Shown here: in pieces, positions 1 to 64,000 of the stretch
How the letters are laid out: every line of letters begins with the position of its first letter
How positions within the stretch are numbered: the stretch's first letter is position 1
From: an uncultured Muribaculaceae bacterium
GTDB lineage: Bacteria; Bacteroidota; Bacteroidia; Bacteroidales; Muribaculaceae
Reading direction: 5' to 3'
NCBI GenBank assembly: GCA_944321875.1
Contig: CALUMX010000001.1
Coordinates: 62,001 to 126,000, forward strand
DNA: 64,000 bases
The notes under the pieces: generated by a model
What the model was told of the DNA's origin: nothing
The model's database searches: none
The model's input: only the letters and a program-made list of their open reading frames with translations
Position numbers and translations under genes: made by a program

Positions 1-880
1 CCTGGTCGAGACTGCCTGCAAACGGCGGATTGGCAAGGCACAATGTATACTTGTTCGTGTCGTTGTTCTCATCTGAGAGCGAATTTCGATAGTACAACTG
101 CGGTTCGTCCACGTCATGCAGCATCATGTTCATACATCCGATACGCATCATTGAAGCATCGGAATCTGACCCATGGAAAATTTCACTGCGGAAACGTTTC
201 ATAACATCAATATTCAAGAGTTCATCGCTCTGATGCTCTTGAATGTACCTCGCCGCTTCCATGATGAAACCGGCTGACCCCATGGCAGGGTCACAAATAG
301 TATCTTCGAGAGTCGGCTTCATGAGTTCAACCATCATGCGGATAATGTGCCTTGGAGTACGAAATTGACCGTTTGTTCCTGATGCAGCCATTGTGCTAAG
401 CATGTACTCATACACATCGCCCATCATGTCGGCACCGTCTGCTGCAATTTCCTCTATTCCCTCAACAACACGCGACAATAACCGGGCATTGTTAATCTGA
501 AAAACGGTATTCTCCATTGCCTTACTGTAGGCAGAGCCTTCTCCGCTTATATAACGAAGAAAAATAAAAACATCATTGCGTACTCTGTTCAGCATCTTTG
601 CAGGCTCCATATCCTTAAAAATGTGCCAGCGCATTTCCTCATAAGGTACATCCTGATCAGTCGACGGATTGTGCCATAATCCTTTCGGGAATGTAGGGTT
701 TACCAATGAATCACCCGTCAGATTGGCAATAACCTCTTTTTGCAATTGGCTCTCATCGAGCATTTTCATAAAAAGCAAATACGTTATCTGCTCAAAAATT
801 GCCGAAGGTTGGGTAAATCCACTGTTCCAGAATGTCTGCCATACGGCATCTATTTTTTGCTTTATTTCGCCTGTAATCAT
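1..880 (-). CDS. hsdM: Type I restriction-modification methylase subunit (HsdM), partial
   Basis: The reading frame starts at an ATG at 880 on the minus strand and stays open for 293 codons to the left edge, so only the N-terminal part is present. The N-terminal helical HsdM region is followed by a SAM-binding motif I of the form CDPAMGSAGF and, at the very edge, the N6-adenine methylase motif NPPF. In motif I the usual DPACGSGGF reads DPAMGSAGF, a mild variant. HsdM transfers methyl groups to adenine in complex with the HsdS specificity subunit, and it also works with HsdR for cleavage. hsdS and hsdR would lie beyond the window. Family assignment is secure; which restriction system it belongs to cannot be seen. 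Confidence 0.9.
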   Translation of the reverse strand, partial: MITGEIKQKIDAVWQTFWNSGFTQPSAIFEQITYLLFMKMLDESQLQKEVIANLTGDSLVNPTFPKGLWHNPSTDQDVPYEEMRWHIFKDMEPAKMLNRVRNDVFIFLRYISGEGSAYSKAMENTVFQINNARLLSRVVEGIEEIAADGADMMGDVYEYMLSTMAASGTNGQFRTPRHIIRMMVELMKPTLEDTICDPAMGSAGFIMEAARYIQEHQSDELLNIDVMKRFRSEIFHGSDSDASMMRIGCMNMMLHDVDEPQLYYRNSLSDENNDTNKYTLCLANPPFAGSLDQ

Positions 881-1373
881 AAATGTACTACTTTGATGTT
901 ATTTACAATATTAATAAAAATATCAATATTTGCCAAATAAGACAAGTTACATTGGATATTATTGCTGTCCGATAAAAAATCCAAGAACTACAACAATCAG
1001 TTGATTTTTCAATCCGCTATCAGATATTCTATTAATAGAAATTGTCGATTGGAGAATTGCCTGAAGATTGCCTATACAATAGTTTCCATAGGCGATTCCT
1101 CGCTCGTAGGGATGTACCCCAGGTGCATCCGCCCCGCAAAAATCCGGAACAAACACCTGTAAATCATTGAATCATTCAGCAAAGTGCTGCCTGCGGGCGC
1201 ACCTGGTGTACACCCCTAAAAGCCGGTGAAAAATAAATCTGAATATCGGGAATCTCCAAGAGTGATTTTCCACAACACCTATCGGATAAAATACCTTGAA
1301 ATTAGAATATTATGCCTTTTTGCGGATAATAAGCCGCAAAACCTGAAGACTGAGAAACTTTCGACTCTTTTCG
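881..1373. other. Intergenic gap of about 490 bp between hsdM and the NodB gene
   Basis: No convincing gene is present. Short open frames exist on both strands (about 65 codons) but overlap each other antisense and match nothing I recognise. The gap is AT-rich at its left end and holds one notable structure, the imperfect inverted repeat at 1107-1218. It lies between a restriction-modification gene, commonly mobile, and a biosynthetic cluster, so it may be an insertion boundary (inference). Confidence 0.6.
1107..1218. repeat. Long imperfect inverted repeat in intergenic DNA
   Basis: The left arm at 1107-1126 and the right arm at 1199-1218 are reverse complements at 18 of 20 positions. Pairing continues inward with GCCCCGCA (1131-1138) against TGCGGGC (1192-1198), giving roughly 27 paired bases with a four-base bulge and a loop of about 53 nt. 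There is no T-run after either arm, so it is not a typical terminator. It could be a small non-autonomous element, a structured RNA or a relic. Confidence 0.6.
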
Positions 1374-2042
1374 TTACGGGAGGAGGGAGTTGAAGGTGTA
1401 GCCGGTGGTTTTCAGATAGGTGAGGATGTCGTGAAGAAGGCGGTCACTGCCGGGCAGGCGGTCGTGGAGCAGGATGATGGCTCCAGGTTTGAGTTTGCCT
1501 TCGATGTGTTTCAACACGGTATCAGGGTCGGAATTACGGGTGTCGTAGGTGCGGATGGTCCATCCTACGGGACGAAGCTCCAACCGACGCACAACAGCAG
1601 CCACGGTGGGATTGGTCACCCCAAACGGAGGTCGGAACAAAGTTACTTTTCTATCCGAAACTTTTTCCAACGCGGCAGAACAAGCCTCCACGTCGGCAAG
1701 CATCGCCTGCCTGCGCAACAGAGGGAAACGGGAAGTATGGGTGTGGGAATGGTTACCTACGGCATGCCCCTCGGCAAGGATACGCCGTACGATTTCAGGA
1801 TGTGCCTCTACTTTCTCTCCAATACAGAAAAACACGGCTTTTGCCCTATGTGCCTTCAGCACGTCGAGCACTTTCGGGGTCTGTTCGGGGTCAGGACCGT
1901 CATCAAACGTAAGATAAACACGTTTCTCCTTCGTTTCCACACGGTTAAGACATTTAAGATAAACACCGCTGTCAATGCTCCACGAAGCGTAGAAGAGCAA
2001 AAAAACGACCGCAAGGCAAAGCAATACAATCCCGATTATCAT
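1374..2042 (-). CDS. Polysaccharide deacetylase (NodB-type), cluster member
   Basis: A 222-residue protein with an N-terminal membrane anchor (residues 1-20, hydrophobic), then a NodB homology domain. The first motif TFDDGP lies at 45-50 with metal-binding Asp48. The HxxxH pair is in HSHTH at 98-102, and FRPPFG at 136-141 is motif 3. Enzymes of this fold are metal-dependent and remove acetyl groups from N- or O-acetylated sugars, usually at the cell surface. It is the last gene of the fatty-acid-like cluster, overlapping the preceding ketosynthase-like gene by 4 bp (ATGA), so it is co-transcribed. Its substrate in this cluster is unknown. One possibility is a sugar head group on the lipid product. 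Confidence 0.88.
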   Translation of the reverse strand: MIIGIVLLCLAVVFLLFYASWSIDSGVYLKCLNRVETKEKRVYLTFDDGPDPEQTPKVLDVLKAHRAKAVFFCIGEKVEAHPEIVRRILAEGHAVGNHSHTHTSRFPLLRRQAMLADVEACSAALEKVSDRKVTLFRPPFGVTNPTVAAVVRRLELRPVGWTIRTYDTRNSDPDTVLKHIEGKLKPGAIILLHDRLPGSDRLLHDILTYLKTTGYTFNSLLP

Positions 2043-2905
2043 TTTTCAAGCAGTATCAGTGAATGGTATCTGTCCAAATAGCAATTATAGACGAGCGCAT
2101 AACCTTCGCTCAACTCGCTCGCTGCCCGATAAAGGCCATAGGCTACCGCTGTCGGATATTCGCCGCATTCCTCCTTAAAAGCCATACGCTCTCCCCTGAC
2201 TTTGCAGCTGCCGCCACAAGCCGTCAGGCACACATCGCCGGAAACAACACCGTTATCGCTCAGAAAGCGGTCTATCCATTCATCCACCTCTTCCCGGCTC
2301 ATTTTGCCCGAAAAGGTGGAAAAATCCACAAAGGCAGCCGCAGAAGCAGCCGTTGGAGCCGTATCCAACAGAAAAAACTGCGCACCCTCTCCACGGAAAG
2401 CATCACTGTCCAGACAACCCAAACGGCGCTCTATGACCTCGCCGCTGTCGATACGCTCGTCAATCCCGCCAAGCAGCACATTGCGCCGTCCCTCACCCAA
2501 CAGCAAGGCGGCATCCGTCAATCCGTTCTCAAAACTGTGTCCACACTGTGCATACGTCATATTATAGGCGTTCGAGTGCAACAGCAAAGCCAATTGACCG
2601 CCCAACGTGTTGAACGTGGAGTGAATAAAGGTCGTAGGGTTCAGCATCTGACCGCCGTTATCGAGCATCTCGTTCAGAAATTTCTCCGTATCGGCCAGAC
2701 AACCCAATCCCGTAGTCGTAATAACAGCCTCCACCTCGACTCCGGCGGCACACTGCAGCCCTGAGGCTACTCCCATCTTCAGCATACGCCCCATGCGACG
2801 ACGCATGTTGGCATTCGGAATCAATGCCTTATAGTCGGGCGCATCGCCCTTGGGCGGACAGATGGATGAAAGGGAATTGATATAAATCTTCTGCATGGCT
2901 CTCAC
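2039..2905 (-). CDS. Ketosynthase-like protein without active-site Cys (chain-length-factor-like)
   Basis: A 288-residue protein of the thiolase/ketosynthase-like type found beside true ketosynthases in Bacteroidetes aryl-polyene or flexirubin-like clusters. The thiolase-fold N half is recognisable (ITTTGLGCLADTEKFL near 62-77, then NPTTFIHSTFNTLGGQLAL), but where a ketosynthase has its Cys nucleophile the sequence reads around NMTYAQCGHSF, and the two catalytic His motifs are absent. It is shorter than a full ketosynthase (about 400 residues). I infer a non-catalytic partner or chain-length factor for the adjacent enzyme. Its start overlaps the end of the 2902-4086 gene by 4 bp; an internal Met four codons in is a possible alternative start. 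Confidence 0.75.
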   Translation of the reverse strand: MRAMQKIYINSLSSICPPKGDAPDYKALIPNANMRRRMGRMLKMGVASGLQCAAGVEVEAVITTTGLGCLADTEKFLNEMLDNGGQMLNPTTFIHSTFNTLGGQLALLLHSNAYNMTYAQCGHSFENGLTDAALLLGEGRRNVLLGGIDERIDSGEVIERRLGCLDSDAFRGEGAQFFLLDTAPTAASAAAFVDFSTFSGKMSREEVDEWIDRFLSDNGVVSGDVCLTACGGSCKVRGERMAFKEECGEYPTAVAYGLYRAASELSEGYALVYNCYLDRYHSLILLEK

Positions 2906-4086
2906 TCCTTATAACGTGAAAAAACAAGGGAGGAATCGTTGCCTCCGAAGCCGAACGCATTGACCACCACATGGCGCAATCCGTCAACGGATGTCCATTC
3001 GGTCACAGGCGACAAGCCGGTCTCAGCCATCGGAGTGGTAAAGTTCAGATTGGGGAACACACAACCCCGAGCCAGCGACAGAGCGGCATAGACCGACTCA
3101 ATGCCCGCCGAGGCACCAAGCGTGTGTCCGATAAAAGGTTTGACGGAACTGAACAGCGGCATACGGTCGCCAAACAAACGCAACATCGCACGGCTTTCCG
3201 AAAGGTCGTTTCCGGGTGTTCCCGTACCGTGAGTCTTCACATAGCCCACGTCCTCAGGACACACTCCTGCCATGCGCAAAGCCTGCTCCATCGCCATCAG
3301 CGCACCGTCGCCTTCCGGCGAGCTGCCGGTCTGATGATAGGCCTCATTGACGTTGGCATAGCCCGAAAGCACACAATAAGGCTCATGCCTGAGGTCGCTC
3401 TCACGCTCCAACACCAGATAACCCGCACCCTCACCCAGATTGAGCCCGGCGCGCGTATCATCGAAAGGCCGTGTCAGGCAACGGTCGAGTATCATCAACG
3501 AATTGAAACCGTGAAGCGTAAAATCGCACAAGGCATCCGTGCCTCCCACAATTGCCGCACGCACTAATCCCTGACGTATCATTCTCGCTCCGAGCATAAT
3601 GGCATTGGCAGCCGACGAACAAGCCGTACTGATAGTCACCGGCGGACGGGACACGCCTAAATGCCGTGCCACAAATTCCGTACTCGCCGCACAACTGTGC
3701 ATCCGCACGTCAGCCAGGTCACCAGCCTTGTTATCTTCGCGAAATTGCCCGTAGAACACTTCGCTGCGGTCCATTCCCCCGACTGAGGTAGCAGAAATGA
3801 AAGCCACCGAACCGTCAGGTGTCAATCCTGCGTCGGCTACAGCCTCCCTTGCCGCCATGAGAGCCAGCAACGCCGTACGCGACACCACCGCCGTTTCCGG
3901 CAGTTTCAACAGTCGCTTCAATTCGGCGTTTCCTACCTTTACCTCACCGGCAGGCACGTCAAGACGTGTGGGAAAATGACAAATTTTTCCCACTCCCGAC
4001 CTGCCGAGACGGAGCGACTCCCAATTTTCAGCCACCCCCGTTCCAATGGCAGAGATAACCCCCAGTCCGGTTACGCAGACGTTCAT
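2902..4086 (-). CDS. Beta-ketoacyl-ACP synthase (FabF-like)
   Basis: A 394-residue condensing enzyme of the FabB/FabF class with a full catalytic triad: Cys156 in STACSSA, His286 in THGTGTPGND and His321 in GHTLGASAG. These enzymes extend an acyl chain by decarboxylative Claisen condensation with malonyl-ACP. Its start codon overlaps the stop of the acyl carrier protein gene by 4 bp (4083-4086), and its stop overlaps the next ketosynthase-like gene, so the three are translationally coupled. Together with that partner it resembles the KS/CLF pairs of aryl-polyene clusters rather than housekeeping FabF (inference from context). Confidence 0.9.
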   Translation of the reverse strand: MNVCVTGLGVISAIGTGVAENWESLRLGRSGVGKICHFPTRLDVPAGEVKVGNAELKRLLKLPETAVVSRTALLALMAAREAVADAGLTPDGSVAFISATSVGGMDRSEVFYGQFREDNKAGDLADVRMHSCAASTEFVARHLGVSRPPVTISTACSSAANAIMLGARMIRQGLVRAAIVGGTDALCDFTLHGFNSLMILDRCLTRPFDDTRAGLNLGEGAGYLVLERESDLRHEPYCVLSGYANVNEAYHQTGSSPEGDGALMAMEQALRMAGVCPEDVGYVKTHGTGTPGNDLSESRAMLRLFGDRMPLFSSVKPFIGHTLGASAGIESVYAALSLARGCVFPNLNFTTPMAETGLSPVTEWTSVDGLRHVVVNAFGFGGNDSSLVFSRYKE

Positions 4087-4340
4087 TTCCGATTGGCCGT
4101 AATGTAGTCAGCCAACGTACGGACAGAATAGAAAATCTCCTTGCCTTTCGCCGGATTGTCGATTTTCAGACCGTAGTTGCGTTCCAAAATCAATATGATT
4201 TCCAAAGCGTCGATGGAATCCAATCCCAGACCCTCGTCACCGAAAAGCGGTGCCTCCGCGTCGATGTCGGCCGGAGTAAGGTCCTCAAGATTCAGATTCT
4301 CAATCAAATGCTGCTTCAGTTCTTCTATCAGTTTTTCCAT
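4083..4340 (-). CDS. Acyl carrier protein
   Basis: An 85-residue acidic protein with the phosphopantetheine attachment motif LDSIDALE; Ser42 is the expected prosthetic-group site. Helices flanking the motif fit the ACP fold. It carries growing acyl chains as thioesters between the enzymes of this cluster. It sits between two ketosynthase genes (4 bp gap on one side, 4 bp overlap on the other), so it is a cluster-specific carrier and not the general fatty-acid ACP, which is usually next to fabF. Confidence 0.92.
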   Translation of the reverse strand: MEKLIEELKQHLIENLNLEDLTPADIDAEAPLFGDEGLGLDSIDALEIILILERNYGLKIDNPAKGKEIFYSVRTLADYITANRK

Positions 4341-4344
4341 TATT

Positions 4345-6057
4345 CTATTTTTTAATCAGTTCAAAGTTAGCACAATATTCGTTCTGCAACAACTCACACC
4401 ACCCTATTATGCAATATTTTGCCTTCGTGCGTGAAAGTGCAGCCGAAGCGTGGGCCAGCATCCGCTCCCGGTCGTAACCATCGACGATGAAGAACGTATT
4501 CTCTCCCTTTATCTTATGACGGATGCAAATTTCGCCAATTGTGACGTTAGGCAACGTATAGACAAATACAGCCGGGCTGACCATTTCCGCACCACCCTCA
4601 TTGAGAAGCTGCTGATGCCGCCAGTCGCTGTCGAGCGAAGCACTGCGGTTGGCCAGTATCACCGCCATCTCCTCCGGCTCAAAGACAATGCCCTCCAGCA
4701 ACAGAGCCGCAGCCTCGTAGCCGAGCTTCGCCATATTGTCCATCTTGAAGAATTTCATATTGCTCTCGCCACGAGCCTTATGCACCTCGCGTATCATCTG
4801 TCCGAACTCTGCGGCATCCGTTGTCATCCTCTCACGGCCGTCAACTGTGATACGGCCACCTTCCACCGTCACACGGCGCAAAGACTCTAACGTAACCGGC
4901 TCCAACCGCGGCATCGGCCTAACCTCTTCCGGCAGGCTCAGCACTATGGCCGCGTTACAGCCGCCAAATCCGGATGCCGTCTTCAGGCAATGACGCATCG
5001 GCATACGGCGATGGGTGGATTCCACATTGAGCGGTACGGAAACACCACACTCTCCGTAACCTTTCGTACCCCAGAAATCACCGGAAAGCAGTTCATGACA
5101 ACAGATAACTGTCTCAATCACGCCCGAAGCACCGAGCGTATGCCCAAAATAGGATTTCAGGCTCTGTACTGGCTTCGCTTCCAATCCGGCAAGCGCAACA
5201 GCCTTTGCCTCCATCTCATCGTTATAGACCGTAGCCGTCCCGTGAAGGTTAAGGAACGAGAGGTCATCGGCGCTGATACCGCTGTCAAGCATTGCATCGC
5301 GCATCGCAAAATATAGGCCGTCGCCCGTACGCGAAGGACCGGATATATGGTTGGCATCGTTACTGATGGCTCCACCAGTAACTGCCACAGCCCCTTTCCT
5401 GCAATCGGCGCTGAGGAGCAACGCTCCACAAGCCTCTCCCAGCGAGAGTCCGTCACGGGCGGAATCGTAAGGACGACACGGCTGACCGCTGACCGATTTG
5501 AACGATAGGAATCCCGATGTAATAAAGGGAGAAAGTTCGTCGCAACCCAATACCACTACGTCACGGCATTCACCATCCTCAATCATCCGTTTTGCCACCA
5601 CAATGGCCGACACGCCCGAAATACAGGCATTGGACACTACCTCTGTCCGCTTTTCATCCATACCGGAAAACGCGGCAATCCGCCGTGCTGTCTCAGCCAA
5701 CGGCAGCCGGCTGTCGGACAATCCGGAAGAAAGCAGACTGATGTTGCCCTTCGTTGTCGACAATATGAGAGGACAATCCGCCAGGCTTCTTTCAGCCTTC
5801 TCCGCCAGTTGCCTCAACGTCTCTACGGCCAATCGCTCAAAACGTGTCATGTCCTCTTCCTGTGACGGCAAATAATCATCAGGAATCAAAGCTGCCTGCA
5901 AAGGAGCCTCGCCCGTACGGCTATCCTGCCGCAGGGCAATGCCCGAACGGTAATGACGCAGCGACTCCACGTTTTCGGCAGTTATCCGGCCGATGGAGCT
6001 AATCAGTGCGTCAGCCACGACATAAGCCGTTAATCTATGTTCCATTTCTTTTTCCAT
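4345..6057 (-). CDS. Ketosynthase with an extra C-terminal half-ketosynthase-like domain
   Basis: 570 residues, much longer than the usual 400. Residues 1-380 form a complete ketosynthase with Cys145 in NACISG, His272 in LHGTAT and His306 in GHTLGASG. Residues 395-430 look like a linker. Residues 434-570 resemble the N-terminal part of a second ketosynthase-like protein (FKMDNMAKLGYEAA, VILANRSASLDSDWRHQ, SPAVFVYTLPNVTIGE), without a recognisable nucleophile. A fusion of a condensing enzyme to a chain-length-factor-like piece is my inference. The start overlaps the upstream thioesterase by 28 bp; Met5 would shorten the overlap to 16 bp. Confidence 0.85.
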   Translation of the reverse strand: MEKEMEHRLTAYVVADALISSIGRITAENVESLRHYRSGIALRQDSRTGEAPLQAALIPDDYLPSQEEDMTRFERLAVETLRQLAEKAERSLADCPLILSTTKGNISLLSSGLSDSRLPLAETARRIAAFSGMDEKRTEVVSNACISGVSAIVVAKRMIEDGECRDVVVLGCDELSPFITSGFLSFKSVSGQPCRPYDSARDGLSLGEACGALLLSADCRKGAVAVTGGAISNDANHISGPSRTGDGLYFAMRDAMLDSGISADDLSFLNLHGTATVYNDEMEAKAVALAGLEAKPVQSLKSYFGHTLGASGVIETVICCHELLSGDFWGTKGYGECGVSVPLNVESTHRRMPMRHCLKTASGFGGCNAAIVLSLPEEVRPMPRLEPVTLESLRRVTVEGGRITVDGRERMTTDAAEFGQMIREVHKARGESNMKFFKMDNMAKLGYEAAALLLEGIVFEPEEMAVILANRSASLDSDWRHQQLLNEGGAEMVSPAVFVYTLPNVTIGEICIRHKIKGENTFFIVDGYDRERMLAHASAALSRTKAKYCIIGWCELLQNEYCANFELIKK

Positions 6058-6470
6058 TCTTCATAAAAAGCCGGATTGTTAAGTTCCAGCTCTTGCTTAT
6101 CGTTGAGAAATACCTGAACCGTAGAACCTGAGGCCATCACCTCCATCGACTCTGCCTCATAGACAATGTAGTCAAACTCAATCTTGGCTGCCTCGCAGGG
6201 AATGTAGCGCGTCTCAACGATGATTTCCTGACCGAAAGTCAGTGATTTCTTATAGCTGCAATGCAGGTCGACAATCGGAATCGTGTAGCCCAGCGAATAG
6301 ACTCGCAGGTATTCCAAACCATAGTTACGGCCGAATGACTCCCGACCGTCCTCAAAAAATTTCACATAATTACCGTGCCACACCACTCCCATCGCGTCGG
6401 TCTCGCTGAAGCGGATGGGCACTCTGACGCGGTCGACCAATGCCGCCGCCCGTTTCTTTCCGTGTCTCAT
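6030..6470 (-). CDS. Acyl thioesterase (4-hydroxybenzoyl-CoA thioesterase family)
   Basis: A 146-residue single hotdog domain. The family hallmark is RFSETDAMGVVWHGNYVKFFEDGRE near residues 20-45, with the catalytic Asp of the ETDAMG segment and the HGNY turn. Such proteins hydrolyse acyl-CoA or acyl-ACP thioesters. Here it probably releases or edits the product of the neighbouring ketosynthases. It overlaps the dehydratase-like gene by 4 bp upstream and the large ketosynthase downstream. FabZ-type activity is unlikely because the DxxGxVxHxxY pattern is thioesterase-specific. Confidence 0.87.
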   Translation of the reverse strand: MRHGKKRAAALVDRVRVPIRFSETDAMGVVWHGNYVKFFEDGRESFGRNYGLEYLRVYSLGYTIPIVDLHCSYKKSLTFGQEIIVETRYIPCEAAKIEFDYIVYEAESMEVMASGSTVQVFLNDKQELELNNPAFYEEWKKKWNID

Positions 6471-6883
6471 TGCAATAAGATTTTCATGTTTCCGTGAGCA
6501 ATCTCTTCCTCGTTCACCCTGACACTGACATGGATAAGCGAGACTCCTACCACCTGCTGCAACAAGTCAACCTCCGTGTGAAGCACCTCTCCCTCAACCG
6601 GCCGGCGGTGAAGTACGAACTTATCGACAGAGCCGATAAATCCCAAGCGGACAGGCTCGTTGTTCATCCGGGCAAGATACCCCGCCCGTGCTGCCGCCGA
6701 CTGAGCCATGTGCTCAATCAATCCGGCCTCATCGAGAGCTTCCCCATTGAAGAAAAGATTGTCGCGACGCACCGTCAGCGTCGTGTACGAACGAGTATCT
6801 TCCATTCCGTCAAAAGAATCGACCATCACAATCGGAGGCCGTTGCGGAAGTAACTCCAATATGTCATCATTCTCGTTTTTCAT
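6467..6883 (-). CDS. 3-hydroxyacyl-ACP dehydratase-like hotdog protein (ApeP/FabZ-like)
   Basis: A 138-residue hotdog protein. The N-terminal LPQRPPIVMVD and the central AGLIEHMAQSAAA correspond to the conserved FabZ/ApeP blocks. FabZ has GHFPG before the central helix; here the matching stretch reads FFNGEALDEAG, so the usual catalytic His is missing, while the helix Glu (LIEHMAQ) is kept. It could use a different residue, act as a binding partner, or be an ApeP-type enzyme with altered chemistry. Its position between acyltransferase and thioesterase matches aryl-polyene-like gene sets. Confidence 0.78.
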   Translation of the reverse strand: MKNENDDILELLPQRPPIVMVDSFDGMEDTRSYTTLTVRRDNLFFNGEALDEAGLIEHMAQSAAARAGYLARMNNEPVRLGFIGSVDKFVLHRRPVEGEVLHTEVDLLQQVVGVSLIHVSVRVNEEEIAHGNMKILLQ

Positions 6884-6886
6884 ACG

Positions 6887-7786
6887 TCAATCCTTGTTGT
6901 TTTTCATTATATTCCAGAAATCGAAATAGTTGAACCACTGTTCCGGATATTTCCGCACCATTTTTTCCAATACCGTCACATACTGACGAAGTAACGGTTG
7001 CCCGTCGGTACGCCCGGCCACAGGGTCAGCCACAAAGAAATGAAAGCGATAGGTACGGTGCCGCTCTCGCATGGCAAAATAGAACACCACCGGCTTGCGC
7101 AAACGCGAAGCCAACAGAAACGGACCTTGCGGAAACTGAGTCTCCCGGCCCATGAACGAAGCCGAAAGCAGTTTGTCTTCATTCACATAGCGGTCGCCTT
7201 GAAAACACACATACTCGTGCTTGTCGAGTGCTTCCGTAATTTGAAATACATGGTCAAGACTTCCGTTTCTTACGCCTATCACCTTGAAATCAGGCATTAT
7301 CTCCTTGTTCGATTCCAGTATTTCCTTTATGCGGCGATGTTCGTTGTCGAACATCACGATGTTGATTTTCTTGCCGTACTCATCAAAAAAAGGACTGCCT
7401 ATCTCCCAGTTGCCTATATGAGCTCCGATAACCACCACACCTGTATCAGCATTGAGAATACGCAGAAATTCGTCGTAGTTCTCAAACTGGAAACGATAGC
7501 GGTCTTTCATCCCTGCCTGAACTGCCACCTTGTCAATCAACGTCTGCCCCAAACGGTAATAGTTGCGGAAAAGGAAACCTACCGAACGCAACCTACCCTG
7601 CCGCAAGATACAGCGCGAATAAACCCATACACTCCGGGTGGCTTTTGGTGCAAAAGGAATGAAATAAGTCACCACCAGACACAGAAAGGCATATGCCGCT
7701 CTCACTCCCAACCAGCGGATGAGATAGATGAAAAAGAGGTAGCCCAACGCCCCTCCACGCGTCTGTCCTTTCCATTTTCCAGCCAT
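6887..7786 (-). CDS. Lysophospholipid/lipid A acyltransferase family protein (HtrB/LpxL-like)
   Basis: A 299-residue LPLAT-superfamily protein with hydrophobic segments near the N-terminus (residues 12-45) that would anchor it in the inner membrane. The catalytic HX4E motif is HIGNWE at 123-128, and a second block reads QGDRYVNEDK followed by FPQGPF. Enzymes of this family move an acyl group from ACP onto a lipid or glycolipid. It is the first gene of the fatty-acid-like set and begins 10 bp after the WbqC-like gene stops. In aryl-polyene clusters an acyltransferase of this type attaches the polyene to a lipid head group; that role here is inferred from context. Confidence 0.85.
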   Translation of the reverse strand: MAGKWKGQTRGGALGYLFFIYLIRWLGVRAAYAFLCLVVTYFIPFAPKATRSVWVYSRCILRQGRLRSVGFLFRNYYRLGQTLIDKVAVQAGMKDRYRFQFENYDEFLRILNADTGVVVIGAHIGNWEIGSPFFDEYGKKINIVMFDNEHRRIKEILESNKEIMPDFKVIGVRNGSLDHVFQITEALDKHEYVCFQGDRYVNEDKLLSASFMGRETQFPQGPFLLASRLRKPVVFYFAMRERHRTYRFHFFVADPVAGRTDGQPLLRQYVTVLEKMVRKYPEQWFNYFDFWNIMKNNKD

Positions 7787-7796
7787 AGGTATTGTT

Positions 7797-8405
7797 TTAG
7801 ATGCCTTTCAATGCAAAAATAGCCTCACGTCCGACGTTGAACAGCAAATCAAGGATAGAAAGACGGTCGCAAAAACCGTGACGATCGGCCCAAATCTGAT
7901 AGTAAGGCTTCAACGCATCCTCCGTCAGCTGACGGTCGCGCATATCGGCAACAGTACCGTCCTGTTTCCATCCGCTGTCATTGACTGTTACTGTCTCAAT
8001 CGGAAGGTCGAGAAACTCAACGACCGCCTTGTGCAGCTCCAGGTCGAGGGCGGCTACAGTCGTAATGGACGTATCGTCGTAAATACGTTTTAAATCATCA
8101 GCAAAGTAGTCGAAGAAAGGCGTGCGTCCATAAGCCGAGAATAAGGCTCCCCAATGGTTGTGACGCCAGTTGCCGTGTTCAGACAGCTGCACGTCGGCTA
8201 CCCGCATCGAAGCATTCGGCTTCTGCAGCGAGGCCGACAGCGAAGTCAATCCGTTAGGTCCAACGATATCCATGCGGTTCAATGCCTTACGGTGCTTGTC
8301 GTAACGCTCCGTCAGGTCGAAACCCACCGTCCCATAACGAAGCATGGCAGCGTAGTAGCCCACGCTGCCTGCATATCTCAGGTTGAATACAGCCTCAATC
8401 ATCAT
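7797..8405 (-). CDS. WbqC-like family protein
   Basis: About 202 residues. I place the start at the ATG at 8405, whose last two bases overlap the lepB TGA at 8404-8402 (ATGA arrangement); a second ATG follows directly. An upstream in-frame extension would run deeper into lepB and looks spurious. The protein contains the WbqC-type blocks LTSLSASLQKPNASMRVADV and a HGNWRHNHWGALFSAYGRTP region (given separately). Members are found near lipid and polysaccharide genes in Bacteroidetes; their biochemical role is not settled. Location between lepB and an acyltransferase suggests an envelope-related task (inference). Confidence 0.8.
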   Translation of the reverse strand: MMIEAVFNLRYAGSVGYYAAMLRYGTVGFDLTERYDKHRKALNRMDIVGPNGLTSLSASLQKPNASMRVADVQLSEHGNWRHNHWGALFSAYGRTPFFDYFADDLKRIYDDTSITTVAALDLELHKAVVEFLDLPIETVTVNDSGWKQDGTVADMRDRQLTEDALKPYYQIWADRHGFCDRLSILDLLFNVGREAIFALKGI

Positions 8406-9907
8406 TTGTCGGGATTGGCATCCTTCAGGATACGGTCCCAACGGATACTATTGAAGAAACTCTTATCCTGGTCGAAAGATACGATTACAAACATCGGCGT
8501 ACCCACGATATGGTCTTCCGGCACGAAACCCCAGTAGCGGGAGTCGAGCGAATTGTCGCGGTTATCGCCCATCATCCAGTAGTAGTCCATCTTGAAAGTG
8601 TATTCCGTAGCTTCCTTGCCATTGATGAAAATCTTTCCATCACGCACCTCCAGGTCGTTGTGCTCATAGTTCTTGATGACACGCTCGTAGATAGGAAGAT
8701 TCTCCATAGTAAGTTTCAGCGTACTGCCTTTCTTCGGAATCCACATACCCTTTCCTCCGTTGAGCATCGGCGCATAGTCAGCACGCGTCCAACCATAGCT
8801 GCGGGCTATCGGATAGACAAAATCAATGTCGATAGGCACACGTTCCACCTCGTACGACATCGAGCGCAGACGCTTCACGGCACTGTTGGTAAGCGAGAGG
8901 TTCTCATACATCACATTGCCGGCGGCATCCTTAACAGGTTCCACACGGTCGGCGTTGCTCACTTCCAGCTCGTCGAAAAGCTCAGGAGTAATGTATTGCT
9001 TACCTGTCACCACATTGTAGGCATACTGCACGTTTTCCGGGTCAGTCAACGGTTTTCCATTGATATAAATCACATGGTCAACGATTTTCAGATAATCACC
9101 CGGCAGACCGATGGCACGCTTCACATAATTCTCACGACGGTCAACGGGACGATACATTACCTCTCCGTAGATGTCGGGATGGCTCTTTACTATCTCACGG
9201 CCCACTGCAATGCAACGCTGGCCGAATTCATAGCTTGTAACATCAATCTTCTCACCGGCGAGCAAGTCGCGGTGGATGGAAGGAGAAAGGGCGCTGCGTC
9301 CCTCGCTGTAGCAGATAGTATAGTAATCGGGATTCTGTACCTTATAGGCAATCGTATCACCTGCCGGATAGTTGAAAACCACGATGTCGTAACGCTCCAC
9401 ATTACGGTATCCCTTCAGACGGCGATACTCGATTTGCGGATGCTCAAGGTAACTCTTCGTCTCGATGATAGGGAGCGTGTTCTGCGTGAGCGGGAAGTGG
9501 ATAGGCGTCATCGGAACGCGCGGACCGTAGCACATCTTGTTCACCCAAAGATAGTCGCCCACGAGCAAGGTTTTTTCAAGCGAAGAGGACGGAATGCGAT
9601 AATTCTGTCCGATAAAGGCAAATACAAAATAGACCAGCACCAACGCGTAGACAATGGAGTCTACCCAACTCATAATGGTGCGCACCGACTTGCTTTTTGA
9701 ATGTTTCCACCAGCTCCATGGCACATAATTGGTCAGATACATATCGAACAATATCGGATAGGCCAGCACCCACCAATAATTGTTGAGCCATACGATAAAG
9801 GCAAAAAACAGCAACGTGCCGAATCCGAAACGAATCCAGCGGGTCTTTTTCACCTCTCTCAAACGGGCCTTAAAGTCGGCAACGAAGTCTTTTTTGTTTG
9901 ATTCCAT
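8402..9907 (-). CDS. lepB: Signal peptidase I
   Basis: A 501-residue S26 peptidase. Transmembrane segments lie near 30-55 and 80-100. The catalytic Ser109 is in IPSSSLEKTL and the catalytic Lys263 in YVKRAIGLPGD; the C-terminal box MGDNRDNS is at 446-453. It removes signal peptides from exported proteins on the periplasmic side of the inner membrane. It is longer than the E. coli enzyme (324 residues) because of a large insert between the Lys box and the final box, common in Bacteroidetes. It follows dapB by 17 bp, as in many Bacteroidales. The residue after the Ser is Leu rather than the commoner Met. Confidence 0.95.
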   Translation of the reverse strand: MESNKKDFVADFKARLREVKKTRWIRFGFGTLLFFAFIVWLNNYWWVLAYPILFDMYLTNYVPWSWWKHSKSKSVRTIMSWVDSIVYALVLVYFVFAFIGQNYRIPSSSLEKTLLVGDYLWVNKMCYGPRVPMTPIHFPLTQNTLPIIETKSYLEHPQIEYRRLKGYRNVERYDIVVFNYPAGDTIAYKVQNPDYYTICYSEGRSALSPSIHRDLLAGEKIDVTSYEFGQRCIAVGREIVKSHPDIYGEVMYRPVDRRENYVKRAIGLPGDYLKIVDHVIYINGKPLTDPENVQYAYNVVTGKQYITPELFDELEVSNADRVEPVKDAAGNVMYENLSLTNSAVKRLRSMSYEVERVPIDIDFVYPIARSYGWTRADYAPMLNGGKGMWIPKKGSTLKLTMENLPIYERVIKNYEHNDLEVRDGKIFINGKEATEYTFKMDYYWMMGDNRDNSLDSRYWGFVPEDHIVGTPMFVIVSFDQDKSFFNSIRWDRILKDANPDK

Positions 9908-9924
9908 TATTTCCTTCCTATTTT

Positions 9925-10647
9925 TTATTCATTAAGAAAATCAAGCATGTCGCTCATCGAGAACTTGCCTTTCTTACCTTTCAACCATTCGGCAGCCACC
10001 ACTGAACCCAGCGCAAATCCACGGCGGGAGAATGCCTCATGCTCGATGCGGATAGCGTCTTCCTGCGAACGGTATTCGATGATATGCGTTCCCGGCACCT
10101 CACCTACACGCTCGGCAACAATCTTCAACTGACTGTCATTCTCAGGAGTCTCGCTCCAGGACGTCTTACGGTCAATGTTCGCAATCAAACCGTCAGCCAG
10201 CGTAATAGCCGTACCGCTCGGATGGTCGAGCTTGTGAATATGATGGATTTCCTTCATCGAAGGCTCATAAGCCTCGAAACGGTTCATAATTTTAGCCAAG
10301 TGCTTGTTGAGTGCAAAGAAGATATTCACACCCAAACTATAGTTGGAAGAGTAGAAGAAAGCAGCCTTGCCGTCCTTGCAGCGTTCCTCAATTTCCGGCA
10401 TACGGTCCAACCAGCCGGTCGTACCTGAAACAACGGCTACCCCCTGGTCAAACGCTTTGTTGATATTGTCAAATGCAGTAGCGGGAGTGGAGAACTCAAT
10501 CGCTACATCAGCTGAACGGAAAGCGTCGCTGTCAAAATCAGACTGATTGTCAACATCGATAATGCTGACAATTTTGTGACCCCGGCTCAGGGCAATCTCC
10601 TCGATGGTCTTACCCATCTTTCCATATCCTATAAGAGCTATATTCAT
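9925..10647 (-). CDS. dapB: 4-hydroxy-tetrahydrodipicolinate reductase
   Basis: 240 residues. The NAD(P)H-binding glycine motif GYGKMG lies at 7-12, the SGTTGW block at 74-79, and the substrate/catalytic segment HHIHKLDHPSGTA at 135-147. DapB reduces the dihydrodipicolinate precursor on the route to meso-diaminopimelate and lysine, needed for peptidoglycan. It is the first gene of the long minus-strand run and has a -7-like element upstream at 10670-10677. Confidence 0.96.
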   Translation of the reverse strand: MNIALIGYGKMGKTIEEIALSRGHKIVSIIDVDNQSDFDSDAFRSADVAIEFSTPATAFDNINKAFDQGVAVVSGTTGWLDRMPEIEERCKDGKAAFFYSSNYSLGVNIFFALNKHLAKIMNRFEAYEPSMKEIHHIHKLDHPSGTAITLADGLIANIDRKTSWSETPENDSQLKIVAERVGEVPGTHIIEYRSQEDAIRIEHEAFSRRGFALGSVVAAEWLKGKKGKFSMSDMLDFLNE

Positions 10648-10669
10648 AATTATTCTGTATTAATTATTG

Positions 10670-10677
10670 CAAAGATA
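10670..10677 (-). promoter_or_regulatory. Bacteroidetes -7 element upstream of dapB
   Basis: On the minus strand this reads TATCTTTG, matching TAnnTTTG, 22 bp before the dapB start. A clear TTTG box at the right distance is not seen, so this is a partial promoter call. If real, it would drive dapB, lepB, the WbqC-like gene and possibly the downstream cluster. Confidence 0.5.
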
Positions 10678-10810
10678 CGATTTACTTCAGCGTGAAGCAG
10701 TCATAAATTTGTTAAAAAAACAGACAGGCACCACCAGCAGCATAAAAGTAACTGCATCGGGCACCTTCTGTCCTATCTTTATTCTACCGGCAGCTAACTG
10801 TCAGCGAAAT

Positions 10811-13150
10811 CTATCTCACGACCAAAATCTTGCTTACACAACCCTCCTTGCTACCGTCGGAAGATTGGGAAGCCAACACATAATAAACGCCTGTATTCAC
10901 TCGCGCACCCTGCATATTGGTAAGATTCCAGATAAACATACCGCCGTTGGAATATCCTGAATAAATGACGTTACCCGCAGCATCCGCAATCTTCACCTGA
11001 GAATTATCCATCAACCCGGTCACGGTAACAGGTCCCGTATATTCCGGACGGACAGGATTTGGATAAGCATAGACATTGCTGTAGTCGGGAGCTGCCCAAA
11101 CGGCATCACTGGCATAGACAAACAATCCTTTGCGCGTACCCACATAGATATTGTTGCTGTTCTTGTCACAAACCACATTGCCAATCTCATTGTCCGTAAT
11201 GTTACTGTTTTCGGCATTATAGTTGGCAAGAATCTCTGAACCGTCGGCCGACACCAGATAAAGTCCGGATGTCTGAGTTCCAACCCATTTTCGGTTGGCT
11301 CCATCAAAATCAAGACAAGTCACAACCAATCCATCAAGCAGGTAGTCTGCAAGGTTTGTACCGTCGTTACGCGCCACTTTTACGCGATTTACCACCAACT
11401 GACCGTCGAAAGCATCGCCCAAATCATTGATAATACCGATACCTGTGTTGGTTCCAATCCAAATACGGCCTTCCAAGTCCTTTTTCATGCAATAAATATA
11501 GCCGATTTCAAAGCGACGGCCATCCTGGTCAACGTAAGAGGAGATGGTGGTCTGACGGTCATCACTTGTATCAGTTGGGGTTCCGTTGTGGTCAACAATA
11601 TGCAGATTTGTAGTCCATACATTACTAGAAAAAGCAGCATAGCGGTCATCAACGTACATCTTGCTGAAGTAACCAATCACCAATTCGCCAAAATCAAAGC
11701 GAGTCCAGTCGCTGGGATTGTCAGAACCCAATTTGTCGGCCGGCAACACACATATCTGGTCATGCTTCAGTTCATAATCGTATTGCAAAGCCCAAAGATT
11801 ACCTGCATTGTCAAATTTCAAGTCACACACCAATGATGTCTTTGTGAATGGAGAATTACCCTCGCGCAGATATTTCACCAGACTTCCATCCTTGAAATTA
11901 TACAAGCCATTACCCCAGGTTCCCAACCAGATAGATGACGGATCTTTCGGCTCAAGAGAAAGAGAAATGGAACGATACAACTTTTTCGAACCGGTCATAT
12001 ATTCCTGTGGCAATTGGTTGGTCCATTGGCCATCTTTGAAAGAATTCAGACGTACGGCATAGTTATCTACCTTAATGACTCCCAATGAGTTTTCACCCGA
12101 ATTGGCAGTAGTCAGTGTATTGCCCTTCATATCCATCAGATAATGTTGGTCGACGGTAGGCATATTCGGACGGAAATTGTCATGCAACACGGTAGTCTGT
12201 CCGTTTTCCAATTTCACTTGTTTCACACCATTCAAATCTACGTTCCAGAACGAGCCATCACCTGCATAAGAGGAAAGGTAGGTACCGTCAATCTCAGCAG
12301 GGAGATTAACTTTCACTTTATTATCTGCTTTTGCATCCAACAAATAATAATATGTTTTATTAGGTACAATAAAACCTTTATTTGTACGACTGATTGGTCC
12401 ACAAGATTGTGTCTGAATCACCATAAGAGTCAATTCCTCTGGATTTGCTAAAGATTCTACACTAGCTCTATATAACCATCCTCCCTTCATTAAAAAATTA
12501 GTTTTATCTACTTTATAAAAAGAGAAAGATTCTTTACTCACATTTACCGGCTGAAACGATGAAAACTGATAATGCTTGTCATCTATTCCTGACCAATAGA
12601 TTGACTTGTCACAGCAGATATAGATATACTTATCCAAAGCTACAATTGAGGTAATGGCCTTGTTGTAGATGAACGATTCCTTTATGGAGTTATTCTTCAT
12701 ATTAACTACCACATAACCGAAATCGGTAGCCACATAAGCCTCATCGCCTCTGAAATCCACACTGTTGATTTTCTTGGAACCCGACATGACAATGTTTTTC
12801 AAATCCGGAATATTATAAACATTTCCGTCCTCATGAATCACATCCATGTTGGAATTGGCATAGACCACCAACAGATACTTATTATCATAGTTATAGTAAA
12901 TATTACTGATATCAGTATCTGAAAGGTCGTTCAACTCCGTATAAGAAATATTCTCATCGTTCTCCTTATCGTAGGCATACAACCATCCCGACGACAGGTA
13001 ATACAGATAGCGTTCCGTATCAATGATATTCTGCATGCTGCCCTCGTAGAACACACCATACATCGACCAGCTGCCCGTTTCCGATGCACGCATAGGGAAC
13101 GACAGTGCTGACAGCACACAAATCAATACCGCTAAAAACTTCCTTATCAT
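10811..13150 (-). CDS. porZ: PorZ-like two-propeller exported protein with type IX sorting-type C-terminus
   Basis: 779 residues: an N-terminal signal peptide (to about residue 22), beta-propeller repeats with two-component-regulator-type motifs such as [28 protein letters not shown] and [14 protein letters not shown], and a C-terminal domain beginning at [16 protein letters not shown]. PorZ of Porphyromonas gingivalis (776 residues) has this size and architecture and sits at the cell surface, delivering A-LPS to the type IX attachment complex. No other type IX genes are in the window, so the link is by similarity only. The gene starts 4 bp inside the end of rdgB. A generic propeller-domain protein is the alternative. 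Confidence 0.65.
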
Positions 13151-13728
13151 AAATTCTCGTTTAAGTAGTCAATCAATTGTTTCGTAGCATGGGCACGGTG
13201 GCTAACAGCATTTTTCTCTTCCGCCGCCATTTCGGCAAACGTCCGCTCCGACCCTTCGGGACGGAACACCTTATCATAGCCGAAACCGCCTTCTCCGTGA
13301 CGCTCCGTAGAGATATTTCCATAAATGACACCGTCAAACAGATGCTCCTCCTCTCCCGTTACAAGTGCAATTACCGTACGGAAGCGAGCGCGACGGTTGG
13401 CAACACCCGCAAGTTCGCCGAGAAGTTTGTCTATGTTGTTTTCCGAATTGCAATCCTCGCCTGCATAACGAGCCGAATAGACACCCGGACGATTGTCAAG
13501 CGCTTCCACTTCCAGTCCCGTATCATCGGCAAAGCAATCGTAACCATAACGCTCCTTGACCCAACGGGCTTTCAAGAGCGCATTGCCCTCCAATGTGTCG
13601 GCCGTTTCCGGAATATCGTCGTGGCAGTCAATCTCCGACAGACTCATTATCTGACACTTTCCGCCGGCAATACTCCTTATTTCCTCCAATTTATGCTTAT
13701 TATTGGTAGCAAACACTAATGCTTTCAT
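13147..13728 (-). CDS. rdgB: Non-canonical purine NTP (XTP/dITP) pyrophosphatase
   Basis: 193 residues of the HAM1/RdgB family. N-terminal [11 protein letters not shown] (SxNxxKxxE-type substrate loop), the [12 protein letters not shown] active-site block with metal-binding Asp residues, [17 protein letters not shown] and the C-terminal SHRAHA region are all present. It cleaves dITP, XTP and similar damaged nucleotides to the monophosphate, keeping them out of DNA. It overlaps the porZ-like gene by 4 bp and is separated from leuS by a terminator. Confidence 0.95.
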
Positions 13729-13809
13729 ATTTCCTTCTATTATATAAAGTAAAAACGTGAAATTGTGACATTTATTTTATTCAAACAACCCGGACTAACC
13801 ACGGTCATA

Positions 13810-13863
13810 GAAAAATTATAGGTTATCGGTCACACACAAGCGAATAACCCGATAACCTATAAT
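13810..13863 (-). terminator. Rho-independent terminator after leuS
   Basis: Perfect 15-bp inverted repeat, ATTATAGGTTATCGG at 13815-13829 and its complement at 13849-13863, with a 19-nt loop. On the minus strand it is followed by a run of five T (positions 13815-13811). It lies just past the leuS stop and separates nadA-leuS from rdgB-porZ. Confidence 0.85.
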
Positions 13864-13885
13864 CTTACTTATATGTAACCGTAAC

Positions 13886-16657
13886 TTACAGTACGATGTT
13901 CACAATCTTGTTAGGCACGACAATAATCTTTTTAGGAGTCTTGCCCTCAATCCATTTCTCAGAATTAGGATTCTCAAGAGCCATACGCTCTACTTCTTCC
14001 TTAGGCGTTCCGTTAGGCACCTGCATGTTGAAACGAGCCTTTCCGTTGAACGATACGGCATAAGTAACCGTCGACTCTACAAGGTAAGCCTCGTTCAGTT
14101 CCGGCCATTTAGCATCACAAACGGTTGTCGTGTTGCCCAATGCGTGCCACAATTCCTCTGCCAGGTGAGGTGCAAACGGAGCAATCAATACTACCAAGTC
14201 AGAAAGCACCTCCTTAGAACGGCACTTCAATGAAGTAAGCTCATTGACGCAAATCATGAACGCACTGATAGACGTATTGTAAGAGAAGTGCTCAATGTCC
14301 CAGGTAACCTTCTTGATAAGTTTATGAAGTGACTTGAGAGCTTCTGCCGTCGGCTTCTCATCGCTCATCAATGCCTCACCGTTCTTGGAATAGAACAAGC
14401 CCCACATCTTACGGATAAAACGGTTGACACCGTCGATACCATTCGTATCCCACGGCTTGCTCTGCTCGAGCGGACCGAGGAACATCTCATAAAGACGAAG
14501 CGTGTCGGCACCGTAGGTTTCCACAATATCATCCGGATTTACCACGTTGAACATTGACTTCGACATCTTTTCGATAGCCCATCCGCAAATATACTTGCCA
14601 TCCTCAAGGATAAATTCCGCATCCTTGAATTCCGGACGCCAGTTTCTGAATTTCTCCAAGTCGAGGACATCGTTGCTTACGATGTTCACATCCACATGGA
14701 TTTCAGTTGTATCGTAATCCTTCTTCAGATTGTAGGAAACAAACGTGTTCGTATCCTTAATACGATATACGAAGTTCGAACGTCCCTGAATCATACCCTG
14801 ATTAATCAGCTTCTTGAACGGTTCTTCCTCACATACTACTCCGTAGTCAAAGAGGAATTTGTTCCAGAAACGACTATAAATCAAGTGACCGGTAGCGTGT
14901 TCCGTACCACCGATATAGAGGTCGACATTACGCCAATACTCGTTGGCTTCCTTCGATACAAGCGCCTCGCTGTTGTGCGGGTCCATATAGCGCAGATAGT
15001 AAGCAGAAGAACCTGCAAATCCCGGCATCGTGCAAAGCTCAAACGGATAACCCTCTTCAGTTGCCCAGTTCTTGGCACGTCCCAATGGAGGCTCACCCGA
15101 TTCAGTAGGCAGGAACTTGTCTACCTCCGGCAACTCCAGCGGCAACTTGCTCTCGTCGAGCGTATGAGCAATACCGTCCTTATAATAAACAGGGAACGGC
15201 TCACCCCAATAGCGTTGACGGCTGAAAATAGCATCACGCAAACGGTAGTTGACTTTCACCTTACCGATACCCTTCTCCTCAATAAATTTCTTTGTCTTGG
15301 CAATGGCATCCTTCACCTCCAGACCGTTCAGGTCAAGCTCCACGCCCTTGGAGTTAATCATCTTTCCTTCCTTGGCATCGAAGCTCTGCTCTGAAACGTC
15401 GCAACCCTCAATCAAAGGAATGACAGGCAGATTGAAATGACGGGCAAACGCATAGTCACGGCTATCGTGGGCCGGAACCGCCATAATCGCACCTGTTCCG
15501 TAACCGGCAAGCACATAATCGCTCACCCATACAGGAATTTCCTTACCCGTAAGCGGGTTGATGGCGTAGGAACCTGTAAACACACCCGAAACGTGCTTGT
15601 CAATCAAACGCTCACGCTCCGTCTTGTGCTTAATTTCGTTCAGATAGTTGTCAACAGCTTCTTTCTGCTCGGCTGTTACGAGTTTTGCCACATATTCGCT
15701 TTCCGGAGCAAGCACCATGAAAGTTACACCAAAGATGGTATCAGCACGGGTAGTAAAGATTTCAAGATTCAAGTCCTGACCCACTACCTTGAAGTTCATT
15801 TCCGCACCTTCCGAACGGCCAATCCAGTTACGCTGTGTCTCTTTCAGCGAATCAGTCCAATCGACAGTCTCCAAACCGTCAAGCAAACGCTGAGCGTAGG
15901 CCGACACACGCAGACACCACTGGCTCATCATCTTCTGCTCTACCGGATAACCGCCACGGATGGAAACCCCCTCGCTTACCTCATCGTTGGCAAGCACCGT
16001 ACCGAGTTTCGCACACCAGTTCACCATCGTGTTGCCACGGTAAGCGATACGATAGTTCATCAGCACCTCACTCTGTTCCTTCTCCGACATAGCCTTCCAC
16101 TCGTCGGCTGTAAAGTTCATTTCCTCGCCGCAGGCAGCCTTTACGTTCTTTGTTCCGTCAGCCTCGAAAGCAGCAATCAGCTCCTCGATGTTCTTCGCCT
16201 TGTTGGCAGTCAAATCGTAGTAGCTGTTGAACATTTTTACAAACGCCCATTGCGTCCATTTATAATATTCCGGGTCGCACGTTTTCAACTCGCGGTCCCA
16301 GTCGTAGCAGAAACCGATTTTGTTGAGCTGCTCACGGTAACGGTTGATGTTGTTGACCGTCGTTACCTCCGGATGCTGTCCTGTCTGAATGGCATATTGC
16401 TCGGCCGGCAGACCGTAGGCGTCATATCCCATCGGGTGCAGCACGTTGAAGCCCTGCAGACGCTTGTAGCGGGAATAGATATCAGAAGCGATGTATCCGA
16501 GCGGGTGACCTACGTGCAAGCCTGCTCCCGACGGATAAGGGAACATGTCGAGCACATAGAATTTAGGTTTATCCTTGTTAATGTCGGCTTTGTAGATATT
16601 GTTTTCCTTCCAATACTGTTGCCAACGTTTTTCTATTTCTTTGTGATTATACTCCAT
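13886..16657 (-). CDS. leuS: Leucyl-tRNA synthetase
   Basis: 923 residues, class I synthetase. The HIGH-type motif is in [16 protein letters not shown] near 42-57, the KMSKS loop in [11 protein letters not shown] in the C-terminal third, and the editing domain (CP1) includes the [13 protein letters not shown] block. The enzyme charges tRNA-Leu and hydrolyses mischarged products. The gene starts 13 bp after nadA ends. Like other Bacteroidetes LeuRS, it is longer than the E. coli protein (860). Confidence 0.98.
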
Positions 16658-16670
16658 ATATCTTTATGTA

Positions 16671-17648
16671 TTATTTTATCAAACCAAGATTTTTCGAAAT
16701 TTCAAGCATTCTGTTGATAGGACGCACCGCCTTCTCGCAGATTTCAGGGTCAACCGTGATTTCCGGTGACTCGTTCTTCAAGCAATCATAGATTTTCTCC
16801 AACGTGTTCAGACGCATGAAATGACACTCATTGCAAGCGCAGGTACTGTCGTCGGGAGGAGCCGGAATGAATTCCTTGTCCGGACACGCCTTCTTCATCT
16901 CATAGAGGATGCCTGATTCCGTCACGACGATGAACTTCTTCGCGTCGCTCTGAATAGCATAGTCGAGCAAGCCTTTTGTCGAACCAATCTTGTCGGCCAG
17001 CGCAAGCAGACTCTTCTTGCATTCCGGGTGAGCCAGCACTTTCGCATCGGGATGCTCTTTCTTCAGGTTCACCAGCTTCTCCACAGAGAACTTCTCATGA
17101 ATGATGCAGGCACCGTCCCAGAGGCGCATGTTGCGTCCCGTAAGACTGTTTATGTAATTGCCCAGATTGCGGTCAGGACTGAAGAGGATTTTCTCATCCT
17201 CCGGAAAACTGTTGACAATTTGCACCGCGTTGGATGAAGTGACAATAACGTCGGTCAACGCCTTCACGTCGGCAGTCGTGTTGGCGTAGCTTATCACTGT
17301 GTAGCCCGGATTCTCATCGATGAACTTCTGCAGGTCCTCGGCCGTACAGCTGTCGGCCAGCGAGCAGCCGGCGTTCAAGTCAGGCACAAGCACCTTCTTT
17401 CCCGGAGAGAGAATCTTCGCTGTCTCACCCATGAAATTCACACCACAGCTCACGATGATGTCAGCATCCGTCTGTGCGGCTTTCTGGGCCAGGGCAAGAC
17501 TGTCGCCGATGAAGTCAGAAATTTCCTGCACCTCGTCGCGTTGGTAATAGTGACCGAGAATGATGGCATTCTTCTCCTTTTTCAGTCTCTCGATTTCTTT
17601 CATCAGTTCCTGACGTCTTGCATCAGCGTTGCTTTTATCCACAGTCAT
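16671..17648 (-). CDS. nadA: Quinolinate synthase A
   Basis: 325 residues. Conserved Cys ligands for the 4Fe-4S cluster are found at LNAGCSLADSC (near 92-101), AHPECKKS and the CACNECHFM segment. HYYQRDEVQEISDFIGDS near the N-terminus is the dihydroxyacetone-phosphate/substrate region. NadA condenses iminoaspartate with dihydroxyacetone phosphate to make quinolinate for NAD. nadB and nadC are not in the window. It is the last minus-strand gene before the putative origin. Confidence 0.97.
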   Translation of the reverse strand: MTVDKSNADARRQELMKEIERLKKEKNAIILGHYYQRDEVQEISDFIGDSLALAQKAAQTDADIIVSCGVNFMGETAKILSPGKKVLVPDLNAGCSLADSCTAEDLQKFIDENPGYTVISYANTTADVKALTDVIVTSSNAVQIVNSFPEDEKILFSPDRNLGNYINSLTGRNMRLWDGACIIHEKFSVEKLVNLKKEHPDAKVLAHPECKKSLLALADKIGSTKGLLDYAIQSDAKKFIVVTESGILYEMKKACPDKEFIPAPPDDSTCACNECHFMRLNTLEKIYDCLKNESPEITVDPEICEKAVRPINRMLEISKNLGLIK

Positions 17649-17854
17649 AATTATAAATTTTATTTTTTTCTTTTTTAAAAAAGAGTTTTTCTGTTGTTTA
17701 TTATAGCCCGTTGATAAGCATAGTAACTTTTTGGCCGTTTTCTTGCTTTTTAACTTATTGATGTATGAATAAGGTTTACCACGGGTTTATCAACATTGAA
17801 TTGCTCTGAATAATAGCGGAATACTGCTTTTTTCAACAGCTTGTCAATATGTTG

Positions 17855-17862
17855 CAAAGTTA
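17855..17862 (-). promoter_or_regulatory. -7-like element upstream of nadA
   Basis: Reads TAACTTTG on the minus strand (TAnnTTTG), about 205 bp before the nadA start. No good -33 TTTG partner is visible, so confidence is limited. Confidence 0.35.
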
Positions 17863-18067
17863 ATAATTTTCTATGGTTATTTCTGTGTTTTTTTGTTGAA
17901 AAGGTGTGTAATAGTCAATAATTCATTTTTGCTAACTTTTTTTGGAAAGACAATAATTTTTACATACAAGCCTGATTCTGAACTTCCAAATATATTTTTC
18001 GTTTCTTGTTTTTATCTTATTTACGGTTTTCAACGCAGTTATCAACAAATTGTTGGTAATTGTTTGC

Positions 18068-18075
18068 TAACTTTG
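18068..18075 (+). promoter_or_regulatory. -7-like element upstream of trmH-family gene
   Basis: TAACTTTG fits TAnnTTTG and lies 33 bp before the ATG at 18109. TTG triplets at 18050 and 18053 are closer than the usual 19-21 bp spacing, so the -33 box is unclear. Confidence 0.5.
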
Positions 18076-18108
18076 TATCCGGCTTTAAACTAATAATTTA
18101 TCTTGTTT

Positions 18109-18636
18109 ATGAAGAAGAAATCAATGGAGGAATTGCAGCGTCTTTCGTGCGAGGAATACCACAAGGTGGCGAAACTGCCCATTGTGGTGGTGCTTGACGA
18201 TGTGCGCAGTCTCAACAATATAGGTTCAATGTTCCGTACGGCTGATGCTTTTCTTATTGAGAAGATTTATTTGTGCGGCATTACGGCTACCCCTCCTAGC
18301 CCTGAAATCCACAAGACAGCGCTCGGCGCGGAGGATTCGGTTGAATGGGAGTATGTTACGGATGCTGTCTCTTTGGTCGACAGGTTGAAATCGGAAGGTT
18401 ATACGGTCTGTGCCATTGAGCAGGTCAACGGCAGTGTCAATATGCTCGATTTTGCTGTGGATAAAGAAAAGAAATATGTAGTTATCCTTGGTAACGAGGT
18501 GAAAGGGGTAAACCAGGAGGTTGTTGATAAAGTGGATTACTGCATTGAATTGCCGCAGTACGGAACGAAACATTCGCTGAATGTGTCAATAACTGCCGGT
18601 ATCGTGATGTGGCATTTCTTCACAGCCCTGAAATAA
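18109..18636 (+). CDS. TrmH/SpoU-family RNA 2'-O-methyltransferase
   Basis: About 175 residues. I start at the ATG at 18109; a TTG six bases earlier is less likely. SPOUT motifs are visible: LDDVRSLNNIGSMFRTADAF (motif 1, with the Asn-Arg pair), VVILGNEVKGVNQEVVD (motif 2) and IELPQYGTKHSLNVSITAGIV (motif 3, split here). The knotted fold binds S-adenosylmethionine and methylates ribose in tRNA or rRNA. The exact target position cannot be read from the sequence. It is a minimal catalytic domain lacking an N-terminal RNA-binding extension, and stands alone between two non-coding gaps. Confidence 0.92.
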   Translation: MKKKSMEELQRLSCEEYHKVAKLPIVVVLDDVRSLNNIGSMFRTADAFLIEKIYLCGITATPPSPEIHKTALGAEDSVEWEYVTDAVSLVDRLKSEGYTVCAIEQVNGSVNMLDFAVDKEKKYVVILGNEVKGVNQEVVDKVDYCIELPQYGTKHSLNVSITAGIVMWHFFTALK

Positions 18637-18809
18637 TAATGTTTGGGTTGTTCACAATCTTGTGCATAACCTGTGAATTGTAAAGAAAGTACTATTGATT
18701 ATCAGCGAAATAAATGTTTATAATAAGTTGTGAACTTGTTGAAAACGTTGAAGGCTGATGATGTTATAAACAGTGTTTATTGATGAAATAAATTGGTTGA
18801 TACCGCTAT

Positions 18810-18856
18810 AACGGGTCATTCACGAATGGATTTTCCTCGTGAATGACCCGTTTGTT
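18810..18856 (+). terminator. Strong hairpin downstream of trmH-family gene
   Basis: Perfect 16-bp inverted repeat AACGGGTCATTCACGA (18810-18825) and its complement (18837-18852) with an 11-nt loop. A short T-rich stretch follows (TTTGTTATT). It lies about 170 bp past the stop codon, inside the candidate origin region, so it may be a terminator or a structural element of the origin. Confidence 0.6.
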
Positions 18857-19260
18857 ATTGACAATCAGTTGTTGACAGCATGTTTATAGGGTTTATATTA
18901 TATTGTTTATCAGTAGTTTAAATGTTTATAATTTGTTTATATCCTGATGATAGCGTGTTAACGTGTTGTTGATGACAAGGTTGTTTCAATTATTGACAAT
19001 GTTGTTGATAATCTTGTAAACAACTTGTTTATATGAATAAAATAGCTTTGATTATCAATTATTTAAATGTTGATAGTTTGTTGATAGTCTGTGAATAGTC
19101 CGGATAGTGATTTTTTGAGAAAAAAAGGGGGATTTGCGTGTGGTTGGGGGATTGTCAGTAAGGGATTGGATGTAATTCACAAAGTTGTCAACATTGTTGA
19201 TACGATAGGAAAGAAAGCCAACAATAAAACGGGATACGGGTTAAACCCAAAGGGTTTTCT

Positions 19261-19292
19261 TTTGTCTATGTCTTCGATTTGCACTAATTTTG
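19261..19292 (+). promoter_or_regulatory. Promoter for U32-family gene
   Basis: TTTG at 19261-19264, a 20-bp spacer and TAATTTTG at 19285-19292 match the Bacteroidetes sigma-ABfr pattern. It lies 71 bp before the ATG at 19364. Confidence 0.75.
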
Positions 19293-19363
19293 CAGAACAA
19301 AAGCATTGATAATGCTGTATTTAGAAAAAGTAATTGTTCGTAATTCACACTAATATACGCAAT

Positions 19364-20632
19364 ATGAATAGAAAAGACTTTGAAATAATGGCTCCGGTAG
19401 GCTCTTATGAGTCACTTTATGCCGCCATTCAGGGAGGTGCGGATGCCATTTATTTCGGAATAGAGGGATTGAACATGCGTGCCAAGTCGTCCAATAACTT
19501 TACGGTAGAGGATTTGCACCAGATTGCGCGCACCTGCAGCGAGAACGGCATGAAGAGTTATCTGACGGTCAACACGGTGGTCTACGACGAGGACATTGAG
19601 CTGATGCATCAGATTGTAAATGCTGCCAAAGAGGCGCAGATTTCAGCCATTATCGCTTCCGACATGGCAACTATTCTGTATGCGAGAAGCATTGGTGTGG
19701 AGGTACACATTTCTACGCAGGTCAACATTTCCAACACGGAAGCGTTGCGTTACTACGCGCAGTATGCCGACGTGGTGGTGTTGGCGCGCGAGCTGAATCT
19801 GACGCAGGTGGCTGGCATCTACGACAACATTGTCAAGGACGACATCCGTGGTCCTCACGGAGAGCCTGTCAGAATTGAGATGTTTTGTCACGGCGCATTG
19901 TGCATGGCCGTGTCGGGCAAATGCTATCTGAGCCTGCATGAGATGAATCGTTCGGCCAACCGTGGAGCCTGCACGCAGATTTGTCGTCGTGGCTATGAGG
20001 TGAAGGATTTGGAGACCGGAGAGCAATTGGCCATCGAGAACAAATACATCATGTCGCCGAAGGATTTGAAAACCATCCATTTCATGAACAAGATGATTGA
20101 CGCCGGTGTGCGTGTGTTCAAAATCGAGGGTCGTGCCCGTAGTGCCGAATATGTGCGTACGGTGGTTTCCTGTTACAATGAAGCCATTCAGGCATGTGTC
20201 GACGGTACGTTCTCCGAAGAGAAAGTGGCAGGATGGGACGAGCGCCTGAACAAGGTGTTCAACCGTGGTTTCTGGAACGGCTATTACCTCGGTCAGCGTT
20301 TGGGCGAATGGACTTCGAAATACGGCTCATCGGCTACGCGGGTGAAGATTTATGCGGCCAAGGGTATGCGCTATTTCTCCAACATTCATGTGGCCGAGTT
20401 CCTTATGGAGAACGACGAGCTACATGTAGGAGATGAGATTGTTATTTCAGGACCTACTACGGGAGCCATCATCATGAAAGTGGAGGAAATCCGTGTCGAC
20501 TTGAAGCCGGTGGAAAAAACCGTGCGTGGCGAACGTTTCTCCATCAAGGTGGACGAGCGGGTGCGTCCGAGCGACAAGCTGTATATATGGCGTGATGTCG
20601 AGGAAGTGCGCCGCCAGCGTGTCATCGAATAA
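19364..20632 (+). CDS. U32-family protein, tRNA uridine 5-hydroxylation (TrhP/YegQ-like)
   Basis: 422 residues starting at the ATG at 19364; an upstream TTG in the same frame would add ten unlikely residues. The peptidase U32 signature is present as EMFCHGALCMAVSGKCYLS with the following NRGACTQICRRGY, giving a set of four Cys for an iron-sulphur cluster. An N-terminal TIM-barrel (APVGSYESLYAAIQGGADAIYFG) precedes it. E. coli TrhP makes 5-hydroxyuridine at tRNA position 34 from prephenate-dependent chemistry; this protein probably does the same. It is followed after 8 bp by mnmD, another wobble-uridine enzyme, which fits a tRNA-modification role better than proteolysis. Confidence 0.85.
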   Translation: MNRKDFEIMAPVGSYESLYAAIQGGADAIYFGIEGLNMRAKSSNNFTVEDLHQIARTCSENGMKSYLTVNTVVYDEDIELMHQIVNAAKEAQISAIIASDMATILYARSIGVEVHISTQVNISNTEALRYYAQYADVVVLARELNLTQVAGIYDNIVKDDIRGPHGEPVRIEMFCHGALCMAVSGKCYLSLHEMNRSANRGACTQICRRGYEVKDLETGEQLAIENKYIMSPKDLKTIHFMNKMIDAGVRVFKIEGRARSAEYVRTVVSCYNEAIQACVDGTFSEEKVAGWDERLNKVFNRGFWNGYYLGQRLGEWTSKYGSSATRVKIYAAKGMRYFSNIHVAEFLMENDELHVGDEIVISGPTTGAIIMKVEEIRVDLKPVEKTVRGERFSIKVDERVRPSDKLYIWRDVEEVRRQRVIE

Positions 20633-20640
20633 TATAGCCA

Positions 20641-21321
20641 ATGGACGAAAGAGTATTTTCAGAAAAGAGAATAGAGCGGACGGCAGATGGATCGGCAACG
20701 ATTTATCTGCCGTTGCTTGATGAGCACTATCATTCCGTCAAAGGTGCCTATACGGAGTCGATGCACATATTCATCAATTGCGGACTCCTGCATGCTGCCA
20801 AGGACAGCGTAAGAGTGCTGGAAGTGGGTTTCGGCACAGGGCTGAACGCTTCGCTGACGGCTGTGCATTGTGAAGGAAAAACGGTCGATTATTTTACGTT
20901 GGAGCGCTATCCGCTTTCGTTTGAAGAGGTGGAGAATGCCGGTTACAGAGAGTCGCTATCGCCCGGTGAGTGGGAGGTAATGGAGACTGTTCATCGCGTT
21001 GACTGGGAGAAAAAGGAGCGTATTAACGACCATTTCTCCATTAATAAGTTGGAATGCGACCTGACTGACGGGAATTATCTGTTGCCTGAACACATAGACG
21101 TGGTTTATTTCGATGCCTTTGCGCCTGAAAAACAGTCGGAAATGTGGAGTGACGACGTGTTTCGCCGTATTTTTAAAGCCATGAACAGCGGAGGCATACT
21201 GACCACTTATTGCGCCAAGGGAGAGATACGCCGCCGGTTGCAGGCCACAGGATTTGCCGTAGAGCGTCTGGCGGGTCCTCCGGGAGGAAAACGTGAGATA
21301 TTGCGGGCTGTCAAACCCTGA
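20641..21321 (+). CDS. mnmD: tRNA mnm5s2U34 methyltransferase MnmD
   Basis: 226 residues. The SAM-binding motif VLEVGFGTGLNASL, the motif VYFDAFAPEKQSEMWSDDVF and the C-terminal TYCAKGEIRRRL plus GPPGGKREIL are typical of the DUF752/MnmD methyltransferase domain. In E. coli this domain is fused to MnmC; here it is free-standing, as in many Bacteroidetes and Gram-positives. It completes 5-methylaminomethyl modification of wobble uridine. It ends exactly where the convergent DUF4294 gene ends, with no base between the two stop codons. Confidence 0.93.
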   Translation: MDERVFSEKRIERTADGSATIYLPLLDEHYHSVKGAYTESMHIFINCGLLHAAKDSVRVLEVGFGTGLNASLTAVHCEGKTVDYFTLERYPLSFEEVENAGYRESLSPGEWEVMETVHRVDWEKKERINDHFSINKLECDLTDGNYLLPEHIDVVYFDAFAPEKQSEMWSDDVFRRIFKAMNSGGILTTYCAKGEIRRRLQATGFAVERLAGPPGGKREILRAVKP

Positions 21322-21936
21322 TTAGAGCAGTCCGAGCTCGATGCGGGTGGCAATACGGTCAATAAGGGCATCGCTCGGGTCTGATTCTGGCTTCCAGTCT
21401 GCTTTGAGGCTGACACCGAAAATGCGGCCGAAAGCCTGGTAGAAAGTGGCTCTGAACGGACCGAGAAAAGCCTTGATGATTTCGTAGGAAGGCTGGTGGG
21501 TTTCCCTGTTGATAAGTTTGACAAGCACGCGTGCCTGTGTGCGTGTAAAGCGTTTCAGTTCCGGTTTATACTGATTGAACACTTCCTTTTCCATCGCCTT
21601 CAGATGGTCTTCCCGCTCCTTCTTGGTGGGGAGGGTTTCCATGTATTCGTAAGTTTCGATAATGGTTGCTCCGATGAGTTTGGCGTAGGGCAATCCCTTT
21701 CTTACGTCGCGCACCATCCGCCAGTAGAATTGCTCCTGAGTCTTGCTGACAAAGACTTCCTGCGGATAGACCACCATGTCGTTAAACACGAGCATGAGCG
21801 TCGAATCGCTTTCTTCTGTCTTGAAATAGTAGAAGCCTCTGTATATTTTGTTTCTCACAGAAGGCAGCTCCCCTGCCGAGACGGCAGAGCAGAGACTGCA
21901 TAAAGCCAATAATGTGAGCAACAGTAACCGGTTCAT
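21322..21936 (-). CDS. DUF4294 exported protein
   Basis: 204 residues with a clear signal peptide (MNRLLLLTLLALCSLCSAVSA). The mature part carries blocks of the Bacteroidetes DUF4294 family: YRGFYYFKTEESD, ARVLVKLINRETHQPSYEIIKA (shortened here) and FLGPFRATFYQAFGRIFG. The function is unknown; it is predicted periplasmic. It has its own full promoter at 21954-21984, and is the only minus-strand gene between 18 and 39 kb. Confidence 0.88.
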   Translation of the reverse strand: MNRLLLLTLLALCSLCSAVSAGELPSVRNKIYRGFYYFKTEESDSTLMLVFNDMVVYPQEVFVSKTQEQFYWRMVRDVRKGLPYAKLIGATIIETYEYMETLPTKKEREDHLKAMEKEVFNQYKPELKRFTRTQARVLVKLINRETHQPSYEIIKAFLGPFRATFYQAFGRIFGVSLKADWKPESDPSDALIDRIATRIELGLL

Positions 21937-21953
21937 ATAAAAACTATTTTGTT

Positions 21954-21984
21954 CAAAGGTAATATATAAAGTTTGTCTGACAAA
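21954..21984 (-). promoter_or_regulatory. Promoter for the DUF4294 gene
   Basis: On the minus strand TTTG (21984-21981), 19-bp spacer, TACCTTTG (21961-21954). Position is 18 bp before the start codon. Confidence 0.7.
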
Positions 21985-22045
21985 TTTAATAATTGTGAGA
22001 TTATGTCAATAACTTGCCATATTTTACTTTTTTAAGCAGGTAAGT

Positions 22046-22076
22046 TTTGCCGTCTCGATTAGGTCAGCTATCTTTA
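22046..22076 (+). promoter_or_regulatory. Promoter for nucleoside kinase gene
   Basis: TTTG at 22046-22049, 19-bp spacer, TATCTTTA at 22069-22076 (one mismatch to TAnnTTTG). It lies 30 bp before the ATG. Confidence 0.6.
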
Positions 22077-22106
22077 CTATGTTACTAAATTAAAAAAAAC
22101 ACTGCT

Positions 22107-23780
22107 ATGAGTGACACATTTCAAATCTATTGTGAGAACCTTAAACGCTATATAAACGTCAGGGGTGGCGAAACCCTGCTTGAAATTTACGAGCGTCTTG
22201 CCGACGAGATAGACGTAAAGCCTATTTGTGCCCACGTTAACAACAAAACGGAAGGCCTCTCCTATTCCGTATTCAAACCCAAGAAAATATGCTTTATCGA
22301 CGAGCGTACTCCGTCAGGACAGCGTGTCTACGTCAGGTCGCTCAGCATGGTGCTGGCAAAGGCCGTCTACGACCTTTATCCGAAGGCGCAGCTGGTTATC
22401 GAGCATTCCATATCGAAAGGCTATTATTGCCAGTTGAAGGGATGCACGGAATGCGACGTGGAGAAAATCAAGCAGCGCATGCAGGAGATTACGGCTGCCG
22501 ACTATGCGTTTGAGTACAACGAACGGCTGACGACCGACGTGATTCCTCTGTTTGAGCAGCAAGGCATGGCCGACAAAGTCAGCCTGCTGTCATCGCTCTG
22601 CGACCTCTATACGGTCTATTACCGTCTGGATAATTTCGTGGACAGTTTCCCGGGATGTCTGGCTCCTTCTACACGCTATGTGTCTGTCTTCGACCTTGTG
22701 AAATACCAGGAAGGCATGCTGTTGCTGCCGGCTGACTTTGCCGGCGACAAGACGCAGCCCGCTAAGATGGTCAAGCAGGAGAAGCTGTTTAAGGCGTTTA
22801 CCGACTATATCAAATTTAATGAGATTGTGGGTGTGAGCAACGTGGGCATGCTCAACAAGGTGGTTGACGGCAAGAACCGCTCCGATGTCGATATGCTCAT
22901 CAATGTGGCTGAGACGCTCCACGACAAGATGATTGGGCGCATTGCCGACACGATTGCCGAGCGTTACCGTAAAGGCGGCGCGAGAGTGGTATTGATTGCC
23001 GGACCGTCGTCGTCGGGTAAGACTACGACCACCAAACGCCTCTCCATTCATTTGCTTGCCAACCTGATAAAGCCGCAGATGATTTCGCTCGACAACTATT
23101 TCGTAGAGCGTGACAAGACTCCGCGTGACGAGAACGGCGACTATGACTATGAGTCGCTCTACGCTCTCGACATCGAGCAGTTCAACAAGGACTTGAATGC
23201 CCTTATTCGCGGAGAGGAAGTAGCGATGTCTACCTACGACTTTGCGACGGGAAAACGTGTCTACAAGGGAAATAAGCTGAAGCTGACCGACAATACGATA
23301 CTCTTGATGGAAGGCATCCACGGCTTGAATCCCGAACTCACGAAGAGTATCCCCGATGAGCAGAAATTCAAGGTTTATGTATCGGCTCTAACCACTTTGA
23401 GCATTGACAACCATAACTGGGTGCCTACGACCGACAACCGTCTGCTGCGCCGTATTATCCGCGACTATAAATACCGCGGAACGTCGGCGCTCGATACGAT
23501 TGCCCGCTGGCAGAGCGTACGCCGCGGTGAGGAGAAGTGGATATTCCCCTATCAGGAGAATGCGGATGCCATGTTCAACTCGTCGCTCATTTTCGAATTG
23601 GGAGTGATGAAGGATTTCGCAGAACCTATTCTGAAGAAAGTGCCGCACGACGTTCCTGAATATGCCGAGGCTTACCGATTGCTGGCTTTCCTTCGCTTCT
23701 TCAAGGAAATCGGAGGGCGGCAGGTGCCTTCAACCAGTTTGTTGAGGGAATTCCTTGGAGGCAGCAGTTTCAAATATTAG
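22107..23780 (+). CDS. Nucleoside (uridine-like) kinase with N-terminal TGS domain
   Basis: 557 residues. Residues 1-60 resemble a TGS domain; the middle resembles the threonyl-tRNA synthetase second additional domain; and the C-terminal half is a uridine kinase/phosphoribulokinase P-loop domain with GPSSSGKTTTTKR at 299-311 and the IHGLNPEL block. The Bacteroidetes members are annotated as nucleoside kinases, phosphorylating uridine or cytidine with NTP. The role of the TGS part is not known, though it often senses ligands. The gene is monocistronic with its own promoter. Confidence 0.9.
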   Translation: MSDTFQIYCENLKRYINVRGGETLLEIYERLADEIDVKPICAHVNNKTEGLSYSVFKPKKICFIDERTPSGQRVYVRSLSMVLAKAVYDLYPKAQLVIEHSISKGYYCQLKGCTECDVEKIKQRMQEITAADYAFEYNERLTTDVIPLFEQQGMADKVSLLSSLCDLYTVYYRLDNFVDSFPGCLAPSTRYVSVFDLVKYQEGMLLLPADFAGDKTQPAKMVKQEKLFKAFTDYIKFNEIVGVSNVGMLNKVVDGKNRSDVDMLINVAETLHDKMIGRIADTIAERYRKGGARVVLIAGPSSSGKTTTTKRLSIHLLANLIKPQMISLDNYFVERDKTPRDENGDYDYESLYALDIEQFNKDLNALIRGEEVAMSTYDFATGKRVYKGNKLKLTDNTILLMEGIHGLNPELTKSIPDEQKFKVYVSALTTLSIDNHNWVPTTDNRLLRRIIRDYKYRGTSALDTIARWQSVRRGEEKWIFPYQENADAMFNSSLIFELGVMKDFAEPILKKVPHDVPEYAEAYRLLAFLRFFKEIGGRQVPSTSLLREFLGGSSFKY

Positions 23781-23865
23781 TATATTAAAAAATGTTATTG
23801 CATAAACTAAAAAAATAAGACGTGTGTTGTTATAATAAATGAATTAACTAATACGGAGAAACTAT

Positions 23866-24318
23866 ATGAAAAAAATTGGATTACTTGTAATTGTCATGGT
23901 CATGGTGGCAACCGGTGTATTGACGATGACGGCACGCGACAGAGTCATTACAGTGGAACAGTTGCCACAAGCAGCGCAAACCTTTGTTGGTAAATATTTT
24001 AAGAAGTCACAAGTCGCTCTTGTCAAGGAAGACAAAGAGACTTTTTCTACTGACTATGAGGTTACTTTTTCCGATGGAAGCAAGATTGATTTCAACGGTG
24101 CCGGTGAATGGAAAGAAGTGAATTCCTATGCAGGTGTTCCGACATCCATCGTTCCGAAGCAGGTGATGAATTTCCTCAAAAAGAATCAGTATATGGGAAA
24201 TGGCGTGACAGTTCGCAAGATTGAGCGTGAGCGTTCAGGCTGGAAAGTGGAATTGTCCAACAATATGGAATTTGAATTCGACAAGTCATTCCAATTGAGA
24301 GATATCGACAGAGATTAA
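23866..24318 (+). CDS. PepSY-like (DUF2874) exported protein
   Basis: 150 residues, signal peptide at 1-23 or so (MKKIGLLVIVMVMVATGVLTMTA, shortened). Two PepSY-like repeats follow: one around QLPQAAQTFVGKYFKKSQVAL...VTFSDGSKIDFNGAGEWKEV, the second around VPKQVMNFLKKN...WKVELSNNMEFEFD. This fits the Bacteroidetes putative beta-lactamase-inhibitor-like PepSY family (BLIP-like fold). The protein is periplasmic or surface exposed; the function is unknown. A strong terminator follows. Confidence 0.88.
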   Translation: MKKIGLLVIVMVMVATGVLTMTARDRVITVEQLPQAAQTFVGKYFKKSQVALVKEDKETFSTDYEVTFSDGSKIDFNGAGEWKEVNSYAGVPTSIVPKQVMNFLKKNQYMGNGVTVRKIERERSGWKVELSNNMEFEFDKSFQLRDIDRD

Positions 24319-24346
24319 TTTGTCGGAACATTATCAGTCATAAAAT

Positions 24347-24381
24347 GGCTTCAGGGCTAATCGTCCTGAAGCCGTTTTTTT
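24347..24381 (+). terminator. Rho-independent terminator after PepSY-like gene
   Basis: GGCTTCAGG at 24347-24355 pairs with CCTGAAGCC at 24365-24373, a 9-nt loop, then seven T. Confidence 0.92.
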
Positions 24382-24396
24382 ATTAGAAAGTAGTTT

Positions 24397-24427
24397 TTTG
24401 CATATAAGGGGATTTGATATAAATTTG
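24397..24427 (+). promoter_or_regulatory. Promoter for GH43 gene
   Basis: TTTG at 24397-24400, 19-bp spacer, TAAATTTG at 24420-24427. The expected transcription start is at about 24434, so the ATG at 24438 would be almost leaderless; this favours translation from the ATG at 24468. Confidence 0.75.
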
Positions 24428-24467
24428 CAAATGATTAATGATTACTGATTTACAAACGAAAAATCCT

Positions 24468-26207
24468 ATGAGAAAGAAAACCGCATGGCTGCTTGCTGTC
24501 CTTTTCGCCTTGACAGCCGGACAAGTTGGAGCGCAGTACCGTACGACTACCTACTGCAATCCTATTAATCTTGACTACACTTATCCGTTCCACAATTCCC
24601 ATCTTGGAAAATCCTACCGTTCCGGTGCCGACCCTGCCGTTGTGAAGTTCAGGGGAGAATACTATATGTTTGTTACCCGAAGCTGGGGATACTGGCATTC
24701 GAAAGACCTGACCAACTGGGATTTCATCACTCCTGAGAAATGGTATTTTGAGGGATGTAACGCACCGGCTGCCCACAACTATAAGGATTCCGTGCTTTAT
24801 GTGACGGGAAACCCTTCGGGAGCCATGAGCATTCTCTATACCGACGACCCGAAGCGGGGTGACTGGAAGGCTGTCCCATCGGTGCTTTACGACCTTCAGG
24901 ACCCTGATTTGTTTATCGACGACGATGACAAGGCTTATATGTACTGGGGCTCGTCCAACCTCTGGCCTATCCGCGTTAAGGAGCTGGATATGAACAATAA
25001 GTTTCTGCCTGTCGGCAACCGTGTGGACTCATTGCTCTACCTGCAGCCGGAAAAACACGGTTGGGAGCGTTTCGGAGAAAACCATACGAGCGACATCAAG
25101 CCTTTCATTGAAGGTGCCTGGATGACGAAACACGATGGCAAATACTATTTGCAATATGCCGCGCCGGGAACGCAGTTCAACGTCTATGGCGACGGTGTCT
25201 ATGTGGGAACTTCGCCGAAAGGACCGTTTGAATATGCCGCTCACAATCCGTTCTGCTACAAGCCCGGTGGATTTGCCACAGGAGCAGGTCACGGCAGTAC
25301 GGTGGCAGGTCCGGGTGGAGTCTATTGGCATTTTGCTACCATTCACCTGTCAATCAACTACAAGTTTGAGCGTCGTCTGTGCATGTTCCCTACCTTCTTT
25401 GATAAGGACGGCGTGATGTATTCCGATTCTTATTTCGGTGATTATCCGCATTATACGCCCGACCAACCTTCCCGTCAGCAGGAAAACGGAGGTTTCCGTG
25501 GCTGGATGCTGCTCTCTTACGGCAAACCAGTTACGGCTTCTTCCCAACTGGAGAAGTACCCCGTGTCGAACGTAACGGATGAGAATCTGAAGTCATTCTG
25601 GGTAGCTGCTGAGAATAACGACAGACAGTGGGTTAAGATTGACATGGAGAATGTGTGCGATGTGTATGCCATCCAGCTTAACTTCTTCGATTACGAGGAA
25701 ACGGAATTCTGGGGCAGGATGCCCGGACTGTATCAGCGTTATGTAGTCGAGACTTCCGTTGACGGAGAGAATTGGACCGTCGTGGCCGACTACAGCAAGA
25801 GCTACCGCGACGCACCGCACAATTATGTGGAGCTTGACCGTCCGGTAGAAGCCCGCTATGTGCGTTACCGCCACATTTCTGTTCCCGGTAAGCATCTGGC
25901 TATGGGCGACATCCGTGTGTTCGGTCTGGGTCGTGGAAAGAAGCCTGCAGCTGTCAGGGATTTTACGGTTACACGCGACAGCGACGAGCGCAATGCAGCC
26001 ATTTCATGGAAAGCCGTGAAGGGTGCGCAGGGTTACAATGTGCTTTGGGGTATCGCACCCGACAAACTTTACAGTTCATGGATGGTTTATGGCGATACTT
26101 CCCTGGAGTTGCGCAGTCTGACTGCCGGTCAGAAGTATTATTTTGCTGTAGAGGCTTTCAATGAAAACGGTATCTCACAGCGAATCGTTCTGAAAGATGC
26201 CCGCTAA
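24468..26207 (+). CDS. Secreted glycoside hydrolase family 43 protein with F5/8 type C and FN3 domains
   Basis: 579 residues from the ATG at 24468, which opens a signal peptide (MRKKTAWLLAVLFALTAG). A five-bladed propeller follows with GH43 landmarks: SGADPAVVKFRGEYYMF (catalytic base Asp55), QDPDLFIDDDDKAYMYW and the general-acid region IKPFIEGAWMTKHDGKYYL. Residues about 350-485 form a discoidin-like (F5/8 type C) carbohydrate-binding domain (WVKIDMENVCDVYAIQLNF) and the end is a fibronectin type III domain. GH43 enzymes cut arabinose- or xylose-containing plant glycans. No susC/susD pair is nearby, so the substrate is open. Confidence 0.9.
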   Translation: MRKKTAWLLAVLFALTAGQVGAQYRTTTYCNPINLDYTYPFHNSHLGKSYRSGADPAVVKFRGEYYMFVTRSWGYWHSKDLTNWDFITPEKWYFEGCNAPAAHNYKDSVLYVTGNPSGAMSILYTDDPKRGDWKAVPSVLYDLQDPDLFIDDDDKAYMYWGSSNLWPIRVKELDMNNKFLPVGNRVDSLLYLQPEKHGWERFGENHTSDIKPFIEGAWMTKHDGKYYLQYAAPGTQFNVYGDGVYVGTSPKGPFEYAAHNPFCYKPGGFATGAGHGSTVAGPGGVYWHFATIHLSINYKFERRLCMFPTFFDKDGVMYSDSYFGDYPHYTPDQPSRQQENGGFRGWMLLSYGKPVTASSQLEKYPVSNVTDENLKSFWVAAENNDRQWVKIDMENVCDVYAIQLNFFDYEETEFWGRMPGLYQRYVVETSVDGENWTVVADYSKSYRDAPHNYVELDRPVEARYVRYRHISVPGKHLAMGDIRVFGLGRGKKPAAVRDFTVTRDSDERNAAISWKAVKGAQGYNVLWGIAPDKLYSSWMVYGDTSLELRSLTAGQKYYFAVEAFNENGISQRIVLKDAR

Positions 26208-26235
26208 AAGCGGAACATAACCAATACTATTTCAC

Positions 26236-26273
26236 AGGCATTCGGCTCTTGGAGTCGGATGCCTATCTTTTTT
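26236..26273 (+). terminator. Terminator after GH43 gene
   Basis: AGGCATTCGGCTC pairs with GAGTCGGATGCCT through two G-U wobbles, with a short loop, followed by ATCTTTTTT. Confidence 0.85.
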
Positions 26274-26353
26274 ACATATATTTGCAATTGTCATTTATTT
26301 TTATTATATTTAAGCCGTGACAAAGTGTTATTAACCATCTAAAGGGAAATATT

Positions 26354-28147
26354 ATGAAACGCTGTTATCTGATTACCATGTTACTGTTGTGCGCGTCGTT
26401 GACCGTCTGGTCGACGGAATTTGCCAAACTGGAAAGCCGGGTGAAGAAAGTGCTGTCTGCGGTCAAGAGTCCGGAGCAGGCCCTTGATAGTGCGTTGATA
26501 CTGACGTTCAATGATAAGTCATGGTCGCCGGAAACCAAAGAGCGTATCACTTGTGACTACATCATCCCTTATGCCGACAAGCATGAGAAAGATGTGCCTT
26601 TATGGACGTTTGCCAAAATTTATCGGAGTCTGTCGCTCAATTATTCCTACATGGGAGAGGTGGTGAAACGGGGTGAGGCCATTAAGAAAGCGTATGATTA
26701 TGCCCGTCGGATGGAGGAGAAGGACGATTCCGACCGGCTCTTCAAAGCCTACGTATTTTACAGCTATGCGTCCTATGAGATGGAAGTGGGCGATATGGTG
26801 CGCGCGCATGACCTCTTTTTTGAGGCTATTCCTATCTATGAGCAGATGGGCTACTATCATCCCGCTTCGAATTGCCTTTATCAGTTGGCGGTGACTTACT
26901 GTCAGTTGAAGGATGTTGTCAATCTCAAGAAGGTGATTGACAACATGGCGCGTATCGCCGAAAAGGCCGACGAGGAGAGCCGTCCCGGCTGTCTTTACTA
27001 TCTCTACACCGTGAAAGCCGTCAATTTCTCGTTTTCGTTTGAGAATGACAGGAAAAACCGTTCGTTGCTCGACTCCATGCTGCTTTATTCCCACAAGTCT
27101 ATCCAGCTGATGGAAGCCTATCCCGACAAGATGCCCTCGGTGGTCAATCCGGCATGGAACTACTATAATTATGCCGTCAATCTCCATAATCTTGTGCCTG
27201 GAGCGAGTGAGGACAGCATCCGCTATTATACGGGCAAGGCTCTCAACGTGAAAGGTATGCCGCCTGTGATACGCCAGGAGGTGGAAATCTCGGTGGGAAT
27301 CCTGCTGGGAGAGTTGGAAGTGGACAAGAAAAACTACCGGCAGGCGATAAAGGAGCTGGAGGCGGTCTATCAGAAAGCCGACTCTCTGAAGGAGCGCAAT
27401 ACGCTGCTGGTGGAGCGCATTGACTGCTGCGACTTGCTTGTCAAGAGTTATTCCGGTATCGGCCGCTATGACAAAGCTCTTGAATATCAGAAGCAACTGA
27501 CTGAGTTGAGCAAGACCCGCTACGACGAGGAACGGACGGCTCAGCTCGACGAATTGTCGGTGAAGTATGAGGTGGAGAAGAAGAACATGGAGATTGAGAA
27601 TCTTGAGAGTAAGGAGCGGTTCTCAAAGCGCATCATGCAGCTGCTGGTGGTGGCTCTGCTGATTGCCCTGCTTGCCATATCGGCCATCGTGGTCGTTTTC
27701 CGCCTGCGTCGCAAGAATATGGAGCACCGGCTCTACGAGTCGGCTCTTGAGTCTGAAATGAACCGTTCACAGCTCGATTCCATCCGGGAGGAGTACGACA
27801 GTTTGCGTGACAAGCTGGAAAACCGTCAGCAATCGCTCCATTTCAAGAAATTGTTTGAGAAAATGGAGGTCATCGTGCGCGACTCCGCGCTGGATGCCGA
27901 CACCAAGGAACGGTATGCGGAGGTTATCCATTCGGTAAATCTTCAGGAGTTTGAGGAGCAATTCTCCCATACCATTGATAAAATGACGCAGATGGACCTG
28001 AAGTACATCGTTTGCTTCTATCTGAATTTTGAGAGCAAGGACATCGCCGTGATGTTCAATGTAGAGGCGGCGAGTGTTTACACCGTGCGTTACAGGTTGA
28101 GGAAAAAATTTAAGGACAATCCTGCTTTCAGATTCCTCATGCGCTGA
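26354..28147 (+). CDS. TPR-containing membrane regulator with cytoplasmic LuxR-like HTH
   Basis: 597 residues. A signal peptide (MKRCYLITMLLLCASLTVWS) is followed by a periplasmic region of helical TPR-like repeats (about 30-400), a transmembrane segment at about 426-447 (LLVVALLIALLAISAIVVVF), a coiled coil, and a C-terminal helix-turn-helix-like domain (about 547-590) containing KYIVCFYLNFESKDIAVMF and the VRYRLRKK recognition helix. Bacteroidetes have many such one-protein sensors that combine a periplasmic TPR sensor and a DNA-binding end. It lacks a histidine kinase. The ligand and targets are unknown. The following gene repeats its last domain. Confidence 0.82.
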   Translation: MKRCYLITMLLLCASLTVWSTEFAKLESRVKKVLSAVKSPEQALDSALILTFNDKSWSPETKERITCDYIIPYADKHEKDVPLWTFAKIYRSLSLNYSYMGEVVKRGEAIKKAYDYARRMEEKDDSDRLFKAYVFYSYASYEMEVGDMVRAHDLFFEAIPIYEQMGYYHPASNCLYQLAVTYCQLKDVVNLKKVIDNMARIAEKADEESRPGCLYYLYTVKAVNFSFSFENDRKNRSLLDSMLLYSHKSIQLMEAYPDKMPSVVNPAWNYYNYAVNLHNLVPGASEDSIRYYTGKALNVKGMPPVIRQEVEISVGILLGELEVDKKNYRQAIKELEAVYQKADSLKERNTLLVERIDCCDLLVKSYSGIGRYDKALEYQKQLTELSKTRYDEERTAQLDELSVKYEVEKKNMEIENLESKERFSKRIMQLLVVALLIALLAISAIVVVFRLRRKNMEHRLYESALESEMNRSQLDSIREEYDSLRDKLENRQQSLHFKKLFEKMEVIVRDSALDADTKERYAEVIHSVNLQEFEEQFSHTIDKMTQMDLKYIVCFYLNFESKDIAVMFNVEAASVYTVRYRLRKKFKDNPAFRFLMR

Positions 28148-28331
28148 TTTCTTCTGTCAATACATTTTCTACCCTGTTTTGGGGTATATCGGGTATCTCT
28201 CAGCAATCTAAATCGTTGAAACTGCGGTTACGACGGGGGTTGCTGAGAGTTTATCTATATTTGTCTATATGCCGTTTGTGTGAATGCGCTTAATTTTGTC
28301 TACGTGAACTATTACAAATAAAGAAACCTTC

Positions 28332-28670
28332 ATGCTTAAATCTGACAAGAAAATCTCAAGCCTGTCTATTTCTGTATTGGTCAGAAATCTGATTAATTCC
28401 ATCTCTTATTCATTGATTGAGGAAAGTAGAAAACCTGTCTATATTAATAATTTGTCAGCAGAGGGAATAGGGTTGGAAATGTTGGAGCTTTTAAGACAGA
28501 GCAACAATAGTCTGACGTATACAGATATAAAGTATCTGTTATGCTTCTCGATAGACATGAGTTCTGTCGATATAGGACTCTTGTTCCATATCGATGTAAA
28601 CAGTGTCTATTCTGTCAGGTACCGTATAAAGAAGAAACTGAAGGCTTTTGGCGTGGATTGGATTTTTTAA
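28332..28670 (+). CDS. Small stand-alone HTH protein, paralogue of the preceding regulator's C-terminus
   Basis: 112 residues with no signal peptide or membrane segment. Residues 57-103 align with the end of the 26354-28147 protein: KYLLCFSIDMSSVDIGLLF against KYIVCFYLNFESKDIAVMF, and SVYSVRYRIKKKL against SVYTVRYRLRKKF. The N-terminal 50 residues correspond to the helical linker. It could be an independent DNA-binding protein, a competitor of the long regulator, or a truncated duplicate. TAATTTTG at 28291-28298 is a possible -7 element; its -33 box is at the wrong distance. Codon use looks AT-richer than the neighbours. Confidence 0.75.
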   Translation: MLKSDKKISSLSISVLVRNLINSISYSLIEESRKPVYINNLSAEGIGLEMLELLRQSNNSLTYTDIKYLLCFSIDMSSVDIGLLFHIDVNSVYSVRYRIKKKLKAFGVDWIF

Positions 28671-28682
28671 AAGCGTATTACT

Positions 28683-30260
28683 ATGAATAAAGACATTTGG
28701 AGAACACTGACTCTTTGCCTGATTCTTCTATTGGGCACAATTCATATCTCAGCTCAGAGTAAACCGGCTGATGGACTGGTGTTTAGCCTGGACGCTACGC
28801 AAAGTGTGCCACGTGAAACAATCAAGGGACTGCCGGTGGAAAAGATAGATGAAGGCTCAAACACGGCCTATCAGGCGGCGTTTGACGCGTCGTTGAAGGC
28901 ATTTCCCAAGCGTTCGCTGGTGATGCGCTACAAGGTGGCAAGTCCGGAGGATATGGGTGCCATCAATCTGTTGAGGCTGAAGCGCGGCGACAAGGGTGGC
29001 GGCACCTCCTATTTCGAAATAATGCCGGAGGGCGTGTTTCTGGTGCGTGGACGAAGCAGCAGGGACAGTGAGCATAAAAGGGTGCTGAAAGAAGAGCTGG
29101 ACTTGAAGGACGGGGAAACCGTAACTTTCATATATGTATTTGATAGTGAGACGGATGAGGCTAAACTGGTGGCCGGGACAAAGGGTTATACATTGTACCG
29201 CACCGATGCTGATACGACCCATGCCAAATACCTGACGGCCTACGGGGATGAGCACATGGTGTTGCAGGAACTGGCTGTCTACGACAGGCTTCTTCAGCCG
29301 GAAGAAATCAACGCGCTTGTGGACGGAGAGGTGAATTATGCCGATGCGGAGGCGATGGACGCCGACAGGTCCTCGTTTCATGAGATTTTCTTCCTGCATT
29401 TAGCCATTATTGTCTTTGTTGCCGTCTATGCGTGGAAGTTGCGGAAACGCCGTTTCAAGCCTGTTACAGCCGATTATGTGCGTCAGCTTTGTGGCCGTCC
29501 GCTCAATGAGAAGGATGCGAGGGAGGAAGCTCTTGCCTTGCTTGAGGAGGCGCGCAAGCCGTGGAATTTCGGGGTAAACGAGGAGGGTGAGACCACCTGC
29601 TGCTATCCGAAGAGTGGAAAGGAGCTGAAAAAGTCGCGGGAGACTTTGGAACGTGCCATGCACACGGGATGTACCGACCCGGAAGTGCTTTACCAGTATA
29701 ACGCGATGGCGGCACTCCACAACACGGCCTTGCGAATGGTGTTCAACGGAATGTTCCTGTTTGTCCTCGTCGTATTCGCCGTGCTGTTTATAGAGCCGAT
29801 TCTTACGGGTGAGTTCTGGCGTACCGTATTCAGCTGGAAATATATGGGCTATTGGGTTGCATTTGTGGGCTATATCGTGGCATCGCTTTGCCCTGCCTAT
29901 GTGGCTTACCGTGGCAAGGAAGTGGAACAGCCGAAGGTGGCGATGGACAGGATGGCCAACCTTGCCGGCGACGCTGCTGCGCTGGCCATGACCGGCGGTG
30001 GACTGTTGCTCAAGGGTTTCAACGGTTTTATCAGCTTCTTCAACTCCTGCCTGAAGCATTCCGTCACTCATTTCAAGGTGTTCCGCAACGGCCACTACAT
30101 AGGCCGCACGACGGAGTTCAATCCGGTGGGACTGATGACGTTTGTCCTGGTTATTTGCGCCATCATCGCCGTTCTGGTGATTCTGTGGGTGTTTGTGATG
30201 ATGCTTCTCACGTTTGCCGCCATCTATAAGTTTGTACGGAATTATGTGATTAAACGATAG
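28683..30260 (+). CDS. Membrane protein with extracytoplasmic LamG-like domain
   Basis: 525 residues. Signal peptide (to about 24), then a region of beta-rich sequence (about 30-215) whose motif LQELAVYDRLLQPEEINALVDGE is the typical end of a LamG/concanavalin-like domain. A transmembrane segment at about 238-256 is followed by a cytosolic part (about 257-350), then at least three more hydrophobic segments (about 358-378, 390-410, 485-515). I do not recognise a named family. It starts 12 bp after the small HTH gene and precedes a lipoprotein gene by 36 bp, so the three may form one unit. Confidence 0.7.
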   Translation: MNKDIWRTLTLCLILLLGTIHISAQSKPADGLVFSLDATQSVPRETIKGLPVEKIDEGSNTAYQAAFDASLKAFPKRSLVMRYKVASPEDMGAINLLRLKRGDKGGGTSYFEIMPEGVFLVRGRSSRDSEHKRVLKEELDLKDGETVTFIYVFDSETDEAKLVAGTKGYTLYRTDADTTHAKYLTAYGDEHMVLQELAVYDRLLQPEEINALVDGEVNYADAEAMDADRSSFHEIFFLHLAIIVFVAVYAWKLRKRRFKPVTADYVRQLCGRPLNEKDAREEALALLEEARKPWNFGVNEEGETTCCYPKSGKELKKSRETLERAMHTGCTDPEVLYQYNAMAALHNTALRMVFNGMFLFVLVVFAVLFIEPILTGEFWRTVFSWKYMGYWVAFVGYIVASLCPAYVAYRGKEVEQPKVAMDRMANLAGDAAALAMTGGGLLLKGFNGFISFFNSCLKHSVTHFKVFRNGHYIGRTTEFNPVGLMTFVLVICAIIAVLVILWVFVMMLLTFAAIYKFVRNYVIKR

Positions 30261-30296
30261 TCCTTCTGAATAATTAACTTTTAAATTTTTACTTCT

Positions 30297-30995
30297 ATGA
30301 AAAAAGACATTCGATTAGGTTTGCTTAGCCTGGCGGCCGGTGCGTTGCTGGCAGCTTGTAGCGGAGGCGGTGGTGGCAGCGATGTGCCTTCTTCCGGAGT
30401 GTTGGGCGACGTGCCGTCGATGATTGCCGGTTACGAGCAGAAAATGAATGAGTTGAAGCAGTCAATGACTGATGAGGCCTCGGCCAAACAGGCAATGGAG
30501 GAGTATTCCAAACTGGAGGCTGAGAAGGAAACACAGTTGAAGGAAGCCGCAGAGGCGCTGACAGGCAAACAGGTACCCACGGAAGTGGCCGATGCTCCTG
30601 TGAAGATTCTTACTCCATTCACTATCAAGGAGTTTGAGCCAGACCGTAACAGATTCATGCTGGAGGCTGAAATAGAATTGACGGGCGAATGTACGAATTT
30701 GTCGGGTTCGGATGCCTTTCTTTTGTCATCGTTCTCGATTGTGGCCTGCGGCAGTGACGGTCAGCCGTTCTACAGTAGAAATGCCAATTACAGTGATGAC
30801 GTAGAGAATAGTGAGTCGGTACCGGCCGGAACGAAGGCCCTGCTGACGACGTGGCTGGATATTAAGGATTGGAATGCGGCCGCAATGGGCGAGATGAGCA
30901 AAATCGTGGTTTGCAAGGAAGACGGGGAAACTTTCAAGAAGGCTGAGACGCAAAGTGAGGCTCTCCGGGCAAACTTCGGCTCAGGTAGTAAATAG
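30297..30995 (+). CDS. Lipoprotein of unknown function
   Basis: 232 residues. The lipobox LLAAC gives lipidation at Cys21; the following SGGGGGSD stretch resembles the glycine/acid-rich export tags of surface lipoproteins in Bacteroidetes. Residues 45-85 are helical and charged, with coiled-coil character (MNELKQSMTDEASAKQAMEEY region); the rest is beta-rich and has no motif I know. It probably works with the adjacent LamG-like membrane protein (inference). Confidence 0.8.
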   Translation: MKKDIRLGLLSLAAGALLAACSGGGGGSDVPSSGVLGDVPSMIAGYEQKMNELKQSMTDEASAKQAMEEYSKLEAEKETQLKEAAEALTGKQVPTEVADAPVKILTPFTIKEFEPDRNRFMLEAEIELTGECTNLSGSDAFLLSSFSIVACGSDGQPFYSRNANYSDDVENSESVPAGTKALLTTWLDIKDWNAAAMGEMSKIVVCKEDGETFKKAETQSEALRANFGSGSK

Positions 30996-31020
30996 GCTTT
31001 TTTGCCTGATGAATTAAGGA

Positions 31021-31050
31021 AAATACCCGGAATTTTTTTGGGTATTTTTT
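31021..31050 (+). terminator. Terminator after lipoprotein gene
   Basis: AAATACCC at 31021-31028 pairs perfectly with GGGTATTT at 31040-31047, 11-nt loop, ending in a run of six T. Confidence 0.85.
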
Positions 31051-31061
31051 GTGTTTATAAG

Positions 31062-31092
31062 TTTGTGGATTAAAGAAAATTAACTACTTTTG
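31062..31092 (+). promoter_or_regulatory. Promoter for DUF4836 lipoprotein gene
   Basis: TTTG at 31062-31065, 19-bp spacer, TACTTTTG at 31085-31092; 30 bp before the ATG. Confidence 0.8.
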
Positions 31093-31122
31093 AATCATTG
31101 ATAATCACTAAATTTAATTCAT

Positions 31123-32658
31123 ATGAGAACATTTTTAACCAGTATGAAACTGTATGCCGTAATGCTTGTGGCAACGGTTTTCTTGTTTTCTTCTTGTTCA
31201 AAGGGAGCTGACGACTTGATGGAGGTTGTCCCGAAGGATGCTAATGTTGTTTTCACTGCTAAGCCGGAAAAACTTCTTACCTCTTCCGATTTGCAGAACG
31301 TGCTGCTGAAAGCTGACGTGCTTAGCAAGGGTGACAGAGAATATTTCAAAAGTTTCTCCTCGCTGTTTGCTTCTGAAAGCGGTATCGACTACAGCAACCT
31401 TGTAGGATTCGTATATGACCAGAAACTGTATATGGTTTTTGTTGTGAAGGATGAGGACGATTTGGCAAAGAATGAGTTCATCAGAGACAACACAACGAAG
31501 GGTGAGGACAAGGGTATTGTCTATTTCGAATTTGACGATAATTCAGGCACTCTGTTCCTGAAAGACGGCCTCGGCTGGTTTGTAGCCATGAGCAAGGACC
31601 CGGACGACGCTATCAGAGACATTGAGCGCCTCGCAGAGCTGGATTCCGAAAAGAAATTGGTGAGCGACGACCTGTTCACCGGCAATATGCCTGAAGAGGA
31701 CCTTAACGTGTATATGAACCTGGAAGGTCTTGTTGACGAGTTTGCCTCACGTCAGATGATTCTGGAGCAGATGGACCGTGAGCTTCGCCATACGGGTATG
31801 ACTGCGAAGGACCTCAATATTGACAAGTTGCTCAAGGGTCGCGTATTCCTCTCAATGCTTGATGAGAAGGAAACCCTTTCGATTACGGGTAAGATTCTCG
31901 ATGAGAAGGGTGAGCCTATCCAATTTACCGACGGTACGATTGACACCGATATCCTGAAATACATCGAGCCGAATGCCAGCTTCGTAGCTGCTTCCAAGGT
32001 GAATGAAGCCGTGAAGGAAGTATGGTTGGCTCAGCTTGAGAAGGAATTAGGTGGCGGTTATGGTGAAGCACAGGCTTTACTGACTGAGCTCAAGAAAGTT
32101 ATCCGCAGCTTCGAGGGTACGATTGCCTTAGGCTTCACGCTTCCGGAACCGGTTATCGTTGAGGTAGAGAAGGAAGATTACTGGGGAGATACTTACACAA
32201 GCCGTGATTTCAATTATCCGAAGATGGGTGCTACCGTTGTGGCTAAGTTCAAGGAAAATCCGAAAAAACTGCTTGAGTTGGCAAAACAGATGGGCTTGCC
32301 GACGAAACCTGACGGCACTGTGCTGATTCCGGTTGACGACTCATTCACAATGCAGATTATTGTTGACGGCAACTATATGATTGTTTCTTCTCGCAATCTT
32401 CCGTCAAAGGGATTCTCTGACCCGGGATTCTTCGGTGGCAGCAACGCGGCTATGGTAGTCAACGCTTCCAAGGGTTCGAAGCTTGCCAAACTGGCGAAGG
32501 ACTATGCCGGTGTTGATTTGGACATGACAGCCGTTATGTACTCCAACGAGAAGGAAGGCAAGTTGAGCGTGAAGGTCAACAACAACGACTACGAAGGCGT
32601 TCTTGCTTACTTCTTCCACACCATCATCAGCTTGTCACAAAAGGCTGAGGCCATGTAA
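31123..32658 (+). CDS. DUF4836 family lipoprotein
   Basis: 511 residues. Signal with lipobox FLFSSC, so it is a lipoprotein. The N-terminal stretch after it, MEVVPKDANVVFTAKPEKLLTSSDL (split in the family signature), and the later NASFVAASKVN and NYMIVSSRNLPSKGF blocks match the Bacteroidetes DUF4836 family. Two similar halves can be seen, each beginning with a region on protein-in-mind values such as NVVFTAK and NASFVAA. The function is unknown; it is probably on the outer membrane. It has its own promoter and terminator. Confidence 0.85.
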   Translation: MRTFLTSMKLYAVMLVATVFLFSSCSKGADDLMEVVPKDANVVFTAKPEKLLTSSDLQNVLLKADVLSKGDREYFKSFSSLFASESGIDYSNLVGFVYDQKLYMVFVVKDEDDLAKNEFIRDNTTKGEDKGIVYFEFDDNSGTLFLKDGLGWFVAMSKDPDDAIRDIERLAELDSEKKLVSDDLFTGNMPEEDLNVYMNLEGLVDEFASRQMILEQMDRELRHTGMTAKDLNIDKLLKGRVFLSMLDEKETLSITGKILDEKGEPIQFTDGTIDTDILKYIEPNASFVAASKVNEAVKEVWLAQLEKELGGGYGEAQALLTELKKVIRSFEGTIALGFTLPEPVIVEVEKEDYWGDTYTSRDFNYPKMGATVVAKFKENPKKLLELAKQMGLPTKPDGTVLIPVDDSFTMQIIVDGNYMIVSSRNLPSKGFSDPGFFGGSNAAMVVNASKGSKLAKLAKDYAGVDLDMTAVMYSNEKEGKLSVKVNNNDYEGVLAYFFHTIISLSQKAEAM

Positions 32659-32703
32659 TAGAAAAGACATCCGGGAACATTCTGTCCCGGAATAATACAC
32701 AGG

Positions 32704-32746
32704 AGGTCCGGCAAGGTTGCGGAAGCAATCTGCCGGACCTTTCTTT
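32704..32746 (+). terminator. Terminator after DUF4836 gene
   Basis: AGGTCCGGCA (32704-32713) pairs with TGCCGGACCT (32731-32740); inside is a second short stem TTGC/GCAA. TTCTTT follows. A smaller hairpin around 32670 precedes it. Confidence 0.9.
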
Positions 32747-32780
32747 ATTGTGCTTTTTTCATCGGCTGTCGGAAAGTTTT

Positions 32781-32812
32781 TTTGCATTTCTCATAGGTTT
32801 ACGCTACTTTTG
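32781..32812 (+). promoter_or_regulatory. Promoter for ABC transporter genes
   Basis: TTTG at 32781-32784, 20-bp spacer, TACTTTTG at 32805-32812; 28 bp before the ATG at 32841. Confidence 0.78.
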
Positions 32813-32840
32813 GTAAGCATATTAAACAGTGAGAGATTGA

Positions 32841-33485
32841 ATGGATACAATTCAGTTACATAATGTTCTGCCACAGGTGTTTGCAGGGCGAACGGGACTT
32901 GTTTCCGACGTTTGGCTGACCGATGTGGAGTTCCGTCGTGGCACGGCCTATCTCGTGGCGGCGGAAAGCGGACGGGGAAAATCCTCGTTCTGTGCCTACG
33001 TTTACGGCTACCGCAAGGACTATTCGGGCAGCATCACGTTTGACGGGCAGTCGGTTGCCTCTCTCGGCATCAACGAATGGGCGGAGGTGCGCCGGCGGCG
33101 GATTGCCTATCTTCCGCAGGAAATGCGGCTTTTCCCGGTGCTGACGGCACGTGAGAACGTGGAATTGAAGAACCGGCTGACGGGCTATCATACGGACGCT
33201 GAGATTCGCACCATGTTTGAGCGGCTGGGCATTGCCGACAAACTCGACAGCAGCGTGGCAAAACTGTCTATCGGACAGCAGCAGCGGGTGGCGTTGATAC
33301 GCACGCTTTGCCAGCCTGCCGACTTCTACCTTCTCGATGAGCCTGTGAGCCATCTGGATGCCGCCAACAACCGCACGGTGGCGGAAATGGTGATGGAGGA
33401 GGCGCGCCGTCAGGGTGCGGGAGTAATCGCTACATCTGTGGGAAATAATCTGGATATTACAGTCGGGGAGGTGCTGAATTTATGA
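32841..33485 (+). CDS. ABC transporter ATP-binding protein
   Basis: 214 residues with all ATPase landmarks: Walker A AESGRGKSS (41-49), Q-loop YLPQEM (90-95), signature LSIGQQQR (142-149), Walker B FYLLDEP (162-168) and switch His171. The Walker A starts AESG instead of the usual GxSG, a mild variant. The start of the permease overlaps its stop by 4 bp, so the two form a transporter. The size and pairing with an FtsX-like permease recall LolD/MacB-type systems that act on lipoproteins or envelope complexes rather than nutrient importers (inference). Confidence 0.92.
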   Translation: MDTIQLHNVLPQVFAGRTGLVSDVWLTDVEFRRGTAYLVAAESGRGKSSFCAYVYGYRKDYSGSITFDGQSVASLGINEWAEVRRRRIAYLPQEMRLFPVLTARENVELKNRLTGYHTDAEIRTMFERLGIADKLDSSVAKLSIGQQQRVALIRTLCQPADFYLLDEPVSHLDAANNRTVAEMVMEEARRQGAGVIATSVGNNLDITVGEVLNL

Positions 33486-34699
33486 AAAACAATCCGTTGT
33501 TATGGAAATTGCTGCGCAGCCATATCAGCAAGGTGCAGCTTGTGGGTTTCGGCATCGCCAATTTGCTGGGACTCTTTATCGTATTGGTCGGTCTGCAGTT
33601 CTACAGCGACATCCGCAGCTTCTTTACGGAGGAGGACGGATTTTTCAATAAGGACTATCTTGTCGTGACGAAAAGCGTGGGCAACATCAACATGGTGGCC
33701 AGCCTTGTGGGCGGTGCCGACGTCAACGCTTTTTCCGACGACGACATTGCGGAGCTGAAAGAGCAGCCGTGGTTGAAGAAAGTGGGCTGCTTCACGACGG
33801 CAGGCTACCGCGTACAGGCAACCGTGAGCCTTGCCGGACAGGGTCTGCGTTCCGATATTTTCTTTGAATCGGTTCCCGACGAGTTTCTCGACATAGAAGG
33901 TGGGGAGTGGGTCTTTGACGAGAAAAAGCCCGAGATTCCCATCCTGGTTTCCAAGGACTACCTTTCGCTCTATAATTTCGGCTTTGCCGCCTCCCGGGGA
34001 ATGCCCCAGTTAAGTGAGTCGATGATAAAGAAAGTGCCCATTATCCTGTGCTGCATCGCTTCCGACGGACGGCGCGAATACCTTCCGGCGCGCATCGTCG
34101 GCTTTTCGGGACGCATCAGTTCCATCCTCGTGCCCGACTCCTTCATGAAATGGAGCAACGAGCGCTATGCTGCCGAAGTGGAGCGTCAGCCTTCACGGCT
34201 GGTATTGGAGGTGGTCAATCCGGGTGACCCGAAAATCGAAACCTTCATGAAGGAACACCACTACGAGGTGGGTGGCGACAAGATGAACAGCAACAAGACG
34301 AGCTATCTGATTAATGTACTGATGGTTATCGTCGTTTCCGTAGGTTTGCTCATCAGTCTGCTCTCTTTCTTCATTCTCATCCTCAGCATTTATCTGTTGT
34401 TGCAGAAAAACGTCGACAAGTTGCGCAACCTGCTGCTGCTCGGCTATACGCCGAAGGAGGTGGCTGCCACCTACATACGGATGGTGGTCGGCATCAATGC
34501 TACGGTGTGCGTGGTGGCGCTCGGTTTGCTTGTCTACGTGCGCATGCTCTATCTGCCCGTTCTGGAGTCGCTGTCAATCGACTGCGGTACTATCCTGCCC
34601 TCTTTGCTGGCGGCGGTGGTGGTTATCGGGGCAATTACGGCCGGCAACGTGGTGGCCATCCGCAAGAAGGTCACATCGCTCTGGCTGCTTGAAAAATAG
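33482..34699 (+). CDS. ABC transporter permease (FtsX/MacB-like topology)
   Basis: 405 residues. One transmembrane segment near the N-terminus (LVGFGIANLLGLFIVLVGL, about 20-38), a long extracytoplasmic region (about 45-275), then three transmembrane segments toward the C-terminus (about 281-310, 335-357, 375-392). This 1+3 layout is that of MacB/FtsX/LolCE permeases, which do mechanotransmission rather than channel transport. The start codon overlaps the ATPase gene stop. The substrate is unknown. Confidence 0.88.
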   Translation: MKNNPLLWKLLRSHISKVQLVGFGIANLLGLFIVLVGLQFYSDIRSFFTEEDGFFNKDYLVVTKSVGNINMVASLVGGADVNAFSDDDIAELKEQPWLKKVGCFTTAGYRVQATVSLAGQGLRSDIFFESVPDEFLDIEGGEWVFDEKKPEIPILVSKDYLSLYNFGFAASRGMPQLSESMIKKVPIILCCIASDGRREYLPARIVGFSGRISSILVPDSFMKWSNERYAAEVERQPSRLVLEVVNPGDPKIETFMKEHHYEVGGDKMNSNKTSYLINVLMVIVVSVGLLISLLSFFILILSIYLLLQKNVDKLRNLLLLGYTPKEVAATYIRMVVGINATVCVVALGLLVYVRMLYLPVLESLSIDCGTILPSLLAAVVVIGAITAGNVVAIRKKVTSLWLLEK

Positions 34700-34740
34700 G
34701 ATATTACCATTGTTTTTTTTGAATATAAATTGTTATGACT

Positions 34741-35505
34741 ATGAAAAAATTAATTTCAACTCTATGTTTTTTGGCGATTGCCATTGTTGCCGTAGCTCAG
34801 ACTCAGGTTATCTCCCATCGTGGCTATTGGAACCACGCGGGTTCTGCAAAGAACAGTCTGAAGGCCTATGTATTGGCAGACTCCATCGGTTCCTACGGTT
34901 CTGAATTTGATGTATGGATTACGGCTGACGACCATATCGTGGTAAACCACGACAACTCCTATAAAGGCAAGAAAATCGAGGAATCGACACTCGCTGAGCT
35001 GCAGGGTCTTCATCTCGACAACGGTGAGCCGATGCCTTCCCTGCGTCAGTTCTTTGAGATTGCCAAGCGTCAGACTTCCGGCATGCATCTGATTCTTGAG
35101 CTGAAGGGCCACAGTACGAAAGCCCGTGAGACTCACGCCGTTGAGCGCATCGTAAAGCTCGTCAAGGAATACGGTTTGGAAGACCGGATGGAATACATTT
35201 CCTTCTCGCTGCATGGCTGCAAGGAGTTTATCCGTCTGGCTCCGAAGGGAACACCGGTGTTCTATCTGAACGGAGAGTTGTCACCGGCACAGTTGAAAGA
35301 AATGGGTTTTGCCGGTATGGACTATCACGAAGGTGTGATTCTCGACCATCCGGAATGGGTGAAGGAAGCCCACAATCTCGGCATGAAGGTGAACGTGTGG
35401 ACGGTCAACAAGGCGGAAACCATGCGTAAGCTGATTGATTTGAACGTTGACTACATAACGACCGACGAGCCGGAATTGCTTCAGTCAGTTCTCAAGGAGA
35501 ATTGA
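34741..35505 (+). CDS. Glycerophosphodiester phosphodiesterase, exported
   Basis: About 254 residues. An ATG two codons upstream (34735) is an equal alternative start. Signal peptide MKKLISTLCFLAIAIVAVAQ. The GDPD TIM-barrel is shown by ISHRGYW (catalytic His/Arg), EFDVWITADDHIVVNHD (Glu/Asp metal ligands and second His) and HLILELKGH. The enzyme hydrolyses glycerophosphodiesters to glycerol 3-phosphate and an alcohol in the periplasm. It follows the ABC permease by 41 bp and may share its transcript. Confidence 0.92.
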   Translation: MKKLISTLCFLAIAIVAVAQTQVISHRGYWNHAGSAKNSLKAYVLADSIGSYGSEFDVWITADDHIVVNHDNSYKGKKIEESTLAELQGLHLDNGEPMPSLRQFFEIAKRQTSGMHLILELKGHSTKARETHAVERIVKLVKEYGLEDRMEYISFSLHGCKEFIRLAPKGTPVFYLNGELSPAQLKEMGFAGMDYHEGVILDHPEWVKEAHNLGMKVNVWTVNKAETMRKLIDLNVDYITTDEPELLQSVLKEN

Positions 35506-35550
35506 TTGTCCGCTATCGGAAAATTGTAGGAATTTGAGTAAATTTGCATT

Positions 35551-36660
35551 ATGATACTGAATCGTCTGAACATATCCAACTATAAGAACATCGCGGAAGC
35601 CCAACTGGAGTTTTCGCCGAAGGTCAATTGCCTGCTGGGCAACAACGGTATGGGAAAGACGAACATTCTGGACGCAATTTTCTATCTGAGTTTCTGCCAG
35701 AGCTCGCTCTCGCGGGGCGATGCCGCCACGGTGCGCTTTGGCGAGGAGTTCATGCTGCTGCAAGGTGCTTACGAGCGGCGCGGACAGGTGGAGAATGTGA
35801 CGTGTGCCATTCAGAAAGGCAAGCGTAAGTCCATTAAGCGCAACGGAAAGGAATACAAGCGGCAGAGCGAGCATATCGGTCTGCTGCCGCTTGTGTTGGT
35901 GTCGCCCAACGACTGGAACCTCATATCGGGCGGCGGAGAGGAACGCCGCCGGCTCATTGACCGCATCATCTCGCAGGGCAACCGTGAGTATCTGGAGGCT
36001 CTGATTGCCTACAACCGGGCGATGGAGCAGCGCAACGCGATGCTGAAGCAGGGTTTCAATGACGCTCTGCTGTTTGAGACGGTCGATATGCTTCTGTCGC
36101 GTGCGGCTACGGCGGTCAACCACGGCCGCCGGGAGTGGATTGAGCGGTTTACGCCGATTTTCATGCGCTACTACAACGAGATTTCAGGCAGCAACGAGAC
36201 CGTCCGTCTCGACTATCGCAGCGAGCTGAACAGCAAGCCGATGGAGGTGCTGCTCCGGGAGAATTTCAGCCGTGATATTGCCCTCGGCTATACCTCGCAG
36301 GGCGTTCACCGCGACGATATCGAGCTGATGCTCGGCGACGAACTGATGCGCCGTATCGGCTCACAGGGACAGTGCAAGACCTACACGATTGCCCTGAGGC
36401 TCGCGCAGTTTGAATTTCTGAAGCAGCTTTCGGGCATAACCCCCCTACTCCTTCTTGATGATATCTTTGACAAGCTCGACGCCAACCGCGTGGCCAACAT
36501 CATGCACATCGTGAGCCGCAGCGATTTCGGGCAGATATTCATCTCCGACACCAACCGTCAGCACATCGACGAGACCATCGAGGCCGTGGGCAGCGATTAC
36601 CGGATTTTCCAGGTGGAGAACGGCGTATGCAGCCCGTTGCAGAAAGGAGGCGAGGCATGA
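35551..36660 (+). CDS. recF: DNA replication/repair protein RecF
   Basis: 369 residues, SMC-like ATPase. Walker A GNNGMGKT at 30-37, Walker B LLLLDDIFDKLD, and the RecF-specific GYTSQGVHRDD block before the C-terminal half. RecF helps load RecA at gapped or stalled forks with RecO and RecR. It lies about 16 kb from the candidate origin. TAAATTTG at 35539-35546 is a possible -7 box, although close to the start. Confidence 0.96.
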   Translation: MILNRLNISNYKNIAEAQLEFSPKVNCLLGNNGMGKTNILDAIFYLSFCQSSLSRGDAATVRFGEEFMLLQGAYERRGQVENVTCAIQKGKRKSIKRNGKEYKRQSEHIGLLPLVLVSPNDWNLISGGGEERRRLIDRIISQGNREYLEALIAYNRAMEQRNAMLKQGFNDALLFETVDMLLSRAATAVNHGRREWIERFTPIFMRYYNEISGSNETVRLDYRSELNSKPMEVLLRENFSRDIALGYTSQGVHRDDIELMLGDELMRRIGSQGQCKTYTIALRLAQFEFLKQLSGITPLLLLDDIFDKLDANRVANIMHIVSRSDFGQIFISDTNRQHIDETIEAVGSDYRIFQVENGVCSPLQKGGEA

Positions 36661-36947
36661 AAAAGACCGAGCCGATGGCCATCGGCGAGATTATGCGTCA
36701 GTATCTCAACCCTTCGGAGCTCGACCGCAGCATCAACGAGCGTCGTCTGGAGGCTTTCTGGCCGGAGGTGGTGGGGCCTTACATCAACCGTCACACGGAG
36801 CGCCGCTATGTCAGCCGCCGTGTCCTGCACGTGATTATCACCTCCGCACCTCTCCGCAACGACCTGATGATGCTCCGCTCGTCGCTGGTGAAGCGTTTGA
36901 ACGAAATCACGGGCGCGGATGTTATAGATGATATAGTTTTCAAATAG
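36657..36947 (+). CDS. DUF721 protein (DciA-like)
   Basis: 96 residues starting at the ATG at 36657, whose ATGA overlaps the recF stop. The family pattern is visible as GEIMRQYLN, AFWPEVVGPYINRHTE and VLHVIITSAPLRNDLMMLRSSLVKRLNE. DUF721 includes DciA, the ancestral loader of the replicative helicase DnaB in bacteria without DnaC/DnaI. Coupling to recF near a candidate origin fits replication, but short DUF721 proteins in Bacteroidetes are not all tested. Confidence 0.88.
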   Translation: MKKTEPMAIGEIMRQYLNPSELDRSINERRLEAFWPEVVGPYINRHTERRYVSRRVLHVIITSAPLRNDLMMLRSSLVKRLNEITGADVIDDIVFK

Positions 36948-36957
36948 AATACAGACT

Positions 36958-37431
36958 ATGGACGAAAAAAAAATGGAGATGGAGAATGCTCCGGCATTCC
37001 GTCATTCTCTCCCGATACAGATGCGTTTCAACGATGTTGACGTGCTCGGACACATCAACAATTCGATGTATTTTCAGTATTTCGACCTTGGTAAGTCGGC
37101 TTATTTTACGACCATACGCAAAGGCGCATTCGATTGGAACAAGGTGGACGTGGTCATCGCCAACGTCAACTGCAACTTCTATGCTCCGATGTTCTTGGGT
37201 GAGCCGGTTTCGGTTGTAACGCGCGTGAAGTCCATCCATGAGCGCAGTTTCCGTGTGCATCAGCGCATTGTCAACGTGGTGACAAAGGAAATCAAGAGCG
37301 AATGCGAGACGGTGATGGTGGGCTTCGACCCTGTCGCGCAGACCTCGGCCCGGCTTTCGGAAGGCTGGATAAAGTCGATTTGCGAATACGAGGGACGCAA
37401 CCTTCTCGAACAAAACAATGACAACGATTAA
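36958..37431 (+). CDS. Acyl-CoA thioesterase (4HBT hotdog family)
   Basis: 157 residues. The hallmark IQMRFNDVDVLGHINNSMYFQYF (residues 20-42, shown in part) holds the catalytic Asp and the GHINN turn. It lacks the ETDAMG form seen in the cluster thioesterase at 6030-6470, so it belongs to another subgroup. It probably cleaves medium-chain or aromatic acyl-CoA. It begins 10 bp after DUF721. Confidence 0.86.
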   Translation: MDEKKMEMENAPAFRHSLPIQMRFNDVDVLGHINNSMYFQYFDLGKSAYFTTIRKGAFDWNKVDVVIANVNCNFYAPMFLGEPVSVVTRVKSIHERSFRVHQRIVNVVTKEIKSECETVMVGFDPVAQTSARLSEGWIKSICEYEGRNLLEQNNDND

Positions 37432-37441
37432 TCTAAAGAAT

Positions 37442-38050
37442 ATGGCAGATATTAAGCAATGCATGCGTGAAATCCTTGCCGCTGAGAGTGAGGCTGTCGC
37501 GAATATTCCGGTTACCGATGCCTACGACCGTGCCGTAGCGCTGATAGTTGACCAAGTGTGGAACAAGAAGGGAAAGCTCATTACTTCCGGAATGGGCAAG
37601 GCCGGGCAGATTGCAATGAACATTGCGACTACGTTCTCCTCGACCGGTATCCCTGCCGTATTTCTCCACCCGAGTGAGGCTCAGCACGGCGACCTGGGCG
37701 TAATGCAGGAGAACGACGTGATGCTCCTGATTTCCAATTCCGGAAAAACACGTGAAATCTGCGAGCTGGTATCGTTGGCCAAGAGGCTGAATCCGGCTTT
37801 GCGCATCATCGTGATTACGGGTAATGTAGACAGTGAGCTGGCTCATGGGGCCGACATCTGCCTGCATACGGGCAACGCTGCCGAGGTTTGTCCGCTGGGA
37901 CTGACGCCGACTACCTCTACTACGCTGATGACCGTCATCGGCGACGTGCTGGTTGTGGGTACGATGCGTACCACCGGCTTCACGAAGGACATGTATGCGC
38001 TCCGCCACCACGGAGGTTATCTCGGAAAGAAAAGCAGAGGCGAGAATTAA
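37442..38050 (+). CDS. SIS-domain sugar-phosphate isomerase (KpsF/KdsD-like, without CBS domains)
   Basis: About 202 residues from the ATG at 37442 (an ATG at 37418 overlapping the previous stop is possible). SIS motifs: GKLITSGMGKAGQIAMN, the HPSEAQHGDLGVMQENDVML strip (conserved His and Glu) and SNSGKTRE, then LGLTPTTSTTLMTV. These match arabinose 5-phosphate isomerases of Kdo synthesis. The C-terminal CBS pair of KdsD (328 residues) is absent and the protein stops at about residue 200. Such short forms still carry the catalytic residues, so an active isomerase is likely. Confidence 0.85.
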   Translation: MADIKQCMREILAAESEAVANIPVTDAYDRAVALIVDQVWNKKGKLITSGMGKAGQIAMNIATTFSSTGIPAVFLHPSEAQHGDLGVMQENDVMLLISNSGKTREICELVSLAKRLNPALRIIVITGNVDSELAHGADICLHTGNAAEVCPLGLTPTTSTTLMTVIGDVLVVGTMRTTGFTKDMYALRHHGGYLGKKSRGEN

Positions 38051-38083
38051 TCAGGTATTAACACTATAATAATCAAACATTTA

Positions 38084-38590
38084 ATGTCAACAGAATTAAG
38101 AGTACAGAACAAAGATAAGAAGGCGTTGCCGAAAATCGAGGATTTGAAGGTGGGCATCGTCGTTGCTGAATGGAACAGCCATATTACGAACGCTTTGCTG
38201 CAGGGTGCGCTCGACGTGTTCCACGCAGAGGGCTACAACGAGGACAACATCTATGTGGATTATGTGCCGGGTACGGTTGAGCTTACGTTTGGCGCGCAGT
38301 GCATGATTGACAACCTCGATGTTGATGCAGTTATCGTTATCGGTTGCGTCATCCGTGGAGGTACACCCCACTTCGACTATGTCTGCGACTCTGTGACGCA
38401 GGGTGTGGCCCGTCTGAATGCCGACGGCGTGGCTCCTGTCGTATTCGGCGTGCTGACAACCGACAACGAAGAGCAGGCTTTGGAACGTGCCGGCGGCGCA
38501 CTGGGCAACAAGGGTAGCGAGGCGGCTGAGGTGGCCATCAAGATGGCTGACTACGCTATGCGCATCCGCTCAATGGCTGACCAATGGTAA
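38084..38590 (+). CDS. ribH: 6,7-dimethyl-8-ribityllumazine synthase
   Basis: 168 residues with the expected blocks VAEWNSHITNALLQGAL, VPGTVELTFGAQ, VIGCVIRGGTPHFDYVC (catalytic His in the TPHFDY region) and FGVLTTDNEEQALERAGG. The enzyme joins the pyrimidine and butanone phosphate precursors in riboflavin synthesis and usually forms 60-mer cages. A strong terminator follows, ending the recF group. Confidence 0.97.
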   Translation: MSTELRVQNKDKKALPKIEDLKVGIVVAEWNSHITNALLQGALDVFHAEGYNEDNIYVDYVPGTVELTFGAQCMIDNLDVDAVIVIGCVIRGGTPHFDYVCDSVTQGVARLNADGVAPVVFGVLTTDNEEQALERAGGALGNKGSEAAEVAIKMADYAMRIRSMADQW

Positions 38591-38604
38591 GACAATAAAT
38601 ACAG

Positions 38605-38650
38605 AAATAGGGCAAGAGACGCGGTTAGAGGCTCTCTGCCCTATTTTTTC
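38605..38650 (+). terminator. Terminator after ribH
   Basis: AAATAGGGCA (38605-38614) pairs with TGCCCTATTT (38637-38646) with an inner GAGA/TCTC extension, then T-run. Confidence 0.92.
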
Positions 38651-38679
38651 ATAGTAACTGATAAAAATTATCATCCGAT

Positions 38680-39135
38680 TTGCTGAACTCCGTAGAATTC
38701 TATGTAATCGCGTTTGCCGTGGCCGTCAGTCTTGTCGTGCTGATGATGCGTCCTGCTGAGAAAGGCGAGGCGCGCACGGGTTTTGCCCGCGGCGAGATGA
38801 GCGATTCCGAGGCGGAAACGCCGGTGTTGGAGGTGACGGGAAGCCGTCACGGCCTTCTCTCCGTGGTGCGTCGCGGCGTGGTGCTCGACACGCTCGACTG
38901 TTCCGTCAACTACGGCTACACGATTATCAGCAACGACATCAAAATCATCGAGCGGCGGGTCGACGACAAAATCACCGAACTGAACGGCCGCACCGTCGAC
39001 ATCCGTTTTTCACTTCCCGAAGAGCTTCGCGGCCGCTATCATCTTTATTTCGAGTCGGAATGGTCCGGCCAATGGGCTTCGGGCTATCTCTCCATTCCCT
39101 CCGACTACACCAAATCGCTCGAAATCCACCTCTGA
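38680..39135 (+). CDS. Unknown small protein with N-terminal membrane segment
   Basis: 151 residues, starting at TTG (38680) since no ATG lies before the hydrophobic segment; the first ATG in frame, at about 38740, would begin after the membrane segment. Residues 6-23 form a transmembrane helix (FYVIAFAVAVSLVVLMM). The rest has a mixed beta pattern (VLEVTGSRHGLLSVVRRGVVLDTLDCSVNYGYTI shown in part) without a motif I know. It sits between the ribH terminator and a convergent gene (21 bp gap). Confidence 0.55.
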   Translation: MLNSVEFYVIAFAVAVSLVVLMMRPAEKGEARTGFARGEMSDSEAETPVLEVTGSRHGLLSVVRRGVVLDTLDCSVNYGYTIISNDIKIIERRVDDKITELNGRTVDIRFSLPEELRGRYHLYFESEWSGQWASGYLSIPSDYTKSLEIHL

Positions 39136-39156
39136 CCGCCAGCCGCAGCGGGAGAC

Positions 39157-40062
39157 TCAGCAGGTTTCGGCTGTGTATAGGTCGACGTTGTCAATATCGA
39201 CAAACGGAGGCTTTCGGAAGCGTATGAGGAAAACGATTAGCCCCACTACCTTCATAATGCCGTAGGCAATAACGATGAGAACGGCTGCGGCTAAGAAAAG
39301 GGGTGTCACATAGCTGGTGGTTGTAGTGTCCGATTCCTTTTGTTCCGATTCTTTTTCCTTTGACTTTTCTTTTGACTCTTCCTTCTTTACGTCAGTTTTC
39401 CCGGTTGTTTTTGTTGCGTTTTCGTCAGAGAAGGAGAACGTGTGTTCGAGGATGCTGCCTACGGTTGATGTTCCCCACTCGACCGTACCGCTCATCTCTG
39501 AGAATAGGGATTTATAAGAGGTAATGATATTGTCGCTTTGTATGAGCATAAATGTGGCCCATATAATGAATGCCATGCCAAATCCGATGGCATTGGAGTA
39601 ATGCTTGCGGGCATTTTTCCAACGTCTGACAGGAAGTTCCTGATAGAAACCATAAGCTTCCGAGCTGTCGCTGATGACGGCATTCGATTGGTCAATTGTC
39701 TGTTGAAGGGCTTTACCGCGGTAGCTTCGGGCGGAAATACGGCCGTTTTGGTTGATGGCGATATTTTCTTCCGCTGCTTGCGACTGTGCGCTGTTTTTGG
39801 CCCGCATGGCATAATGCAGATTGGCAGCAGCTTCTTTAAACGATTCAGCTTCAAAAGGACTCAGCCAGAAATATTTCTTGAAAAGTTTTTGCTTGTCTTT
39901 CTTGAAATCCACTATGTTGCTTATAGCCATCAATAGAAAACCTACAGGGAGAATCAGAGCTACCGTTTGTAGTGTCAGTGTGAATATAGTGATTAAAATG
40001 ACTACGAGAATGAGGCAACCAATTGCCGCACATCCTTCATAAGTACTGTCTTTTTTAGCCAT
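39157..40062 (-). CDS. Unknown membrane protein with charged linker
   Basis: 301 residues. Hydrophobic segments at about 16-50 (two helices, MAKKDSTYEGCAAIGC first), one at about 157-172 and a pair at about 253-285. Between them are soluble stretches, including a Lys/Glu/Ser-rich linker at about 221-248 that looks unstructured. No recognised motif. Lower GC than the neighbouring core genes suggests accessory content. It converges with the gene ending at 39135. Confidence 0.6.
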   Translation of the reverse strand: MAKKDSTYEGCAAIGCLILVVILITIFTLTLQTVALILPVGFLLMAISNIVDFKKDKQKLFKKYFWLSPFEAESFKEAAANLHYAMRAKNSAQSQAAEENIAINQNGRISARSYRGKALQQTIDQSNAVISDSSEAYGFYQELPVRRWKNARKHYSNAIGFGMAFIIWATFMLIQSDNIITSYKSLFSEMSGTVEWGTSTVGSILEHTFSFSDENATKTTGKTDVKKEESKEKSKEKESEQKESDTTTTSYVTPLFLAAAVLIVIAYGIMKVVGLIVFLIRFRKPPFVDIDNVDLYTAETC

Positions 40063-40214
40063 AGTCTTCGATTATTTGTATTTAAAGAATTTAGAAAAAG
40101 ATATTCTGGATTTCCGGAAGCGCGTCAATATTCGTATACCGTTTCTACCGAATACGATACGGAATATTCCTACCTGAAATGACATAGACCTGAAATATCG
40201 CATACTTTTGTTGT
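40063..40214. other. AT-rich gap with a bulged inverted repeat
   Basis: AATATTCGTAT at 40127-40137 can pair with ATACGGAATATT at 40157-40168, leaving one bulged base. The gap lies between two minus-strand accessory genes and could hold a terminator, promoter or small element. No gene is seen. Confidence 0.45.
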
Positions 40215-40979
40215 TTATCGTAATTTGGAGTTATTGGATAATGGTGAGTTGAGGAATGCACGGTAGTGTTCCATTACTCCGTCATAAATAACGTCGTAGT
40301 GCTTGACTGCACTGGGATGGAACGAAGCGAAAATGAGTGTATCGCTTTTTTGATGATAACGGATGCTATTGTGCCCTTTTATGGTTTGTAACTCTTCCTG
40401 TGGATACATTTCGCATACGAAATGGTAGATAGGTCCACCGGTACATACAATCATATTTGGTTGGAGAATACGTATCTCTTCTTTCAGAAAGTCAGCATAG
40501 CGTTCGATATAAGACCGCAGTACAGTATCGGAAATTGAAGTTCCTCCACCCTGTTTCTTGCTTTCCATAAGGGCAAAAGGTTGGGTGTTGAAACAACGAA
40601 TCACATCCTCGGATGCGTTGATAAGGTCATCGTAGAATGGAAGTGGTCGGCCGTATCCGGCATTGTAAAGTCCCCAGAAGATGTTGGCAATGTTGCGAAT
40701 GAACCGCGATTTCAGCTGTTGGTTGTCTTCCCGTTTCAACCATAGGCGCATATCGTTGCTCCATTCGGATGGCTGGTCTTTTAAGATAAACAGGATGCGT
40801 TTAGTGGAATTCTCCCAGTTTTTCTCTACGTCAATAGAGTTGTCGGCTTTTTTAAGGATGCCGTCTTCGGTAAAAATAACGTTACCATTTTCTCCTGGTT
40901 CTCTTTTTTCATTGTTTTCCAGGCTTTTGAGCTTCCATCGGACAAAAAGGTCGTTTAGTTGAGAATCATATTTTCCCAT
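40215..40979 (-). CDS. Uracil-DNA-glycosylase-superfamily-like protein
   Basis: 254 residues. The pattern ILFILKDQPSEWSND (near 66-80, motif 1-like), the PNMIVCTGGPIYHFV strand and the late FASFHPSA motif resemble the UDG superfamily (the HPS box normally contacts DNA or base). The exact class cannot be read, and the usual catalytic GxDPY stretch is replaced, so a glycosylase activity is not certain. AT-rich, no close companion gene, adjacent to a WYL regulator and repeats, as seen in accessory or defence loci. Confidence 0.6.
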   Translation of the reverse strand: MGKYDSQLNDLFVRWKLKSLENNEKREPGENGNVIFTEDGILKKADNSIDVEKNWENSTKRILFILKDQPSEWSNDMRLWLKREDNQQLKSRFIRNIANIFWGLYNAGYGRPLPFYDDLINASEDVIRCFNTQPFALMESKKQGGGTSISDTVLRSYIERYADFLKEEIRILQPNMIVCTGGPIYHFVCEMYPQEELQTIKGHNSIRYHQKSDTLIFASFHPSAVKHYDVIYDGVMEHYRAFLNSPLSNNSKLR

Positions 40980-41034
40980 AATTTCTCAGTTGCTTCCCTC
41001 AGTCCCTTGGGGAAAGGGTTCTTAAAAAAAAGAA

Positions 41035-41120
41035 GTGTGGGACTGCCATGCCGAACGTCTAACTTGGAGGCCCTGAGAAAACCCGTGAATACAGACAGAT
41101 ACAACAATGGCAGCCCACAC
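41035..41120 (-). repeat. Hairpin repeat element, copy 1 (minus orientation)
   Basis: The outer arms at 41035-41049 and 41107-41120 are complementary over 14 bp with one extra A in the left arm. Inside, the minus strand carries GTATTCAC, TTCTCAGG and CCAAGTTA in order (41092 to 41060), the same core as the two other copies near the WYL gene. Confidence 0.7.
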
Positions 41121-41137
41121 GTATGCGCAGGAGACCA

Positions 41138-41200
41138 TTATGCCTTCTTTGTATTCACTTATGAAATTTCTCAGGTTTCCAAGTTACAAGATAAGCATAA
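41138..41200 (+). repeat. Hairpin repeat element, copy 2
   Basis: Core GTATTCAC, TTCTCAGG, CCAAGTTA in order at 41151-41187. Flanks TTATGC (41138-41143) and GCATAA (41195-41200) are complementary, so the same arrangement (core held in a stem-loop) may apply; the stem is weaker than in copies 1 and 3. Confidence 0.6.
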
Positions 41201-41275
41201 CGCTTCTATTCTTTATTTTCTCAAAAGTAACTATTTTTCTGCATGATAGCAAATAATTGGCGGTTTAATGGATTC

Positions 41276-42178
41276 TTACTCATAGAAAGCCATCATTTCC
41301 CGGAGAGTCTGGGCAATGTCCTTTCGGAACCATTCTGGAGCCAGCACTTCTATTTTTCTCTCCATGGAGAGTAGTTGCTGCTTGAAGTCAAACGTAGGTT
41401 TGATGTGGTATTCGAATATGGAATATTCGTCGGTACATTGCGTTTCAATTTGAGATGGATGGAGAGGCAATGCTCTCAAATACTGGCGTTGAAAGCCTGT
41501 TGCTTTCAGTCGTACATTCTCTGTAGGTATATCCTCCGTGATGATTCCGTAATTGTCCGTAAGGTATTCCGCAGGGTCGAAATCTTTCGGATATTCGAAT
41601 GTAGTATTCAGCACATCGAGTTGGTTGATTCTATCGAGCGAAAAGGTGCGCATGGCATTTCGTTCAAGGCAGAATCCGCTTACATACCACCGTTGGCGGA
41701 ATACCTTCAGATAGTAAGGCTGAAGTGTGTACCTGCTGGGTTCTGCATACCAATAGCTTTGATGGCTGAGAGAGATTTCCCTGTTTTTATGCATAGCTTC
41801 GATTATAGTGGTTAGAAACTGTCGCCCTGACGGTACTTCTTCAAAAAGAATACGATGACGGAGCGACTGACTTTCTGTTATTAATCGGTCAACAGAAAAT
41901 GTATCGAGAAGCCAGTTCCGGATTTTTCCTTTTTGCAACTCTTCTTCGTTTTCTATGTAGTAGTAATAGTAGCCTCCCTTACGGTTGCATTCGATGTTGA
42001 TGTCAAACAGGTTCTCAATCGCCGTCCGCCAATGGTGGAAGGTGCGGTTCGACAGCTCTACTCCTTCGCTGTATTTTGATTCCATCCACAGCTTTTTGAT
42101 TTCCTTGAAGGTAATTTTCTTTGAGCGGTAGATGGTATCCATCAGCCAAATATATTTACTGAATAAGTCCTTTGTCAT
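41276..42178 (-). CDS. WYL-domain transcriptional regulator
   Basis: 300 residues. N-terminal winged-helix (residues about 1-80, KKITFKEIKKLWMES), then a WYL domain with the pattern YTLQPYYLKVFRQRWYVSGFC and RTFSLDRINQLDVL, followed by the C-terminal extension ending in IAQTLREMMAF. WYL regulators often bind ligands or nucleic acid and in many bacteria control phage-defence or DNA-damage genes. It is flanked on both sides by the same hairpin repeat. A -7-like TAATTTTG lies upstream at 42281-42274. Confidence 0.9.
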   Translation of the reverse strand: MTKDLFSKYIWLMDTIYRSKKITFKEIKKLWMESKYSEGVELSNRTFHHWRTAIENLFDINIECNRKGGYYYYYIENEEELQKGKIRNWLLDTFSVDRLITESQSLRHRILFEEVPSGRQFLTTIIEAMHKNREISLSHQSYWYAEPSRYTLQPYYLKVFRQRWYVSGFCLERNAMRTFSLDRINQLDVLNTTFEYPKDFDPAEYLTDNYGIITEDIPTENVRLKATGFQRQYLRALPLHPSQIETQCTDEYSIFEYHIKPTFDFKQQLLSMERKIEVLAPEWFRKDIAQTLREMMAFYE

Positions 42179-42199
42179 GGTTCGTTTTTATTTGAGAAG

Positions 42200-42264
42200 C
42201 ACTACGGTGCTACGTATTCACTGAATGAGTTCTCAGGTTTCCAGTTGTTGTGGCAACCGTAGTG
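42200..42264 (+). repeat. Hairpin repeat element, copy 3
   Basis: Arms CACTACGGT (42200-42208) and ACCGTAGTG (42256-42264) are perfectly complementary (9 bp). The loop contains GTATTCAC, TTCTCAGG and CCAGTT in order (42214-42246), nearly identical in part to copy 2. Confidence 0.7.
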
Positions 42265-42273
42265 TTTTGTTTG

Positions 42274-42281
42274 CAAAATTA
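42274..42281 (-). promoter_or_regulatory. -7-like element upstream of WYL gene
   Basis: Minus strand TAATTTTG, about 95 bp before the WYL start and adjacent to hairpin copy 3. No clear TTTG box at the right distance. Confidence 0.4.
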
Positions 42282-42358
42282 AGATGGAGATATGAAACAT
42301 AATGGCAGATGCTTCGTTTTGTTGATGTTTTGTGAAAAGAGATGGCGCATCCTTTTAT

Positions 42359-42393
42359 AAAAACATAGGGGAACGGAATGACCGCTCCCCTAT
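42359..42393 (-). terminator. Terminator after radical SAM gene
   Basis: ATAGGGGA at 42365-42372 pairs with TCCCCTAT at 42386-42393; on the minus strand a five-T run follows. Confidence 0.8.
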
Positions 42394-42427
42394 TCTATTT
42401 GCTTGATATTCAGTCGGAAGAAGACCG

Positions 42428-43204
42428 TCAGCTTACCACTACGGTGATGCCGGCGGCACGGAAACGCTCGGCGATGGCTTCCAGATCGTCACGCTCCACC
42501 TTTTTCAGCTGAGATTCCGGTGTCGGACGGTCAAGTGAATAGAGCATCACCTCTTTCGGTTGGATTTCGCGGTAGGCAGCCAGTAGAGCCTCAATTTCAG
42601 GTTCGGTGGTGTTGTCCACTACCCTTCCGTTATGCTCGCCGCGGAGCATCATCGTCTGGATGATGCACTGTCCGTTGAAGGCTTTGAGTTGCTCAATCAC
42701 TGTCTGTGCGTTGAAATTCTTGTTGCCCGGCACGTTGATGAGACGGATGGTTTCGTCGATGGCCGAATCGAGTTTCAGAATGTTGTTGTCGACCTTCTTC
42801 AACGCCTCGACCACTTGCGGGCGGTCAATCATCGTTGAGTTGGACAGCACGCTGATACGTACCGCCGGATAGTATTTGTCGCGCAGGGCGATGACATCGT
42901 CGACCACGCCTCCGAAGTCCGGGTGCAGCGTCGGCTCTCCGTTGCCGGAGAAAGTGATGACGTCGAGACGGTCGCCGGCTTCCTTCATTGCCGACAGTTT
43001 CTTCTCGAGTGCGGTTCTCACCTCCTCACGCGGGCTTATACCGGCTTTTCCGGTACCCTGGGCATTGTAGCCGGCCTCGCAGTAGATACAGTCGAACGAG
43101 CAGATTTTACCGTCGTTGGGCATCAGGTTGATACCGAGTGACGAACCCAGCCGGCGGCTGTGAATCGGACCGAAAATCGTTTCGTGAAATAAGATTGTAA
43201 CCAT
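42428..43204 (-). CDS. Radical SAM protein (COG0731-type)
   Basis: 258 residues. The cluster motif CxxxCxxC is CSFDCIYC (Cys35, Cys39, Cys42), followed by a TIM-barrel with the SAM-binding GNGEPTLHPDFGG segment. N-terminal FGPIHSRRLGSSLGINL is typical of the COG0731 group related to wyosine-type enzymes. The reaction is not known. It is followed by a small hypothetical gene and precedes a terminator. Genes 43220 and 43732 lie directly upstream on the same strand, so the three may be co-transcribed. Confidence 0.9.
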   Translation of the reverse strand: MVTILFHETIFGPIHSRRLGSSLGINLMPNDGKICSFDCIYCEAGYNAQGTGKAGISPREEVRTALEKKLSAMKEAGDRLDVITFSGNGEPTLHPDFGGVVDDVIALRDKYYPAVRISVLSNSTMIDRPQVVEALKKVDNNILKLDSAIDETIRLINVPGNKNFNAQTVIEQLKAFNGQCIIQTMMLRGEHNGRVVDNTTEPEIEALLAAYREIQPKEVMLYSLDRPTPESQLKKVERDDLEAIAERFRAAGITVVVS

Positions 43205-43219
43205 TTTATCCTTAGTTGT

Positions 43220-43729
43220 TTAAAAGTCCTCAATCATACCGAGCAGGTCCTTGATTTCGTAGTTGGAAAGCGTTCTGCTCTCTTGCAGTTTTTTGGCAAA
43301 CCGGCGGGCAATCTCGTGAACCGACTCGTTCTCAAACACGCGGTCGAGATAGACGTAGGTCTCGTCAAACAGACGGCGCACCTCGTCCTCCTCGAGCTGG
43401 CAGCTGCGTTTGCCTTCCTCGGCTACCGTCTTGTAGAGCGCTTTTTTAGCCCGGGAGTACTCCAGCTGCTTTTTTCCGATTGAGCGGCTCATCATATTGG
43501 CAATAAGCATACCGACGGTCATCTGGAACTCCTTCAGCGAGTTGTTCCAAGCGTCTTTTGGGTGGAGCAGTTCGCCCACAGCCGTCTCGTCGGGGAAAAG
43601 AGCGATATACTTTCCCTCGCTGTCGTCGATGTCGATGCGGTAGAGCTTGTCCTCACCGTGCCAAATCGATATGCCTATTGCCATGCCGGCAATGCCGAAA
43701 CATTTGTCTTCTTCGTTCTTATATTTCAT
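43220..43729 (-). CDS. Hypothetical protein, mostly helical
   Basis: 169 residues, no signal or membrane segment. N-terminal beta part (FGIAGMAIGISIWHGEDKLYRIDID in pieces) followed by two long helices with RSIGKKQLEYSRAKKALYKTV. It sits 2 bp after the MalY-like gene and 15 bp before the radical SAM gene, suggesting a shared transcript. I do not recognise the family; similar short proteins accompany these genes in Bacteroidetes genomes. Confidence 0.7.
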   Translation of the reverse strand: MKYKNEEDKCFGIAGMAIGISIWHGEDKLYRIDIDDSEGKYIALFPDETAVGELLHPKDAWNNSLKEFQMTVGMLIANMMSRSIGKKQLEYSRAKKALYKTVAEEGKRSCQLEEDEVRRLFDETYVYLDRVFENESVHEIARRFAKKLQESRTLSNYEIKDLLGMIEDF

Positions 43730-43731
43730 TT

Positions 43732-44922
43732 TTACTTTTGTTTCTTGTGTATGCCTTCCTCATCGAACGCATCCACCAAGTGCTGCAAGGCTTCTTCAAG
43801 CGTCTTGCGCGGGCATCCTACGTTGAAGCGCATGTGGCACTCGCCTCCGTCGCCAAACATCTCGCCGTCGTTGAGAGCGAGGTGAGCGTGGTTGATGAAG
43901 AGTTCACAGAGCTTTTTGCCCTTCAGGTGCGTATTGGTGCAGTCGAGCCAGAGAAGGAAGGAAGCTTGCGGACGCATGACGCGGATTTCCGGCAGGTTCT
44001 TCGCAATGAAGTCCTCGGCAAAGCGGATGTTGTCCTCAATGTAGGCAAGGGCACGTCCGAGCCAAGCCTCACCCTTCGTATAGGCAGCTTCCGTAGCTAC
44101 GGTAAGGAAGAGAGTCGGTTCGTTCCATTGGTTGACAGTCAGCCAGTTGAAGAAGGATTCGCGGATTTCCGGGTTCTTGATGACACACCATGAGCTGACG
44201 AGGCCCGGAATGTTGAACGTCTTTGACGGAGCACCGAAAACGATGGAAATCTTTGCTGCCTTCTCTGAAACGGTGGCAAACGGAGTATAACGGTTGCCGA
44301 ACAACTCAAGGTCGCCATGGATTTCGTCACTGATGACGAGAACGTGGTTGTCGTAGCAGATGTCGGCTACTTTTGCCAGCGTCTCGCGGTCCCAGATGAT
44401 ACCACCGGGGTTGTGAGGGTTGCACAAAATCATCATCTTCGGGCGTTCGGTGCGGATAATTTCCTCAAGTTTGTCGAGGTCCATCACCATTGTCGTACCG
44501 TTGTCAATCAGGTGATTCTTGACAACGACGCGTTCGTTGCCCTCGATGACTTGTCTGAACGGATGGTAGACCGGCGGCTGAATGAGAATCTTGTCACCTT
44601 TCTGAGTGAAGAAATTGATGGCATAGCCGATACCGCGCACGATGCCCGGAATATAGGTCACTTCCTCGCGGGTAAAGTGGAAATTGTGGCGGTGTCCACA
44701 CCAGTCGATGATTGATTGCCAATAGCTTGCAGGTGGAACGTGATAGCCGTAAATCTTGTGGTCAAGTCTTGCTCTCAGAGCGTCGTAGATTTCACTGCAT
44801 ACTTCGAAATCCATGTCGGCAATCCACATGGGCATTAAGTCCTCGCGGCCATAGCATTCTGCCATACCGTCATACTTGGTACATCCCGTACCCTTACGGT
44901 TGATGATTTTGTCGAATTCCAT
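43732..44922 (-). CDS. MalY/PatB-family PLP-dependent cystathionine beta-lyase
   Basis: 396 residues, fold type I aminotransferase. Markers: N-terminal PMWIADMDFEV, CNPHNPGG (167-174), SDEIHGDL (198-205) and the PLP Lys234 in APSKTFNIPGL. MalY/PatB proteins cleave C-S bonds in cystathionine and related thioethers; some have a regulatory role. A full promoter is upstream (44949-44981). Confidence 0.92.
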   Translation of the reverse strand: MEFDKIINRKGTGCTKYDGMAECYGREDLMPMWIADMDFEVCSEIYDALRARLDHKIYGYHVPPASYWQSIIDWCGHRHNFHFTREEVTYIPGIVRGIGYAINFFTQKGDKILIQPPVYHPFRQVIEGNERVVVKNHLIDNGTTMVMDLDKLEEIIRTERPKMMILCNPHNPGGIIWDRETLAKVADICYDNHVLVISDEIHGDLELFGNRYTPFATVSEKAAKISIVFGAPSKTFNIPGLVSSWCVIKNPEIRESFFNWLTVNQWNEPTLFLTVATEAAYTKGEAWLGRALAYIEDNIRFAEDFIAKNLPEIRVMRPQASFLLWLDCTNTHLKGKKLCELFINHAHLALNDGEMFGDGGECHMRFNVGCPRKTLEEALQHLVDAFDEEGIHKKQK

Positions 44923-44948
44923 AGTTAAGATTTGATTAGATAGTAGTA

Positions 44949-44981
44949 CAAAGATACATCTTTTGTCTTATTTCCTGCAAA
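44949..44981 (-). promoter_or_regulatory. Promoter for MalY/PatB gene
   Basis: Minus strand TTTG (44981-44978), 21-bp spacer, TATCTTTG (44956-44949), 26 bp before the start codon. Confidence 0.7.
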
Positions 44982-45091
44982 ATCTGCCCGATTGCTGGTT
45001 GTGGAATGTGTTAAATTAGTTTAACTATAAATTTATTGATTCTTGAACGATGTTGTAGAGCATTCTGTTAGAGGTAAATGCGGAAAGCGGT

Positions 45092-45123
45092 TTTGCCAGT
45101 TTATCCGTAAAATGTTAATTTTG
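45092..45123 (+). promoter_or_regulatory. Promoter for GH20 gene
   Basis: TTTG at 45092-45095, 20-bp spacer, TAATTTTG at 45116-45123; 47 bp before the ATG. Confidence 0.8.
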
Positions 45124-45170
45124 TATCGGAAAAATAATAAATTGTAAACCTACTAAAAACCATTCAGTTT

Positions 45171-47174
45171 ATGGGAAAATTATTGAGTTTGTTGATTTGT
45201 TTGGTAGTGTCGGGAGCCGTGGCGGTGGCTCAGAATGCAGTTCCGGAGGTGATTCCGGCTCTTCAGCAGTGGAAAGGCCGCAGCGGAGTGCTTGTGATGC
45301 AGGAAAAAGGCCGCATCGTGGTCGACCCGAAACAGGAAGCCGAGTTGAAGACTGCTGCCGAGCAGTTGTCGGCCGATTTGAAGGAAATGTTCGGCTTTGA
45401 TTATGAAGTAGTTGCAGGTAAGGCCGGAAAAGGTGACGTCAGCCTGCGTCTTTCTTCCAAGCCGGATGAGAAATTGGGTGAGGAGGGCTATGTGCTCGAC
45501 ATCACTTCAAAGGTCGAAATGGAGGCTCCTACTGCCAAAGGTGTATTTTGGGCAACACGTACGCTGTTGCAGATGATGTATAACCAGCCGAAGGGTTTGG
45601 TTAAGGGAAAGGCGGTCGACTATCCGCTGTATGCGAAGCGTGGCTTCATGCTTGATGTGGGCCGTAAGTTCTTTTCAATGGACTATCTGAAACAGTATGT
45701 GAAGATTCTGTCGTTCTATAAGCTCAACGAGTTTCAGATTCACCTGAACGACAATGCGTTCCCAGAATTTTACGACTATGACTGGAACAAGACTTACTCT
45801 GCTTTCCGTCTGGAATGCGAGAGTTTTCCGGGCTTGACGGCGCGTGACGGTTCCTACACGAAAGAGGAGTTCAAGGAATTCCAGCGCATGGCCAACCGTT
45901 ACGGTATTGACGTGATTCCGGAAATCGACGTTCCGGCTCACTCATTGGCATTTACTCACTACAATCCGCGTCTTGCCGCCGACAACAAGGAGTACGGACA
46001 GGACCATCTCGACCTTTACAAGCAGGAAGTTTACGACTTTGTCGATACGCTTTTTGCCGAGTATATAAAGGGTGACGACCCGACATTTATCGGGGAATAC
46101 GTGCATATCGGAACCGACGAGTACAACCGCAAGGAAGCCGAGCAGTTCCGCCGTTTTACAGACCGTTATCTCAAGTATATCAAGAGTCTGGGCAAGACTC
46201 CGCGCATGTGGGGTAGCCTGAAGACGATGAAGGGAGAGACACCGGTCGAGGTGGATAACGTCTACGTCAACTCATGGAATCACAATTGGTTTGACATACA
46301 GACAGCCAACAAGGCAGGCTATAAGTTTATCAATACCTGCGACCATTATCTCTACATTGTTCCGGCGGTCAACTATTACCACGATTTTCTTGACTCGAAG
46401 TGGCTCTATGAGAACTGGACGCCTAACAAGATGATGAAGACAGAGGACCTTCCGGCTGATACGCCCAATCTGGAAGGAGCCATGTTTGCCGTATGGAATG
46501 ACCGTGTGGGCAACGGTATCACGGAGCAGGACGTTCACTACCGTTCTTTCCCGGCCGTTCAGGTGGTAGCGGAAAAGACCTGGAAGGGTGATAATGCGAA
46601 AAACGTCAGCTTCGAGCAGTTTGACGCTCTTTGCAAGCGCATGCCGGAAGCCCCGGGTGTGAATTTGCTGGCGCGCATCGACGGTACGAAGAAGGTGACG
46701 GAGCCGGGCGTGGAATTGCAGCTTGACGGAACAACCGTGCATACCACCGAAGTCGCCGAAGTGGGCTATCCGTATTCCGTTGAGTTTGAGCTTCGTCAGA
46801 GTAAGGAGCCGATGATTGACGCCATTCTGTTCCGCGGTCCGCACTCTGAGTTTATCAGCAACTGGAACGACACACGCAAGTTTGCTTTCCGTCGTGAGAA
46901 CTACGAGTTTGTATTCCATGATTTCCGCATGCCGGAGGAGGAATGGGTGAAAATTCGCGTGGAAGGCGACCATAAAGGCACGTCGCTTTATGTCAATGGT
47001 CAGTTGGTGGAACGTCTTGAGGGCCGCAAGCGTATGGTCTACAACAAGCGCTTCAATCGCAAGGACTACAACTGGTATCAGGAAACGTTGATTTTCCCGC
47101 TGCAGCAGATTGGCGACGCTAATCAAGGCTTTACAGGAGCCATCAAGAACGTAGTCTGCACCCAGACAAAATAA
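45171..47174 (+). CDS. Exported beta-N-acetylhexosaminidase, GH20
   Basis: 667 residues. Signal peptide (to about 20), GH20b domain (about 25-150), catalytic TIM barrel with the family motif HIGTDE at 312-317 (Asp316 and Glu317 are the catalytic pair) and a C-terminal LamG/concanavalin-like domain (about 510-667, VKIRVEGDHKGTSLYVNGQ). It removes terminal GlcNAc or GalNAc from glycans, such as host mucins. It has its own promoter and terminator and no partner genes in the immediate region. Confidence 0.95.
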   Translation: MGKLLSLLICLVVSGAVAVAQNAVPEVIPALQQWKGRSGVLVMQEKGRIVVDPKQEAELKTAAEQLSADLKEMFGFDYEVVAGKAGKGDVSLRLSSKPDEKLGEEGYVLDITSKVEMEAPTAKGVFWATRTLLQMMYNQPKGLVKGKAVDYPLYAKRGFMLDVGRKFFSMDYLKQYVKILSFYKLNEFQIHLNDNAFPEFYDYDWNKTYSAFRLECESFPGLTARDGSYTKEEFKEFQRMANRYGIDVIPEIDVPAHSLAFTHYNPRLAADNKEYGQDHLDLYKQEVYDFVDTLFAEYIKGDDPTFIGEYVHIGTDEYNRKEAEQFRRFTDRYLKYIKSLGKTPRMWGSLKTMKGETPVEVDNVYVNSWNHNWFDIQTANKAGYKFINTCDHYLYIVPAVNYYHDFLDSKWLYENWTPNKMMKTEDLPADTPNLEGAMFAVWNDRVGNGITEQDVHYRSFPAVQVVAEKTWKGDNAKNVSFEQFDALCKRMPEAPGVNLLARIDGTKKVTEPGVELQLDGTTVHTTEVAEVGYPYSVEFELRQSKEPMIDAILFRGPHSEFISNWNDTRKFAFRRENYEFVFHDFRMPEEEWVKIRVEGDHKGTSLYVNGQLVERLEGRKRMVYNKRFNRKDYNWYQETLIFPLQQIGDANQGFTGAIKNVVCTQTK

Positions 47175-47201
47175 CGAGGACACTACGTCTTTTAAATGAT
47201 T

Positions 47202-47246
47202 ACGGGAATGAATCCGACAAAATGGGGGGGGTCATTCCCGTTTTTT
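47202..47246 (+). terminator. Terminator after GH20 gene, overlapping the end of queG
   Basis: ACGGGAATGA (47202-47211) pairs with TCATTCCCGT (47232-47241), then TTTTTT. The right arm includes the complement of the last codons and stop of the convergent queG gene. Confidence 0.85.
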
Positions 47247-48182
47247 ATCGGGGTGGGTGGTTGCTGCTTTGAGATTGCGCATCAGTCCTTCATATTTGGT
47301 GCGTTTTACGGCCGACCCTCTGAAAATGCGGCGGAAATCGTCAACTGTCATGCGCGCCATCGACTCAAACGAGAGTGACAGGAACTCTTCGGAGGGTTGG
47401 AAATCGGCAATGTAGTTGGGACGGGCGTTGCGGTTGTGGGGGCATGCCTTCTGGCAGGCATCACAGCCGTAGACGCGTTTTCCGAGTTTCTCAGCCGTTT
47501 TCTCCGGCAGGTCGCCCCGATGTTCAATTGTGAGGCAGGAAAGGCAGCAGCGCGCGTCTAAAGCGCTGTAATCGCCCGGAAGAGCCTTGGCAGGGCATGC
47601 GTCGACACATAGGTGGCAGTCGCCGCAGTTGCCGGAGGCGGGAACGTCGGGCGGAAGGGCAAGGGTAGTGATAATTTCACAGAGGAAGAAATACGAGCCT
47701 TTTCCCGGCAGGATGAGCTGGTTGTTGCGTCCCACGAAGCCGATTCCCGCCTGTTGTGCCCAGTAGCGTTCGCGGATGGGCGCGCTGTCGACGCAGACGC
47801 GGCAGGCGGCACCGCAGGTTTCCGTGAGGAAGTCCGTTACGGGAGTGAGCAGCCGGCGCACCGTGTCGTGGTAGTCACGTCCGTAGGCATAGTAGGCAAA
47901 TTGCGGGGCATTGGCGGGTTGAAGTGTGGAAGGGTAGTAGTTGAGTGCCAGACAGATGACGGTTTTCGCACCGTCGAGCAGCAACCGCGGGTCGTTGCGC
48001 ACCTCCCGGTGGTTCTCCAGATAGCCCATCGAGAAATGCCGTCCTTCGGCCGTCCAGCGGTCGTAAGCGGCGACGGCCGGAGCTGCCACGGGGCAGGCTT
48101 CGGCAAATCCGCAGGCCTCAAATCCGGCGTCGAGCGCCAGTCGGCGTATCGTTTCCTTACATTGGGATGGGGAGGAACACAT
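47232..48182 (-). CDS. queG: Epoxyqueuosine reductase
   Basis: 316 residues. Two 4Fe-4S motifs: CGDCHLCVDACP and the later CDACQKACP. The cobalamin-binding N-terminal part includes RYWAQQAGIGFVGRNNQL and CVDSAPI. QueG reduces epoxyqueuosine to queuosine in tRNA. The start at 48182 overlaps the NodB gene by 26 bp. Confidence 0.94.
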   Translation of the reverse strand: MCSSPSQCKETIRRLALDAGFEACGFAEACPVAAPAVAAYDRWTAEGRHFSMGYLENHREVRNDPRLLLDGAKTVICLALNYYPSTLQPANAPQFAYYAYGRDYHDTVRRLLTPVTDFLTETCGAACRVCVDSAPIRERYWAQQAGIGFVGRNNQLILPGKGSYFFLCEIITTLALPPDVPASGNCGDCHLCVDACPAKALPGDYSALDARCCLSCLTIEHRGDLPEKTAEKLGKRVYGCDACQKACPHNRNARPNYIADFQPSEEFLSLSFESMARMTVDDFRRIFRGSAVKRTKYEGLMRNLKAATTHPDKKRE

Positions 48183-48771
48183 ATCCGTTCTCTTTCAGCC
48201 ATTCAATGGCGCGGGGCAATGCGTAACGCAGGTTCTGCTCCGATTTCAGGGAGTCGTGAAAAACGACAATGGAGCCGTTGCGCACGTAGCGTTTCACGTT
48301 GTCGAGCACCTGTTCGCCCGACAGCTTGCGGTTGTAGTCGCGCGTCACGAGGTCGTACATGATGATGCGCATGTTATCCTTGATGGCCGCAGCTTGTTTC
48401 CAGCGTATCAGCCCGTGTGGCGGGCGGAAAAGCGGGGTATGGATATAGCTTTCGGCCTCCATGATGTCGGCGATATAGCGTTTGGTTGTCACTTTCGCTC
48501 CTTGCAGGTGGTGCATAGTATGGTTGCCCACGCTGTGGCCGCGGCGCACCACTTCGGCAAACGTTTCCGGGTGTTTCCTCACGTTGTCGCCCACGCAGAA
48601 GAAGGTAGCTTTGATGTCGTACTTGTCCAGCAGGTCGAGTACCCAGGGCGTTACTTCTGGGATAGGGCCGTCGTCGAAGGTGAGAAACACGGCTTTGTGC
48701 TTCATCGGAATTCTCCACACCGTTTCGGGGAAGAGCATGCGGTAGAGCAGCGGCGGTTGTTCGATAAACAT
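48157..48771 (-). CDS. Polysaccharide deacetylase (NodB-type), second copy
   Basis: 204 residues, no clear signal peptide. NodB motifs TFDDGP (31-36, metal Asp34), HTMHH (84-88) and FRPPHG (115-120) are complete, so a metal-dependent deacetylase fold is likely. It differs from the cluster copy at 1374-2042, which has a membrane anchor. It overlaps queG by 26 bp and follows the first DUF2723 gene at 48798 by 26 bp, probably in one transcript. The substrate is unknown. Confidence 0.88.
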   Translation of the reverse strand: MFIEQPPLLYRMLFPETVWRIPMKHKAVFLTFDDGPIPEVTPWVLDLLDKYDIKATFFCVGDNVRKHPETFAEVVRRGHSVGNHTMHHLQGAKVTTKRYIADIMEAESYIHTPLFRPPHGLIRWKQAAAIKDNMRIIMYDLVTRDYNRKLSGEQVLDNVKRYVRNGSIVVFHDSLKSEQNLRYALPRAIEWLKENGYVFLPIPM

Positions 48772-48797
48772 CTCAGTAGGGTTGGTCAGTGAATAAA

Positions 48798-51700
48798 TCA
48801 GGGTTCAGCCTTGAGTTTCTCGTCGTGTTGCATGCGGCATTGCGTATGGTATTCAATGGCCGTGAGCAGGGAAGCGCTGAATTTCTCGTCCTCAGCCATC
48901 AGCTTGTCCATACGCGCGCTGTCGTAGGCATGCAGCGCATAGTAGGCTTCGTAGATATTGTCGAGCAGGCGGTTGCCTTCCGAATAAGGCAGTTGCTTGT
49001 CGCGCGCGCAGCGGATGGTGCGGCGGAAAGAGCTCCAGATGTCCACTCCGTCGGCCGTCAGACGGTCGATTTTGCGCCGTGCGGCAGCCTCGTTGCCCTT
49101 CATGTAGGTGGAGAGCAGGTGCAGGAAGCCGCCGTTGCTGAACAGCAGTTGGTCACCGCTGGAGATAGGCTGCCAGAAGGTGAGCGACTGGAAGTAGAGC
49201 ATGTGGCGGGCGAAGCGGTCGATGGCCTGTTCCATTATCGAGTCGGCACGCCGGCGGTCGGCTTCGTTGCCGGTACGGTCGGCGATGGTATAGAGCATTT
49301 CGGCTGTACGCCAGTGGAATTCATAGTTGCTCGGCGATATGAATTCAGGCAGCTTCGTTTCCTTCTGCACGAGGATGTCGCGCGCCTTCGTATAGCGGTC
49401 GACCGCATAGGAGGTATTGCGCAGCGAGGCCGGTAGCAGCGGGAAGGTGTCGGGATTCTCCACGGCCGTATCGATGACTTCTCCCTCCTCGATGAGACGT
49501 TCGGCAAGGTCAAGCATGGCCATGCGCGTCCACGTCACCATGTCGCGGTTCACCTCGTCCAGATAAGGACGGTGGTCGGGCGTAGCCTTGTCGAGGCCGC
49601 CCCATTGGAAGCGGTGCATGAAATTATCGTAGGCACGGTCGGTGTAGCCGGTTCCTACCGACGTGTAGCTTTCCTGATTGAACGGTGTCACCTCTATCAC
49701 CATACCCGTCTGAGCCATGTAGGGGGCAATCGGGTGGAACACGGTGGCTGCCGTGCCTTTCACGAAGCCTACGGGGCGTTTCCAGCCGTTCAGCACGTTG
49801 GAGGCAACGATGTCGGCAATCATCATGCGGTTGCTGCGGGCGTGCGATTGCTTGATGCCCGTCTGCGGATTGATGAGCGCGTTGAAATAGAGGCTGTCGA
49901 CGGCATTGGCGGCCAGCGACGGGTCTAGGCCGATATTGGCTAGGGCACGTTGCTTGTCGTAGCCGATGGCGATGACAGGGGCGTTGAATTTACGGTTTCC
50001 GAGCGTGTCGCTGTAGAAGCGGGCGAAAGCAGTGGCGGCGTCGACCGGCAGCGAGTCGGTCGATAGCGGAGTCTGCAGGCGGCGCTTGTAGGCGTAGCTG
50101 TCGGGATGTGCCATCAAATCCACGGCCGATGACTCAAAATAGGGCATCGGAACCTGCGCGATGTACCATTGTGAGGCCATGTAGTCGGTGTTGAGCACGC
50201 GCACATCGGTGCGGTAGCCCTCCGTGTCCTGCGCATACCAGAGCGGGAACGAGTTATTGTCGCCGCTGGTCAGCAGGATGGCGTCGTGGCCGATGCTGGC
50301 GAGGATGTTTTTAGCGTAGTCCGTGCAGAAATAGCGTCCGGTGCGGTCATGGTCGTCCCATGTCTGGCTGACCATCTGCAAAGGTATGGCCAGCGCCACG
50401 AAGGCGGCGGCTCCGGCGGCATAGCGGTTCATCCGGGTTGCGTTGAGGCGGCGGAACCGGCGTAAAACTCTGACAGCAAGGCGATGGAAGCCAATGACTC
50501 CCAGACCCATCCACACGCAGAACGCATAGAAGGAGCCGGCGAACGAGTAGTCGCGCTCGCGGGCCTGTGCGGGCGTCTGGTTGAGGTAGAGCACGATGGC
50601 GATGCCCGTCATGAAGAAGAGCATGAACAGCACCCAGCTCTCACGCTTTCCGGCTTTGCCCTGACGGGCTGTCCAGATGATGCCAAGCAGTCCGAGCAGA
50701 AGCGGTAGCATGTAGTATTTGTTGTTGCCGGCGTTGCCTTTGCCGAATTCCTCCGGCATCAGGTCCTGGTCGCCGAGGCGGAGGTTGTCGACCCACGGAA
50801 TGCAACTGAGCCAGTTGCCCTGGTCGGCCTCGCCGTTACCGCTGATGTCGTTCTGGCGGCCGGCGAAATTCCACATGAAGTAGCGCCAGTACATGTGGTT
50901 GAACTGGTAAATGGCGAAAAACTTGAAGTTGTCCCATTGCGACGGCATTTTGGCCTTGATTTTCTCCGTCTTTCCGTTGCGGGTGACGGTGGCCATCACG
51001 TCGCGCTCGTTGGTGCCGGCCACCCAGCTGCGGTAATCGCCGGCAGAGCCGGGATTGTAGATGCGTGGCAGGAACATATACATTTCGGGAGCGTACTTGT
51101 ATTCTTTTTTCGGAGCGATTTCCACGTAGCGGTCAGGCTCTCCGGCAGATTTCTTCACCTGCTTCTCGAAACGGCGTTTCTTGACCGTGTAGATGGGTGC
51201 GCCGTTCTTGTCGCGGAGCATGTACTGGCCGGAGCAGGTGTAGACCGTTCCGTAAAGCAGCGGGCTTTCGCCGTACTGCTCGCGGTTCATGTAGGAAGCC
51301 AGGGCGAAGACGTTGTCGGGGATGTTGACGTTCATCGGCGGAGCCGCGTTGGCGCGAATCAGCACGATGGCGTAGGAGGAGAATCCGAGAAAGATGACCA
51401 GCAGGTAGAGTACCGCGTTGGTCAGCAGCCGCACGGGCAGACGGTGGCGGCAGAAAAAGAAGAGCCAGCAGCCTACGGCCACGGTCAGCAATGCCGGAAG
51501 CAGCAGGTTGTCGCTCACAAACAGAATGCCGGACAGGATGACTGCCAGCAGGAAGGATATTTTTATCCGCCACGGACTGCGGTTGCGGTAAAGCTCGGTA
51601 AGGGTCCAGACGTATGCGGCCAGCATGAGTGCCACATAGATGGCCGTACCGGAGTTGAACGGCATGTTCAGACCGTTGACGCAGAGCAGCTCAAAGCCTT

Positions 51701-52439
51701 GTGCGATGCGCAGGATGCCCGGCACCTGGCCATAAAGCACCAGCACGATGCCCACAAGCGAGATGGCGAGGGCGATGAGCGTCTTCCACCAGCGTGTGCG
51801 CTGTGTCCGCTTGTAGTAGACAACGAGCACGATGGCAGGGATGCAGAGCAGGTTGAGCAGATGGACGGCTACGGAGAGACCGATGATGTAGGCAATGGCA
51901 ATCAGATAACGGTCCGACCCGGGTTGCTCGCTGCGCCGTTCCCACTTCAGAATCAGCCAGTAGGATAGGGCAGTGCAGAAAGAGGAGAACGCGTAGACTT
52001 CCGCCTCTACTGCCGAGAACCAGAAGGTGTCGCTCCAGGTGTAGGCCAACGCTCCGCAAACGCCTGCTGCCATTGTCAGCAGGGTGTTCAGCGGTGTGCG
52101 TGCGGCTCCTTTTTTCGTGAGCAGCTTGTCGGCCAGCATCGTGATGCTCCAGAATAAGAAGAGAATGGTGGCTGCGCTGAGCAAGGCCGACATGGCGTTG
52201 ATGCAGACCGCCACCTTGTCGGGAGAGGGCGCAAAGTTGGCGAAGAAGCGGGCTGTCAGGGCAAAAAACGGGTTGCCGGGCGGGTGTCCCACTTCAAGAA
52301 GATAGCTCTGTGCGATGTATTCGCCGCAGTCCCAGAAACTGGCGGTAGGCTCAAGAGTCAGCAGGTAGGTGATTGCCGCTACGGCAAACACCACCCAGCC
52401 GATTCCATTGTTTATCCATTCGTATTTCTTATCGGACAT
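48798..52439 (-). CDS. DUF2723 polytopic membrane protein, copy 1
   Basis: 1213 residues. N-terminal signature TLEPTASFWDCGEYIAQSY and GHPPGNPFF, then about ten transmembrane helices (GT-C-like), a large middle soluble region, and C-terminal helical repeats (TPR-like, from about 1000). DUF2723 (PF11028) also contains human TMEM260, a protein O-mannosyltransferase, so a glycosyltransferase role on exported proteins is plausible. It is the first of two tandem copies with 33 bp between them. Confidence 0.88.
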   Translation of the reverse strand: MSDKKYEWINNGIGWVVFAVAAITYLLTLEPTASFWDCGEYIAQSYLLEVGHPPGNPFFALTARFFANFAPSPDKVAVCINAMSALLSAATILFLFWSITMLADKLLTKKGAARTPLNTLLTMAAGVCGALAYTWSDTFWFSAVEAEVYAFSSFCTALSYWLILKWERRSEQPGSDRYLIAIAYIIGLSVAVHLLNLLCIPAIVLVVYYKRTQRTRWWKTLIALAISLVGIVLVLYGQVPGILRIAQGFELLCVNGLNMPFNSGTAIYVALMLAAYVWTLTELYRNRSPWRIKISFLLAVILSGILFVSDNLLLPALLTVAVGCWLFFFCRHRLPVRLLTNAVLYLLVIFLGFSSYAIVLIRANAAPPMNVNIPDNVFALASYMNREQYGESPLLYGTVYTCSGQYMLRDKNGAPIYTVKKRRFEKQVKKSAGEPDRYVEIAPKKEYKYAPEMYMFLPRIYNPGSAGDYRSWVAGTNERDVMATVTRNGKTEKIKAKMPSQWDNFKFFAIYQFNHMYWRYFMWNFAGRQNDISGNGEADQGNWLSCIPWVDNLRLGDQDLMPEEFGKGNAGNNKYYMLPLLLGLLGIIWTARQGKAGKRESWVLFMLFFMTGIAIVLYLNQTPAQARERDYSFAGSFYAFCVWMGLGVIGFHRLAVRVLRRFRRLNATRMNRYAAGAAAFVALAIPLQMVSQTWDDHDRTGRYFCTDYAKNILASIGHDAILLTSGDNNSFPLWYAQDTEGYRTDVRVLNTDYMASQWYIAQVPMPYFESSAVDLMAHPDSYAYKRRLQTPLSTDSLPVDAATAFARFYSDTLGNRKFNAPVIAIGYDKQRALANIGLDPSLAANAVDSLYFNALINPQTGIKQSHARSNRMMIADIVASNVLNGWKRPVGFVKGTAATVFHPIAPYMAQTGMVIEVTPFNQESYTSVGTGYTDRAYDNFMHRFQWGGLDKATPDHRPYLDEVNRDMVTWTRMAMLDLAERLIEEGEVIDTAVENPDTFPLLPASLRNTSYAVDRYTKARDILVQKETKLPEFISPSNYEFHWRTAEMLYTIADRTGNEADRRRADSIMEQAIDRFARHMLYFQSLTFWQPISSGDQLLFSNGGFLHLLSTYMKGNEAAARRKIDRLTADGVDIWSSFRRTIRCARDKQLPYSEGNRLLDNIYEAYYALHAYDSARMDKLMAEDEKFSASLLTAIEYHTQCRMQHDEKLKAEP

Positions 52440-52472
52440 TCTGATTTTTAAGGGTCAAACCATATTTGATTG

Positions 52473-55400
52473 TTAGTTCATTGCCGCGCTGGCATGCTGC
52501 GCCAGGATGCCCATCTGCGTGTCGTGTTCCTGCAGATACTTCTCAGCCTCTTTCGGATAGAGCTGGGAGAGCATGCGGAAGGTCGTGATGGCATTGACGC
52601 GCGCATCATGGTTGTTCTGGTCAGCACTGCGGTTGATGGTGTAGGTGAAGAAGTTCCAGATGTTTGCACCCTTCTTCTTCAGTTCCTCGATTTTGGCTTT
52701 CGCACCTTCCGGGTTACGGGTGTGGTATTGCGTCAGCATGTTGAGGAATCCACCGTCAAGGAAGATATAGAGGTCTTCTCCCGTAAGTCCTGAGAGCAGT
52801 TGCGGGTCGAGCGCATCGTAGTAAACCATGTAGTCGGCATACTTGTCGATGGTGCGCTGGTAGCACTTGTCAGCCTTTGCCTTGTCAGCCGGATTCTTCA
52901 GATAGTCGTAAATCTGATAGTAGAGCTGAGCGACGGAGAGTTCAATCATGTAGTTGCTCTCTACGGCAAATGAAGGCAGTTTCTTGTCGAGCAGGTCAAG
53001 CAGGTTGCGTGCCTTCTCGTAGCGGCTCTTGCGGAATGCCTCCGTGCGTGCCGATGCCGGCAGGCTCAGCGAGTCGGCAGAGCTGCTGACAGCACCCGAT
53101 ACTTCCGCTTCGTAGCAGAGGTCGCCTGCAATCTGCAGGATGGCCATACGGTTGGAGTTGACCATGCGGGCCGCTGTTTCGTCGTAGTACGGATAGTTGT
53201 CGGGAGTTGCCTTGTCAAGACCGCCCCAGCGGAACTTCGTCGTCACGTTGTCGTAGGCCTTGTCGGTGTAGCCGTTGCCTACGGATGAGATGTCGTCCAC
53301 GTAGAACGGAGTGAGCTGATAAGCCATACCCGTCAGCTTCGTATAGTCGGTAAAGAGCGAATAGTTGTCGTCAGGCACCGTCATGGCGAAGTATACCGGA
53401 CGGTTCCAGCCTTCTTTGATGTCGGACGAGATGATGTCGAGCATCTTGGCCTTGTGTGAGTAGAGCAGATAGCCGTCCTTACGGGTGATGTAAGGGTCGG
53501 CAAGCAGGTTGACAGCGATGGAGTCAACGACCATATCCCTGTATTCCGGTTTGACGCTTCCGTTCTTCACCAATGCGTCCTTGTTGACCGGCATATAGAG
53601 GTTGGAGAAGTTGAATGCCAGATATTTCTCGTTGTCAGGCTCGATGCGGTTCTCGGCGTTGTCCTTGTAGAACTGCGTCATGGCATCGAATACCTCCACA
53701 GCTTGCTGCGACGGGTTGTTACGTTCGAGAATACCCACCTGACGGCGGTTATAGGCGTAGGTCGTATTGTCGGCCTGCATCGGAAGAGCGGCTGACTCAT
53801 AGGCCGGACGCTGCATCTGGCGCAGGTACCAGTCGGTAGCAAGATAGGACAGGTTGACAACACGCACGTCGGTGCGCCATCCCTCGACTTCCTGGGCATA
53901 CCAGAGCGGGAAAGTATCGTTGTCGCCTGAAGTGAAGAGGATACCGTTCTCATCCACGCTGGAAAGGTAGTTCATACCGAAATCGCGGCAAGCCGTACGG
54001 CCTGAGCGGTCGTGGTCGTCCCATGTCTGGCTGACCATCTGCAGCGGTACGAAGAGACCGAAGACAACAGCTACCGCCACTGCCACTTTCTCAAATACAG
54101 GATTTGTCTCTTTCTCGCCTTTCTTCTTCAGAGCGGCCTTAATGAGCTGGTAGACACCCGCTACGCCCATACCAATCCAGATGGCGAACGCGTAGAAGGA
54201 ACCTGCATAGGCGTAGTCGCGCTCACGCGGCTGTTCCGGCGTCTGGTTCAGGTAGATAACGATGGCGATACCCGTCATGAAGAACAGGAAGAACACCACC
54301 CAGAACTGTTCGATGCCGCGCTTTCCGCTGTAAGCCTGCCAGAGGAGGCCGATGAGGCCGAGCAGAAGCGGAAGCATGTAGAAGACGTTGTGTCCGGCAT
54401 TTCCCTCGCCGAGTGGGGCAGGGAGCTTCGACTGGTCGCCGAGGCGGGGATTGTCGATGAACGGGATGCCTGAAATCCAGTTTCCGTGAGTAATCTCACC
54501 GTGTCCCTGGATGTCGTTCTGACGGCCTGCAAAGTTCCACATGAAGTAGCGCCAGTACATGAAGTTGAGCTGGTACTGGAAGAAGTAGCGCAGGTTCTCA
54601 CCGAAGGTCGGTTTCTGCATGATGGTGTATCCGCCGTCGGGCGTTTCCACCTCTACGTCAGTGGTTTTGATGGTGCCCATCGCTCCGCGGTACTTCTGCT
54701 CAGACTGGCTGTCGTAGAGACGCGGGAAGAAGGTGCACATGGCAGGGTCGTAGACGTATTCGGAGTTGAAGTCGTCCTCGATTTCGATGTAGCGGTCAGG
54801 CTCGTCGGGCGACGTTTTCTCACCCTTGACATACTTGGTGGCCGTCTTCATCTCGGCGAAGCCTGTCTCGTCGTATTTCACCGGTGCATTGTAGACCGGA
54901 CCGTAGAGAAGAGGTGTCTTGCCATACTGCTCGCGGCTCAGGTAGCTGCCGAGGGAGAACACGTTGTCAGGCGAGTTCTGGTCCATCGGAGTCTGGGCGT
55001 TGGAGCGCAGCAGGATGATGGCAAAAGAAGAGTAGCCGATAAAGATGACAGTGATATAGAGCACGATGTTCTGGAAGATTCTCACAGGCATCTTTTCCTT
55101 GCAGAACCAGAAGAGGTAGGCTGCGAGGATGGCAGTCAGCAGGAACGGAGTGAACATGCTGGTGCCGAGGAAAAGAATACCGGAAGCAAACACCGTGAGA
55201 AGGAACGAGAGCTTCATGCGCAGCATGTTGTTGCGGGTATGGAACTCATAGATGGTCCATGCGAGCAGCACGGCAAACGCTACGGAATAGAAGATTACGC
55301 CGGAGTTGAAGCTCATGCCCAATTTGTTGACAAAGAGCAATTCCATATACTGCGCAATTTCCACGAAGCCCGGTACCAATCCGTAGAGGATGAACACGAT

Positions 55401-56087
55401 GATGGCAAACGAGAGAAGCAGCGCCAGCAGGGAGCCTTTGGCGGTCGTTTTCTTGAATTTCTTGTAGTAAATTACCAGGATGATGGCCGGGATACAGAGC
55501 AGGTTGAGCAGGTGGACGGCCACAGAAACGCCGATAACGAAGGCTATGGCAATCAGATAGCGGTCGGAGTTGGGTTGCTCGCTGCGGTTCTCCCATTTGA
55601 GAATCAGCCAGAAAGTCAGCGCCGTACAGAAGGAGGAGAAGGCGTAAACCTCTGCCTCTACTGCCGAGAACCAGAACGTATCACTCCAGGCATAGGCCAA
55701 CGCGCCTGCCACACCGCTGCCCATGATTACGGCCAGCTGTTGCCAGGTGAATTCCTCGGTGTCGTCCTTGACTGTCAGACGGCGCACCAGGTGGGTGATG
55801 GTCCAGAAAAGCAGCAGGATTGTCGCCGCACTGAGCAGACCTGACATGACGTTGACGCAGAGCGCCACCGTGTCGGGACCGGATGCGAAGTTGGCGAAGA
55901 ATCGGGCTGTAAGGTTGAAAATCGGGTTGCCGGGCGGGTGACCCACTTCGAGCTTATAGCCTTGGGCTATATACTCTCCGCAGTCCCAGAAGCTGGCTGT
56001 GGGCTCAAGCGTCATCATGTAGGTGACGGTGGCTATGATGAACACAAGCCAGCCCAGAGAGTTGTTAATCAGATTGTATCGTTTCAT
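52473..56087 (-). CDS. DUF2723 polytopic membrane protein, copy 2
   Basis: 1204 residues with the same architecture as copy 1: TLEPTASFWDCGEYIAQGY, GHPPGNPIF, a shared block NYLSSVDENGILFTSGDND, and C-terminal helical repeats. The two are clear paralogues. Bacteroidetes often carry several DUF2723 genes. A -7 element lies upstream at 56119-56126. Confidence 0.88.
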   Translation of the reverse strand: MKRYNLINNSLGWLVFIIATVTYMMTLEPTASFWDCGEYIAQGYKLEVGHPPGNPIFNLTARFFANFASGPDTVALCVNVMSGLLSAATILLLFWTITHLVRRLTVKDDTEEFTWQQLAVIMGSGVAGALAYAWSDTFWFSAVEAEVYAFSSFCTALTFWLILKWENRSEQPNSDRYLIAIAFVIGVSVAVHLLNLLCIPAIILVIYYKKFKKTTAKGSLLALLLSFAIIVFILYGLVPGFVEIAQYMELLFVNKLGMSFNSGVIFYSVAFAVLLAWTIYEFHTRNNMLRMKLSFLLTVFASGILFLGTSMFTPFLLTAILAAYLFWFCKEKMPVRIFQNIVLYITVIFIGYSSFAIILLRSNAQTPMDQNSPDNVFSLGSYLSREQYGKTPLLYGPVYNAPVKYDETGFAEMKTATKYVKGEKTSPDEPDRYIEIEDDFNSEYVYDPAMCTFFPRLYDSQSEQKYRGAMGTIKTTDVEVETPDGGYTIMQKPTFGENLRYFFQYQLNFMYWRYFMWNFAGRQNDIQGHGEITHGNWISGIPFIDNPRLGDQSKLPAPLGEGNAGHNVFYMLPLLLGLIGLLWQAYSGKRGIEQFWVVFFLFFMTGIAIVIYLNQTPEQPRERDYAYAGSFYAFAIWIGMGVAGVYQLIKAALKKKGEKETNPVFEKVAVAVAVVFGLFVPLQMVSQTWDDHDRSGRTACRDFGMNYLSSVDENGILFTSGDNDTFPLWYAQEVEGWRTDVRVVNLSYLATDWYLRQMQRPAYESAALPMQADNTTYAYNRRQVGILERNNPSQQAVEVFDAMTQFYKDNAENRIEPDNEKYLAFNFSNLYMPVNKDALVKNGSVKPEYRDMVVDSIAVNLLADPYITRKDGYLLYSHKAKMLDIISSDIKEGWNRPVYFAMTVPDDNYSLFTDYTKLTGMAYQLTPFYVDDISSVGNGYTDKAYDNVTTKFRWGGLDKATPDNYPYYDETAARMVNSNRMAILQIAGDLCYEAEVSGAVSSSADSLSLPASARTEAFRKSRYEKARNLLDLLDKKLPSFAVESNYMIELSVAQLYYQIYDYLKNPADKAKADKCYQRTIDKYADYMVYYDALDPQLLSGLTGEDLYIFLDGGFLNMLTQYHTRNPEGAKAKIEELKKKGANIWNFFTYTINRSADQNNHDARVNAITTFRMLSQLYPKEAEKYLQEHDTQMGILAQHASAAMN

Positions 56088-56118
56088 TTTTTGAAAAATA
56101 TTTGTCGAATTAATCTCA

Positions 56119-56126
56119 CAAAGATA
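56119..56126 (-). promoter_or_regulatory. -7-like element upstream of DUF2723 copy 2
   Basis: Minus strand TATCTTTG, 32 bp before the start. A TTG at 56145-56143 is closer (16 bp) than usual. Confidence 0.45.
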
Positions 56127-56181
56127 ATATCTATGTGATTAACAAGCAGAACGATGAGTCTTAAAGCCTGTTAAAATGCCA

Positions 56182-57144
56182 TTAATCAGTGCATATCTTG
56201 TCCTTTCCGACCGATTCGCCGTTGTAGGGCTCGATGTGGATGTTGATGATAGCGTTCTCTCCGTATTTCTGCTTCAGGGATTTTTCCGTGCAGTTGGCAA
56301 TCTCGTGCGCCTCCACGATGGTCAGCTGCGGCATGACCTTGATGTGGAAGTCGATGATGTAGATATTGCCGTTCTTGCGGGTGCGCAGATGGTGGAAAGC
56401 TATCACGCCGTCCACTTTGGCAATCTCGGCGCGTATCTCGGAGTTGACAGATTCGGGAAGGGATATTTCCAACAGCTCACAGATGGAGGGCATGGCGAGG
56501 CGGTAAGCCACCAGTCCGATAAAGATGCTGACCACGGCGGCTGCTATCGGGTCGAGGATGCGCCATGAGTCGCCGAGGAACATCGCACAGCCCACTCCCA
56601 CGAGTACGGCGATACTGGAGAAAGCGTCGCTGCGGTGGTGCCAGGCGTTGGCTACGAGGGCCATACTGTTGATTTGCTCGCCGACGATGCGCGTGTATTG
56701 GAACATCCATTCCTTGACGCCGATGGAGATGACAGCCATGATGAGCGCTACCATGCCGGGACGGGGCGGTATCTTGCCGTTGATGGCGTCGATAATCTGA
56801 CTCACGCTTTCCCAAAGCAGTCCGACAGCGACGATGAAGAGGGCAAAGCTGATGAGCATCGTGGCGAAGGTCTCAAACTTGCCGTGTCCGTAGCGGTATT
56901 TATGATTTTCTCCACGTGCCGACACGCCGATGAAGAGAATGACGATGACATCTGTCACCGAATCGGAGACAGAGTGTACGCCGTCGGCTATCATGGCACC
57001 GGAGTTTCCGATGAAGCCGGCGATTACTTTGGCCACTGAGAGAATCAGGTTGACAACGAATCCTACCCATGTGATTTTCTTGGCTTTTTCCGTACGAGCC
57101 ATCTCGTTGGAGAGAATTTGCTTGTTTTCTTTGGACGTTTCCAT
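56182..57144 (-). CDS. Cation diffusion facilitator (CDF) family transporter
   Basis: 320 residues. Six transmembrane helices, with metal-site motifs DGVHSVSDSVTD (helix 2) and HHRSDAFSS (helix 5), and a C-terminal cytoplasmic ferredoxin-like domain (residues about 215-310, ISLPESVNSEIRAEI, HIKVMPQLTIVEAHEI). CDF proteins export Zn2+, Fe2+ or Mn2+ by proton antiport. The metal cannot be told. Weak or absent promoter signal. Confidence 0.93.
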   Translation of the reverse strand: METSKENKQILSNEMARTEKAKKITWVGFVVNLILSVAKVIAGFIGNSGAMIADGVHSVSDSVTDVIVILFIGVSARGENHKYRYGHGKFETFATMLISFALFIVAVGLLWESVSQIIDAINGKIPPRPGMVALIMAVISIGVKEWMFQYTRIVGEQINSMALVANAWHHRSDAFSSIAVLVGVGCAMFLGDSWRILDPIAAAVVSIFIGLVAYRLAMPSICELLEISLPESVNSEIRAEIAKVDGVIAFHHLRTRKNGNIYIIDFHIKVMPQLTIVEAHEIANCTEKSLKQKYGENAIINIHIEPYNGESVGKDKICTD

Positions 57145-57199
57145 AGCTTAACGTGAAAAATTAGATTTAAACCTATTGAGAAAAATTTAAAACAGTATC

Positions 57200-57244
57200 T
57201 AAAGAAAACAGACCCTCTACTCACTCGGAGCAGTAGGTCTGTTT
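57200..57244 (-). terminator. Terminator between purF-like and CDF genes
   Basis: AAACAGACC (57206-57214) pairs with GGTCTGTTT (57236-57244). T-runs occur on both sides (minus strand TTTTCTTT, plus strand GTTTGTTTTT), so it may work in both directions; the minus-strand use ends the purF-like transcript. Confidence 0.7.
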
Positions 57245-57273
57245 GTTTTTATTCTGATGGATTTGATTTGCTT

Positions 57274-58680
57274 TTAGAAGTGGCTTGAGCCGTCGAAGCA
57301 GTGCGTGCAAATCTGGCATTTCGGCAGGCCGATAGCCTCGATGAGCGTTTCAAGCTTGTTGAACTTCAGAGAGTTGAGCTTGAAGTGGCTTCTGATTTCC
57401 TCCACCAGACGATTGTATTCGGGCGAATCAGTGGTGGCATATTTGTCAAGGTTCTTGTTGGGGTCGCCCTCCAGTTTGCCGATGATGCGGCGCGTAATCA
57501 GCTCCATGTCGCTCTTGGAAGCGGAGAAGCCTACGAACGGACAGCTGAAGATGAGCGGCGGGCAGGCGATACGCATGTGAACCTCCTTGGCACCGTAGTC
57601 AAACAGAATCTTCACGTTGTCGTGCAACTGAGTACCGCGGACGATGGAGTCGTCGCAGAAAAGCAGTCGCTTGCCGTTGAGCATGGCACGGTTGGGGATA
57701 AGTTTCATCTTTGCCACGAGTGAGCGCATGGACTGGTCGCTCGGTGTGAAGCTGCGGGGCCATGTCGGCGTGTATTTGGAGATGGCGCGGTGATAGGGAA
57801 CACCCTTGCCCTGTGCGTAGCCGAGAGCCATGCCGACTCCGGAGTCGGGGATACCGCAGGCGCAGTCAACTACTGAATCGTCGGATTTACCCATTGTCTC
57901 GCCGCATTTGAAGCGAACGTCCTCGACGTTGATGCCTTCGTAGCAGGAAGTAGGGAAGCCGTAATATACCCACAGGAAAGAGCAAATCTGCATCTGCTTG
58001 TTGGGTTCGCGTAATTGGGTGATACCGTCGGCCGTGATGTGCAGAATTTCGCCCGGACCTACAAAACGCTCGATTTCGTAGTCGAGGTTAGGGAAGCTGG
58101 TCGACTCGCTGGAGGCAGCGTAAGCGCCTTCCTTCTTGCCGATTACAATCGGCGTGCGGCCGAGCTTGTCGCGGGCGGCAATCAAGCCGTTCTCGGTGAG
58201 AATCAGCATGGAAGCTGAGCCTTTTATCTTGTTGTATACGTTTTCAATGCCTTCTTTGAAATCCTTGCCTTGCGTGATGAGCAATGCGATGAGCTCCGTT
58301 TGGTTAGTGATGCCGGAGCTTAACTCTGCAAAATGGTTGTTCTGTTCAAGCAGTTCCTTCTCAAGCTCCTCAATGTTGACGATTTTGGCCACAGATACAA
58401 TTGCAAATCGTCCGAGATGTGAATTGAAGATAATCGGTTGCGGGTCAGTGTCACTGATGATTCCGATGCCGGAATTGCCTGTAAATTTGCTTAGTTCGTT
58501 CTCAAACTTGGTGCGGAAATAAGTGCTTTCAAGATTGTGGATAGAGCGAATAAAGCCTTTCTCCGGGTCAAACGTAGCCATACCGGCGCGTTTTGTTCCT
58601 AAATGCGAGTTGTAGTCTGTTCCATAGAATAAGTCTGCTTTGCAGCTACTCTTTGAGATTGTTCCGAAAAAGCCACCCAT
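57274..58680 (-). CDS. PurF-like amidophosphoribosyltransferase with degenerate glutaminase domain
   Basis: 468 residues. C-terminal phosphoribosyltransferase domain is intact: PRPP loop CDDSIVRGT (342-350) and Fe-S Cys candidates Cys233, Cys373 and the CQICTHC cluster. The N-terminal Ntn-glutaminase domain is altered: the protein begins MGGFFG, so the catalytic Cys that follows Met in PurF (MCG) is missing, and the NG pair normally binding glutamine reads GR. It may depend on ammonia or act in another pathway. A second normal PurF is expected elsewhere in the genome. Confidence 0.85.
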   Translation of the reverse strand: MGGFFGTISKSSCKADLFYGTDYNSHLGTKRAGMATFDPEKGFIRSIHNLESTYFRTKFENELSKFTGNSGIGIISDTDPQPIIFNSHLGRFAIVSVAKIVNIEELEKELLEQNNHFAELSSGITNQTELIALLITQGKDFKEGIENVYNKIKGSASMLILTENGLIAARDKLGRTPIVIGKKEGAYAASSESTSFPNLDYEIERFVGPGEILHITADGITQLREPNKQMQICSFLWVYYGFPTSCYEGINVEDVRFKCGETMGKSDDSVVDCACGIPDSGVGMALGYAQGKGVPYHRAISKYTPTWPRSFTPSDQSMRSLVAKMKLIPNRAMLNGKRLLFCDDSIVRGTQLHDNVKILFDYGAKEVHMRIACPPLIFSCPFVGFSASKSDMELITRRIIGKLEGDPNKNLDKYATTDSPEYNRLVEEIRSHFKLNSLKFNKLETLIEAIGLPKCQICTHCFDGSSHF

Positions 58681-58704
58681 ACGTAATGTTTTTTATTTAC
58701 CCGG

Positions 58705-58712
58705 CAAAGATA
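58705..58712 (-). promoter_or_regulatory. -7-like element upstream of purF-like gene
   Basis: Minus strand TATCTTTG, 25 bp before the start. -33 box unclear. Confidence 0.45.
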
Positions 58713-58880
58713 GTGGAAATCTCGGAAATTGAAAAACGCATGACCCATTAACTTCTTCGGAAAAGACTAAAAAAAGCGTCCCGATGCTGCGTTTCCGTCA
58801 AGTTGCTTGATTTTTTAACAGTTTGTCTATCAAAATGGCAGGAAATGTGGATTTAATTTTTCTAATTGCATTTTTTGTGC

Positions 58881-58888
58881 TAATTTTG
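58881..58888 (+). promoter_or_regulatory. -7-like element upstream of aminotransferase gene
   Basis: TAATTTTG, 34 bp before the ATG at 58922; this supports that start over the longer open frame. -33 box is T-rich but not TTTG. Confidence 0.5.
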
Positions 58889-58921
58889 CAGGCCGAAAGA
58901 ACAAATATCAACAAGACTTTT

Positions 58922-60115
58922 ATGGAACACATTTCACAAAGAATCCAGGCGCTTTCTCCATCGGCAACATTGGCGATGTCGCAGAAAAGCAATGAGTTGA
59001 AGGCTCAAGGTGTCGACGTTATCAACATGTCAGTCGGAGAACCCGACTTCCATACTCCTGAACACATCAAGGAAGCAGCCAAGAAGGCTATCGATGAGAA
59101 TTTCACGTTCTATACTCCGGTTCCGGGTTACATGTCACTGCGCAAGGCGATTGCCGCGAAGATGAAAAACGAGAACAATCTTGATTTTGCTCCGGAGCAA
59201 ATCGTGGTTTCGGGTGGTGCGAAGCAGTCTTTGTGCAATGTGATTCTTGCCACTATCAATCCGGGTGACGAGGTGATTATCCCGACTCCGGCATGGGTAA
59301 GCTATGTGGAAATGGTGAAGCTCGCCGAGGGTGTGACCGTACAGGTGCCTGCAGGTGTTGAGCAGAATTTCAAGATTACTCCGGCTCAGTTGGAGGCTGC
59401 CATCACACCGAAGACCCGCATGGTGCTGCTCTGCTCTCCGTCAAACCCGACAGGTAGCGTTTACTCACGCGAGGAGCTGAAGGGTCTTGCTGACGTGCTG
59501 GCCAAGTATCCGGAGGTGCTCGTGCTCTCTGACGAAATCTATGAGCACATCAATTTCACCGGTTCATTCGCCTCTATTTCTGAATTTGAGGCTGTCAAGG
59601 ACCGTACGATTATCGTGAACGGTGTATCGAAGGCTTACGCGATGACAGGATGGCGTATCGGTTTCATCGCGGCTCCGCTCTGGGTGGCAAAGGCTGCCAA
59701 CAAGCTGCAGGGTCAATATACATCCAACCCTTCATCCATTGCCCAGAAGGCTGCTGAGGCGGCCTATCTCGGCCCGCAGGACTGCATCGAGGAGATGCGT
59801 CAGGCATTCCAACGCCGCCGCGACCTTATCGTGAGCCTGCTGAAGGAAATCCCGGGTCTGCGCATCAACCATCCGGAAGGCGCGTTCTACATTTTCCCGG
59901 AAGTGTCGGCCTACTTCGGTAAGAAATACGGCGACCGTGAGATTAAGGACGCCAACGACGTGGCTATGTACCTTCTGGAGGAGGCTCATGTGGCTACCGT
60001 CAACGGTGACGCATTCTGCGCTCCGGGCTACATCCGTCTGAGCTACGCGACGAGCGATGACAACATCCGTGAGGCTTGCCGCCGCATCGCTGAGGCTCTG
60101 GCAAAGTTGAAATAA
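58922..60115 (+). CDS. aspC: Class I/II aminotransferase (aspartate-type)
   Basis: 397 residues from the ATG at 58922; the frame stays open to 58823 but that extension has a hydrophobic, unlikely N-terminus and would cross the promoter. Markers: SNPTGS (174-179), SDEIYE (203-208) and PLP Lys237 in VSKAYAMTGWRIG. Transfers amino groups between aspartate and 2-oxoglutarate; the subgroup resembles Thermus-type aspartate/prephenate aminotransferases. Terminator follows. Confidence 0.92.
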   Translation: MEHISQRIQALSPSATLAMSQKSNELKAQGVDVINMSVGEPDFHTPEHIKEAAKKAIDENFTFYTPVPGYMSLRKAIAAKMKNENNLDFAPEQIVVSGGAKQSLCNVILATINPGDEVIIPTPAWVSYVEMVKLAEGVTVQVPAGVEQNFKITPAQLEAAITPKTRMVLLCSPSNPTGSVYSREELKGLADVLAKYPEVLVLSDEIYEHINFTGSFASISEFEAVKDRTIIVNGVSKAYAMTGWRIGFIAAPLWVAKAANKLQGQYTSNPSSIAQKAAEAAYLGPQDCIEEMRQAFQRRRDLIVSLLKEIPGLRINHPEGAFYIFPEVSAYFGKKYGDREIKDANDVAMYLLEEAHVATVNGDAFCAPGYIRLSYATSDDNIREACRRIAEALAKLK

Positions 60116-60138
60116 GATTGATTTATGACAATAGGAGA

Positions 60139-60174
60139 ATCCCGCATCGCTTTCCGTGATGCGGGATTTTTTTT
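60139..60174 (+). terminator. Terminator after aminotransferase gene
   Basis: ATCCCGCATC (60139-60148) pairs with GATGCGGGAT (60158-60167), 9-nt loop, then a run of eight T. Confidence 0.95.
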
Positions 60175-60245
60175 GAAAATAATTGAAGTTTCCGTGTAGT
60201 TTTTGAGGCGGTGGCTGCGTCTAACGGGTAAAAACTGACAGAAAG

Positions 60246-60734
60246 ATGGATGCATTGGAAAAAGAGTTTACGGGCGTCGTAAAATCGCACAAAGGAGCGA
60301 TTTATACGGTCTGCTACATGTTTTCGAAGGATGCCGACGAGGTGAAGGACCTGTTTCAGGAGGTGCTGATAAATCTCTGGCAGGGCTTTGCCCGGTTCAG
60401 GGGCGACAGTTCGCTGGACACGTGGATTTGGAAGGTGAGTCTAAACACCTGCATTTCGGCCGACCGGAAGAGGCGGCGGTGGAAGGATGTGGTGCCGCTC
60501 ACGATGGACATCAACCTTTTCGAGGACGACGACAGCGAGAGCCGGCAGATAGAGCTGCTGCGCGGGCGCATCAACCGTCTCGGGCCGTTTGACCGGGCCA
60601 TCGTGTTGTTGTGGCTGGAGAACCTCAGCTACGATGAAATCGGTGATATTGTGGGTATTACGGCCAAGAATGTATCCGTCCGGCTTGTCAGGATAAGAGA
60701 GCAGTTAAAGAAAATGTCAACACCTAAAAAGTAA
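60246..60734 (+). CDS. ECF-type RNA polymerase sigma factor
   Basis: 162 residues. Sigma region 2 reads KDADEVKDLFQEVLINLWQ and DTWIWKVSLNTCI (DNA melting and -10 recognition); region 4 is LWLENLSYDEIGDIVGITAKNVSVRLVRIRE (in parts), a helix-turn-helix for the -35. It directs transcription of a specific regulon. The next gene (5 bp downstream) encodes a membrane protein, probably its anti-sigma factor or partner. Signals that release it are unknown. Confidence 0.92.
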   Translation: MDALEKEFTGVVKSHKGAIYTVCYMFSKDADEVKDLFQEVLINLWQGFARFRGDSSLDTWIWKVSLNTCISADRKRRRWKDVVPLTMDINLFEDDDSESRQIELLRGRINRLGPFDRAIVLLWLENLSYDEIGDIVGITAKNVSVRLVRIREQLKKMSTPKK

Positions 60735-60739
60735 CAGCT

Positions 60740-61333
60740 ATGGAAGATTTGATTCTCACGGAAATGGATGAAATGAAGCAGCAGATTGCGTTGCTTAAAA
60801 AGAAACTGGATTCGCAGACGATTGTCAACGAGCGGTTGATGGACAGGGCGATGCGCTCCAATCTCTCGGTGTTGAACCGCAGGGCGTGGGTGCTGGGCAG
60901 CATGGGCGTGCTTGCCATGCCGTATTGCTGGTGGGTGTTTACAAAGTTTCATTTTTCGACCGCGTTTGCAGCCGCTACGGTGGTTTTCCTGGCCATCAGT
61001 ATCGTGGCTACCTGGCTGCAGCACAGGGGTGTGACGCCTTCCGAATTGATGCGTCTTGACCTTCTGACGGTGGCGGCACGCATGCAGCGGTTGCGTAAAA
61101 ACTACCTGGACTGGCTGAAGTTTTCCATCCCTGCGTTGCTTTGCTGGCTGTGCTGGTTTGTAGTCGAGGGACTGCGGATGGACGACAATTCACTGATAGT
61201 TCCTTTTGTGGTGGGAGGAAGCGTCGGAGCGGCTGTGGGAGCGGCTGTAGGCGTGGCCTATCTGCGCCGTACGCTGCGGACGATACGCGAAGTGCTCCGT
61301 CAGATTGAGGAGCTGAGGGAAATGGAACGGTAA
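60740..61333 (+). CDS. Membrane protein, probable partner of the ECF sigma factor
   Basis: 197 residues. N-terminal cytosolic coiled coil (1-45), two transmembrane helices close together (about 52-90), a short loop, two more at about 130-165, and a charged C-terminal tail. No zinc anti-sigma motif (HxxxCxxC) is present, so it is not a typical ZAS protein. Bacteroidetes sigma factors are often next to short membrane proteins of this type. The function is unknown. Confidence 0.7.
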   Translation: MEDLILTEMDEMKQQIALLKKKLDSQTIVNERLMDRAMRSNLSVLNRRAWVLGSMGVLAMPYCWWVFTKFHFSTAFAAATVVFLAISIVATWLQHRGVTPSELMRLDLLTVAARMQRLRKNYLDWLKFSIPALLCWLCWFVVEGLRMDDNSLIVPFVVGGSVGAAVGAAVGVAYLRRTLRTIREVLRQIEELREMER

Positions 61334-61386
61334 TCTCCGCCGTTTTCTCGCCCCGGTTTGTCCTTTTGTTCCGGATGTTACCGTTG

Positions 61387-64000
61387 CTATCTCACTCTCA
61401 GGGTGGCAACGGTGCTTATGATATTGCCACAGTTGGTTACACCCTCGATTCTGACATCGTAGACGGTATCGCCGGAGTCGGAAGTATAGAACGTCACTTC
61501 TGATTTGCCGTCCTCTCCGACCGGCACACACGGATTCCAATAGAGCGTGGGGCGCAAGTCGGGGATGGTCGTACTGCGGGCAGCCTCCGTATCGTATTTC
61601 GGGGAATAGAACTCTGCCTTCTGCTGATAGCCTAACGGCGTTACCGCCTGGTAACCGCGTGAGTCAGAACTTTCTACCTCATTGCCACGCTTCGTGGTTA
61701 TCATGATGGCACCGCCCGTTGCCTGTGGGCCGAACATTACAGCGTCTGACCCTCGGATAAAATCAATCCGGCGTATTATGTCGAATGAGATGCGCTCTAT
61801 GATGTCCAACTGGGAGTCATAGCTGCTACCCAGTCCCAATGCGGCGGAAGAGTGGCCGGATGAAAGCGTCGCAGTGTTGACTTTGGGAGCGCTACCGGGT
61901 TGCTCTACCTTCTTTTGATTCATGTATGTATAGAAATCCTTATTCGATACGGCTTCCGCATTCTGCAACACGCCATCGACAAACAAAGCGGTAGGAAAGC
62001 CGCGATAGCGTAAATAGCCGTCGTGTGAAATCTGCAGGCCGGCAATGTTCCGCAGCACTTCCTCTACGGAGGTGACCCCCTCTTTCTCCATTTCCTTGTA
62101 ATCGAATGAACGGGAGGCGATTACCTCATAGTAGTCTTCAGGAGGACGCACCTTGAGACCTTTGATGATTACCTCGTCGAGCGTCACCGCCATGCCGTTA
62201 TACTGGTAGCGTATCTGTTGCTGGTCGACAAAGTCCTTCCAGTGTGGTTGCGCTTCCGCATCCATGCCGGACGAGAATGACTCCGGCAGCCGGAAAGGCG
62301 CATTCGGTCTTACGTCCGCCGTATTGATTTCGAAATTAGGGTATATCCGTTCGCCTTTTCGGTTAAAGGCCTGCAACAGCAGGGTCGTGTTCTCGGGGAA
62401 GTCAAAGCCGTTGCAACGGAACACTCCGGCCGAGTCGGCCTCAAACAAGCCTCCGTAACGGTATTTTGGAACCAGCACATTCACCATGGCTCCCGCTTCC
62501 GGCGCGTTGCGCCACTTGCTGCGGATTACTCCCGTCACTTCCTGGCCGATTTCCACCTCATAGGAAGGCTGGGCATAGTTGCCGCGTACGATTGCCGGAA
62601 CGTCATAGCGCCGCCAGCCCTGTGTCAGCAACAGTGCGTCCAAGGCTTCCAGGCGGTTGGAGTTGGCCCGGTCAAAATAGTAGCCCGGAGCCTCCACATA
62701 TCCGCGTAGCTCGGATGTCAGCAAAAGCGACGGGCTGATGCCCGATAGCGAGTCAGAGGGTACGATTTTCGCGTCTGTCACGCTCACTGAATAGTTGCCT
62801 TGCGGCAGGTCGTAGCCTTCCAGCACCACCGACAGCGACACTCGTTCACGGTTAGTATACAGTTGTTTATCCGATGTCAATGACGTTTTGTAACTGTCAT
62901 CGTTGTCGACAAAGAAAAGGCGTTCGCTCAGTGGGTTCCATTCGCTGTCGAACAGCACGGCATTCACCACTCCCGTCGGAAGGTCGCTTTTTCGTAGGAA
63001 AAGCTCCTTTCGGTCGGAGTCGAATGTGGCCGATAGCAGATAGTTGCCGCGCTCGTGAATTACCACTTGGCAGTCCCGGTTGACTCCGGCGGCCGATATT
63101 CCTATCGAATTGCCGTTGGGGGTTACCTTCAATACCGTCGCCGTCGTGCTTACCTCCGGCAGACTGAACCGTTTCTCGTTGCCGTCAGGAGTATGGCACA
63201 CAGCCGTATATTTCATTCCTGCCTGCGGATAAAGCGTAAAAAAGCCCATGCGGAATGAAGGCTGGAAAAGCGGGCGGCCTCTTTCCCGTTGACATCCTCT
63301 ATGTAGCCGGAAATGTCGGTGGCAGACCCCTTGCAGTCAATGGCCTTGAACGCCACACGGCAAGCCGATTCGGGCGCAAGATAGCCTCCTTCGGGATGGA
63401 ATGTCACGTCGTAATCGTCCGCAAAGTTCGGGATGCGGACATATTTGCGGTATTGGTCGAGTGCTATGTACAGATAGGATGAAGCGCGTTACTGGGCAGG
63501 CGACAGCGTAATGCCCATGGAGGGGCTTTGCGAGTAGGTGGTTTTGCCGTCAAACGTGACGATATGGGTATTTTTCAGCGGAGCCGGCTCGCCTGTCTGC
63601 TTGTCGAGATAGGAAAAATCGATGTGCAAATCGCCGGATTCGGCATCGTAGCGGTAGTCGGTTGTTATCTTGTATTTGGTGGAAAGCGGACTGCCGATTG
63701 TCAGGTTTTCCTTGAAAAAGTAATCACTGCCGGCATTCTGCATGAAATAAGTGTAGGCGGTCAGCGTATAGTCCGCCTCTATCAGGTCCTGCGGCAGGGG
63801 AATGTAGCCGGAGTACACGCCGTCCTGCTCTTTTATCTTGACATGAGAAAGGAGGCTGTCGGAAGGGGCTTTCAGCTCGACATACACATATTTGCTCATC
63901 GACACCGGGCGATGGGAGGCCACATCCACCACATGCGCGCGGAGCCATATTGTGTCGCCGCCCATATAATAGTTGCGGTCGGTATGCACATAAATTTTTT
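61387..64000 (-). pseudogene. Macroglobulin-like/TonB-receptor-plug outer membrane protein, disrupted, partial
   Basis: The gene runs in from the right edge. Three pieces of one protein are seen. The first, from 64000 to an in-frame TAA at 63489-63491, opens with IYVHTDRNYYMGGDTIW, the start of the MG2-like domain. Reading on in the same frame past the stop gives RASSYLYIALDQY and VTFHPEGGYLAPES, clearly homologous continuation. At about 63250 the frame shifts: HSA in one frame continues as MGFFTLYPQAG in another, as if one G was lost. The last piece (to 61387) has the TonB plug domain (VEEVLRNIAGLQI, and DAVMFGPQATGGAIMITTKRG in parts) and the TLYWNP ending. Two lesions make it a decayed gene unless both are sequencing errors. 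Confidence 0.85.

Follow-up and report, generated by a model that had tools for sequence, protein, structure and literature searches.

The locus described here lies in a stretch of 64,000 nucleotides (the window; bases 62001–126000 of contig C1, 192,320 bp) from an uncultured Muribaculaceae bacterium, whose genome of 2.70 Mb is split over 45 contigs. Coordinates for this genome are window positions. Two intergenic gaps, one between nadA and a trmH-family gene and one between that gene and a peptidase gene, stand where gene direction changes, with leuS as the next gene beyond nadA on the left side. The relevant genes are:

16671..17648, minus strand: nadA, quinolinate synthase, left neighbour of the core gap (NCBIfam NF006878, 454 bits)
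18109..18636, plus strand: SpoU/TrmH-family RNA methyltransferase gene (trmH), between both box clusters (Pfam PF00588)
19364..20632, plus strand: U32-family peptidase gene, right neighbour (Pfam PF01136)
35551..36660: RecF
36627..36947: DciA (Pfam DciA)

The initial annotation had proposed a replication origin at a switch in gene direction, with recF and a DciA-like gene 16–18 kb off and no dnaA nearby, and this gene setting was borne out. All genes to the left of the locus in the window are on the minus strand and those to the right mostly on the plus strand, both recF and the DciA gene are in place, and dnaA was found on a separate contig (C11), where the genome encodes a DnaA with its box-binding domain (Bac_DnaA and Bac_DnaA_C matches). 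A PorZ-like type IX secretion protein gene (10811–13150, minus strand; NCBIfam NF052228, 512 bits) was also observed to the left of the candidate origin.

The nadA–trmH gap holds an array of five DnaA-box-like sites (boxes A–E) that spans 17,709–18,047:

17649..18108: predicted core oriC, the gap between nadA and trmH, which carries the conserved array of five sites; skew minimum at 17670, geometry common to relatives
17646..17705: candidate DNA unwinding element 1, of very low duplex stability (only two 60-bp stretches of the 192-kb contig are less stable)
17709..17717, minus strand: Box A, TTATCAACG, at exactly -121 from the dyad, 78 bp to the left of box B
17787..17795, plus strand: Box B, TTATCAACA, an exact copy at -43 from the dyad
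17830..17850: Boxes C and D, a degenerate dyad TTTTCAACA-GCT-TGTCAATAT with one mismatch per half against the family element TTATnAACAnnnTGTTnATAA
17853..17866, minus strand: TTATTAACTTTGCA, probably the -7 element of the nadA promoter; it contains TAACTTTG and is conserved beside nadA
18039..18047, plus strand: Box E, TTATCAACA, +209 from the dyad, with a near-matching inverted partner at 18051

All five array positions are present in the window (17709, 17787, 17830, 17842, and 18039), and the dyad lies at the distance from the nadA start that is modal among relatives, 181 bp. Box B and the dyad together carry two mismatches over 21 fixed positions, while shuffled sequences never had four or fewer. 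The probable promoter element TTATTAACTTTGCA fits TAnnTTTG, the Bacteroidota consensus. Beyond trmH, a second set of features occupies the gap before the peptidase gene:

18637..19363: second DnaA-box cluster, seven TTATNNACA vs 0.43 in shuffled sequence
18810..18852: perfect 16-bp inverted repeat (11-nt loop) that falls within the second cluster
18883..18942: candidate DNA unwinding element 2, ranked fourth for low stability among the 60-bp stretches of the contig
18990..19011: two boxes in inverted orientation, TTATTGACA-ATGT-TGTTGATAA, with a 4-bp gap

Positions 19008–19067 form the seventh least stable 60-bp stretch, with which the locus accounts for three of the seven lowest-stability stretches in the 192-kb contig (starting at 17646, 18883, and 19008). 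The inverted repeat at 18810–18852 is probably the terminator of trmH; as an origin element it was discarded, being not conserved, with similar but unrelated hairpins in some relatives only.

Exact copies of TTATCAACA lie where the initial annotation had placed them (17787 and 18039, plus strand; 19003–19011, minus strand), as does TTATGCACA (18661–18669, minus strand), and an additional TTATCAACA that it had overlooked is found within trmH (18522, minus strand). The window holds 20 copies of TTATNNACA compared to 6.2 ± 2.6 after shuffling, a count reached in 0 of 100 shuffles, with 13 of them in the 1.73 kb from 17635 to 19363 (shuffled mean, 0.69; 0/2000 dinucleotide shuffles). The seven copies in the trmH–U32 gap were likewise matched in 0/2000, while the nadA–trmH gap has just two exact boxes, a modestly unusual number that 32 of 2000 shuffles equalled. 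Chance is therefore excluded by the shuffles for the whole cluster and for the trmH–U32 gap. Genome-wide there are 50 copies of TTATCAACA, four of which fall inside 1.25 kb at the locus, and the density of TTATNNACA is 10/kb here compared to ≤4/kb in other sampled sequence of the same genome. A box matrix trained on relatives alone, with the organism's own genome left out, recovered 34 sites in 1.8 kb at the locus (18.9/kb) compared to 1.35/kb over the remainder of the contig, a 14-fold difference.

Using contig C1 plus samples of other sequence, it was possible to follow GC skew beyond the window. Over the full 192,320-bp contig, the cumulative skew descends for ~80 kb and then ascends for ~112 kb, with a single V-shaped minimum at 17670; the minimum anticipated by the initial annotation is thus present, as seen on one 192-kb contig of 45. 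Third-position skew was negative to the left of the locus (plus genes, -0.299; minus genes, -0.057) and positive to the right (plus genes, +0.073; minus genes, +0.308). The sign changes at the locus in genes of both strands alike, and since it is the same for both gene strands on each side, the skew tracks replication and not coding direction; the initial annotation had concluded from a few lines of sequence that the switch does not follow gene strand.

The array recurs among the Muribaculaceae. In relatives a minus-strand box is followed after 78 bp by a plus-strand box and after another 43 bp by the dyad, two inverted boxes 3 bp apart, with a last plus-strand box 190–212 bp on, the whole located ~180 bp upstream of nadA. 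The 21-bp dyad TTATnAACAnnnTGTTnATAA occurs 142–200 bp from the nadA start (mode, ~181), with a box at exactly -43 in 81 of 84 relatives, a box (≤1 mismatch) at -119 to -123 in 62 of 84, and a box at +188 to 192, +198 to 201, or +208 to 213 in 76 of 82 (control offsets, 11%). It is nearly single-copy, being present in 66 of 119 family genomes at about one copy each (reversed-pattern control, 2), and in other members of the genus the nadA-side dyad is exact. An order-wide sample of 198 genomes had the box-43-dyad pattern in one genome only, a member of the family, and not in the other 197. A conserved TAACTTTG-like -7 element of nadA lies directly next to the dyad in relatives, which makes an overlap of the boxes with the start of transcription probable.

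A scan of named genomes with 22 fixed bases, leaving box position 6 open, matched at least 118 stretches, of which at least 72 were within 1.5 kb of nadA and at least six were beside dnaA in Bacillota. Among the matches listed, the named genomes were mainly Muribaculaceae (Muribaculum, Duncaniella, Paramuribaculum, and Heminiphilus) with the same nadA setting. Other labels among the matches listed (Porphyromonadaceae, Bacteroides sp., and even Bacillota) look like loosely named or mislabelled MAGs.

In two further genomes the array region could be placed relative to the skew of the chromosome. For G091, a single-contig chromosome sampled round its length and read continuously over 1.34–1.43 Mb, the skew turns at 1,376,725 (nadA 1,380,235; dnaA ~782 kb), and the dyad beside nadA is 3.3 kb away from the minimum; in G057 the turn at 2,945,817 is 1.6 kb from nadA. 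Both minima fall within the nadA region of the fetched sequence, with matching signs in the samples round the chromosome. Where nadA has been relocated, the dyad remains ~0.3 kb from a local skew minimum in G065 and G105 and, less sharply, 2.8 kb from one in G032, and the sequence context read directly in G065 shows the 43-bp box retained with the dyad. No nadA -7 element was found beside the dyad in these three genomes, and the separated nadA copies fetched from G065 and G032 have no dyad. There was no clear skew switch at the dyads of G037 (second copy), G055 (extra copy on C24), G069, and G112. As an origin anchor, trmH was rejected, given that in G091 it lies 0.12 Mb from the switch whereas nadA is at the switch. 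The G091 chromosome also carries, in many places, a frame of 262 aa in ~25 near-identical copies with a weak match to Bac_DnaA; it probably encodes an IstB-like ATPase belonging to a multicopy insertion sequence. At two loci (L254 in G032 and L270 in G007), nadA and leuS sit at a plus-to-minus skew switch that lacks a dyad, as though nadA had been moved off by an inversion with a breakpoint beside the origin; rearrangements linked to the origin do seem to happen in this family.

The boxes are of an unusual type. Among the matches listed, position 6 of boxes in nadA-linked arrays is A in 96, T in 33, G in 10, and C in 2 (n = 141), compared to C in 77 of 87 Bacillota boxes listed from the same scan. 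The nadA-linked arrays thus depart in one base from the canonical box TTATNCACA, which has C at this position; C also stands there in all of the nine-base DnaA boxes tabulated in a review (PMC4285127). The recognition helix of the organism's DnaA (contig C11, locus L001) reads RNHATV, with R424-N425-H426-A427-T428 at the site that is RSH or RQH in four relatives and KDH or RDH in the other Bacteroidales families inspected; Asp433 (E. coli numbering) is listed as a box-contact residue of DnaA (PMC7561715). Order-wide (91 of 119 genomes), box pairs with A at position 6 exceeded the reversed control in 53 genomes and fell below it in 19, and pairs with C, judged by eye, showed no clear excess. 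Loss of Asp433 as the cause of A at position 6 is unsupported, as such pairs are also enriched in families whose DnaA keeps the Asp.

In the 17 genomes with the nadA(-)–trmH(+) order, there are 7.8 boxes/kb ahead of trmH and 6.3/kb after it, compared to 1.7 and 0.93/kb for trmH elsewhere, where some instances are truncated or unrecognised origin loci. The second cluster (18.6–19.3 kb) is confined to relatives that share this gene order. A gene flanked by two box clusters, the arrangement of a bipartite origin, is found here, and judged from its sequence the locus looks like such an origin with trmH as an unusual spacer gene, with cooperation of the clusters putative. A fuller proposal, held tentatively and on balance doubtful, is a split origin that joins trmH as a non-dnaA spacer to a rigid five-site array whose boxes are non-canonical (TTATnAACA, in which position 6 is almost never C) and to a DnaA recognition helix without the otherwise conserved Asp433.

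Taken together, the contig-wide skew minimum, the box cluster, the low duplex stability, the conservation of the array, the coincidence with skew in G091 and G057, and the lack of a nearby dnaA point to this locus as the chromosomal oriC of the Muribaculaceae bacterium, with a probability of about 0.93. The identification made in the initial annotation therefore stands, except that the conserved core is the nadA–trmH gap (17.7–18.05 kb) and not the part that it favoured (18.6–19.3 kb). DnaA, encoded elsewhere, would bind boxes A–E plus the cluster beyond trmH, and the bound protein would form an oligomer and melt an adjacent unstable stretch, either 17646–17705 or 18883–19067; melting would be followed by helicase loading and the departure of two forks in opposite directions. 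We infer DnaA binding, melting, the start site, and cooperation of the clusters across trmH from these sequence features.

A variant of the oriC reading, the probability of which overlaps that given above, is that the trmH–U32 cluster alone (18.6–19.3 kb) is the functional origin, with the boxes on the nadA side an ancestral core in decay. The seven exact boxes there, the most of any part of the locus, together with two very unstable stretches and the degenerate nadA-side dyad of this genome, would fit this variant; the skew minimum at 17670, the family spacing of all five core positions, and the exact nadA-side dyad of other genus members make it unlikely. Much less probable is an array that serves as a nadA operator, bound by a transcription factor or by DnaA acting as one, with a skew switch that is coincidental or due to divergent gene orientation. 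The dyad of relatives does abut the -7 element of nadA, and DnaA may regulate nadA besides its role at the origin, but the dyads of G065, G105, and G032 stay near a skew minimum with neither nadA nor that element, the separated nadA copies of G065 and G032 are free of the dyad, the switch extends over 192 kb in genes of both strands, and the box cluster continues past trmH. An assembly join or inversion breakpoint behind the skew change, with boxes arising by chance in AT-rich DNA, is the least credible account: nadA does occur at skew switches of opposite sign in G007 and G032, but 17 genomes share the nadA–trmH order with boxes before and after trmH, and the dinucleotide shuffles rule out chance for the cluster.

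Muribaculaceae are abundant gut bacteria, and an origin-finding rule (box-43-dyad ~180 bp from nadA) would permit growth-rate estimates from coverage and the construction of origin plasmids; it would also allow testing of the recognition by DnaA of boxes that lack C at position 6, and of whether a split origin tolerates a spacer that is not dnaA. The literature searched held no account of a nadA address, a fixed array geometry, boxes without C at position 6, or a possible split around trmH; these are apparently undescribed, though a DoriC entry may already name the locus.

That oriC is distant from dnaA in Bacteroidetes has been stated already (PMC4755523). The origins predicted there for Prevotella intermedia OMA14 and other Bacteroidetes (Ori-Finder/DoriC) likewise combine a skew transition with several DnaA boxes and a distant dnaA, but the boxes there were identified by means of the E. 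coli motif, and the text consulted gives no nadA address, fixed geometry, or box variant. In Bacillota, stretches that fit box-43-dyad include, beyond the dnaA regions (at least six), at least five upstream of ywlC (L210, L178, L199, L243, and L151) and at least one in the gcp/ydiF gap (L152). The regions upstream of dnaA and ywlC and at gcp/ydiF are among the strongest DnaA-binding regions in Bacillus subtilis (PMC4447404), and these matches of relatives at DnaA-bound regions support the elements of the Muribaculaceae array being DnaA boxes. The non-origin regions of B. subtilis differ in having a regulatory or titration role and C at box position 6 (PMC4447404). The 43-bp geometry in Bacillota can have arisen by chance inside dense box clusters, and universality does not follow from it. 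The closest parallels in layout are the bipartite origins of B. subtilis, Helicobacter pylori, and Clostridioides difficile (PMC4285127, PMC7561715), where two box clusters likewise flank a gene; there the spacer is usually dnaA and the boxes are CACA-type, whereas at the Muribaculaceae locus the spacer is a trmH-family gene.
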